DNA of 31,433 bases from a virus. The position numbers and the translations under genes were made by a program. The stretch spans positions 1-31,433 of the IMG/VR virus record IMGVR_UViG_3300002052_000024, one strand, 5' to 3'. The notes beneath the pieces are model-generated. The model was not told where the DNA came from and ran no database searches. It saw only the letters and a program-made list of their open reading frames with translations. This document shows, piece after piece, positions 1 through 31,433 of the stretch (position 1 is its first letter; each line of letters begins with the position of its first letter).

Positions 1-81
1 GGTTTCGATGCATATCAAGAATGGATGCAAGTTCATAAGGATGTTGCTGAATTTTTTGAGAATTTAGAAGGAGAAAAATAA
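1..81 (+). CDS. C-terminal fragment of an unknown protein
   Basis: An open frame enters from the left edge and stops with TAA at 79-81, giving the last 26 residues of a protein that begins outside the window. The tail is acidic and probably helical (ends FFENLEGEK). Its stop overlaps the ATG of the next gene by one base, as at many junctions here. No family can be assigned from this fragment. Confidence 0.6.
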   Translation, partial: GFDAYQEWMQVHKDVAEFFENLEGEK

Positions 82-233
82 TGAAACATCATGGTGTTTT
101 CTTTCCAAAAGATGATAATCATGATGGTGTAAAAGCCATGGCAGTTTATGTGGCTACTCTAGAGAAAGAAAATGTTGCTTATCTAATCGAAGATCTTGGT
201 CATGGATGGATAGTTGAAGTAACAGGCTATTAG
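81..233 (+). CDS. small hypothetical protein, 50 aa
   Basis: A 50-residue frame starts at an ATG overlapping the previous stop (TAATG), with an excellent ribosome-binding site AGAAGGAGA at 66-74. The protein starts MKHHGVFFPKDDNHDG and ends HGWIVEVTGY, looking like a small soluble alpha/beta protein. The start, the spacing of the next gene (SD GAGGGG at 234-239) and the conserved orientation support a real gene. No function is recognised. Confidence 0.65.
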   Translation: MKHHGVFFPKDDNHDGVKAMAVYVATLEKENVAYLIEDLGHGWIVEVTGY

Positions 234-242
234 GAGGGGAAA

Positions 243-788
243 ATGAATAACCCGAATGATCCTGCAACCAAAAGACAATTGTGGGCTTTGTTCTGCATTA
301 CCAAAGAAGACTGGAGGGGTAAAGGTCTTACCAAAGCTGAAGCTTCAGATCTGATCAAAAAGCTTGGTGACAAAAAACATACCAAAAAGACATCCAAGAA
401 AAATTCTTATGTAGAGATTTATGAAAAAGCTTTTGCTGCTGGTCTTGCTGCTCTTAAAGCTGCAACACCTGTTCCAATGGTTGTACAGCAACATGCAGAC
501 ATGATGAATGATAATTCTCCAGTGGTGAAAGAATGGTTTGTGGCCGATGGTGCTTGTGGGTTTGCATGGGTAAATGTCAAGTGTAAGGGTGAAGGTCTCA
601 GGTTCATAAATGCCATGAAGAAACATGCTTCAGATAGATGGAGAAAAGACGGTTACTATGGTGGTTACACTTTCTGGGTACGTGAAGGCAATCAGTCTAT
701 TCAAAAGAAAGAAGCTTTTGCTGCTGCCTTTGCTGAAGTACTGAGAGAAAGTGGAATCAATGCTTACTGGAGTAGCAGGTTAGACTAA
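243..788 (+). CDS. hypothetical phage protein, 181 aa
   Basis: It starts at ATG 243 after a strong SD (AGGAGGGG, 232-239). The N-terminus (about residues 8-45) carries a KRQLWALF...GLTKAEASDLIKKLG pattern, a short helical module I associate with small phage proteins and that resembles SAP-like helix-loop-helix segments. A Lys/Ser-rich linker follows (about 44-55), then an Ala-rich helix. The C-terminal half (about 95-181) is aromatic-rich and looks like a separate alpha/beta domain. No catalytic motif is evident. A DNA-associated role is only a guess based on the basic N-terminal part. Confidence 0.8.
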   Translation: MNNPNDPATKRQLWALFCITKEDWRGKGLTKAEASDLIKKLGDKKHTKKTSKKNSYVEIYEKAFAAGLAALKAATPVPMVVQQHADMMNDNSPVVKEWFVADGACGFAWVNVKCKGEGLRFINAMKKHASDRWRKDGYYGGYTFWVREGNQSIQKKEAFAAAFAEVLRESGINAYWSSRLD

Positions 789-1000
789 TGACATTCTATG
801 TACATAAATGTGAAGTCTGTTTAGTGAATGAAGCCAAGGATGGTAATTTTTGCAGCAAGGAATGTAAAAAATTATGGTTCGAATCCTATCTTGCTGTACA
901 AAAAGCCTTTGCTAAGGATAAAGCATATTGCTATAAATGTGGAGCCTGTAAAACCATAGGGTGTGAACATTTTCCAAAGGATGAAAAAGATGAAAATTAA
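788..1000 (+). CDS. small zinc-finger-like protein, 70 aa
   Basis: The ATG overlaps the preceding TAA by one base. Two cysteine clusters are visible: CEVC near residue 8 with FCSKEC near residue 21 (a MYND/FCS-type treble-clef look), and CYKCGAC near residue 48 followed by C and H. This pattern predicts one or two bound zinc ions. It is one of many tiny Cys-pair proteins in this window. The function is unknown; protein-protein or nucleic-acid contact is the usual role of such folds. Confidence 0.7.
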   Translation: MTFYVHKCEVCLVNEAKDGNFCSKECKKLWFESYLAVQKAFAKDKAYCYKCGACKTIGCEHFPKDEKDEN

Positions 1001-1208
1001 ACTACACCAAATAGGAGAAAAGGGAAGTGGTGTATATGCTACCCTAGATAATCGTTTCAGAATTTCAAGGAAACATGGTCTTCCTGCTACTTGGTGGTTA
1101 ATTGAAGATATGGCAGGTAGACTCCCTGAAGCTTTTAGATCAGCCGATACTCTAACTGAAGCAAAAGAGAATATAGCTGATTGGCTGGAGGATGAAAATG
1201 TGGAGTAA
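990..1208 (+). CDS. hypothetical protein, 72 aa
   Basis: A small soluble protein (starts MKIKLHQIGEKGSGVYA). In-frame starts exist at GTG 963, ATG 981 and ATG 990; 990 is preferred because AAAGGA at 976-981 is then correctly spaced, and because 963 would create a long overlap with the gene before it. The middle reads like a compact beta-rich unit (VYATLDNRFRISR, TWWLIEDM) followed by a helix (TLTEAKENIADWLED). No family is recognised. Confidence 0.65.
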   Translation: MKIKLHQIGEKGSGVYATLDNRFRISRKHGLPATWWLIEDMAGRLPEAFRSADTLTEAKENIADWLEDENVE

Positions 1209-1374
1209 AGATTTTTGTCATGCAGTAATTGATGCCAGTCTTTACTGGACCGGAGAAGATGAAGCTAATTGTCCTGCTCTAAAGTATCTCCGTACCATGG
1301 CAGGATATTATCTCTGGGAAAAAGCTGGAAGACCGTTTCCTGTGAACGAAGAGGTTTTAAATGAAAGAGCTTAG
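1198..1374 (+). CDS. small hypothetical protein, 58 aa
   Basis: The frame is open from ATG 1192, but ATG 1198 is preferred because GGAGG at 1187-1191 sits six bases upstream of it. The product (MWSKDFCHAVIDASLY...) is short, aromatic-rich and probably all-helical. Its end overlaps the start of the metalloprotease gene by 14 bases, suggesting translational coupling. No function is recognised. Confidence 0.6.
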   Translation: MWSKDFCHAVIDASLYWTGEDEANCPALKYLRTMAGYYLWEKAGRPFPVNEEVLNERA

Positions 1375-1735
1375 AGAAGAGCTTCAAGCTGTTGTTGATC
1401 TTTGTTTAGAAGATTACAATATGCATTCATTTCCAGTAAAAGTTAAATCTGTCCAAAGGGGCAGATGCAATAGAAAAAGTATAACTCTGCCTTCATATCT
1501 AGCATATCACCATGAAGCTTATCAGATTTATTATGCAGTACATGAAGCTACACATAAGATTACTGGTTGTGGTCATGGAAGACATTTCAAACACATTGAA
1601 GATCTTCTTCTAGAAAAATTTGGAATTAAGATCAAAAGGAAAAAAGCTTATCCTGGAAACATATGGTTCGATGGTAGATTGATCATTGAAAATGATACAT
1701 ATACAGTACAAGGCCAAAAGGAAATAGGAAAATGA
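1361..1735 (+). CDS. SprT-like zinc metalloprotease, 124 aa
   Basis: The protein contains a zinc-protease signature HEATH at residues 61-65 followed by GHGRHF at 71-76, matching the HExxH...HG(x)xF arrangement of SprT/WLM-type gluzincin-like domains; His61, His65 and probably His72 would bind zinc, with Glu62 as the catalytic base. It is a minimal single domain of 124 residues with no signal peptide, so it should act in the cytoplasm. SprT/Spartan relatives cleave proteins crosslinked to or bound on DNA; that role for this phage copy is inference. A second, different HExxH protein lies at 2656-3060. The stop overlaps the next ATG by four bases. Confidence 0.75.
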   Translation: MKELREELQAVVDLCLEDYNMHSFPVKVKSVQRGRCNRKSITLPSYLAYHHEAYQIYYAVHEATHKITGCGHGRHFKHIEDLLLEKFGIKIKRKKAYPGNIWFDGRLIIENDTYTVQGQKEIGK

Positions 1736-2358
1736 CTTTTGTAATTGATTATAAAAAAGCCAAAAAGATGATGCCCGACAAGGAAAAGGAACACAAGAAA
1801 ACTCTTAAGTATGGAAAGAAGACTGAAGAGTTTATGAATGCAATTCTCAGATACTATAAAGACGTGGAGGGTGTCTTTATAGAATGGCTCTGGACCAATG
1901 AAAACGGTGAAAGTGGAGAAGTAGATTTTAGAGTTTGGAGCAAGTCAGGCAAACCAGTATATAATATTTTCACCGGAGAGTATGTTGATTTCTACCAGAT
2001 TGAAGTCGAGTGGAAAGATAAAGATGGTGAAGATCCATTCACAAAAGATATTGTGAAGGACAAGGCAAAAGAGAATCTTGAGAAAGATGGGATTCATTTC
2101 TGTACAAGAAAAACTGATAAGTATGGAAGACTTCCAGAAACCACATACTATGTTATCTTTCTAGGTTGTAGATGGTGGAGATATTACAGAGCCTTTATCA
2201 ATACTATGGATTATCTTCACTATAAATGCCGTTTAACAGAGCCAAAGGATAATCGAATCCAGAAGGGTGAACGATTCAGAATTTGTGATGTGGAAAGATG
2301 TGAGTATATATGGGAAGAGAAAAAGATCAAAAAGTTTTTTGAATTTTTCAAATCCTAG
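1732..2358 (+). CDS. hypothetical protein, 208 aa, possible nuclease fold
   Basis: It starts at ATG 1732 inside the end of the metalloprotease gene, with SD AGGAAATAGGAAA upstream. The N-terminal 30 residues are very Lys-rich. Residues about 60-100 read GEVDFRVW ... FYQIEVEWKDKDG, a spacing of Asp and Glu-x-Glu-x-Lys on predicted strands that is reminiscent of PD-(D/E)XK nucleases, but the core is not clear enough to assign it. The C-terminal part is rich in Trp, Tyr and Arg and ends in a basic Phe/Lys helix. It is the last gene before a promoter at 2359. Confidence 0.75.
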   Translation: MTFVIDYKKAKKMMPDKEKEHKKTLKYGKKTEEFMNAILRYYKDVEGVFIEWLWTNENGESGEVDFRVWSKSGKPVYNIFTGEYVDFYQIEVEWKDKDGEDPFTKDIVKDKAKENLEKDGIHFCTRKTDKYGRLPETTYYVIFLGCRWWRYYRAFINTMDYLHYKCRLTEPKDNRIQKGERFRICDVERCEYIWEEKKIKKFFEFFKS

Positions 2359-2387
2359 TTTACAAATACTTAATCATATGATAGAAT
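2359..2387 (+). promoter_or_regulatory. putative sigma70-type promoter
   Basis: A -35 box TTTACA (2359-2364), a 17-base spacer and a -10 box TAGAAT (2382-2387) lie directly after the TAG of the upstream gene. The -35 and the bases after it (AATACTTA) match three other promoters in this window. Seven bases after the -10 box is the A of the ATG at 2394, so transcripts would be leaderless. Confidence 0.6.
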
Positions 2388-2393
2388 GGTTTT

Positions 2394-2663
2394 ATGAAAC
2401 AATATCTATGTAAAGATCATGAAGGAAAGTTTTTTATTATTGAAGCACCTACAGAAGAGGAAGCTAGAGATACTGCTGTTCTTGATGGTGGTGAAGTAGT
2501 ACAAAACTTGAATCCAGAATCAGAAGTTGATGAATTAATAAGTGGTACTAGAGACCTAATAGACTCAACCATGAAAGACTTCTTCAGCTTGCCAGAAGTT
2601 AAATTTGTTGCAAGGCAAGTAGGGCTAGGAATCAAGAGAAGATCCAGGAAAAAAAATGGATAA
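2394..2663 (+). CDS. hypothetical protein, 89 aa
   Basis: The ATG at 2394 has no Shine-Dalgarno sequence; it coincides with the predicted transcription start of the promoter at 2359-2387, consistent with leaderless translation. The N-terminus (MKQYLCKDHEGKFFIIEAPT) is beta-rich and is followed by an acidic helix typical of small phage proteins (EEEARDTAVLDGGEVV). The C-terminus is very basic (KRRSRKKNG). No family is recognised. Confidence 0.7.
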   Translation: MKQYLCKDHEGKFFIIEAPTEEEARDTAVLDGGEVVQNLNPESEVDELISGTRDLIDSTMKDFFSLPEVKFVARQVGLGIKRRSRKKNG

Positions 2664-3060
2664 AATTGAAAGAGAAAAATTACTAGCATTATTTCAAGAT
2701 CATGCTGATAAGATTTGTGATGATTGGGGAGCACCACGAATCCCTGTAGCAATAAATAATCGTTTCAAACGTGCTGTTGCTGTTTTCAGATGTGGTGGAG
2801 CCATTGATCCCACTTATACTGGTATAGATGAATGTATTGTATTTGAAATCAATCTTAAAATTCTCAGAATCGAAATGAATATGAATAAGATTGAAAAATA
2901 CAAATATACTTTTGAAGAAATGCTTGCTGTTGTCAGACATGAACTGGCACACTATTTTCTATGGCTAATGTTTGGTGATTCAGGATGGAATCCAAAATAC
3001 AAATGCCACACAAAGATGTTCCATGAAATGAATGAAGCTGTTGGTGGACAACCTGTTTAA
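2656..3060 (+). CDS. SprT-like zinc metalloprotease, second copy, 134 aa
   Basis: HELAH at residues 95-99 (zinc ligands His95 and His99, catalytic Glu96) is followed by CHTKMF at 117-122, where His118 fits the third ligand of SprT-like domains (H-x-x-x-F). The segment before it (YTFEEMLAVVRHELAHYF) has the hydrophobic helix expected in front of the HExxH. There is no signal peptide, so the protein is cytoplasmic. It is clearly different in sequence from the protease at 1361-1735, so it is a separate acquisition or an old duplication. A role in degrading DNA-bound or host proteins is inferred from the family. It overlaps the upstream gene by eight bases. Confidence 0.75.
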   Translation: MDKIEREKLLALFQDHADKICDDWGAPRIPVAINNRFKRAVAVFRCGGAIDPTYTGIDECIVFEINLKILRIEMNMNKIEKYKYTFEEMLAVVRHELAHYFLWLMFGDSGWNPKYKCHTKMFHEMNEAVGGQPV

Positions 3061-3070
3061 GGAAAACATA

Positions 3071-3259
3071 ATGAAATGGAATGAAAGAATAGTAAGGGTT
3101 GAAATTAGAAATGGTAAAGGGAAAGTAACTGAATGCCCTAAAGATGTGACTGTGCTTATCGTTAATCATGATAAGCAAATAAACGATATTGATTTTGGAA
3201 CAAGCAGTGAATATGATCCCCCTAACCCTCCAGGAATAGATGATGGAGTAGACGAATGA
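3071..3259 (+). CDS. small hypothetical protein, 62 aa
   Basis: ATG 3071 is chosen, with AAGGAAAA at 3059-3066 as ribosome-binding site; an earlier in-frame start at 3032 lies inside the protease gene and lacks this signal. The product begins with a beta-like segment (MKWNERIVRVEIRNGKGK) and ends in an acidic, Pro-rich tail (YDPPNPPGIDDGVDE). No function is recognised. Confidence 0.6.
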   Translation: MKWNERIVRVEIRNGKGKVTECPKDVTVLIVNHDKQINDIDFGTSSEYDPPNPPGIDDGVDE

Positions 3260-3378
3260 ACTGCAATATATTAGGATGTTCAGAAAATAAAGATGGAAAA
3301 TGTAATGCTCCACAATGGTTTATTGATGAATGGAAGCTGAAAGCAAAGTGGTGTCCCTTGGGAAAGAAAATAAAATGA
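3256..3378 (+). CDS. 40-aa Cys-rich protein upstream of the ligase
   Basis: A 40-residue frame begins at an ATG that overlaps the previous stop (ATGA) and ends with a TGA overlapping the ligase ATG (ATGA at 3375-3378). Four cysteines (positions 3, 8, 16, 33) in MNCNILGCSENKDGKCNAP and KWCPLGKK could bind one zinc or an iron-sulfur centre. The double ATGA coupling is the best evidence that it is translated. It is too short to assign. Confidence 0.55.
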   Translation: MNCNILGCSENKDGKCNAPQWFIDEWKLKAKWCPLGKKIK

Positions 3379-5234
3379 ACATCATAGATTTGCTTAAAGA
3401 CTACGATAAGAAATATGCTGAAGGGAAACCTGAAGTCTCTGATACAGAATATGATAAGCTTAGGGAGACTGCACAAGAACTCCATCCTGAAGATCCCTAC
3501 TTCCAAAGTGTTGGTGCTCCTGCCCCCAGAGATAAAGCCAAACTTCCATTTGTCCTTGGAAGTCTCAACAAAGTAAAAATTGATTCAGTCTATGATTGGT
3601 TTAAAAGCAAAGGCAAACATCACTATATTGCTTCAGATAAAGTTGATGGTGCAAGCTTTATGGTTATCTATAAAAATGGAAAACCTATTGCTGGTTATAC
3701 TAGGGGAGATGGAGAATTTGGAAAAGACATTTCTGATAAAGTAAAACTCTTTTGTCCTGAAATTTCAAACAAAGGATATTGGGTATTCAGGGGAGAAGTA
3801 GTTCTACAAGATCCATCAAGGTTTGGATATAAAAATAGAAGAAATGGTGCTGCTGGTCTTCTGAATAAAGATGATACAAGCAACTGCCAATATTTACGTC
3901 CTTGGTTTTATGAAATAGTAGAATACAAACCTGCTTCTTCATTGACAGATAGATATGTTGAAAACAATAAACTTAATCTCGATTCAGAAACCTCAAGATG
4001 GGAAATTTTAGAAGAACTCTTTCCGGTTAACACTCCTAGAAACTGGACTATAGATTATCCTGTCAAAGAAATGATTGAAGAAAGACTAGTTGCTCTCCTA
4101 AAACATTCCAGGGAAAATAATGAGCTATATGATGTTGATGGTCTTGTGATTGCAGTTAATGAATCTGATAGAGAGAATGTAATGTATCCTGGAAATAAAG
4201 TAGCTTTCAAAGTCAATCTAGATGCAGTTCCAACAGTTGTTACTGGTATTGATTGGAAGGTTACAAGGACCGGATTAGTCTGTGCTACTCTTGAAGTTGC
4301 ACCTACAGAGATCCAGGGTGTAACAGTAACTAGAGTAGGTGCTGGTATCAATTGGAAGATCATGCAAGAACAAGGCATGGGGATTGGTGCTAAGATCGGT
4401 ATAGTTAGATCAGGTGATGTAATCCCTTATGTGGAGGAAGTTTACACACCTTCAGATAATTTCGATATTGGATATTGTCCTAGCTGTGGACATCCAGTGG
4501 TTGAAAGTGGTGTATGGTTAGCTTGTCCTAATCCTGAGTGTGAAAGAAAGAAACTCTGGGAGATGGAATATTGGCTTATCTCTCTTGGTGCTGAAAATCT
4601 AACTATCGTTACTCTTGAAAGAATATTCGACTCTCTCAACATAGAACCATCAATTCAGGCTCTATACGAACTCACACTGGAAGATCTATTAGAAGTTGAG
4701 GGATTTGGTAATAAGAGAGCAACACAAGTATATAATGAGATCCAGGGAACTCTTCATACAACACATGAGAAGCTTCTTACTGCTTTCGGCATTCCCAATG
4801 TAGCTAAAGAAACTGCAACTGAATTAATCAGACATTTCAGATCAGTTCATGGTGTTCTCACTGCTCCATACACTGAACTAGTTGAAGTAGAAGGTATTGG
4901 AGATATAGTTGCAAATAATATCAGGGAAGAACAAAACAGATGTGTGAGAGTCTTCCTGGAGTTAAAAGAGAAGGGGCTTGAATTAGAAGAGAAGAAAGTT
5001 GGTGCTCTTACTGGTAAAGTATTTGCAATCACTGGAAAGCTTCCGATGAACAGAGATGCAGTTGTTAGAATGATTGAAGCTAAAGGTGGAACCTGGAAGA
5101 ATGCTGTAACCAAAAGAACAGACTATCTAATAACTGACAATCCTAGTTCAGGTTCCGGTAAAAATAAGAAGGCACAATCTTATGGAACTAAGTTAATTAC
5201 ATTTGATGAACTTCAGGAGTTACTGAATGGGTAA
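3375..5234 (+). CDS. ligA: NAD-dependent DNA ligase
   Basis: A complete 619-residue LigA (bacterial enzymes are about 670). The start at ATG 3375 matches the usual LigA N-terminus; a longer frame from 3330 adds 15 atypical residues. The Ia domain is seen in VSDTEYDKL (about 21-29). The adenylated lysine is in KVDG at 89-92. The NAD-ligase signature RNGAAGLLN, motif III FRGEVV, motif IV DGLVIAVN and motif V AFKVN follow. A four-Cys zinc finger is at about 368-389, helix-hairpin-helix repeats (LLEVEGFGNKRA, LVEVEGIGDIVA) come next, and a BRCT domain (about 545-619) ends the protein. It seals nicks with NAD+, presumably joining Okazaki fragments of the phage. Confidence 0.95.
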   Translation: MNIIDLLKDYDKKYAEGKPEVSDTEYDKLRETAQELHPEDPYFQSVGAPAPRDKAKLPFVLGSLNKVKIDSVYDWFKSKGKHHYIASDKVDGASFMVIYKNGKPIAGYTRGDGEFGKDISDKVKLFCPEISNKGYWVFRGEVVLQDPSRFGYKNRRNGAAGLLNKDDTSNCQYLRPWFYEIVEYKPASSLTDRYVENNKLNLDSETSRWEILEELFPVNTPRNWTIDYPVKEMIEERLVALLKHSRENNELYDVDGLVIAVNESDRENVMYPGNKVAFKVNLDAVPTVVTGIDWKVTRTGLVCATLEVAPTEIQGVTVTRVGAGINWKIMQEQGMGIGAKIGIVRSGDVIPYVEEVYTPSDNFDIGYCPSCGHPVVESGVWLACPNPECERKKLWEMEYWLISLGAENLTIVTLERIFDSLNIEPSIQALYELTLEDLLEVEGFGNKRATQVYNEIQGTLHTTHEKLLTAFGIPNVAKETATELIRHFRSVHGVLTAPYTELVEVEGIGDIVANNIREEQNRCVRVFLELKEKGLELEEKKVGALTGKVFAITGKLPMNRDAVVRMIEAKGGTWKNAVTKRTDYLITDNPSSGSGKNKKAQSYGTKLITFDELQELLNG

Positions 5235-5403
5235 TCTTCAATCTGTTTGTGCTAAGTGCAATACACCGATTACTATTGCAATTACGTCCATTACAATAAA
5301 TCCAGATGGATGGATAGAGATCAAACTAATTTGTTTTGGATGTGGTAGGAAATTCTATAAAGGAATTGGAATAGAACAATTCGAAGTAACAGAAGAGGGA
5401 TAA
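5227..5403 (+). CDS. small zinc-ribbon protein, 58 aa
   Basis: A 58-residue frame starts within the last codons of the ligase gene (ATG 5227) and ends at TAA 5401. It carries two CxxC knuckles, CAKC near residue 8 and CFGC near residue 36, separated by a beta-rich stretch, the classic zinc-ribbon layout. The ribosome-binding site is probably AGGAGTTACTG at the ligase end. A nucleic-acid or protein adaptor role is usual for such folds; nothing more specific can be seen. Confidence 0.65.
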   Translation: MGNLQSVCAKCNTPITIAITSITINPDGWIEIKLICFGCGRKFYKGIGIEQFEVTEEG

Positions 5404-5406
5404 TAA

Positions 5407-5634
5407 ATGAAATGGTATCGTTTATTGATAGAATTTTTTATATGGGTAATTATATCAGGTTCGATATGGGAGATTATTTATAACTCTTTTATTAAGGGAA
5501 CCAAAATGAATCTCTCAGCAATCATACTGGAATTTATGTTCTTCTGGTTTGGTGCTTTTGTCTGGGTAGATGTTTTAAATAGAAGACCTCATCTTTTAAA
5601 ATTACTTGGTTTTGGAAAGGAAAATAAAGAATGA
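5407..5634 (+). CDS. small integral membrane protein, 75 aa
   Basis: Two hydrophobic segments are visible, about residues 5-27 (LLIEFFIWVIISGSIWEII) and about 36-56 (LSAIILEFMFFWFGAFVWV), followed by a basic tail (RRPHLLKLLGFGKENKE). It is probably an inner-membrane protein with two helices. SD AGAGGGA lies upstream and the end overlaps the next ATG by four bases. Small two-helix proteins in phages include holins and superinfection-exclusion proteins, but nothing here identifies either. Confidence 0.65.
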   Translation: MKWYRLLIEFFIWVIISGSIWEIIYNSFIKGTKMNLSAIILEFMFFWFGAFVWVDVLNRRPHLLKLLGFGKENKE

Positions 5635-6083
5635 AACTATTTTATTGTACAGAATGTTATAGTTTAATTCAAGTTAGAGTTAGTCACATTTATAATTGCC
5701 TTTGCAAAAAACATGCTGGCAAATATCTTAATGATAATTTAACAGCAGTTTTTACTAAAGGTACAATAATTGTGGGCATAGACAACAACTCATTCTATCC
5801 AGCAGTTGATAAATATAAGATACATAATCCAGAAGGAGAAAAACCATATCCAACAAGAATAGATTTTTTCTTTGTTGGATGGGTTCCTACTATCCCTGGA
5901 GAAGTAATCTTTGTGGATACTGTAGATGATGTTGTGAATTTCCCTATGGACTATGATGCTGGCAATGAGCATTCAACAATGCCAAACTCTCAGCCAAAAT
6001 GCAATAAACTAGTTTGTTATTGTGATAATAATGGAGTATGTTTAAATCGAAAGGAGTGGGATAATGAGAATACAAAGAGTTAA
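5631..6083 (+). CDS. hypothetical protein, 150 aa
   Basis: A soluble protein with an N-terminal Cys pair (YCTEC at about 5-9) and further cysteines (NCLC near 22) that could form a zinc knuckle; a second Cys group is at the C-terminus (KCNKLVCYCDNNGVC). The central part is beta-rich (TIIVGIDNN, IDFFFVGWVP, GEVIFVDTVDD). The C-terminal Cys-rich stretch resembles an EGF-like or zinc-binding knot, but no family is recognised. It overlaps the preceding gene by four bases. Confidence 0.7.
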   Translation: MKLFYCTECYSLIQVRVSHIYNCLCKKHAGKYLNDNLTAVFTKGTIIVGIDNNSFYPAVDKYKIHNPEGEKPYPTRIDFFFVGWVPTIPGEVIFVDTVDDVVNFPMDYDAGNEHSTMPNSQPKCNKLVCYCDNNGVCLNRKEWDNENTKS

Positions 6084-6219
6084 AATTGACTTATCAAAGA
6101 TCTTCATATTTACACCTTTGATTCTCTGGTTATGTGCTTCTGGGAGAGTCAGTTGGTGGATCTTGGTTTTATTTGCTGCTTTTAGTTTGGAAATTCCTAT
6201 AGAGTGGGAGAGACAATGA
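6064..6219 (+). CDS. small membrane protein, 51 aa
   Basis: A 51-residue frame from ATG 6064 (SD AAAGGAG at 6050-6056) that overlaps the upstream gene by 20 bases and the next gene by four (ATGA). A basic N-terminus (MRIQRVKIDLSK) precedes a hydrophobic stretch (IFIFTPLILWLCA, WWILVLFAAFSL) broken by GRVS, so it could form a hairpin of two short membrane helices. The function is unknown. Confidence 0.55.
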   Translation: MRIQRVKIDLSKIFIFTPLILWLCASGRVSWWILVLFAAFSLEIPIEWERQ

Positions 6220-6986
6220 GAAGACAACATGAGAAACCTTCAGCAAAAGAATTGAGACATATTCCAGAACCTACTTTCGTTTATGATATAGGGGAGAGGG
6301 TTCAGTATGGTGCATGGGAGCATTGTGAGATTCTTGAGATCTGGGAAGATGGAAAATATTACAAATGCTATATAGAAACTCCTAATATATTATATGGCAA
6401 ACTGGAGGGACTAAAGCAGGATGAGGTATATCTTGCATGGACCGAAGTAAAACCTTATAGGTCTCCAGAAGAAATTGATAAGATAGAGAGACTAGAAGAA
6501 GATGATGATATACGTTTCAATTATTCTCAGAGACAATTAGACTCTATTTTATATTTACTTTATAGAGAGACAGGTCTTGATCTTAATCCTGATTATCAAA
6601 GAGGAAATGTTTGGAGTTTACAACAGAAACAATCTCTGATAGAATCTATATTTAAGAATATAGATATAGGAAAGTTTACCATTATCAGAAGATGGTTTAG
6701 AGAAGATCTAGAGCACTATTATGAAGTGCTTGATGGTAAACAAAGAATCATTGCACTCAGTGAATATTTTGAAGGTAGATTCACATATAGGGAAAAAAGA
6801 TTTCAAGATCTTCATCCTTATGATCAGCATCACTTTAAAGGATATGCTATTTCTTATGCTGAGATAGAGCCATTAACAAACGAACAGAAATACAGATACT
6901 TCTTGAAGCTTAATACAACTGGTCAACCTCATGATCCATCTCACCTTAATAAGGTTAAAGAGATGTGGGAGAAGGAAAAGAAATGA
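6216..6986 (+). CDS. DUF262/ParB-fold protein with SH3-like N-terminus
   Basis: The start ATG 6216 follows GGGAGAG at 6206-6212. Residues about 20-80 (FVYDIGERVQYGAWEHCEI ... YLAWTEVKPY) look like an SH3/Tudor-type barrel. From about residue 95 the protein matches the DUF262 N-terminal core: NPDYQRGNVWSLQQKQSLIESI and, near residue 175, VLDGKQRI, the DGxQR motif of the ParB/sulfiredoxin-like nucleotide-binding fold. DUF262 proteins include the GmrS half of type IV restriction enzymes and DNA-segregation relatives; they bind or hydrolyse NTP. No DUF1524 HNH nuclease domain is attached, so nuclease activity is not evident. It may be an anti-restriction, regulatory or NTPase protein. Confidence 0.75.
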   Translation: MRRQHEKPSAKELRHIPEPTFVYDIGERVQYGAWEHCEILEIWEDGKYYKCYIETPNILYGKLEGLKQDEVYLAWTEVKPYRSPEEIDKIERLEEDDDIRFNYSQRQLDSILYLLYRETGLDLNPDYQRGNVWSLQQKQSLIESIFKNIDIGKFTIIRRWFREDLEHYYEVLDGKQRIIALSEYFEGRFTYREKRFQDLHPYDQHHFKGYAISYAEIEPLTNEQKYRYFLKLNTTGQPHDPSHLNKVKEMWEKEKK

Positions 6987-7210
6987 AAAAGCAATATGTA
7001 GCAATGGCAGGGTTAAAGGGATATCTGCCTAACTACAGTGACATATTTGATACGAAAGAAGATGCTGTAGATGCCTTGCTTGATCTTCATGAGATAGACC
7101 ATTGTTCTGAGGTAGCAGATCACTTAACAGAGTTTGGTTACAGTGATTTAAATTTAGAAGTCAATGGCAATGAATATGCAGAAATTGTAGAATTAGAAAT
7201 GGAGGGATAA
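6983..7210 (+). CDS. small hypothetical protein, 75 aa
   Basis: ATG 6983 is preferred over GTG 6965 because GGGAGAAGGAAA lies just upstream and the junction is an ATGA overlap. The protein (MKKQYVAMAGLKGYLPNYSD...) has the pattern strand, acidic helix (TKEDAVDALLDLHEI), strand, similar to many small phage proteins. No family is recognised. Confidence 0.65.
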   Translation: MKKQYVAMAGLKGYLPNYSDIFDTKEDAVDALLDLHEIDHCSEVADHLTEFGYSDLNLEVNGNEYAEIVELEMEG

Positions 7211-7693
7211 ATGGGATATCCAATACCAAAACTAACAAGAAGCAACCAACATAAATTTTTTGGTGATAATGTAAAACATTGTGATCTATTCTCATATTCA
7301 GATGCATTCCTTCTAAAGGATGTAGGAGATCTTGCAAAAAAACATGGTTACTGGATTGGCTATTGCAAGCCTGGAACACAAGAATATAAAATGCATGGTA
7401 GTCAGGTTTGCTATGCATATGAGATTGAAAGGGCAGCAGAAGAAATGGAAAAAAATAGTTGGGATACAAAAGCACTTCCAGAAAAATGGGAAGAGTTCAG
7501 AACAAAGATAGGTGATTTGGTCCTCCAGTTCGAAGCAAAGAAAGAGCAAGCTGCAAAGATCAGGGATGATCTTAGAAGTATTGTAGGGGAGATAGGAGAC
7601 ATTGTAGATTCATTTGATGATGGTGTTGAGGGACTTGAGGATGCACTAGAACAATTTAAACATGCTCTAGATGATATGAGCAGGTATGTATGA
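7211..7693 (+). CDS. hypothetical protein with coiled-coil C-terminus, 160 aa
   Basis: It begins one base after the previous stop, with SD GGAGGG at 7201-7206. Residues 1-75 form a compact, Cys- and Tyr-containing domain (HGYWIGYCKPG, QVCYAYEIE). Residues about 95-160 are a charged, heptad-like helix region (KIGDLVLQFEAKKEQAAKI, GDIVDSFDDGVEGLEDALEQ) predicted to be a coiled coil. The function is unknown; oligomerisation is likely. Confidence 0.75.
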   Translation: MGYPIPKLTRSNQHKFFGDNVKHCDLFSYSDAFLLKDVGDLAKKHGYWIGYCKPGTQEYKMHGSQVCYAYEIERAAEEMEKNSWDTKALPEKWEEFRTKIGDLVLQFEAKKEQAAKIRDDLRSIVGEIGDIVDSFDDGVEGLEDALEQFKHALDDMSRYV

Positions 7694-7703
7694 AAGGATT
7701 AAA

Positions 7704-7934
7704 ATGAATTTACTAACTTTGATAATAATTATAATACTTGCAAAAATGAATCATGGATTCCCTTGGTATATCTGGCTTGTAATTGGTTTCTGTTGGATTA
7801 TTGATGCCTATGAAGATGCTGCTGTTTATAATGGCATTAATCATGTCAATCAAAATATTAGAGTCCTTGGCAATTGGCTAGGGAATAAATTAAGTAATGA
7901 GAAAGAAGAGGAAGAAGAAAACATTAAGGAGTAG
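7704..7934 (+). CDS. small membrane protein, 76 aa
   Basis: ATG 7704 is chosen because AAAGGA at 7693-7698 precedes it; an ATG at 7686 gives a longer N-terminus inside the upstream gene. There are two adjacent hydrophobic segments (LLTLIIIIILAKM and FPWYIWLVIGFCWII) followed by an amphipathic region and a very acidic tail (NEKEEEEENIKE). It opens a run of small membrane proteins reaching 10079. The charged tail recalls holin-like or scaffold membrane proteins, but this is not an assignment. Confidence 0.65.
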   Translation: MNLLTLIIIIILAKMNHGFPWYIWLVIGFCWIIDAYEDAAVYNGINHVNQNIRVLGNWLGNKLSNEKEEEEENIKE

Positions 7935-7940
7935 TTACTA

Positions 7941-8369
7941 ATGGACAATACAAAAAAAACAAAAACCTGGAAAGTGATTTTAGCATTTCTTCTAATAATT
8001 GCTTCTGTATCATTCATGTGCATTGGAATTAATAATCTCATATTCGTATCACCACAAGACAGAATAATTGTGGCTGAGTTTGGTAGATTCATTGGGGAGA
8101 ATCGTGGAGAAATATATATCATAAAAACTGATATTGAAGATATCTTTAAAGACCTTATTGCACAATCTGATATAAACAAAGAAGTTTTTATTTACTTTGA
8201 TAATGCAAACAAAATGCAAGTTATGATAAATAGAGGAATTTATAATTTGCTTGAAGCACAAACAGATAAAATATATGAACTAGAAGAAAGGGTAGATGTT
8301 CTTGAAAGAAGACATCTTGAGTTATTAAGAGCAATCTGTATCTTACAGAAGAAACATTGGAAGGAGTAA
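7941..8369 (+). CDS. membrane-anchored protein with C-terminal coiled coil, 142 aa
   Basis: A basic N-terminus (MDNTKKTKTWK) is followed by one membrane helix (VILAFLLIIASVSFMCIGI, about 12-30). Residues about 35-90 are a soluble alpha/beta segment, and about 95-135 form a leucine heptad helix (TDKIYELEERVDVLERRHLELL). The topology suggests a cytoplasmic N-terminus with the coiled coil in the periplasm. SD AAGGAG precedes the start. The function is unknown; spanin-like geometry is conceivable but unproven. Confidence 0.7.
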   Translation: MDNTKKTKTWKVILAFLLIIASVSFMCIGINNLIFVSPQDRIIVAEFGRFIGENRGEIYIIKTDIEDIFKDLIAQSDINKEVFIYFDNANKMQVMINRGIYNLLEAQTDKIYELEERVDVLERRHLELLRAICILQKKHWKE

Positions 8370-8372
8370 AAC

Positions 8373-8663
8373 ATGAAAAAATTTCTGGTAAGTCTGATAT
8401 TGTGTTTGGCAGTTACAGTCTTCTTAAAAGACGGTAACGTAATAAAGGCACCTTGGATCTTTATTGCTAAAGATGGTGTTTATCTCATGACAGATAAGCA
8501 AGCACAGTCAGGTACAGATAATATTCTTGAGGGTGCTACAAGAATTGTCAAGGAAAAAACTTCTGAAGCAAAAGAGATCCAGCAGCATATAAAAGTTGCA
8601 CCAAAGCTTTGGTCTCATTGGATACCAAAGGAACACATCAAATATATTTACAGGGGAGATTAA
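8373..8663 (+). CDS. exported or membrane-anchored small protein, 96 aa
   Basis: The N-terminus (MKKFLVSLILCLAVTVFL) is a signal peptide or signal anchor. The mature part begins with a beta segment (IKAPWIFIAKDGVYLMT) and has a helix rich in Glu/Lys (EKTSEAKEIQQHIKV). SD GGAAGGAG precedes the start by six to eight bases. It sits between two other single-helix membrane proteins and is probably part of the same envelope-targeted cluster. No family is recognised. Confidence 0.7.
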   Translation: MKKFLVSLILCLAVTVFLKDGNVIKAPWIFIAKDGVYLMTDKQAQSGTDNILEGATRIVKEKTSEAKEIQQHIKVAPKLWSHWIPKEHIKYIYRGD

Positions 8664-8664
8664 T

Positions 8665-8892
8665 ATGTCAGTGCAAATATTGTTAATTGGAATTATGGTT
8701 CTGCTTTTTATAGGGCTGATCACTGTTCTTATTTCTCTACATAAAATAGGATATACTTTAAATGTGATTTTACAAGTTGTATCTATAGGGATACAAAGAT
8801 CAGGTCTAGTCCGTACACCTGAACAAGTAAGGGCAGATGCAGAAGCAGCAGAGGAAGAGGAAATCCCTTTTCATGAAATTCCAGAGGAATAA
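8665..8892 (+). CDS. small membrane protein, 75 aa
   Basis: ATG 8665 follows GGGGAG at 8653-8658; the frame is open further upstream, but that part lies within the preceding gene. A long hydrophobic N-terminus (VQILLIGIMVLLFIGLITVL, residues 3-22) is followed by a second weaker hydrophobic helix and an acidic C-terminus (EQVRADAEAAEEEEIPFHE). This is probably an N-out, C-in inner-membrane protein with a cytoplasmic acidic tail. Confidence 0.65.
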   Translation: MSVQILLIGIMVLLFIGLITVLISLHKIGYTLNVILQVVSIGIQRSGLVRTPEQVRADAEAAEEEEIPFHEIPEE

Positions 8893-8895
8893 AAA

Positions 8896-9045
8896 ATGGA
8901 AATACATTTTGTTTTTAAAGCATGGCATTTCTGGTTGCTAGTAATAATAATGTTCCTCCAACTTGTTATTACCAGCAGGATGGATGATAACCTTAAAAGG
9001 ATAGCTGATAAGCTAACCGGAAAAGAAAAGGAGAAGACAGAATGA
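8896..9045 (+). CDS. small single-helix membrane protein, 49 aa
   Basis: A 49-residue frame from ATG 8896 to TGA 9043, overlapping the next ATG by four bases (ATGA). One membrane helix (WHFWLLVIIMFLQLVIT, residues 10-27) is followed by a charged helix (RMDDNLKRIADKLTGKEKEK). The upstream GAGGAAT can serve as ribosome-binding site. The function is unknown. Confidence 0.6.
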   Translation: MEIHFVFKAWHFWLLVIIMFLQLVITSRMDDNLKRIADKLTGKEKEKTE

Positions 9046-9686
9046 AAAGGTTAATTTGTTTGGTATTAGTACTGTTGGTTGTAGGTTGGATTGCTCCTGT
9101 AATGGCAGCAGATCAAATGGGTCTTGGTGGTATTTGGATTCATGGAGCACATAGTGACTCTGGTAAATTTGCCATGGAGAATGAGGGTGACAGTGGATGG
9201 GGTATCAATGCCTTCTATGACAAAGACATGGGATGGGTAAAGAAAGTTAGTGAAAGCTTTGCCTTTGGACTAGATCCTGGAATGGATTACAAATATCTCC
9301 GATGGACTAAAAGCCACAATAAGGAAAGAGAAATCTGCAAGTATTATGAGTGGAATCCTGAACCAACTAACTGTGTTGGTAATGGCAGAGGTTGTAAGAC
9401 AAAACAGTACAGAGAAAATGAAAAAGTTAGTTCTCAAATTCTCTCCGGTACTATAAAACCATTCTTAGAGTACAAAGACTTCAGGTTCTTTGGCATTGGT
9501 GGAATCGGTATTGAAGTTGAAGATACTGAAGATGCAAATCTTGCTGTCACTGGTGGTCTTGGACTCCAATACTACTTCTCTAAAAATCTTGGACTTACAA
9601 TGTCTGCACAGGAAGTCTACTCAAATCCCACTGGTAAATATGAAAGATGGGATTTGTATTTGGCTAATGTGCTTTACAGGTTCTAA
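9042..9686 (+). CDS. predicted outer-membrane beta-barrel-like protein, 214 aa
   Basis: A typical Sec signal peptide (residues 1-22, ending APVMA before ADQMG) precedes a protein of alternating strands with many Gly and aromatic residues (GLGGIWIHG, GWGINAFYD, FRFFGIGGIGIEVE, LAVTGGLGLQYYF). It ends with YLANVLYRF; a C-terminal Phe preceded by alternating aromatics is the signal recognised by the Bam complex. About 190 mature residues would fit an eight-stranded OmpA/OmpW-like barrel. Phage-encoded barrels can alter receptors or exclude other phages, but that role here is inference. Two internal cysteine pairs (EICKYY, NCVGNGRGCKT) suggest a disulfide loop. Confidence 0.7.
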   Translation: MKRLICLVLVLLVVGWIAPVMAADQMGLGGIWIHGAHSDSGKFAMENEGDSGWGINAFYDKDMGWVKKVSESFAFGLDPGMDYKYLRWTKSHNKEREICKYYEWNPEPTNCVGNGRGCKTKQYRENEKVSSQILSGTIKPFLEYKDFRFFGIGGIGIEVEDTEDANLAVTGGLGLQYYFSKNLGLTMSAQEVYSNPTGKYERWDLYLANVLYRF

Positions 9687-9687
9687 G

Positions 9688-9852
9688 ATGAAAAGTATCC
9701 TATTAGCAGAATTATTGAGAGAGGTCGAACTTCTGGAAAGGTGGGTCTCCGAAACCAAAAGTGGTGGATGGAGTACCCACCTTGTTCAACCCATGGAAGA
9801 TAGGATCAAAGAACTCAAAGTTCTACTCTTTGATATGGGGCTAGGAAGATGA
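9688..9852 (+). CDS. small helical protein, 54 aa
   Basis: The real start is ATG 9688, one base after the barrel gene's stop; the frame stays open far upstream but that portion lies inside the barrel gene. The product is a helical, Leu/Glu-rich protein (SILLAELLREVELLERWV ... MEDRIKELKVLLFDMG). SD is weak (ACAGG in the barrel tail), so coupling to the upstream gene is likely. The function is unknown. Confidence 0.55.
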   Translation: MKSILLAELLREVELLERWVSETKSGGWSTHLVQPMEDRIKELKVLLFDMGLGR

Positions 9853-10079
9853 AAAATGCCTTAATTATAATTGGAAAAGTATTACTAGCAGGTCTAGTTC
9901 TTGCTGGTGCTGTTATTGCTATTATGGGTCTTCTTACACCTACACAAACTATGATGTCAGTAAGAATAAACAATATAAGATATCTAGTAGATAAACAAGT
10001 CCTGGCTAATGGAAGCTGTTACTATATCTATCAATCAGGACAAAGAGTTTTTATAATTCCATGTGAGGGAGAAAAATGA
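9849..10079 (+). CDS. small exported or membrane-anchored protein, 76 aa
   Basis: It starts at an ATGA overlap with SD AGGAAG. A hydrophobic stretch (residues 3-29, ALIIIGKVLLAGLVLAGAVI) could be a signal anchor. The remaining part has beta character and two cysteines (GSCYYIY, IIPCEGEK) that could form a disulfide in the periplasm. No family is recognised. Confidence 0.65.
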   Translation: MKNALIIIGKVLLAGLVLAGAVIAIMGLLTPTQTMMSVRINNIRYLVDKQVLANGSCYYIYQSGQRVFIIPCEGEK

Positions 10080-10270
10080 ATATATATGTTATATCATATA
10101 AAGGCTCATGGCTAGGTGGTACAGCAGTAGTCCTTGCTAAATCGGCAAGACAAGCAATAGAGCTAGTAGAGCAAGATCCATCTACTATAGATTTTACTGA
10201 AGTAGAGATAACACATCTGGCATCTGTTGATCAACCAGAAGTAATCTACAATAACAATGGAGAATATTAA
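10076..10270 (+). CDS. small hypothetical protein, 64 aa
   Basis: ATGA overlap with the gene before, with SD GAGGGAG at 10065-10071. The product (MNIYVISYKGSWLGGTAVVL) has a strand, a helix (SARQAIELVEQD) and a strand, a ferredoxin-like or similar small alpha/beta fold seen in many phage accessory proteins. No function is recognised. Confidence 0.65.
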   Translation: MNIYVISYKGSWLGGTAVVLAKSARQAIELVEQDPSTIDFTEVEITHLASVDQPEVIYNNNGEY

Positions 10271-10551
10271 TGGCAGTAAGAGAAGGCAGACCAAGGCTTT
10301 GTGAGACATGTAAACATTTAGTAGAGTGGTACAACTGTGGAAGAAAACCTCTTTATAAATCTCCTGTTGATGGGGAAGTAAGATATAGAAGCTGTAATCT
10401 AGAAAGAGATTTTTTCAACTTCTGGTGGAAGTGCTGTGGTCCTAGTGGAAAGTTCTGGGAGTATGATGAAGAAGAAAAGAACTTTAGATTCGAACACAAA
10501 AGAAGAGAGAAAAAGTTAAAACAAATGGTAGAGGATATGAAAAGCAAATGA
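10270..10551 (+). CDS. Cys-rich hypothetical protein, 93 aa
   Basis: The ATG overlaps the previous TAA by one base. Cysteines occur as CETC (about 11-14), NCG (about 23), SCN (about 42) and KCCG (about 54), enough for one zinc site; the core is rich in Trp and Phe (FFNFWWKC). The last 25 residues are a strongly charged helix (HKRREKKLKQMVEDMKSK). It closes the block before a very AT-rich gap. The function is unknown. Confidence 0.65.
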   Translation: MAVREGRPRLCETCKHLVEWYNCGRKPLYKSPVDGEVRYRSCNLERDFFNFWWKCCGPSGKFWEYDEEEKNFRFEHKRREKKLKQMVEDMKSK

Positions 10552-10554
10552 TCT

Positions 10555-10671
10555 ATGAAGAAGACAATAAAAAAAAGAAGTATTATATTTAATAAGTATT
10601 TTTTAGTAGCACTAATAATAACTATTATAGTATATTATATTATTGATAAACTAATTCTATGGTTAAAATAA
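10555..10671 (+). CDS. possible tiny membrane protein, 38 aa
   Basis: An ATG frame of 38 residues begins with a Lys/Arg-rich stretch (MKKTIKKRSIIFNK) and continues with one membrane helix (YFLVALIITIIVYYI) and a short tail. Positive-inside topology is consistent with a real small membrane protein. There is no Shine-Dalgarno sequence near the start and the DNA is so AT-rich that such frames can occur by chance, so this is a weak call. Confidence 0.35.
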   Translation: MKKTIKKRSIIFNKYFLVALIITIIVYYIIDKLILWLK

Positions 10672-10746
10672 AAAAGACTAAACAATTAAATAATAACTTT
10701 AAAATAATAATAACAATATTAAATATAATTATTAATACTTCTGCCG

Positions 10747-10774
10747 TGGACGTAACCCTATTCTAACATATAAT
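10747..10774 (+). promoter_or_regulatory. putative sigma70-type promoter
   Basis: A perfect -10 box TATAAT (10769-10774) lies 16 bases after TGGACG (10747-10752), which matches four of six bases of TTGACA. Transcription would start near 10781 and give a leader of about 35 bases before ATG 10816 and its SD. The region 10672-10746 upstream holds no convincing gene and is extremely AT-rich, as expected of an UP-like region. This promoter does not share the TTTACA box of the other four. Confidence 0.5.
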
Positions 10775-10815
10775 TTTGGAGATGTAAACCTAAAAAATGA
10801 TAGAAAGGAAAAAAA

Positions 10816-11028
10816 ATGACAACTTTTGATGAAGTCACTAAACTAGATGTATTTACAAGGCTCTTGAAAGACATGGGCAGAATCAATGGTATAATTTCTG
10901 AAGCTGAAGAATGGGCAGAGAAACAAATTATGCCTTTAGATCGAATCACACTTGGAGCACTCAAAGACATAAGGAGAGTTGCCAGGAGATGGAAGAAAAT
11001 GACTCCTGCCCCAGAGGAAAAGAAATGA
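10816..11028 (+). CDS. small helical protein, 70 aa
   Basis: ATG 10816 follows AAAGGAAAA at 10805-10813. The protein is predicted all-helical (FDEVTKLDVFTRLLKDMG, SEAEEWAEKQIMPLDRITL, LKDIRRVARRWKKM) with a basic third helix, so it could bind nucleic acid, but no recognisable motif is present. It is the first gene after the promoter at 10747. Confidence 0.65.
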   Translation: MTTFDEVTKLDVFTRLLKDMGRINGIISEAEEWAEKQIMPLDRITLGALKDIRRVARRWKKMTPAPEEKK

Positions 11029-11294
11029 GATTTAGAAACTTCTTTGAAGATCTGGCAGAATACAACCATTGGAGATATGATAAATGGCATCCATGGTTTG
11101 CATGGTATCCGGTTACAATCAAGGGACAATTTGTTTGGCTAGAATGGGTAGAGAGATGTATAAGGGAAAACTGCTTTTCGGATTATAGACTTCCTGGAGA
11201 TACAGAAAAAACCGAAATAGAAATTATTGCTGGATTGGATAACTCTTTACATGAAGAAGTTTCACCAAAAATATGGAGGATGTTAAAAAAATGA
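11025..11294 (+). CDS. hypothetical protein, 89 aa
   Basis: The start is ATG 11025 (ATGA overlap, SD GAGGAAAAG); upstream open sequence in the same frame belongs to the preceding gene. The N-terminal half is unusually rich in Trp, Phe and Tyr (HWRYDKWHPWFAWYPV, FVWLEWVERC), with a more ordinary acidic helix after it. No family is recognised. Confidence 0.65.
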   Translation: MRFRNFFEDLAEYNHWRYDKWHPWFAWYPVTIKGQFVWLEWVERCIRENCFSDYRLPGDTEKTEIEIIAGLDNSLHEEVSPKIWRMLKK

Positions 11295-11527
11295 GATGTT
11301 GTGGATGTTGGAGTTCAACAGGATATGAAAGAGCAAAGACTGTTATCAAGTCTTGTAAGACCTTTGATCATCTTGCCGTTGCTCAGAGATATGCAGAGTT
11401 AGCATTAAAGAAGGTATTCACCCATGAGCACATCAACCTTACCAAAGAACAAGCTGAGATGGTGAAGCTAAACCTCCTGGATCTTTTGGGCAAGCAAGAA
11501 ATGAAAATAAGGAGAAAGGCAAGATGA
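11291..11527 (+). CDS. small protein with N-terminal Cys cluster, 78 aa
   Basis: ATG 11291 is preferred over ATG 11273 because GGAGGA at 11275-11280 then has normal spacing and the junction is an ATGA overlap. The protein begins MRCCGCW, a dense Cys cluster, followed by helices (FDHLAVAQRYAELALKKVF, TKEQAEMVKLNLLDLLG) and a basic C-terminus (KIRRKAR). The function is unknown. Confidence 0.6.
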   Translation: MRCCGCWSSTGYERAKTVIKSCKTFDHLAVAQRYAELALKKVFTHEHINLTKEQAEMVKLNLLDLLGKQEMKIRRKAR

Positions 11528-11739
11528 AAAGTCCATGGTACTGTCCTGATGGTAGAGAAATATTCAACCTCAACCGATATTCAAAACTGAAGGTTTTCTA
11601 TCAATTGCCTAATAAAGGAAGATGCTTTATTTCTGGCTTAATCACCGGATCTGATAATGAATGGGAAGATATAGTCCAAGGAGAAAAACCCGATATCCAA
11701 AAACATTGGGAAACAATTAAAGAAATTTTGCTCTCATAA
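11524..11739 (+). CDS. small hypothetical protein, 71 aa
   Basis: ATGA overlap with the upstream gene and SD AAGGAGAAAGG at 11508-11518. The product (MKSPWYCPDGREIFNLNRYS) is beta-rich at the start and ends with a helix (KHWETIKEILLS). It is the last gene before the intergenic promoter at 11761. The function is unknown. Confidence 0.6.
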   Translation: MKSPWYCPDGREIFNLNRYSKLKVFYQLPNKGRCFISGLITGSDNEWEDIVQGEKPDIQKHWETIKEILLS

Positions 11740-11760
11740 TTTCTAAATATCTATGATAGA

Positions 11761-11789
11761 TTTACATTTATCTAAAAATAGTGTATACT
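11761..11789 (+). promoter_or_regulatory. putative sigma70-type promoter
   Basis: TTTACA (11761-11766), a 17-base spacer and TATACT (11784-11789) form a near-consensus promoter in the gap 11740-11802. The -35 box and following bases (TTTATCTA) resemble the promoters at 2359, 18409 and 20995. The predicted start (about 11796) lies only six or seven bases before ATG 11803, so its transcripts would lack the SD that is present at 11790-11794. Confidence 0.65.
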
Positions 11790-11802
11790 AGGAGTGAATA
11801 AT

Positions 11803-12087
11803 ATGCCACTATGTGCAAAGTGTAAAAAATTTATGCCCCCTGAGTTTTGTGAACCAGCAGAGGATCACGATTTTCTATGTCTTTTTTGTATGAGAGACAC
11901 AGATGTAATCTGGTATGGTGAGGGGCAGCAAAAGAAAGCCACAAGAGAAGAAATTGCAAGAGAATATCAAATGTTCACCAAGGAACTAAGGGAAAAGCTT
12001 TTAGATCCTTTTGCAGGTGATAAAGAGAAAAGAAAGCTAGTTAAAGGAATCACAGAAAAGGAAAGTAGAATTATCAAACCATGGTAA
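11803..12087 (+). CDS. zinc-finger-like protein, 94 aa
   Basis: ATG 11803 follows AGGAG at 11790-11794; a GTG at 11794 would add three residues and overlap the SD. CAKC (residues 4-7), a Cys near 16 and CLFC (about 29-32) make a zinc-binding module at the N-terminus. A charged helix (TREEIAREYQMFTKELREKL) and a basic tail follow. It resembles small phage zinc-finger proteins that contact nucleic acid or RNA polymerase; no specific family can be claimed. Confidence 0.65.
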   Translation: MPLCAKCKKFMPPEFCEPAEDHDFLCLFCMRDTDVIWYGEGQQKKATREEIAREYQMFTKELREKLLDPFAGDKEKRKLVKGITEKESRIIKPW

Positions 12088-12102
12088 AGGTAGGTGATCT
12101 CT

Positions 12103-12672
12103 ATGACAACAGACAGAGTAAGCAGAGGAAGACGAAAGTACAACATGGTATCCAGTCCAAGAGATGGTGTAGTGTTGCTAAATGCTGACTACTCATTCTT
12201 GCATGTGGTTGACTGGAAGAAAGCTGTTACTCTTATTACCAAGGGTAAAGTGGAGATCCTTAAGTTGGGTACAAGGATTGTACGAAACTTTGAAGGTACT
12301 AAGGAAATCATTGTGCCTTTGATCATGAGACTTATCAAATTGGTAAGAACCTTGTATAAAGCTAAGGTTCCTTATTCTAAGAGAAATGTGTTCATTAGAG
12401 ATGAGTTCAAATGCTGCTACTGTGGATGTGAACCTGGAAAGCTAACCATTGAACACATCGTGCCAAGAGATCAAGGTGGTAAGTCTACTTGGGAAAACAC
12501 TGTTGCTGCATGTCTACCATGCAACAACAAGAAAGAAAACAGAACTCCTTCTCAAGCAGGTATGTACTTGATAAGAAGACCTTTTGCTCCTACTATTAAT
12601 GAATTTCTACAACTACGAATGAGAAAGTGGGGAGTAAAGAGTATATTGAAAGAGTTCTTTGAATCCGTATAA
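12103..12672 (+). CDS. HNH endonuclease
   Basis: ATG 12103 follows AGGTGAT (12092-12098); a GTG at 12094 is less likely. The N-terminal region (VLLNADYSFLHVVDWKKAV, about residues 24-42) is the typical start of stand-alone bacterial HNH proteins. The HNH core runs from about 96 to 145: CCYC at 104-107 and CLPC at 137-140 bind structural zinc, EHIVP holds catalytic His118, and WEN and CNNKK supply the Asn residues. It is a DNA (or RNA) nuclease, either a free-standing homing enzyme or a phage DNA processing enzyme. It sits directly in front of the structured RNA at 12674. Unlike IscB it has no RuvC domain. Confidence 0.9.
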   Translation: MTTDRVSRGRRKYNMVSSPRDGVVLLNADYSFLHVVDWKKAVTLITKGKVEILKLGTRIVRNFEGTKEIIVPLIMRLIKLVRTLYKAKVPYSKRNVFIRDEFKCCYCGCEPGKLTIEHIVPRDQGGKSTWENTVAACLPCNNKKENRTPSQAGMYLIRRPFAPTINEFLQLRMRKWGVKSILKEFFESV

Positions 12673-12673
12673 G
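12646..12673 (+). promoter_or_regulatory. possible promoter of the structured RNA
   Basis: TTGAAA (12646-12651), a 16-base spacer and TATAAG (12668-12673) lie at the very end of the HNH gene, the -10 covering its stop codon. Initiation about seven bases downstream would be near 12680, inside the left arm of the 17-bp terminal helix, which is what an independently transcribed RNA with paired ends would need. Moderate match, so a coincidence is possible. Confidence 0.4.
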
Positions 12674-12920
12674 AGAAGATCTAGCCTAGGCAAACTTAAA
12701 CAAAAATAGTCTAGACTAGTTGCCTTACCATAGGGGAAATCGTTAGTACCTTGTGGAGAATGTTATTAATAGGAGGATGCCTATAGAATAACAAAAAGAT
12801 AGATACTAATTAAATTAAAATTGATGCTAAAATTATTAATGAAACCCAAAGCACATTAAGGTGCATGATTGGAAAGAAAGTATATCGAAGAGGTTATTAA
12901 AGTCCTAGGCTAGATCTTCT
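12674..12920 (+). ncRNA. structured non-coding RNA candidate, about 245 nt
   Basis: A stretch without a convincing gene is closed by a perfect 17-base inverted repeat: 12674-12690 pairs with 12904-12920, and a U-rich tract (12917-12928) follows. Inside, nested helices are visible: 12743-12748 with 12804-12809 (TTAGTA/TACTAA) enclosing a hairpin 12762-12792 (GTTATT/AATAAC plus ATAGG/CCTAT, loop AGGATG); a hairpin 12846-12872 (CCAA/TTGG and GCAC/GTGC); and a palindrome TAGTCTAGACTA at 12707-12718. It lies between an HNH gene and an RNA ligase gene, whose SD begins about nine bases after the repeat. I cannot match it to group I/II introns, tmRNA, 6S RNA or RNase P. A long-range mRNA leader structure is the main alternative. 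Confidence 0.7.
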
Positions 12921-12940
12921 TTTTATTTAAGGAGTGTGTT

Positions 12941-13819
12941 GTGAATAAATTCAAAAGATATAGTGACCTTGAAAACTACTGGAATCTCGAAAAAATTATG
13001 GAGAGGTACAATCCTGATTTTGATAGAGATATGCCCCATTTCTGGCACGTTACTGAAAAGATTCATGGTTCAAATGTTTGTGTTTCAAACATGTATAAAG
13101 AGGGACCAGCATTCTTTACAAGAAATGGTAATCAGCTTCCAGCAGACTACCAAGAAGTTTTAAAGAAGTATGATTGGGAATTTCTTTTTAGACTCTATCC
13201 TGGTCTCAAATTTATATATGGTGAAATTGCTGGACCTAGAATCCAAAAGGGTGTTAATTACGGAGATGAAAGAAAGCTTTATATCTTTGATTATCATGAT
13301 GGTGAAGAATATCTAAGAATACCACGACAAGAAGAAGGCTTTGATTATGTGCCTGTCTGGTACACACCTATTACCAAAATCTCATACAATGACTTTTTAA
13401 CTTGGATACTTGATAGACTTAATCATGATCCTGTCTCAGCACTTAATCCCGATAAAGGAAATGTGGTTGAAGGGTTTGTGGTAAAGTGTGTCTCAATGCC
13501 GATGCTAACTAAGGAAACACGTTTCATCTTCAAAGTTAAACATCCAAAATTCGAAGAAAGAGTTAGAGGGCCAAAGAAAGAAAAGAAGTTTGATGATATT
13601 GATTACACTATTGTTGATCAATATATCAATGAGAACAGAATAATGTCTGCTATGTCCAAATATCCTGGATTTAGGAAACACCAAATAGGTGATGTTATGA
13701 GAGAGATCGTTCAGGATGTTGAAAAAGACATGAAGAAAGATGGTTATAGATGGGATAAAAAATATGGTAAGAGGATTGCAGCATTTGCCCAAAAAACTGT
13801 TGTACAGGGAGCAGAATAA
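12941..13819 (+). CDS. T4 Rnl2-type RNA ligase, 292 aa
   Basis: A GTG start at 12941 has AAGGAG (12929-12934) six bases upstream; the first in-frame ATG would delete 18 residues. Nucleotidyltransferase motifs are in order: motif I EKIHGSN with adenylated Lys40, motif III FIYGEIAG (91-98), motif IV VEGFVVK (about 175-182) and motif V FKVKHPKF (about 202-209). This KxHGxN pattern is that of the Rnl2 family, which seals 3'-OH/5'-phosphate RNA ends using ATP. The C-terminal third is basic and probably helical, as in Rnl2. In phages such enzymes repair host-cleaved tRNAs; here the substrate might also be the adjoining structured RNA, which is speculation. The stop overlaps the next ATG. Confidence 0.9.
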   Translation: MNKFKRYSDLENYWNLEKIMERYNPDFDRDMPHFWHVTEKIHGSNVCVSNMYKEGPAFFTRNGNQLPADYQEVLKKYDWEFLFRLYPGLKFIYGEIAGPRIQKGVNYGDERKLYIFDYHDGEEYLRIPRQEEGFDYVPVWYTPITKISYNDFLTWILDRLNHDPVSALNPDKGNVVEGFVVKCVSMPMLTKETRFIFKVKHPKFEERVRGPKKEKKFDDIDYTIVDQYINENRIMSAMSKYPGFRKHQIGDVMREIVQDVEKDMKKDGYRWDKKYGKRIAAFAQKTVVQGAE

Positions 13820-14400
13820 TGGTTAAACTAAGTCCAGGTAATATGAAACTAGGAAAGCTTACAAATATATCATTAACACCTATATTATCATGTCAAAAGG
13901 GTGTTCCATGCAGTAAAAAAGATTGTTATGCTCTGAAAGCTTATAGAATGTATAAGAATGTTCGTGAATGTTGGGATTCAAATTATAGATATTATCTTGA
14001 GAATAATGAAGGATTTTTCGACAATATCATAGAACAGTTAAATAAAAAGAAACCTGAAAGATTTCGATGGCACGTTGCTGGTGATATTGTTGATCAGAAA
14101 TATTTTAATGGCATGGTTAGGGTAGCAGAAATCCTACCTGACACTAGTTTTTTATGTTATACGAAAAAATATGAATTAGATTTTAGCAATGCACCAAGAA
14201 ATTTAAGAATAGTGATAAGTGCTTGGCCTGGACTTGAAATTCCAAAGAAGCTTTATAGTATGCCAATTGCATGGTTATCAGAAGATACAAGAAGACCAGA
14301 AAAAAGACAACATAGAATTTGTAATGATGATTGTCCTGATTGTGGTTATTTGTGTTATGAAGTTGGATCTAAATTTGATGTAGTATTTGACAAACACTAG
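13819..14400 (+). CDS. GP88-family phage protein, 193 aa
   Basis: The start overlaps the ligase stop by one base. The N-terminus KLSPGNMKLGKLTNISLTP followed by CQKGVPCSKKDCYALKA matches, from memory, the mycobacteriophage 'gene 88' family (LSxGNxKLG ... C...C..CYA). Further conserved-looking parts are RFRWHVAGDIVD, SFLCYTKKYE and a C-terminal Cys cluster CNDDCPDCGYLCYE. The clustered cysteines suggest a metal or iron-sulfur site. The biochemical role of the family is not known to me. Its tight coupling to the RNA ligase hints at a shared pathway. Confidence 0.75.
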   Translation: MVKLSPGNMKLGKLTNISLTPILSCQKGVPCSKKDCYALKAYRMYKNVRECWDSNYRYYLENNEGFFDNIIEQLNKKKPERFRWHVAGDIVDQKYFNGMVRVAEILPDTSFLCYTKKYELDFSNAPRNLRIVISAWPGLEIPKKLYSMPIAWLSEDTRRPEKRQHRICNDDCPDCGYLCYEVGSKFDVVFDKH

Positions 14401-14410
14401 GAGGGTAATA

Positions 14411-14776
14411 ATGTTAGATGAAAATATGGATTTATTAGATAGAATGTTATGGATATACCTCTGTCTCCAAACAGATGTACAAGGTATAAGTGTTTCAACT
14501 GCTATTGAGATATCCAAGGAAGCAAGAAAGAATGGCTTATGGGATATTTGCAAAGACTACCTTAAAGAAGAATTAAAAGAAGCTGCAAATCTAATTGCAA
14601 ATCAAATGATTGAAGAGCATGAAGAAGAACTTTGCCCAGGATGTGGCTCTGAAGGTCCATTACATGCTAGATTCTGTGAGGATGAAAGATATTACCAGAC
14701 CTGCAATGATGTTGAGCCAGAAGAAAAAGCAAAGTCAGGTTGTAAATCAAGTCATATGTTTAGTGATATAATATGA
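14411..14776 (+). CDS. hypothetical protein with zinc-binding C-terminus, 121 aa
   Basis: ATG 14411 follows GGAGGG at 14400-14405; a TTG at 14387 inside the previous gene is less likely. The N-terminal 75 residues are helical (MDLLDRMLWIYLCLQ, KDYLKEELKEAANLIANQM). The end contains CPGC, then C and C in RFCEDERYYQTC and GCKSSH, a likely zinc site. No family is recognised. Confidence 0.65.
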   Translation: MLDENMDLLDRMLWIYLCLQTDVQGISVSTAIEISKEARKNGLWDICKDYLKEELKEAANLIANQMIEEHEEELCPGCGSEGPLHARFCEDERYYQTCNDVEPEEKAKSGCKSSHMFSDII

Positions 14777-14928
14777 TAGAAGTAGCAGAAACAATATATA
14801 GATTAACAGAAGCTATGAACGAACTTCCTCTAGCAGCAAAAGATGGAAGACAGGCAATAGAGGAAGCTATAGTTTCACTTTGTAAACAATTAAATGGCAC
14901 TACACAAACCAGAACACAAGACAATTAA
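14773..14928 (+). CDS. small helical protein, 51 aa
   Basis: A 51-residue frame starts at an ATGA overlap with the upstream gene and ends at TAA 14926. The product (MIEVAETIYRLTEAMNELP ... AIEEAIVSLCKQL) is a helical hairpin. No clear SD is seen, so translation would depend on coupling. It overlaps the next gene's presumed start by 35 bases, which is unusual here and leaves one of the two starts uncertain. Confidence 0.5.
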   Translation: MIEVAETIYRLTEAMNELPLAAKDGRQAIEEAIVSLCKQLNGTTQTRTQDN

Positions 14929-15208
14929 GTATTGGATTCTCTGGTTACCATTAACTATTGGTTTTATCATTGTTTGGCCAATAGCTTGCTTAATAAAAGG
15001 CTACAAATGGACTAGGGATGGATGGTTGAGAGATTGGGAAGATTATATAGATGATCCATTTGACTATATAAAGGAGTGGATTCATTGCAGACGTATACCT
15101 TTTACCAACTATCAAATCAATATAAGTTTTTTAATGAATCATCGTGAGACCACATGGGATATAATAAGACCCCATGGAGAGTATGATAACTGTGATCCAG
15201 AAGACTAA
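14894..15208 (+). CDS. membrane protein, 104 aa
   Basis: The first in-frame ATG (14894) lies within the end of the preceding gene and lacks a good SD; no later Met gives a sensible start. One clear membrane helix (YWILWLPLTIGFIIVWPIACLI, residues 13-34) is followed by a Trp/Asp-rich part (RDGWLRDWEDYIDDPFDYI) that should face the cytoplasm or periplasm. The function is unknown. Confidence 0.6.
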   Translation: MALHKPEHKTIKYWILWLPLTIGFIIVWPIACLIKGYKWTRDGWLRDWEDYIDDPFDYIKEWIHCRRIPFTNYQINISFLMNHRETTWDIIRPHGEYDNCDPED

Positions 15209-15228
15209 CTAAGGAGGACATATGGTAA

Positions 15229-16335
15229 ATGGCATTAAAAATTGTTAAAGGGACGTTTTCAATTTGGAGTTATGTGGGGGATGTACAGGGATGTGGAACA
15301 ATTAGAGTTATCTGGCCATTTTTTCTTTTAAACCATTATAGAATGAAGGATGTGAAATTTACAGCATTCTTTGCACCTTACTTTGTGCATCATCCAGATT
15401 TCTATCGTAACTACGGCATTTGTCAGTTTCAAAGATCAGCAACAGAAACCCATCTACAAATCTTCAAGCATTTTAGAGATGTTATTAAGAAACATACTAA
15501 GACTGGTCTTGTATATGAAATAGATGATCTTCTAGTTGATATACCTGAATGGAATTATGCCAATGAATATTACAAGAAGTATTTTCCATATATTAAAGAG
15601 ATGATGGGAATTGCCGATGGTATAACAGTATCAACCGAAAGATTGAAAACAATTTATTCTGAATATAATGATAATATTGAAGTAGTACCTAATCATCTTC
15701 CAAAGCATGTTTGGGGTCCAATATTCCCTAAACATCATAATGAACCAAGAGAATTAAAACATGGAGAAAAACCTAGAATATTATGGGCAGGATCTCAGAA
15801 CCATTTTGTAAGAAAAATAGATAAAGTTCATAAGGGACTTGAAGGTGGTGATTTTGGAAATAAACTGTTGGACTTTATTAGAAAGACAACAGATATATAT
15901 CAATGGGTATTCGTAGGAGCAATGCCTGTAGAACTTGAGCCTGTAAAGAATAAAATAGAATTTCATAATTGGGTTCCTGTTTTCGAATATCCACAATATG
16001 TAAAAAATTTAGATACTGATTTTGGTATAGCACCTTTAGAGGATAATGTTTTCAATGCATGTAAAAGCAATATTAAAATGCTTGAATATACTGCATGTGG
16101 AATCCCTGCTGTATACTCTAATGTTGAGCCATATTGGAAAGCAAGCCTTAAAGCTAACAATGAAGAGGAAATGATTTCTCATGTTGAAGATCTGGCTAAA
16201 GATGTTTCACTAAGAGGAAAAATATTCAATAGAGATCAAAACACTGTTGCTGGTCAGCTATGGTGGGAAGAATCCGGTAACCTAAAGCTTTATGCCAATT
16301 CGTATCTAAAACTATTTGGTAGGAGGTTACCGTAA
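15229..16335 (+). CDS. glycosyltransferase, GT-B type, 368 aa
   Basis: ATG 15229 lies ten bases after AAGGAGGA (15211-15218); an ATG at 15222 opens only a short frame. The layout is that of GT-B (GT4-like) enzymes seen in phages: an N-terminal Rossmann-like half with VYEIDDLLVDIP (about 98-109) and ADGITVSTERLK (about 129-140), then VVPNHLP, and a C-terminal half with PRILWAGSQNHF, WVFVGAMP, FGIAPLEDNVFNACKSN and KMLEYTACGIPAV, where the acidic and Lys residues bind the nucleotide-sugar. The donor and acceptor are unknown: phage DNA modification, virion decoration or host surface change are all possible. The stop overlaps the next ATG by one base. Confidence 0.85.
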   Translation: MALKIVKGTFSIWSYVGDVQGCGTIRVIWPFFLLNHYRMKDVKFTAFFAPYFVHHPDFYRNYGICQFQRSATETHLQIFKHFRDVIKKHTKTGLVYEIDDLLVDIPEWNYANEYYKKYFPYIKEMMGIADGITVSTERLKTIYSEYNDNIEVVPNHLPKHVWGPIFPKHHNEPRELKHGEKPRILWAGSQNHFVRKIDKVHKGLEGGDFGNKLLDFIRKTTDIYQWVFVGAMPVELEPVKNKIEFHNWVPVFEYPQYVKNLDTDFGIAPLEDNVFNACKSNIKMLEYTACGIPAVYSNVEPYWKASLKANNEEEMISHVEDLAKDVSLRGKIFNRDQNTVAGQLWWEESGNLKLYANSYLKLFGRRLP

Positions 16336-16760
16336 TGGACTGTCTTTCAATTAATCAAAAAGTTTGGGTTGTTAAAAGAAACTACATGGAAAATTCATTT
16401 GGAATGAATATGGTTGAAACAGAGCCTTTCAAAGTTGCAGAGTTAAGAGTAATAAGTATACAGGCTAGAACAAATCCTGATCGTACTTATATTACATATA
16501 AGCTTGCAGAGGAAATAGGTTATAAACCTGAAATTAATGATATGAGACCTTTTGAAGGACTAACGGATGAGTTTAGAGAGGATGAAGTTTTCACTTCTTT
16601 TGAATCGGCAATTTTAAGTATACTTGAAATGATAGATGAAAGATCAGGTGAGTTACAGGAAATAAGACAGCATTATCTAAATATGTTACAAGAACATAAT
16701 TTTAAAGACTATGGTAACTCTAACTGGATTGATGAGGATCTGTTCAAGATGCAAGGCTGA
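16335..16760 (+). CDS. hypothetical protein, 141 aa
   Basis: The start overlaps the glycosyltransferase stop; AGGAGG at 16321-16326 is the ribosome-binding site. The first half is beta-rich (QKVWVVKRNYMENSF, ELRVISIQART, TYITYKLAEEIGY), perhaps an SH3-like or small barrel domain, and the second is helical (SFESAILSILEMIDERSGELQEIRQHYL). No function is recognised. Neighbourhood to a glycosyltransferase is the only clue. Confidence 0.65.
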   Translation: MDCLSINQKVWVVKRNYMENSFGMNMVETEPFKVAELRVISIQARTNPDRTYITYKLAEEIGYKPEINDMRPFEGLTDEFREDEVFTSFESAILSILEMIDERSGELQEIRQHYLNMLQEHNFKDYGNSNWIDEDLFKMQG

Positions 16761-16761
16761 A

Positions 16762-16890
16762 ATGGTTCGAATAATCCACCATGCTTTAGATGGTGTTGAT
16801 TGGTGGGTTTGTATTTGGTGTTATAGGGAAGATAAAATTAAGAGAAAATGGTGGAGGAAAATTTTCAAGGGAGAGAAAAAATTTACGTGA
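16762..16890 (+). CDS. tiny basic Trp-rich protein, 42 aa
   Basis: A frame from ATG 16762 to TGA 16888 fills the gap between two larger genes. The product (MVRIIHHALDGVDWWVCIWC ...) has a CIWC pair and a very basic Trp-rich tail (RKWWRKIFKGEKKFT). The ribosome-binding site is weak. Such small basic phage proteins often act on host proteins; this is not shown here. Confidence 0.45.
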   Translation: MVRIIHHALDGVDWWVCIWCYREDKIKRKWWRKIFKGEKKFT

Positions 16891-16893
16891 TAG

Positions 16894-17151
16894 ATGTTTA
16901 ATGATATACTAGATTCAAGACCTATTCCCAAGGAAATAGTTAAAGCTGCAAGGGAATGGGTAGAATATGAACTTAACAGAGTTTACGGCAAACGAAATCC
17001 GATTTATGTTCCATCTTTACAGGGAGAAGCAGAGAGAATGCTTACTTATAGACTTGGAAAGAAATGGAAGATGAAGCATAAGGTAGAGATACGTGTTAAT
17101 GGAGCTAATGGTAGAAGAGATATAACTGTTATAATAAAAGATTGGGATTAA
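16894..17151 (+). CDS. small basic protein, 85 aa
   Basis: ATG 16894, with a weak upstream GGGAGAG. The protein has an N-terminal helix (IPKEIVKAAREWVEYELNRVY), a basic middle (RLGKKWKMKHK) and a C-terminal strand (KVEIRVNGANGRRDITVII). A nucleic-acid-binding role fits the charge but no motif supports it. The next gene begins one base after its stop. Confidence 0.6.
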   Translation: MFNDILDSRPIPKEIVKAAREWVEYELNRVYGKRNPIYVPSLQGEAERMLTYRLGKKWKMKHKVEIRVNGANGRRDITVIIKDWD

Positions 17152-17784
17152 ATGGTTTATACTGATTGGGATATATACTGTGCTTTTAGAAAGGCTCAAG
17201 CAAACTATTTGAGCAGACCATATAGACTGCCAAAGAATTGGGAGAAGTTTAAAACCAGAATGACGAAAACAAATCTGGAAGCATTAGAATTAGCAACAAA
17301 TTTTTTTAATACTAAATGGAGCAAGATAAATCCTGAACGATATTTTTCTACAGGATTTAATCTACATGGTAAGGGCTTTACATATTCAAGGTTTTTCGAC
17401 AAGAAAAATATGCTCAAATATATTAAAGATGATAAGATGCTGAAGAGGGATTTGGAATTGAACAAGAGATCTCTTATAGAGTCTGCTAAATTCGTAAAGC
17501 AGTATATGAGCATGAGAAATGGTGTAAATCCTAAAGTCTCATTGCTTAGACAATACTCTTGTATAAAAGAAGGAAATATGTATGTTCCTGTTCTGCATTA
17601 CATTCAGGGTCATATTGATACATACTTTCTTGTTTGGTTGATAAGGAGAGGGCTTGTTAAGATTGATGAAGATCATAGTCCTCATGTGCCTTACATAGTA
17701 GAAAAGTACAGAGAGCACATGGCAGTTATTAACAAGGAACCCATTTTGAAGTTCCTGGAGAGAATGAGGGAGTATATAGGATGA
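17152..17784 (+). CDS. hypothetical protein, 210 aa
   Basis: ATG 17152 directly follows the TAA of the preceding gene. The protein is basic and rich in Tyr, Lys and Arg throughout (YLSRPYRLPKNWEKFKTRM, FFDKKNMLKYIKDDKMLK), and predicted mainly helical. No catalytic motif or membrane segment is visible. It overlaps the next ATG by four bases. It could be a DNA-binding or virion-associated protein, but this cannot be supported further. Confidence 0.7.
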   Translation: MVYTDWDIYCAFRKAQANYLSRPYRLPKNWEKFKTRMTKTNLEALELATNFFNTKWSKINPERYFSTGFNLHGKGFTYSRFFDKKNMLKYIKDDKMLKRDLELNKRSLIESAKFVKQYMSMRNGVNPKVSLLRQYSCIKEGNMYVPVLHYIQGHIDTYFLVWLIRRGLVKIDEDHSPHVPYIVEKYREHMAVINKEPILKFLERMREYIG

Positions 17785-18260
17785 GTAAGAAACTTCAGAA
17801 ATTTATTGAAACTGCACTGGTAGAGGTTGATGCTAAAATTAAAAAGCTTGAAGATAAGCTACGTGAAGAGAATGCAGATAATCTCGATGAAGATAAACTA
17901 TCAAAGGCTCTTGACTGCCAGAAAGTTATAATGCTTATGCAAGCTACTATAAAAGGTGGTATAAAGTGGCTTGCAACAAAGAACATAGAAGGTGAAGTTG
18001 CCATATCTTTTGTAGCATCTAATTTAGATGTCTTGACAAAACAAGACAATCCATCATTAATTTGCAATTATACTTACATGCAACCAGAGACAATTGAAGA
18101 TCTAGAATATCATTTTGATGTATTAATGACATTTCTGGAAGCAAAGAAATTAGGATGGAAATCTGGAGTATATACACATAAAGATGTAAAAGAATTTAGA
18201 AAGAAAACAGAGCAACAAGCTAAGGAGTATGAAACCTTTGTTGTGAGGGGGAGAGTATGA
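17781..18260 (+). CDS. hypothetical helical protein, 159 aa
   Basis: ATGA overlap with the upstream gene. The N-terminal 40 residues are a charged coiled-coil-like helix (VEVDAKIKKLEDKLREEN). The middle (VIMLMQATIKGGIKWLATK, EGEVAISFVASNLDVL) is hydrophobic alpha/beta and the C-terminus again helical. SD is not obvious, so translational coupling is likely. The function is unknown. Confidence 0.7.
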   Translation: MSKKLQKFIETALVEVDAKIKKLEDKLREENADNLDEDKLSKALDCQKVIMLMQATIKGGIKWLATKNIEGEVAISFVASNLDVLTKQDNPSLICNYTYMQPETIEDLEYHFDVLMTFLEAKKLGWKSGVYTHKDVKEFRKKTEQQAKEYETFVVRGRV

Positions 18261-18412
18261 CAAAAGTTGAAAAGATTTATGGAGAATCTAAGCTAGAAGA
18301 GCTTCTTCAAGACCTAGAGAATAGAGGAATTAAACCTAACAATGTTTTATCAGATGGTGGAAAATACTATACAGTCATTTATGAAGAAACAAATATTTTA
18401 AATGAAGGTTAA
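18257..18412 (+). CDS. small hypothetical protein, 51 aa
   Basis: ATGA overlap and a good SD (GAGGGGGAGAG, 18245-18255) support this 51-residue gene. The sequence (MTKVEKIYGESKLEELLQDL ... KYYTVIYEETNI) predicts helix, turn, two strands. The stop codon overlaps the -35 box of the promoter at 18409. The function is unknown. Confidence 0.65.
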   Translation: MTKVEKIYGESKLEELLQDLENRGIKPNNVLSDGGKYYTVIYEETNILNEG

Positions 18413-18437
18413 CAAATACAAATAACCGTGTTACAAT
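18409..18437 (+). promoter_or_regulatory. putative sigma70-type promoter of the exported-protein cassette
   Basis: TTAACA (18409-18414), 17 bases, TACAAT (18432-18437). The bases after the -35 (AATACAAA) resemble those at 2359 (AATACTTA). Transcription near 18444 would give a 25-base leader containing AGGAG before ATG 18469. It starts the unit that ends at the terminator 20953-20984. Confidence 0.6.
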
Positions 18438-18468
18438 TAAGGTAAATCAAACCTGTTAGGAGAATAAA

Positions 18469-19011
18469 ATGTATAAATGGAGAATGAGGTTAGCATTGCT
18501 AATTGCAATTATGTTTGCATTTGGTTGCACCACTATTCGTCTGGTTACCAAAGATGGTATACCACTTCCACAAGAATCAATCCAAATAACAAATCCCCAA
18601 ACAGGCATAACTGTAGAGTCAGTATTCATCAGGTATTATGAGGATTCACCAGAATCAATCTATCCTGAGTACCTAGAATTTAATAAGATCAATCATCTTT
18701 CCGATACCGATACCCAAAAGACAACTAATGTAATTTTGTTTCTCAGAATATGGAACAAGAGAGAAGTTCCATATAAGGTAATAAAGTATATAAGATATGG
18801 TGATGGTAAAAATGATTTCACAAAAAGTGTTGTATATAAGGGTAAAGATGTTGTAAGGCATTTCCAATTAGAAATGCCAATTGTTGAAGATAGACTTATT
18901 CAGATTCAAGCAGACGTTGCAGATGGTGAAGGTGACGTTATCTTCAAGTTGGGTTACTTTAACGTCAAGTTTGGATCTAAAAATATAGATGAGGGGATTA
19001 AAATAAAATAA
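18469..19011 (+). CDS. predicted lipoprotein, 180 aa
   Basis: ATG 18469 follows TTAGGAGAA (18456-18464). The N-terminus MYKWRMRLALLIAIMFAFGC is a lipoprotein signal with a lipobox-like AFGC ending at Cys20, so the mature protein should be acylated and membrane-attached, in the outer leaflet of the inner membrane or in the outer membrane. The mature part begins TTIRLVTKDGIPLP and is beta-rich, with segments (VILFLRIWNKREVPYKVI, VIFKLGYFNVKFG) like an immunoglobulin-type fold. Phage lipoproteins can block receptors or superinfecting phage. Its place at the head of a cassette of exported proteins supports an envelope role. Confidence 0.7.
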   Translation: MYKWRMRLALLIAIMFAFGCTTIRLVTKDGIPLPQESIQITNPQTGITVESVFIRYYEDSPESIYPEYLEFNKINHLSDTDTQKTTNVILFLRIWNKREVPYKVIKYIRYGDGKNDFTKSVVYKGKDVVRHFQLEMPIVEDRLIQIQADVADGEGDVIFKLGYFNVKFGSKNIDEGIKIK

Positions 19012-19027
19012 GAAAGGAGGGTTGTAC

Positions 19028-19552
19028 ATGTTGAAAAAATTGTGTGCTGGAATTGTTGTTATTCTTGCAGTACTTGCCATTTCTGTTCCTTCATTTGCAC
19101 AGCAAGATTATGAAGTAGTAAAGTTCCCTTGTAATTTTTGTTCATGGGGCTTTACAAAAAATCACCAGAACCTTGATGTTGATATTTCTCATAATGGTGG
19201 TGTGACTAAAACTGAGATTGCTGCTTCACAGAAAATGGTAACAGGAACATATACTCACACGTCAACATATACACATACACCAAAATATTGGGGGTTCTGG
19301 CAAAGAAAATGGTTCAGGTTTCCCATTGATGTAGCTTTTGGATGGGATTGTGAATATGTTAGTAACTATCAGTACCAGGAATGGTCAGGAAACGGAATAA
19401 CAATTAAGCAACAACAGTGGGCATTTGCCAATGCTCAGAGCAGAAGTTCTAGCTATAGCTCAAGCTTTTCTAGTTCTTGTATTCATGCACTTGGATTGAG
19501 CCATAGTCGTAGTCGTAGTTGCTCTTACAGCACTGGTGGGGGTCTACGATAA
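19028..19552 (+). CDS. secreted Ser/Arg-rich protein, 174 aa
   Basis: ATG 19028 follows AAAGGAGGG (19013-19021); a TTG at 19022 is less likely. A Sec signal (residues 1-24, ending VPSFA) precedes a mature protein starting QQDYEVVKFPCNFCSW. The middle has repetitive Thr/His (GTYTHTSTYTHTPKYWGFW) and aromatic segments. The C-terminal 45 residues are low complexity (SRSSSYSSSFSSSC, SHSRSRSCSYS). No family is recognised. It may be periplasmic, surface-exposed or virion-associated. Confidence 0.7.
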   Translation: MLKKLCAGIVVILAVLAISVPSFAQQDYEVVKFPCNFCSWGFTKNHQNLDVDISHNGGVTKTEIAASQKMVTGTYTHTSTYTHTPKYWGFWQRKWFRFPIDVAFGWDCEYVSNYQYQEWSGNGITIKQQQWAFANAQSRSSSYSSSFSSSCIHALGLSHSRSRSCSYSTGGGLR

Positions 19553-19593
19553 ACAAAAACAAATTAAATTAAATCTTAGAAAGGAGTACAAGT

Positions 19594-20676
19594 ATGAAAA
19601 AATTGTTAATGTGTTTAGTAGTAATTTTTGCTGCATTGGCATTGACTGTTCCTGCAATGGCAGCAGGTGATGCAGAGAATAACTTCTCTCCTGGTGCTGT
19701 TGCAGTTGGTGGTCCTGTCAATAACAACACTGGTATTATTGGCAACGGTAATACCATGTCTTCATCTACAGTCAATGGTGGTGTAAAGGCATATGGTGGT
19801 GATGCTGATGTTGATGTAAACATTGGTAACTCTGGTTCAGTGTTCGGTGATGCAAAATCATTCTCACCTGAAGCTAATGCTTCTATTGGTGATATTGACA
19901 ATAGCACTCGTAATACTAATATGAACATGAATACCAACATGAACAGCAATGAGAATGACAACACCAATGTCAATGTTAATGACAACAACAATGACAATGA
20001 CAACACCAATGTCAATAACAATGAACAGGGGCAGTCACAAGGTCAGGGACAGTCACAGTCCATTAATATTGAAGCAGCAGAAATTCCAAGGCAATTTGCT
20101 ATTGGTACAGAGATCAACTATCCTGGTATGCCTGGATACTTTGGTCCAGCTACCAATCAACCAAACTATGTTAAAGCTGAAATTATCACTGAGTTTCAGA
20201 AAGAATTTACAAGAGAGTATGTTGAAGCTGCACTTACCTCTCATTCTGGAACAAGCCTTAGCATGAAGAAAAGATTCCATTACTACACTGGTAAGAAGGC
20301 TTCAGCAGACCGTAAGGCAACTGATGCTCTTACTGTTACCATCAATAAACCTGAAGGTAAAAAAGTTAGAGTAGTTGGTTACTGCAACATCTGGTCAACC
20401 AGTGTAAACAAAGACTCCTTGGACGTTTTCTTTTCTGCATTGCAGGATATGTTGAATGTCGAAGGTGGTGCTAACACTGTATGGCTTACTGGTGAAGGTG
20501 CAATGCAAGTTGTTAAGTCATTCGGATGGGGTATTGGTCTCAACTACTCCCATGCATTTGTGAATGGCAACAATGACCAATCCGGTAATGCTACAGGTGG
20601 TACTGGCATCAGTGGTGGTGAAGCTGGATACAGAGCAAAGCCCTTTATGCAACTACAACTTCTGATAGTTGAGTAA
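19594..20676 (+). CDS. secreted Asn-rich, QGQ-linker protein, 360 aa
   Basis: AAAGGAG (19580-19586) precedes ATG 19594. A Sec signal (residues 1-23, ending VPAMA) is followed by a Gly/Asn/Ser-rich segment (about 24-105), a low-complexity Asn tract (about 106-148, repeats of NxN and NDN), a QGQSQGQGQSQS linker (about 150-160), then a folded alpha/beta domain (about 165-360; ITEFQKEFTREYVEAALT, VRVVGYCNIWST, FGWGIGLNYSHAF). The linker and tract probably act as a flexible spacer, and the C-terminal domain carries the function, which is unknown. The base composition of this gene is less AT-rich than its neighbours. Direct repeats are at 19954-20016. Confidence 0.75.
   Translation: MKKLLMCLVVIFAALALTVPAMAAGDAENNFSPGAVAVGGPVNNNTGIIGNGNTMSSSTVNGGVKAYGGDADVDVNIGNSGSVFGDAKSFSPEANASIGDIDNSTRNTNMNMNTNMNSNENDNTNVNVNDNNNDNDNTNVNNNEQGQSQGQGQSQSINIEAAEIPRQFAIGTEINYPGMPGYFGPATNQPNYVKAEIITEFQKEFTREYVEAALTSHSGTSLSMKKRFHYYTGKKASADRKATDALTVTINKPEGKKVRVVGYCNIWSTSVNKDSLDVFFSALQDMLNVEGGANTVWLTGEGAMQVVKSFGWGIGLNYSHAFVNGNNDQSGNATGGTGISGGEAGYRAKPFMQLQLLIVE
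19954..20016 (+). repeat. direct repeat in the Asn-rich tract
   Basis: A 21-base unit (AATGACAACACCAATGTCAAT) occurs at 19954-19974 and again at 19996-20016, 42 bases apart, in frame, encoding NDNTNVN twice. Further NDN and NVN codons lie around it. This is a coding minisatellite that could change length by slippage or recombination without breaking the frame. Confidence 0.8.
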
Positions 20677-20689
20677 AGGTAGGTGACCT

Positions 20690-20926
20690 ATGGATGCACG
20701 TAACATAAATGGACATCTAACGGCAACATGGGTCTATTGTGCCAAATGTGGTACAGGATTTGTTGGTGATACAACCATGAGATCTTGTCCTGGTTGTATG
20801 AAGAAACACCGTATCAACATCAAGAATAATACTCTTGATAGATGGGATTGGTTAGCAGTTAGTTTAATCCCTCTATTTGGCACATTTTTCTGTTTACTTG
20901 ATTCACTAACAAAGTGGTATTACTAG
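20690..20926 (+). CDS. zinc-ribbon membrane protein, 78 aa
   Basis: ATG 20690 follows AAAGGTAGGTGA at 20675-20686, a leader also found at 12086-12097. The N-terminal part has CAKCG (about 17-21) and CPGC (about 33-36), a zinc ribbon; the C-terminal part has a membrane helix (WLAVSLIPLFGTFFCLLDSL, about 54-73). It is probably a tail-anchored protein with the ribbon in the cytoplasm. It is the last gene before a strong terminator. Confidence 0.65.
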   Translation: MDARNINGHLTATWVYCAKCGTGFVGDTTMRSCPGCMKKHRINIKNNTLDRWDWLAVSLIPLFGTFFCLLDSLTKWYY

Positions 20927-20952
20927 AAGCTTTCTAGAAAGTTTTTAGATGA

Positions 20953-20984
20953 AGAGATGGGAGAAATCCCATCTCTTTTTTTTT
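20953..20984 (+). terminator. intrinsic terminator
   Basis: A perfect 10-bp stem (AGAGATGGGA with TCCCATCTCT, 20953-20962 and 20967-20976) with a GAAA tetraloop is followed by an uninterrupted T tract (20976-20984). It ends the exported-protein unit that begins at 18409. Confidence 0.92.
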
Positions 20985-20994
20985 CTTTTGGGGG

Positions 20995-21023
20995 TTTACA
21001 ATTACATAAAAGTGTCGTATAAT
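20995..21023 (+). promoter_or_regulatory. promoter of the ssb operon
   Basis: TTTACA (20995-21000), exactly 17 bases, and consensus TATAAT (21018-21023) follow immediately after the terminator. This is the best promoter in the window. Transcription near 21030 gives a leader of about 95 bases ahead of ATG 21126. Confidence 0.85.
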
Positions 21024-21030
21024 TGTCATA

Positions 21031-21094
21031 AGCCTAGAGACAAGTTACCCGAAATTACCGATATATTACCCGAAATTAACGAAATCAGAAGGCT
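21031..21094 (+). promoter_or_regulatory. ssb mRNA leader with two direct repeats
   Basis: TTACCCGAAATTA occurs at 21045-21057 and 21066-21078, with similar bases after each copy, giving a 21-base period. AGCCT (21031-21035) and AGGCT (21090-21094) could pair to enclose them. Phage T4 gp32 represses its own translation by binding its leader, so these repeats may be the SSB's own binding site. As double-stranded DNA, 21 bases equals two helix turns, so a repressor operator is the alternative. Confidence 0.5.
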
Positions 21095-21125
21095 AAATTA
21101 ACATAGAAAAGGAGACAAATTAACG

Positions 21126-22109
21126 ATGAGTAAATGGATTGATAAAGAATTGTTCAACAAATTTGCTGAACAAAAGACAAAAGAAGCTGAACAAGAACAG
21201 CAAAACAAAGGCAGTACCTCAAGAATGGGGAAGATTTGGCCAACACCTGAAAGAGGAAGTGTTGATAAGCCAAAGGTTTATGAAGGTAGATTCCTACCGG
21301 ACCAAAAGGGCAAATTCTATCTAAAGTATTTTTACCATATGTTCATGTCAGGAGAACAATGGCAATTTATTTTATGCCCTAAAACAGAATCAATGGATAA
21401 CTGGTGTCCATGGTGTTCTGTAACTCAGAAGCTTTTTATGGGAGGATCTGAAGATAAAAAGCAAGCACAGGTTTATAAGAGAAAAGAAAAATATGTTGGA
21501 AACTGGTTTATAGTAAAAGATCCCAGAGATGTTGAGAAAGAAGATCCAGAAGATAAAGTAGAAAATACTGTAAGGCTCTATGAATTTCCTGGTAGAGTAG
21601 AATCAAAACTTAAGCAAGAAATTACAGATACCAAGCAAGGTTATGGATATGCTATTTTTGATCCAGGTGAAGATGGGTTTAATTTCATTCTCAAAGTAAA
21701 GTCTACTAAGAAAGACAGAGAAGGTAGAACTTGGCCAGATTATAGTGATTCAATGTTCTCTAGGCAATCTGAAGCTCTTGGCAGTGACAGACAGATTCAG
21801 CAGATCTTGAAAAACTGTTATGATCTTGAAGAGTATGTTAAGGATCTAGAGAGACCTGAAGATGAAATTAAAGATCTTCTAAAGGTGGAAATGGTATGGG
21901 ATCTTGTAGAGTCTGAGTGGCAAAGAATGAAAGGTCTTCAAGAAACAAAAGAGAAAGTAGAGAGAACCAGAAAAGAAGAAAAAGAGCTTGAATTACCAAA
22001 CGATGAACCTCAAACAGAAGAGCCAAAAGAAGAAGAAGAACCAGAAGAGGTTAAAACTGTAGAAGAAGAATCAGATGAAGACTTGTTAGCAGAATTAGAA
22101 AATCTGTAA
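21126..22109 (+). CDS. ssDNA-binding protein, T4 gp32-like
   Basis: ATG 21126 follows AAGGAG (21109-21114). The 327-residue protein has the gp32 plan: a charged N-terminus (about 1-30) for cooperativity, a core with His71, Cys84, Cys94 and Cys97, whose spacing (13, 10, 3) equals that of the zinc ligands His64, Cys77, Cys87, Cys90 of T4 gp32, a KRKEKYVGNWFIVKDP segment (about 127-142) like the gp32 KRKTSYW..N..VVKDP stretch, and a long acidic tail (about 275-327). It coats single-stranded DNA during phage replication, recombination and repair; the acidic tail recruits partner proteins. It is the first gene of a strong promoter. Confidence 0.9.
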   Translation: MSKWIDKELFNKFAEQKTKEAEQEQQNKGSTSRMGKIWPTPERGSVDKPKVYEGRFLPDQKGKFYLKYFYHMFMSGEQWQFILCPKTESMDNWCPWCSVTQKLFMGGSEDKKQAQVYKRKEKYVGNWFIVKDPRDVEKEDPEDKVENTVRLYEFPGRVESKLKQEITDTKQGYGYAIFDPGEDGFNFILKVKSTKKDREGRTWPDYSDSMFSRQSEALGSDRQIQQILKNCYDLEEYVKDLERPEDEIKDLLKVEMVWDLVESEWQRMKGLQETKEKVERTRKEEKELELPNDEPQTEEPKEEEEPEEVKTVEEESDEDLLAELENL

Positions 22110-22150
22110 TCATCTGTGACCAGTATAACTTGGTTCCATCAAAAAATGTG

Positions 22151-22189
22151 CAAGGGGAGGTATCCCCTCCCCTTGACAACCTCTTTTTT
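22151..22189 (+). terminator. GC-rich hairpin with displaced T tract
   Basis: CAAGGGGAGG (22151-22160) pairs perfectly with CCTCCCCTTG (22166-22175) around a TATCC loop. The T tract (22184-22189) begins eight bases after the stem, which is far for a classical intrinsic terminator. It may attenuate, protect the ssb mRNA 3' end, or isolate the downstream leader. Confidence 0.55.
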
Positions 22190-22222
22190 ATGATTATCTT
22201 TTTTGAAAAAAGATAAGGAGGT
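22179..22222 (+). promoter_or_regulatory. putative RNA thermometer in the hsp20 leader
   Basis: A perfect A/U-only-rich 11-bp stem (22194-22204 with 22206-22216) ends exactly where the Shine-Dalgarno GGAGG begins. ACCTCT at 22179-22184 can pair with GGAGGT at 22217-22222 (one G-U pair), covering the whole SD. This weak, stacked structure directly upstream of a small heat-shock gene is what ROSE or fourU type thermometers look like. Temperature control is inference. Confidence 0.5.
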
Positions 22223-22229
22223 ATTCGAA

Positions 22230-22598
22230 ATGTTGCCAGTAAGAAGAGGAAGAGGATGGAATAGTTTTTTCAAAGAGTTTGATGAACTAGCTTCAGCATT
22301 CAGTGAGGTCTTTGATGATACTGTTTGTTATTCAGTGGGAGAAGACAGAGTGTTTGAGTTAGAGGTTCCAGGTTTTAATGAAACTAATATTAATGTTGAG
22401 TTATCAAACGGTATACTCACCATTAAAGGAACTAGAGAAGTAAAGGAAGGTTGTTATGCTGGACGTAAAGAGATCTACAAAAGATATACAGTTGGTTCTC
22501 ATGAAGAGGTTGATGCAAGTATCAAAGATGGTATTTTAAGATTAACTCTTAAAACTCCCAAAGAAGATGTGAAGAAAATAGAGCTTAAATCAAATTAA
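22230..22598 (+). CDS. small heat-shock protein, Hsp20/alpha-crystallin
   Basis: ATG 22230 is correct because AAGGAGG at 22215-22221 precedes it; the frame extends upstream to 22203 only through this site. The 122-residue protein has a short N-terminus (RRGRGWNSFFKEFDELASAF), then the alpha-crystallin domain: FELEVPGFNETNINVEL, NGILTIKGTRE, KRYTVGSHEEVDASIKDGIL and RLTLKTPK. The A-x-x-x-(N/D)G-(V/I)-L signature appears as ASIKDGIL. It is an ATP-independent holdase that keeps unfolding proteins soluble. Several phages carry hsp20 genes, usually with structural or replication neighbours. A leader that may respond to temperature precedes it and a strong terminator follows. Confidence 0.92.
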   Translation: MLPVRRGRGWNSFFKEFDELASAFSEVFDDTVCYSVGEDRVFELEVPGFNETNINVELSNGILTIKGTREVKEGCYAGRKEIYKRYTVGSHEEVDASIKDGILRLTLKTPKEDVKKIELKSN

Positions 22599-22617
22599 TT
22601 TCATTTTGTTCTCTTTT

Positions 22618-22679
22618 AAAAGACCTTCATTCTTATAAATATCTTATAGATATATAAATAAGAGTGTAAGGTCTTTTTT
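22618..22679 (+). terminator. long intrinsic terminator
   Basis: AAAAGACCTT (22618-22627) pairs with AAGGTCTTTT (22668-22677), CATTCTTAT (22628-22636) pairs with ATAAGAGTG (22658-22666) with one G-U pair and a one-base bulge at 22667, and a small ATATC/GATAT hairpin caps the stem. A T tract (22674-22679) follows. It ends the ssb-hsp20 transcript. The run of A at the 5' foot could make it bidirectional. Confidence 0.85.
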
Positions 22680-22699
22680 GCTATGGGAGAAATAAGAAC

Positions 22700-22972
22700 A
22701 TGAAGCTCAAAAAATATCTAGAGGAAAAGGTTACATTTAAAGGAAAAGATATAGGATGGGGAGCATACCCCAAAGGATGGGATAGAGGATCAGTACAGAA
22801 ATTTGCAAAATCCCTTACAAAGGAAACTGGTAAATCTCCTGATGATAAGGGATGGTTCGATGCTTGTGTTAAAAAGATTAAAGGTAAGCTAAGTGATCCA
22901 GAAGCTTTTTGTGCATCTGTAAGAGATGAAGCAAAGGGAACTACAATGTGGAGAGGTAAACATAAAAAATGA
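22700..22972 (+). CDS. hypothetical phage protein, 90 aa
   Basis: ATG 22700 follows GGGAGAAA. The protein is basic with a pattern I have seen in phage proteins: WGAYPKGWDRGSVQKFAKSL, DDKGWFDACVKKIKGKLSDP, EAFCASVRDEAKGTTMWRGK. The last motif (FCAS..D...GTT.WRGK) is typical of small phage or plasmid proteins, sometimes found at the end of larger structural proteins, but I cannot give it a function. Confidence 0.7.
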   Translation: MKLKKYLEEKVTFKGKDIGWGAYPKGWDRGSVQKFAKSLTKETGKSPDDKGWFDACVKKIKGKLSDPEAFCASVRDEAKGTTMWRGKHKK

Positions 22973-23142
22973 ATCTTCCTCAACATAATCCAAATGATCC
23001 GTATCAAAGATTTGCAGTGGCTTGTCCTAACTGTAAGAAAGTAATTCATGTTGCATCTCCAGGCTATTCTGGAGTGTCTTTCTTTTGTCCTATGTGTGGT
23101 CATGATTGGGAGGAAAGGGAAGATGAAGATGATGATGATTAA
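22969..23142 (+). CDS. small zinc-ribbon protein, 57 aa
   Basis: ATGA overlap with the preceding gene. The protein has CPNC (about 19-22) and CPMC (about 40-43), a zinc ribbon, followed by an acidic tail ending EREDEDDDD. The acidic tail resembles a protein-interaction or DNA-mimic end. No SD is needed if translation is coupled. The function is unknown. Confidence 0.7.
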   Translation: MNLPQHNPNDPYQRFAVACPNCKKVIHVASPGYSGVSFFCPMCGHDWEEREDEDDDD

Positions 23143-23145
23143 ATT

Positions 23146-23685
23146 ATGGCAAAAGGTGGAGATTTCGAAAGAGAGATAAGTAGGTTTCTAACTAAATGGG
23201 CAAGTGGAAAAGAAAAGCCCTATTGGTATTGGAGACTGCTAGGAAGTGGCTCAGTTGCTACATTATCTGAAGCCAATAAAGAGCTATCGGGTGATATTCA
23301 TGCATTAAGACCTGAAGCATGTTTTCTTACCGATAGGTTTTGTATTGAATGCAAAACAGGATATCCCAATACAAAATTTCATCAGCACTTTAAGGGTATT
23401 AAAACTTTTAATATAAGGGAGTTCTGGGAACAAACTATAAGAGATTCTGATAGATCCTTGAAATTTCCCTTGCTGATCTATCGTAGGAAAGGCATGAAGC
23501 CTATTGTTGGAATTGATATTGTTATTCAGCATAATCTTGGATATAAGCTTCAAAGCTTGAACTTTATACAGCTTGGAAATTTTGAGAACAATATACCACC
23601 AATTTGGTTCTATGATATGGAGGGATTTTTTAAATTGATTTCTCCAGAAGATATTAAAGAAATTAAGGTAAGGGAAATAATTTAA
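23146..23685 (+). CDS. PD-(D/E)XK nuclease, Holliday-junction-resolvase-like, 179 aa
   Basis: The N-terminus MAKGGDFEREISRFLTKW begins with the helix carrying the first Glu of the fold (Glu8 or Glu10), followed by RLLGSGSVATL, Asp50 in SGDIHAL and Glu68-Cys-Lys70 in IECKTG. This E...GSG...GDI...(E)xK order is that of the Hjc/RecB-type PD-(D/E)XK family that cuts branched DNA. Phages use such enzymes to resolve recombination intermediates before packaging. The C-terminal half is less typical and includes PLLIYRRKGMKPIVGIDI. SD is weak; the ATG is three bases after the previous stop. Confidence 0.8.
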   Translation: MAKGGDFEREISRFLTKWASGKEKPYWYWRLLGSGSVATLSEANKELSGDIHALRPEACFLTDRFCIECKTGYPNTKFHQHFKGIKTFNIREFWEQTIRDSDRSLKFPLLIYRRKGMKPIVGIDIVIQHNLGYKLQSLNFIQLGNFENNIPPIWFYDMEGFFKLISPEDIKEIKVREII

Positions 23686-23975
23686 TGGCAAAGATAACTA
23701 TAGATCAAGAACAATGGTCTGATATAGTTCTAGTTTATATACTAGATACTATACAGAAAGCAAAACAACTTGAGGGAACATCAGAGACATACAAAGAATT
23801 TATTAGAGAAATTGGAACAACAATAAGGCCAAAACTGATAAAGCATTTTTTAAATACGGATGTTGAAATAAGAGTTCTATATAGACTTATTAGAGATGCT
23901 TTTTCACCAAGGGCAGATAAAACAATAATTGATATAACAAAATCACTTACAAAATTTGGAAAGAAAGAAGATTAA
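23685..23975 (+). CDS. hypothetical helical protein, 96 aa
   Basis: The start overlaps the nuclease stop by one base. The product is mostly helical (WSDIVLVYILDTIQKAKQLEG, EVRVLYRLIRDAFSP pattern) with no motif. Its coupling to the resolvase-like gene suggests a common process but gives no function. Confidence 0.65.
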   Translation: MAKITIDQEQWSDIVLVYILDTIQKAKQLEGTSETYKEFIREIGTTIRPKLIKHFLNTDVEIRVLYRLIRDAFSPRADKTIIDITKSLTKFGKKED

Positions 23976-23994
23976 AGTGTAGGAGGTAAATATT

Positions 23995-24312
23995 ATGGGT
24001 GAAATGCTTGGTGCTGAAAATGGTCATGGTCCAGAGACCATAGCACAACAAGATTTAGCAGTTAAAGAACCAGAAGGTGGATTTGCCACTGATGTTGATG
24101 GTGTAATGGCCAACGGAGAAAGAGAAGGCAAACCAGTTTTTGATGTTGAACATGGAGAGTTCTATCAAAACATGGAATTTGGTAGAAAGAGACTTCGTTT
24201 CAAAAGTGGTTCAAACATACAGCAATACATGCAAGGAACCAGATACAATAGACCATTTTTCATTAGATATACTGATGATAATGGCAAACAATATATAAGA
24301 AGGGTGAAGTAA
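23995..24312 (+). CDS. hypothetical protein, 105 aa
   Basis: A very good SD (AGGAGG, 23981-23986) precedes ATG 23995. The N-terminus (about 1-60) is Gly/Glu-rich and probably flexible. The C-terminal part (EFYQNMEFGRKRLRFKSGSN, YNRPFFIRYTDDNGKQYIRR) is a basic beta-rich domain. The strong SD suggests abundant product. The function is unknown. Confidence 0.7.
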   Translation: MGEMLGAENGHGPETIAQQDLAVKEPEGGFATDVDGVMANGEREGKPVFDVEHGEFYQNMEFGRKRLRFKSGSNIQQYMQGTRYNRPFFIRYTDDNGKQYIRRVK

Positions 24313-24313
24313 T

Positions 24314-24634
24314 ATGAAAAAGTTAATTATACTATTCGTTACACTATTTTTAATATTAGGTGGTGCTGGTGGTGTTTTTGCTGGTGGAGGTAGGTCAGGT
24401 AAAAAGTTCGATAGAAGTCACCTTCTCTATCACAATTTTATGAGGGGAGACCATCTTCTTTATCATCATACCTTCCCTCATCATAATTATCATCATGGGT
24501 ATCACTGGCAAAGTCCACATCATTATTATCAGCCTGGATACATGTCACCAGGATATATAATGATGATGAAAAAATATAGACCACACTGTTTAAAGAATCA
24601 CATTATAAGAGACAGATTTCAAAATAGAAGATAA
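24314..24634 (+). CDS. exported His/Tyr-rich protein, 106 aa
   Basis: A Sec signal peptide (residues 1-23, ending GGVFA) precedes an 83-residue mature protein with 14 His and 9 Tyr, including YHHTFPHHNYHHGYHW and SPHHYYQPGYMSPGY. The His clusters suggest binding of a transition metal or of a surface polymer in the periplasm or outside the cell. The tail is basic with one Cys (RPHCLKNHII). SD is modest. It overlaps the next gene by one base. No known family is recognised. Confidence 0.7.
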   Translation: MKKLIILFVTLFLILGGAGGVFAGGGRSGKKFDRSHLLYHNFMRGDHLLYHHTFPHHNYHHGYHWQSPHHYYQPGYMSPGYIMMMKKYRPHCLKNHIIRDRFQNRR

Positions 24635-24867
24635 TGTTTGAAGATATTTTAGGTCCAAAGAAAGACCGTCTTCTTCAACTACCAGAACTACCAGACATAG
24701 ATTTTCAAGGTTGTCCTTATTGTGGGGCATTGAATATAGAGGAAGATGGTATAGGTGCATTTCCCAATGCAAAACAATTCAATCAACCTATGGTATGTAA
24801 TACTTGTGGTGGTAAGTGGACGGTGGAATATGATGAAGATCTAGAAATAAAAAATGTAGTATATTGA
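24634..24867 (+). CDS. zinc-ribbon protein, 77 aa
   Basis: The start overlaps the previous stop. CPYC (about 27-30) and CNTC (about 55-58) are separated by 25 residues and flanked by Gly and Trp (GGKWTVEY), a standard zinc ribbon. The N-terminus is charged and the C-terminus acidic. It precedes the 5'-3' exonuclease; a role as a small DNA- or RNA-associated adaptor is possible. Confidence 0.7.
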   Translation: MFEDILGPKKDRLLQLPELPDIDFQGCPYCGALNIEEDGIGAFPNAKQFNQPMVCNTCGGKWTVEYDEDLEIKNVVY

Positions 24868-24880
24868 AAGGAAAATTGTG

Positions 24881-25783
24881 ATGTTTAAAAATTTAAGGAA
24901 GACCGTTTTACTATTTGACTTCAACAATCTAGCTACCAGAACTTTTTTCGTAAAAGATGTTGGTGCTCATACAACCCATCCCGAATTTCCCCTCTGGAGG
25001 TACATGACATTTGATGCTATCTATAAAGCACTATTTCGTGTAGAAGGTGTTAGTGAAATTGTTGTAGCATGTGATGATAGATTGTCATGGAGAAAATTAT
25101 ATTTTGAAAGATATAAAGAATCAAGAAAAGGTAAAAGAGATACATCCGGTGTTGATTGGAATCTCTTTTATTCCAATCTCAATGGCTTTATAAAAGCTAT
25201 TAAAGAAAACATTCCCTTTAAAGTTTTACAGGTAAAAAATGCAGAAGCAGACGATATTATCGGTATTCTTGCTTTACATGGAGAGGACTTTTATTATATA
25301 ATAAGTAATGATGAGGATTATCTTCAGTTGAGTGATCAAAACAATGTGATAATTTATAATCCGAATCAAGCTAAGGAAGTTTCTGTGCCTGATGCAGAAG
25401 AGTTTATAATTAAAAAGTCCTTGATGGGACAACCAAAAGATGATATATTTAATGTTATAACTCCTTTGGATTATGGGCTAACTGAAGAGACTGAAGGAAA
25501 AAGAAAGCCAGGATTTGGCCCTGCAAAATGTGAGAAAGTTTTGAAAGAGGGCTATGAGTTCTGGCTTAAAAGAAATGGACTTGAAGAAAGATTCAAGATA
25601 AACAGAAACCTAATTGACTTCAAAAAAATACCACAAACAATTCAAAACAGAATATGGAAAGCATATAATGACTATGAATACCCAGAGCCAGAGAAGATCT
25701 ATCCGTTCTGTAAAAAAATGGGATTCAGAGAATACATTGATGAGTTTACAAAATTTGAAAATATGTTGTTGAGGTTGTACTAA
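24881..25783 (+). CDS. 5'-3' exonuclease, FEN/T4 RNase H-like, 300 aa
   Basis: ATG 24881 follows AAAGGAAAA (24867-24875); a GTG one codon earlier is less likely. The N-terminal domain holds the metal-binding acidic residues: LLFDFNNLATRTFF (about 10-23), ACDDRLSWRKLYFERYKESR (about 63-82), NAEADDIIGILA (about 120-131) and IISNDEDYLQL (about 140-150). The C-terminal region has a helix-hairpin-helix-like stretch (KPGFGPAKCEKVLKEG). It removes RNA primers and 5' flaps, working with SSB and ligase on the lagging strand. The length fits T4 RNase H (305). Confidence 0.9.
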   Translation: MFKNLRKTVLLFDFNNLATRTFFVKDVGAHTTHPEFPLWRYMTFDAIYKALFRVEGVSEIVVACDDRLSWRKLYFERYKESRKGKRDTSGVDWNLFYSNLNGFIKAIKENIPFKVLQVKNAEADDIIGILALHGEDFYYIISNDEDYLQLSDQNNVIIYNPNQAKEVSVPDAEEFIIKKSLMGQPKDDIFNVITPLDYGLTEETEGKRKPGFGPAKCEKVLKEGYEFWLKRNGLEERFKINRNLIDFKKIPQTIQNRIWKAYNDYEYPEPEKIYPFCKKMGFREYIDEFTKFENMLLRLY

Positions 25784-26049
25784 TGTCAATTGAAAGAAAA
25801 ATCGGTATAGGTATAATAATATTTTCTTTAGCTGTTTTTTGTTTCGTTACAGTTCCTCTAATTGCCGAAATTATTACTCCTACTATCATTGCAATTCTGC
25901 CAGAAAAAACCAAGGAATCTAAGCTGATACGAGTTATTGATAGAGAAGCAGGAGTAATATGTTATATAATTCAAAATGATACTGCTGATTTTTATAGTGG
26001 TTTACAATGTATTCCAATAGACCAAACAAAATTAGGATATCAGAAATGA
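25783..26049 (+). CDS. small membrane protein, 88 aa
   Basis: The start overlaps the exonuclease stop by one base (TAATG). A membrane helix (IGIGIIIFSLAVFCFVTVPLI, about 7-27) and a second hydrophobic patch (IITPTIIAILP) precede a short domain with two cysteines (GVICYIIQND, GLQCIPID) likely in the periplasm. This domain layout resembles the 9849 protein: both have a pattern of DREAG/YxIxQ...C..IP. The function is unknown. Confidence 0.65.
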   Translation: MSIERKIGIGIIIFSLAVFCFVTVPLIAEIITPTIIAILPEKTKESKLIRVIDREAGVICYIIQNDTADFYSGLQCIPIDQTKLGYQK

Positions 26050-26285
26050 AATATAAATACAAACTATTTTATAAATGCAGAATGTGTAAAATAATTTTTG
26101 AAGTAAACTTTGAAAGTGATAGAGCAGAGGAAAGACATTTTCCTTTTCTTGCTAGACATCATGGATGTGCTGATGCAGAAGCATTAAGCAGTGAAGGTTC
26201 ATTAGTTGGAATGGGGGATGTTGTTGCAATAGACCAAACACCATATCTTAATTTAAAGAGGAAAGAAAATGCTGAAGATAACTGA
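26046..26285 (+). CDS. small hypothetical protein, 79 aa
   Basis: ATG 26046 (ATGA overlap) is preferred over an in-frame ATG at 26007 inside the preceding gene. A CRMC pair (about 10-13) with a later HHGC may bind zinc (YKCRMCKIIFEVNFESDRAE ... ARHHGCADAEAL). This arrangement is a C2HC-like zinc module. The rest is short beta segments. The function is unknown. Confidence 0.6.
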   Translation: MKYKYKLFYKCRMCKIIFEVNFESDRAEERHFPFLARHHGCADAEALSSEGSLVGMGDVVAIDQTPYLNLKRKENAEDN

Positions 26286-26682
26286 AAAAGATGGTATAGT
26301 AAAATGGGAAGATGTGCCTGACCTAGATAAATGTGGACTTTTTGTTAATGGAAAAAGGATCTTCCCTGCACAGGCTAAAAATGTTAACCTCTTACCAAAG
26401 GAGTGTCAAATGAAAGTTCGTTATGCTGTTGTTAATCACAAAGAGAAAGAGGAATTTGAAAAGAAATGGCAAATGCCATATGGCTACAACAACAGTCCTA
26501 AGATCTGCTTTAATCAGGATGATGCAATAAGATGGATCAACCAAAACTTAGGACCAAACGAAAGAAAGAGTTATGTAGTTGAAAGACATAAATCCGGTAA
26601 GATTGATGTTGTTTGGAAGATTTTGGATGGTCCTAAGCTTGCTGGAGAACAGGAGGATGAATGGGATGATGAAGAGTTTTAA
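26269..26682 (+). CDS. hypothetical protein, 137 aa
   Basis: ATG 26269 has AGAGGAAAG (26258-26266) upstream and overlaps the previous gene by 17 bases. The protein has beta segments (GIVKWEDVPDL, MKVRYAVVNHKEK), a motif KICFNQDDAIRWINQNLG and a very acidic end (EQEDEWDDEEF). It overlaps the thymidylate synthase start, so its expression is tied to that gene. No family is recognised. Confidence 0.65.
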   Translation: MLKITEKDGIVKWEDVPDLDKCGLFVNGKRIFPAQAKNVNLLPKECQMKVRYAVVNHKEKEEFEKKWQMPYGYNNSPKICFNQDDAIRWINQNLGPNERKSYVVERHKSGKIDVVWKILDGPKLAGEQEDEWDDEEF

Positions 26683-27544
26683 ACCTATTTTTGTTGAAGG
26701 AACAAATCTGGATGATACATGGTTCAAGCTTCTAGCTGAAGTCTATAAACATGGCAGGAGAAACAGAATTGATACTGGTTCATATGAGAAAGAAACTGAC
26801 AGATTAGAATTTGACTTTGTAGCTGGAAGTATCAAGTATCCTACTGACAGACCACTCTCACCAAGACTTGAGGGACTTGCTGTACCACCACCAACAACAG
26901 ATGAAGATATTGAAAAATATTTTGCTAACTATCTCATGAATGGAGCACTGACAGGAAATGAGCATTATAAATATGCTACATGGATTGTTGGTGGTGACTA
27001 TAGATTACCAAAAGCCAAAATGCTAATAGAGTGCATCACAAAAGGAGGAAAGCCAGCAACAGTAGTAACTCCAGTTGGTAATCTATGTTATACAAAGAAA
27101 GAGCAAGGGGTTATAGCTAGAGTTCCAAATGCTCTAGAATGGATTGTAAATCATTATCAAACAAAAGGATATGCAAACAATCATTGTTATATTCAGGTAG
27201 GATACCCTGAAAGTAATATGGCTTATGATATCCCATATAAAGATGAAACCGAAAGACAAACTTCTCCATGTCTCAGAGGAATAGATACCAAAATAGTTGA
27301 AGAGCTAGGATATAAATTTCTTCTCATGAATGTCTACTTCAGGTCTTGGGATTTATGGGGAGGTTGGCCAGAAAACATGGGAGGAATGGTTCGACTAATG
27401 GAGACCATCTGTGAAATGCTAGGGGATGTAAGGCCAGGAGCACTTTCATTTGCATCCAAGGGGCTTCATTGTTATTGGTTCCAATTAGATGCTGTAGCTT
27501 GTAGATTAAATATAGAAAGAGAAGAGGAAGATGAAACATCTTGA
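26666..27544 (+). CDS. thymidylate synthase, archaeal ThyA-like, 292 aa
   Basis: ATG 26666 is preferred: AGGAGG at 26651-26656 is nine bases upstream; the frame is open further upstream within the preceding gene. The C-terminal half is that of the ThyA superfamily in its archaeal form: the catalytic cysteine in SPCLRGID (Cys202), then YFRSWDLWGGWPEN (224-237) with the phosphate-binding Arg-Ser and dUMP-binding Asn, and SKGLHCYWFQLD at the end. It should convert dUMP (or dCMP) to a 5-methyl or 5-hydroxymethyl form using folate. The choice between methylase and hydroxymethylase cannot be made by eye; the N-terminal half is divergent. Confidence 0.85.
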   Translation: MMKSFKPIFVEGTNLDDTWFKLLAEVYKHGRRNRIDTGSYEKETDRLEFDFVAGSIKYPTDRPLSPRLEGLAVPPPTTDEDIEKYFANYLMNGALTGNEHYKYATWIVGGDYRLPKAKMLIECITKGGKPATVVTPVGNLCYTKKEQGVIARVPNALEWIVNHYQTKGYANNHCYIQVGYPESNMAYDIPYKDETERQTSPCLRGIDTKIVEELGYKFLLMNVYFRSWDLWGGWPENMGGMVRLMETICEMLGDVRPGALSFASKGLHCYWFQLDAVACRLNIEREEEDETS

Positions 27545-27831
27545 GTGAAGATCTTATAACTAGACTGGCAAAAAGAAATCCAAAAAATTATGCCTTAAGA
27601 CCATATTCAAGAAGAGAATGGATGAGAGAACAAATCTCTTTTCCATGGCTTCATTCACAATACGAACTGGTTTATTTATATGATGATTTACCAGTATCGG
27701 CAGTAGTATCTGTACCTACACCACTTGCATCACCATCAGATGGTACACTATATTATGATACAGATGATGGACATTTTTATAACAGATATAATGGAGATTG
27801 GGAACTAACAGGAAATGGAACAATCTATTAA
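27541..27831 (+). CDS. hypothetical protein, 96 aa
   Basis: A TTG start at 27541 gives a four-base overlap with the thymidylate synthase stop; AGAGGAAGA upstream acts as SD. The N-terminus is basic (ITRLAKRNPKNYALRPYSRREW). The second half (PTPLASPSDGTLYYDTDDGHF) reads like a phage tail-fibre-type 'GTLYYDTDDG' beta repeat, as found in structural or collagen-associated phage proteins. It may be a small virion-related protein, but the location in a nucleotide gene block is odd. Confidence 0.65.
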   Translation: MSEDLITRLAKRNPKNYALRPYSRREWMREQISFPWLHSQYELVYLYDDLPVSAVVSVPTPLASPSDGTLYYDTDDGHFYNRYNGDWELTGNGTIY

Positions 27832-28342
27832 ACAATTTATAAATAGTATATGTGACCTTAAAAAAGAAGACCCAAAAAAGAGACCTATAGGATTTGTAAC
27901 AGATGAAGAAGATCCTTTCTATGACTCAGCAATCAATAAGCTTCTTGAAAAAATAGGTCACGATGAAAGACACTATAACATTCTACCTGATTTAAAATAT
28001 TATCTTGAATCACTGCTAAGAGAAGACGAAAGAAGATATCCTAAAATAAGGATACAATGCAGCAGATGTGGTTCAAGATATGTTTTTTATATAGAGCCAA
28101 AAATAAGATATGCAAGAAATGATATATATGAAATGTCGGAAGCAGAACATGATATGGCAATACAAAGAATGGTGGAACATATTTTTGTTAATTGCACTGT
28201 ATGTAGTCATAGATTGGTATTAACTGACATAGAAAGAATAATTAGATTTGAAGCAATATTAACTAACCCAGAGAACCCCACCGAACCACCAAGATATGAT
28301 TTTAGTAGACATAGAAGAATAGGAGAACCATTTGGAATATGA
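27815..28342 (+). CDS. hypothetical zinc-binding protein, 175 aa
   Basis: ATG 27815 overlaps the previous gene by 17 bases. The protein is charged, with a helical N-terminal half (LKKEDPKKRPIGFVTDEEDP, KLLEKIGHDERHYNILPDL) and a zinc module in the second half: CSRCG (about 86-90) and CTVCS (about 129-133), 40 residues apart. It precedes and overlaps the reductase by four bases. The function is unknown; an accessory role to the reductase is only a suggestion from position. Confidence 0.7.
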   Translation: MEQSIKQFINSICDLKKEDPKKRPIGFVTDEEDPFYDSAINKLLEKIGHDERHYNILPDLKYYLESLLREDERRYPKIRIQCSRCGSRYVFYIEPKIRYARNDIYEMSEAEHDMAIQRMVEHIFVNCTVCSHRLVLTDIERIIRFEAILTNPENPTEPPRYDFSRHRRIGEPFGI

Positions 28343-30597
28343 TAAATTTAAGTGAGAATGCTATAGCTGTTTTTAGAAAGCATCCTGGCTATAGTTTTCA
28401 AAATGAATCTATAGAAGAAACATTTAAAAGAGTATCAAAAGAATTTGCAACAAACCAGGAAGAAGAAGAGCTTGCCTTTAATCTTCTAGTAGAAAATATC
28501 TGGAGACCGAACACACCTGTATTTCTAAATGCTGGCACTGAACATAGAAACTTCTGTGCCTGTCATGTTGTAGGTCTAGAAGACTCTATGGAAAGCATCT
28601 ATGATATTGCCAATGTCTCTAGAAAAATATTCCAGTATGGTGCAGGTGTTGGTATTCCTATTGGTAATCTAAGAGAAAAAGAAGCTTTTATTTTTGAAGG
28701 AAATCCTAAAGATATTCCTGAAGGTAAATCATCTGGGCCTATCACTTTCATGAGACTATATGATGCTGTAGGTGAGACTACTAAATCTGGTGGACGTGTA
28801 AGACGTGCAGCAATTATGATTTCCATGTACTGCTGGCATCCTGATATAATGGAGTTTATCCAATGCAAACAGAATGAGGGATGGTTAACCAATATGAATA
28901 TATCTGTTGCAATTACAGATAAGTTTATGCAGTGTCTTGAAGATAGAGTTCCCTTCCAGTTATATACTCCCTATAATGGATCTGAAAAAGGAACAATTGA
29001 TCCAGAAGTACTTTGGGAAACACTAGCTGTGATGTCTCATAAAACTGGAGATCCTGGTGTCCTTTTTTTAGATACAGTACAAAGATTCAATCCCCTTAAA
29101 AAGAAATTTCTCATTGAATCAACAAACCCCTGTGGAGAGCAACCACTAATGCCATTTGGAGTATGTAATCTCAGTGCAATCAATGTAAGTAAATTTGTTG
29201 TTGATGAAGATTTCGATTGGGATGGTTTATATAAAACTGCTTTTAATGTTACCGGACTTATGGATAATGTTATAGATAGTATGGATTATCCAGATCCACG
29301 TTTCAAAGATACTGCCCAAAAATATAGACAGATTGGTGTTGGAATAATGGGGCTTGCAGATGCAATGTACATGCTGAACTATAGATATGATGGTCCTGAA
29401 GGTAAGAAATTTGCAGGTGAGGTGATGAGAACCATTACAACAGCATGTGTGGATCGTAGCACTCTACTTGCAAAAGAAAAAGGTCCATTCTATGACTATG
29501 ATAGTTTTAAAGAAGACATTTATGATATATTGAAACAACAGGTTAATGATAGAAAAGTATTAAAGAGGGTTCAGAAATATGGTGTAAGAAACTCTCAATT
29601 CACCACTTGTCAACCAACAGGAACTACAGCACTTAGTTGTGATTGTTCATATGGGATTGAACCTATCTTTGGTCTTGTATTTGAAAAGAAGATTGTAGAT
29701 GGTGGAATAATGAAGATAGCTAATCCCATTTTTCTGGAAAGAGTTAAAAATGAAGAATGGTGGAACGATGGAATGATTGATAAGATCTTTGAAAATGGAG
29801 GTTCGTTAAAAGGTATCCATGGTATACCAAGAGAGGTCAGAGAGGTTTTCATTACAGCACATGATATTAAACCAAAGGATAGAATAGATCTCCAGGCAAG
29901 CATACAAAAACATTGTTCCTCTGCAATATCCAGTACAGTCAATCTACCAAAAGAGACAACAGCACAAGAGATATCAGACCTTTATAAATATGCATATAAA
30001 AAGAGTCTCAAGGGACTTACTATTTATAGAGATGGTTCAAAGAAAAATCAACCAGTAACTTTCAAAAAAGAAAAAGATTCTATCACTGCTATTGATGCAC
30101 AACAACTTTTGGCTCAAATGAAAATTAAAAGGCCAAGAAGACTTTCCGGTGAAACATTCACTATAGAAACCGGAGAGGGAAAAATGTATGTGACAATAAA
30201 CTCAGATGATAGAAAGCCAATAGAAGTTTTTATTGAGGTAGGGAAGAGTGGACAAACAACAAAAGTAATGTCTGAAGCACTTGGAAGAGTAGCTTCTATT
30301 GCCCTCCAGCACAGGGTTCCAGTAGAGGAAGTAGTAAAAACACTAAAAGGTCTTGACAGTAGTAATCCTAAATGGTATAGATTCGAAGAGGAAGATTCTA
30401 GACCTACACAGATTTTAAGTATCCCAGATGGATTAGCTCAACTTTTGGAAAGGTATTATATAAATACTGATAAAGGCACAATAGAATTTTTGAACGGAAG
30501 CACATTTTCTACTTGCAAAAGGTGTGGAGTTAAGGCATACTTAGAAACTGAAGGATGTGGTGTTTGCCAGAATTGTGGTGACAGTTCTTGTAGCTAG
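28339..30597 (+). CDS. nrdJ: class II (B12-dependent) ribonucleotide reductase
   Basis: A single-chain 752-residue enzyme. Sequences typical of NrdJ are seen: PVFLNAGT, ACHVVGLEDSMESIYD, FQYGAGVGIPIGNLREK, SSGPITFMRLYD, STNPCGEQPL (NPCGE at 263-267 with the radical-transfer cysteine), FTTCQPTGTTALSCDCSYG, GIEPIFGLVFEKK and the KSLKGLTIYRDGSKKNQP segment. The C-terminal region has a Cys-rich tail (CKRCGVKAYL, CGVCQNCGDSSC) used for active-site regeneration. It reduces ribonucleotides using adenosylcobalamin and needs no oxygen, fitting an anaerobic or B12-rich environment. No separate small subunit is present. It supplies dNTPs for phage DNA synthesis. Confidence 0.95.
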   Translation: MINLSENAIAVFRKHPGYSFQNESIEETFKRVSKEFATNQEEEELAFNLLVENIWRPNTPVFLNAGTEHRNFCACHVVGLEDSMESIYDIANVSRKIFQYGAGVGIPIGNLREKEAFIFEGNPKDIPEGKSSGPITFMRLYDAVGETTKSGGRVRRAAIMISMYCWHPDIMEFIQCKQNEGWLTNMNISVAITDKFMQCLEDRVPFQLYTPYNGSEKGTIDPEVLWETLAVMSHKTGDPGVLFLDTVQRFNPLKKKFLIESTNPCGEQPLMPFGVCNLSAINVSKFVVDEDFDWDGLYKTAFNVTGLMDNVIDSMDYPDPRFKDTAQKYRQIGVGIMGLADAMYMLNYRYDGPEGKKFAGEVMRTITTACVDRSTLLAKEKGPFYDYDSFKEDIYDILKQQVNDRKVLKRVQKYGVRNSQFTTCQPTGTTALSCDCSYGIEPIFGLVFEKKIVDGGIMKIANPIFLERVKNEEWWNDGMIDKIFENGGSLKGIHGIPREVREVFITAHDIKPKDRIDLQASIQKHCSSAISSTVNLPKETTAQEISDLYKYAYKKSLKGLTIYRDGSKKNQPVTFKKEKDSITAIDAQQLLAQMKIKRPRRLSGETFTIETGEGKMYVTINSDDRKPIEVFIEVGKSGQTTKVMSEALGRVASIALQHRVPVEEVVKTLKGLDSSNPKWYRFEEEDSRPTQILSIPDGLAQLLERYYINTDKGTIEFLNGSTFSTCKRCGVKAYLETEGCGVCQNCGDSSCS

Positions 30598-30606
30598 GAG
30601 GAAAAA

Positions 30607-30936
30607 ATGAAATTTGAGAACTATCTGTATGAAAAGCAGATTCTAGAGAAGATCCTTACAGGTCCATTTGAAGATCCCATGTCTGGATCAGAGATAGGTA
30701 AGAAGCTAGGAGTTTCCAGAGCAGCAATTTCATCAACAATTAAAAAAGCTCTACCAAAATATTGGAAAGGATTTAAAGAACATTATCCTGATGCTGATCC
30801 ATGGGAATTATTCTGGATTATTGCACAAACTACAGGTATGACAAATGAGCCTGATAAACTACTCAAGCTATTTCCATCTGATATCAGAAAAGAGGTTGAA
30901 AAATTTGCATCAGCACATAGAAGGATTAAAAAATAA
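30607..30936 (+). CDS. helix-turn-helix protein, 109 aa
   Basis: A strong SD (AGGAGG, 30597-30602) and ATG 30607. The helix-turn-helix is at about residues 27-45: SGSEIGKKLGVSRAAISSTI, a standard pattern with Gly at the turn and Ser-Arg-Ala-Ala-Ile in the recognition helix. The rest is helical (WELFWIIAQTTGM, LLKLFPSDIRKEVEKFASA). It is a likely DNA-binding regulator; its neighbours (reductase before, primase after) suggest control within the replication block. The target is unknown. Confidence 0.7.
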   Translation: MKFENYLYEKQILEKILTGPFEDPMSGSEIGKKLGVSRAAISSTIKKALPKYWKGFKEHYPDADPWELFWIIAQTTGMTNEPDKLLKLFPSDIRKEVEKFASAHRRIKK

Positions 30937-30940
30937 GATC

Positions 30941-31096
30941 TTGCTTTGTACAAATTGTGTTTTTTATATTTCTGATGGTAAAATGGTTGATTGTGAGAGA
31001 AGCTATTTTAGTTCAGTTCCGATTAAAAAAACACTTATATATACACCTATAGAGTTTGATTGTTGGGAATATGAAGAAAAAGATAATAACAATTAG
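30941..31096 (+). CDS. small Cys-rich protein, 51 aa (TTG start)
   Basis: In this frame the first plausible start after the previous stop (30936) is TTG 30941; open sequence further upstream lies in the HTH gene. AAGGA at 30921-30925 is 15 bases away, so the start is uncertain. The product (CTNCVFYISDGKMVDCERSY) has CxxC plus two later cysteines, a likely zinc or disulfide site. It overlaps the next gene by 26 bases. The function is unknown. Confidence 0.5.
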   Translation: MLCTNCVFYISDGKMVDCERSYFSSVPIKKTLIYTPIEFDCWEYEEKDNNN

Positions 31097-31250
31097 TGTT
31101 GGTCCTTGTTGGTTCTGTGATTGGAAACCAACAAAAGAAAGTGGTGCCAAGTTTACTAAGATAGATGGTGCTGTTTATGTTTTTTGTCCTGAGTGTGGGT
31201 ATGAAATTCCAGATGCCCGATTTCTAATAGGAGAAAATGTTGAAGAGTGA
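31071..31250 (+). CDS. zinc-ribbon protein, 59 aa
   Basis: ATG 31071 is chosen with TTGGGAAT upstream. CWFC (about 13-16) and CPEC (about 39-42) are a zinc ribbon, flanked by beta segments (IITISVGP, GAVYVF). It overlaps the primase start by four bases. It may aid the primase or act as a small adaptor; no evidence is available. Confidence 0.6.
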   Translation: MKKKIITISVGPCWFCDWKPTKESGAKFTKIDGAVYVFCPECGYEIPDARFLIGENVEE

Positions 31251-31433
31251 TAGACCTAGAAGTTGTAAGAGAATTTGTGTTCGAACACTTTCCAAAAGTA
31301 AAGGTAACTAAAGGGGGAACCCACTTTAATGCCAGATGCATACTTTGTGGAGACTCAAAGAAAAGCCTTTCTAAAAGACGTTTCAATTTAAATTATAATA
31401 ACGGAAACCCGATTTACCAGTGTTTTAATTGTG
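31247..31433 (+). CDS. primase, N-terminal zinc-finger fragment
   Basis: A GTG start at 31247 overlaps the previous stop by four bases. The frame runs off the right edge after about 62 residues. It contains a CHC2/zinc-ribbon primase finger: FNARCILCGDSKKSLSKRRF followed by IYQCFNC, with CxxC (about 31-34), Lys/Arg-rich strands and CxxC near the edge. This is the usual start of phage DnaG-like or T7-type primases and primase-helicases, which make RNA primers. The rest must lie in the next window, so the family (DnaG, gp41/61-type or helicase fusion) cannot be fixed. Confidence 0.7.
   Translation, partial: MIDLEVVREFVFEHFPKVKVTKGGTHFNARCILCGDSKKSLSKRRFNLNYNNGNPIYQCFNC

Follow-up and report, generated by a model that had tools for sequence, protein, structure and literature searches.

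Genes and features at the locus

The window analysed here is the whole 31,433-nt stretch of the phage record IMGVR_UViG_3300002052_000024. Within it, the 247 nucleotides from 12674 to 12920 (+ strand) are intergenic and are located between the stop codon of an HNH endonuclease gene (12672) and the start of an Rnl2-type RNA ligase gene (12941). No open reading frame of at least 60 amino acids was found in these residues, in line with the preliminary description, which had called the stretch gene-free. Small open reading frames inside the element (MIGKKVYRRGY, for example) were dropped because their position is not kept in a distant homologue. The features of the locus are given below, where G001 and G017 are the contigs of a close and a distant relative respectively.

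12094-12672, + strand: HNH endonuclease gene, 192 aa (Pfam HNH/HNH_5; sub-cutoff NCBIfam IscB/Cas9d matches; AlphaFold model and PDB comparison)
12674-12690, + strand: 5' arm of the closing helix (17-bp match; four double compensatory changes and one wobble in the outer seven pairs in G017)
12691-12697, + strand: unpaired CAA bulge, then ACU(U) pairing with (A)AGU at 12900-12903 (the same in the three homologues save for the last U)
12726-12730, + strand: site of an extra 51-nt hairpin in G001, CCCCAAAG...CUUUGGGG (comparison with G001)
12728-12756, + strand: hairpin H2, 12728-12735/12749-12756 (from the fold only; window and G001, not G017)
12762-12792, + strand: hairpin H3, 12762-12767/12787-12792 and 12769-12773/12780-12784 (from the fold only; not in G017)
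12846-12872, + strand: hairpin H4, GCAC 12851-12854/GUGC 12861-12864 with outer CCAA/UUGG (one double compensatory change)
12904-12920, + strand: 3' arm of the closing helix (17-bp match; covariation in G017)
12941-13819, + strand: Rnl2-type RNA ligase gene (Pfam RNA_ligase, PF09414, and T4_Rnl2_C, PF18043; PHROG 548)

The ligase carries the adenylyltransferase lysine motif EKIHG (K40) and the Rnl2 C-terminal domain, and its score falls below the TIGR02307 equivalog cut-off. A Shine-Dalgarno-like AGGAG (12930-12934) precedes the ligase gene, and the gap between the HNH stop codon and this motif is mostly occupied by the element.

Elsewhere in the window, low folding z-scores at 22100-23140 were found to arise from terminators and ordinary genes. 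Strong terminator-like hairpins at about 22150-22190 and 22620-22680 flank a small open reading frame (22203-22598) which resembles, by eye, an Hsp20-type small heat-shock protein. At 22700-22972 and at L068:1967-2278 a small conserved protein was noticed that ends in ...DEAxGxTxWRGKxKK and has a counterpart in G002, a 223-kb phage (identity 44.6% across 74 residues).

Closing helix and fold

Over 17 nt the two ends of the element, AGAAGATCTAGCCTAGG (12674-12690) and CCTAGGCTAGATCTTCT (12904-12920), form an exact complementary match, as first described. In the whole window no other perfect inverted repeat with a spacing of 60-500 nt is as long, and the best one observed among 100 dinucleotide shuffles of the whole window at that spacing was 15, so that none reached 17. 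The RNA from 12674 to 12920 folds at -64.8 kcal/mol (z = -5.6) and none of 200 shuffles was equally good. Without the closing helix, the interior folds just slightly better than shuffled sequences (z = -1.7), so most of the fold signal comes from that helix. A 70% direct repeat was also seen between 12640-12666 and 12879-12905, by which the end of the HNH gene is repeated just before the 3' arm; we regard it as probably due to chance, though it may be what is left of a gene end that was duplicated.

Relatives of the element

The contig G001 (IMGVR_UViG_3300010412_000039, IMG/VR) has flanking genes near-identical to those of the window, and its element has identical arms together with an extra hairpin of 51 nt, which is complete. 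At the 5' end of this contig (L153:325-1568), ahead of the part that corresponds to the start of the window, four tRNA genes were observed (Ile-tat, Leu-caa, Ser-gga and Thr-tgt). The contig G017 (IMGVR_UViG_3300010430_000176) was reached by a search with the ribonucleotide reductase gene. It keeps the gene order of the window, with identities of 65% for the HNH protein and 74% for the RNA ligase, and its element, TTGATGTCTAGCCTAGGCAAACT...AAAAGTCCTAGGCTAGATATCAA, is 158 nt long (L180:1553-1710, - strand) and located directly 3' of the HNH gene. The family so far therefore consists of three phage contigs from two diverged lineages and, as the window and G001 are nearly identical, these three sequences amount to about one independent comparison.

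Searches of other loci with nhmmer, BLAST and covariance models returned only these two relatives, the remaining matches being weak (14-20 bits), and a DNA search of annotated phage records gave either no match or weak pieces at chance level. A 14-mer of the arm was found in 14 stretches of viral contigs, with both arms in G001 only, while five matches to the 17-mer in genome contigs all come without a second arm and are regarded as chance. No further copy of the element was found in the window or in the G001 and G017 contigs.

Conserved core and compensatory changes

Our alignment shows that the closing helix of G017 is again 17 bp long. In the outer seven pairs, four are changed on both sides, one is a G-U and two are unchanged, whereas the inner ten pairs (CUAGCCUAGG/CCUAGGCUAG) and the flanking CAAACU/AAAGU are identical between the lineages. 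Two blocks of about 17 nt are thus identical across lineages whose flanking genes are 70-74% identical at the DNA level. A fifth double change was observed in H4, where GCAC/GUGC becomes GCAU/AUGC and remains paired. Over the 28 pairs counted in the closing helix and H4, with these 5 double changes, 98.8% of the cells are paired, compared with 19-44% when the partner is slid by 1-3 columns, and the covariation score was matched by 1 of 500 shuffles. The probability of the outer seven pairs staying paired by chance is about 0.005, with the caveat that double changes could be mimicked if one arm were repaired by template switching onto its partner. For the closing helix this test is independent, because its pairs had been drawn on the window sequence when G017 was not yet known; H4 was likewise in the preliminary list drawn from the window. 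That description had named arms which differ without compensation as grounds for giving up the structure, and the arms of G017 do differ from those of the window but with compensatory changes.

The G-U pairs, which are found in the closing helix of G017 and in the outer helix of H4 in G001, would become C-A mismatches on the other strand and therefore favour an RNA of the + strand. The G017 element also folds better on the + strand (-41.5 kcal/mol) than on the - strand (-29.8 kcal/mol), while in the window and G001 the - strand fold is about equal to the + strand fold relative to shuffles. The sequence comparisons give good support to a structured RNA in the sense of the + strand. The identity of the inner core exceeds what pairing needs, which suggests that the invariant inner 10 bp with CAAACU/AAAGU are the putative site of a bound protein.

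The H4 hairpin is conserved including its UAAG loop end, with one unpaired cell in its outer helix in G017. Everything between CAAACU and H4 is variable, and the apical part gains or loses whole hairpins, giving element lengths of 158, 247 and 304 nt. Hairpins H2 and H3 are confined to the window and G001, and the 51-nt hairpin to G001. The three internal helices that had been drawn earlier (12743-12748/12804-12809, 12762-12792 and 12846-12872) were all recovered as complementary strings. The first of these is compatible with the sequence but crosses H2 and is missing from G017; among the drawn helices, only 12846-12872 and the closing helix are held in common with this distant homologue.

Transcription context

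Promoter-like boxes are present in the window (TTGAAA at 12646-12651 and TATAAG at 12668-12673, 16 nt apart) together with a T tract at 12920-12924, and the element had accordingly been read as an independently transcribed RNA. The boxes and the tract are there in the window sequence, but both are missing in G017, and independent transcription from a promoter and to a terminator of its own is not supported. In G017, the 5' arm includes the stop codon of the HNH gene, and the ribosome site of the next gene is a few bases 3' of the 3' arm. Because G017 has neither the boxes nor the U tract, and because the element begins at the HNH stop codon and extends almost as far as the ribosome-binding site that follows, it is best read from sequence as part of an operon transcript.

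The position between an HNH gene and an RNA ligase gene is true of the window, but the link to the ligase is weaker than that to the HNH gene. A cysteine-rich open reading frame of 106 aa (L180:1218-1538, - strand), for which no NCBIfam match was found, separates the element from the ligase in G017, while the HNH gene stays adjacent and is therefore the constant neighbour.

The neighbouring HNH protein

The HNH protein is predicted to have a PLMP-type domain at residues 24-84 and a Cas9d/IscB-like HNH domain at residues 85-166, and no RuvC domain was found in its 192 residues by Pfam, in the AlphaFold model or by PDB comparison. The model (pLDDT 89) has an N-terminal domain with the order beta-beta-alpha-beta-beta, and its residues 24-84/90 superpose on residues 1-52 (PLMP) of several IscBs with an rmsd of 1.3-1.9 over 46-51 residues. 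As an example, the HfmIscB PLMP gave Z 6.9 (rmsd 1.5, 51 aligned) and the TbaIscB PLMP gave Z 6.8 (rmsd 1.3, 46 aligned), values of 6-7 being middling in general, although in several IscBs it is the PLMP end in particular that is matched. The sequence consensus also aligned with a published PLMP seed, weakly but in register (E 0.0045, probability 8%). For the HNH domain, Z was 9-10 against Cas9d-like chains, with Cas9d-type Cas9 and IscB being closest, and the metal and catalytic residues C107, C110, H121, N135, C140, C143 and N144 are conserved. In VIA-align, the model matched IscB N-termini and Cas9/IscB HNH domains, and no single alignment covered both well. The protein thus models as having a PLMP-HNH, or "IshB-like", make-up, as we take a PLMP plus an HNH domain to be the make-up of IshB. 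Altae-Tran et al. 2021, as cited in PMC12477157, suggested that the HNH domain of IscB might have come from IshB, an HNH protein without RuvC.

In other phages, 29 of 78 loci with a homologue of this gene have a tRNA or tmRNA gene no more than 150 nt away from it, about fourfold the 7.1 expected from random placement in the same loci, although the loci are non-independent. A tmRNA before the HNH gene was seen, for example, at L070:3455-3856 (loci L068-L146). The adjacency might reflect homing into RNA gene arrays or a role related to RNA. A model search of 79 PLMP-HNH loci of other phages found no homologous RNA, and no comparable long inverted repeat was found there.

Interpretation of the element

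We consider the element to be an intercistronic phage RNA module with a long closing helix and a protein-binding core, carried in the operon RNA and perhaps excised from it, and we give this reading a probability of about one half. The element would be co-transcribed with the preceding PLMP-HNH gene, and would then remain either as an RNA cut from the transcript or as a folded part of the mRNA. The closing helix may protect the RNA ends, and the invariant core would be the binding site of a protein, for which the candidates are the PLMP-HNH protein itself or an RNA-binding or processing protein of host or phage.

A role in cis only, where the element is a barrier or stabiliser between the HNH gene and the downstream genes and gives no separate RNA product, is possible but on the whole less than likely. 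Such an element could guard the HNH message at its 3' end, or bring the stop codon into the vicinity of the ribosome site that follows. In both lineages it takes up almost all of the room between stop codon and Shine-Dalgarno sequence, the downstream gene differs between them, and ribosomes finishing the HNH gene would sit on the 5' arm, in which the outer pairs can change freely. For a plain barrier, however, there is no need of an invariant 10-bp core with CAAACU/AAAGU, or of a large interior that varies (the whole element measuring 158-304 nt). It is unlikely that the PLMP-HNH protein binds the element RNA in the way that IscB and IsrB, using PLMP among other parts, bind their omega RNA, with the RNA licensing, guiding or restraining the nuclease or the nuclease regulating its own message. 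The RNA does directly follow the HNH gene in all three contigs, including G017 where the ligase is separated, the predicted domains fit the IscB PLMP and the Cas9d/IscB HNH, and the IsrB PLMP domain is in contact with hairpins close to the 3' end of the IsrB RNA (PMC9581776). Adjacency in three related phages is nevertheless weak linkage, the 79 loci of other phages have neither the RNA nor comparable paired ends, and a RuvC domain, a HEARO/omega match and a recognised guide are all missing.

An element acting at the DNA level, either a small mobile element, non-autonomous and bounded by terminal inverted repeats, or two operators in inverted orientation, would account for a perfect 17-bp inverted repeat with a variable interior beside an endonuclease gene. 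We hold this to be very unlikely, since terminal repeats keep conserved tips whereas the outer ends here differ and yet stay complementary, the G-U pairs suit the RNA of one strand only, and each of the three contigs has a single copy. A structured RNA with paired ends next to an HNH gene also recalls a degenerate intron, or the remnant of a self-cleaving ribozyme, with the HNH gene as its homing endonuclease. This is scarcely credible, as the element is not within a gene, is only 158 nt long in G017 and has no group I, group II, hammerhead or other Rfam match at E up to 10.

The element is a further structured RNA from phages, outside Rfam and bearing compensatory changes, and its lineage has been seen only in metagenomes. 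Its neighbour has a make-up discussed as an ancestor of the IscB/Cas9 HNH, and the pair allows a direct test of RNA binding by a RuvC-less protein. A further OMEGA-like partnership, in which this RuvC-less IscB relative and a dedicated phage RNA form a ribonucleoprotein, is improbable; if true, it would be an extant model of the HNH donor from which IscB and Cas9 arose.

Comparison with known RNA classes and systems

No Rfam family was found in the whole window at gathering scores, in agreement with the preliminary description, which had recognised no known class. Relaxing the threshold to E up to 10 for the element and its G001 homologue gave no sensible match, the few listed being unrelated and mostly outside the element, and ARAGORN found no tRNA or tmRNA. 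Group I and group II introns, tmRNA, tRNA, 6S, RNase P and hammerhead all gave no match in these searches. Strings resembling hammerhead, tmRNA and CsrA sites had been spotted by eye and were dropped, as they were without Rfam support or not conserved. HEARO/omega RNA was rejected because its Rfam covariance model gave no match, at the gathering score or up to E 10, and the partner has no RuvC.

The omega RNAs of IscB and IsrB (OMEGA) are comparable in being structured RNAs of about 200-300 nt beside a gene for a PLMP and a Cas9d/IscB-like HNH. Here, in contrast, the RNA is 3' of the gene, no guide segment was recognised in it, and the HNH homologues elsewhere come without it. IshB is alike in predicted domain order and small size, the assignment being by make-up and not against the published IshB set, and an RNA associated with IshB was not found reported in the literature examined. 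A long closing stem, a conserved core and a variable interior are also features of Y RNAs, which are alike by analogy only: the element has no Rfam match to them and no Ro gene was recognised among the window proteins examined.

A literature search for phage RNAs at HNH/RNA-ligase junctions returned nothing. Structured noncoding RNAs of phages, GOLLD among them, have been found by comparative genomics. The element shares with the GOLLD-type RNAs its phage origin, an obscure mechanism and compensatory changes, but it is much smaller, lies between cistrons after an HNH gene, has another sequence and fold and is represented by three contigs. It fits no known, named RNA family, while its kind, a structured phage RNA of obscure role, has precedent.
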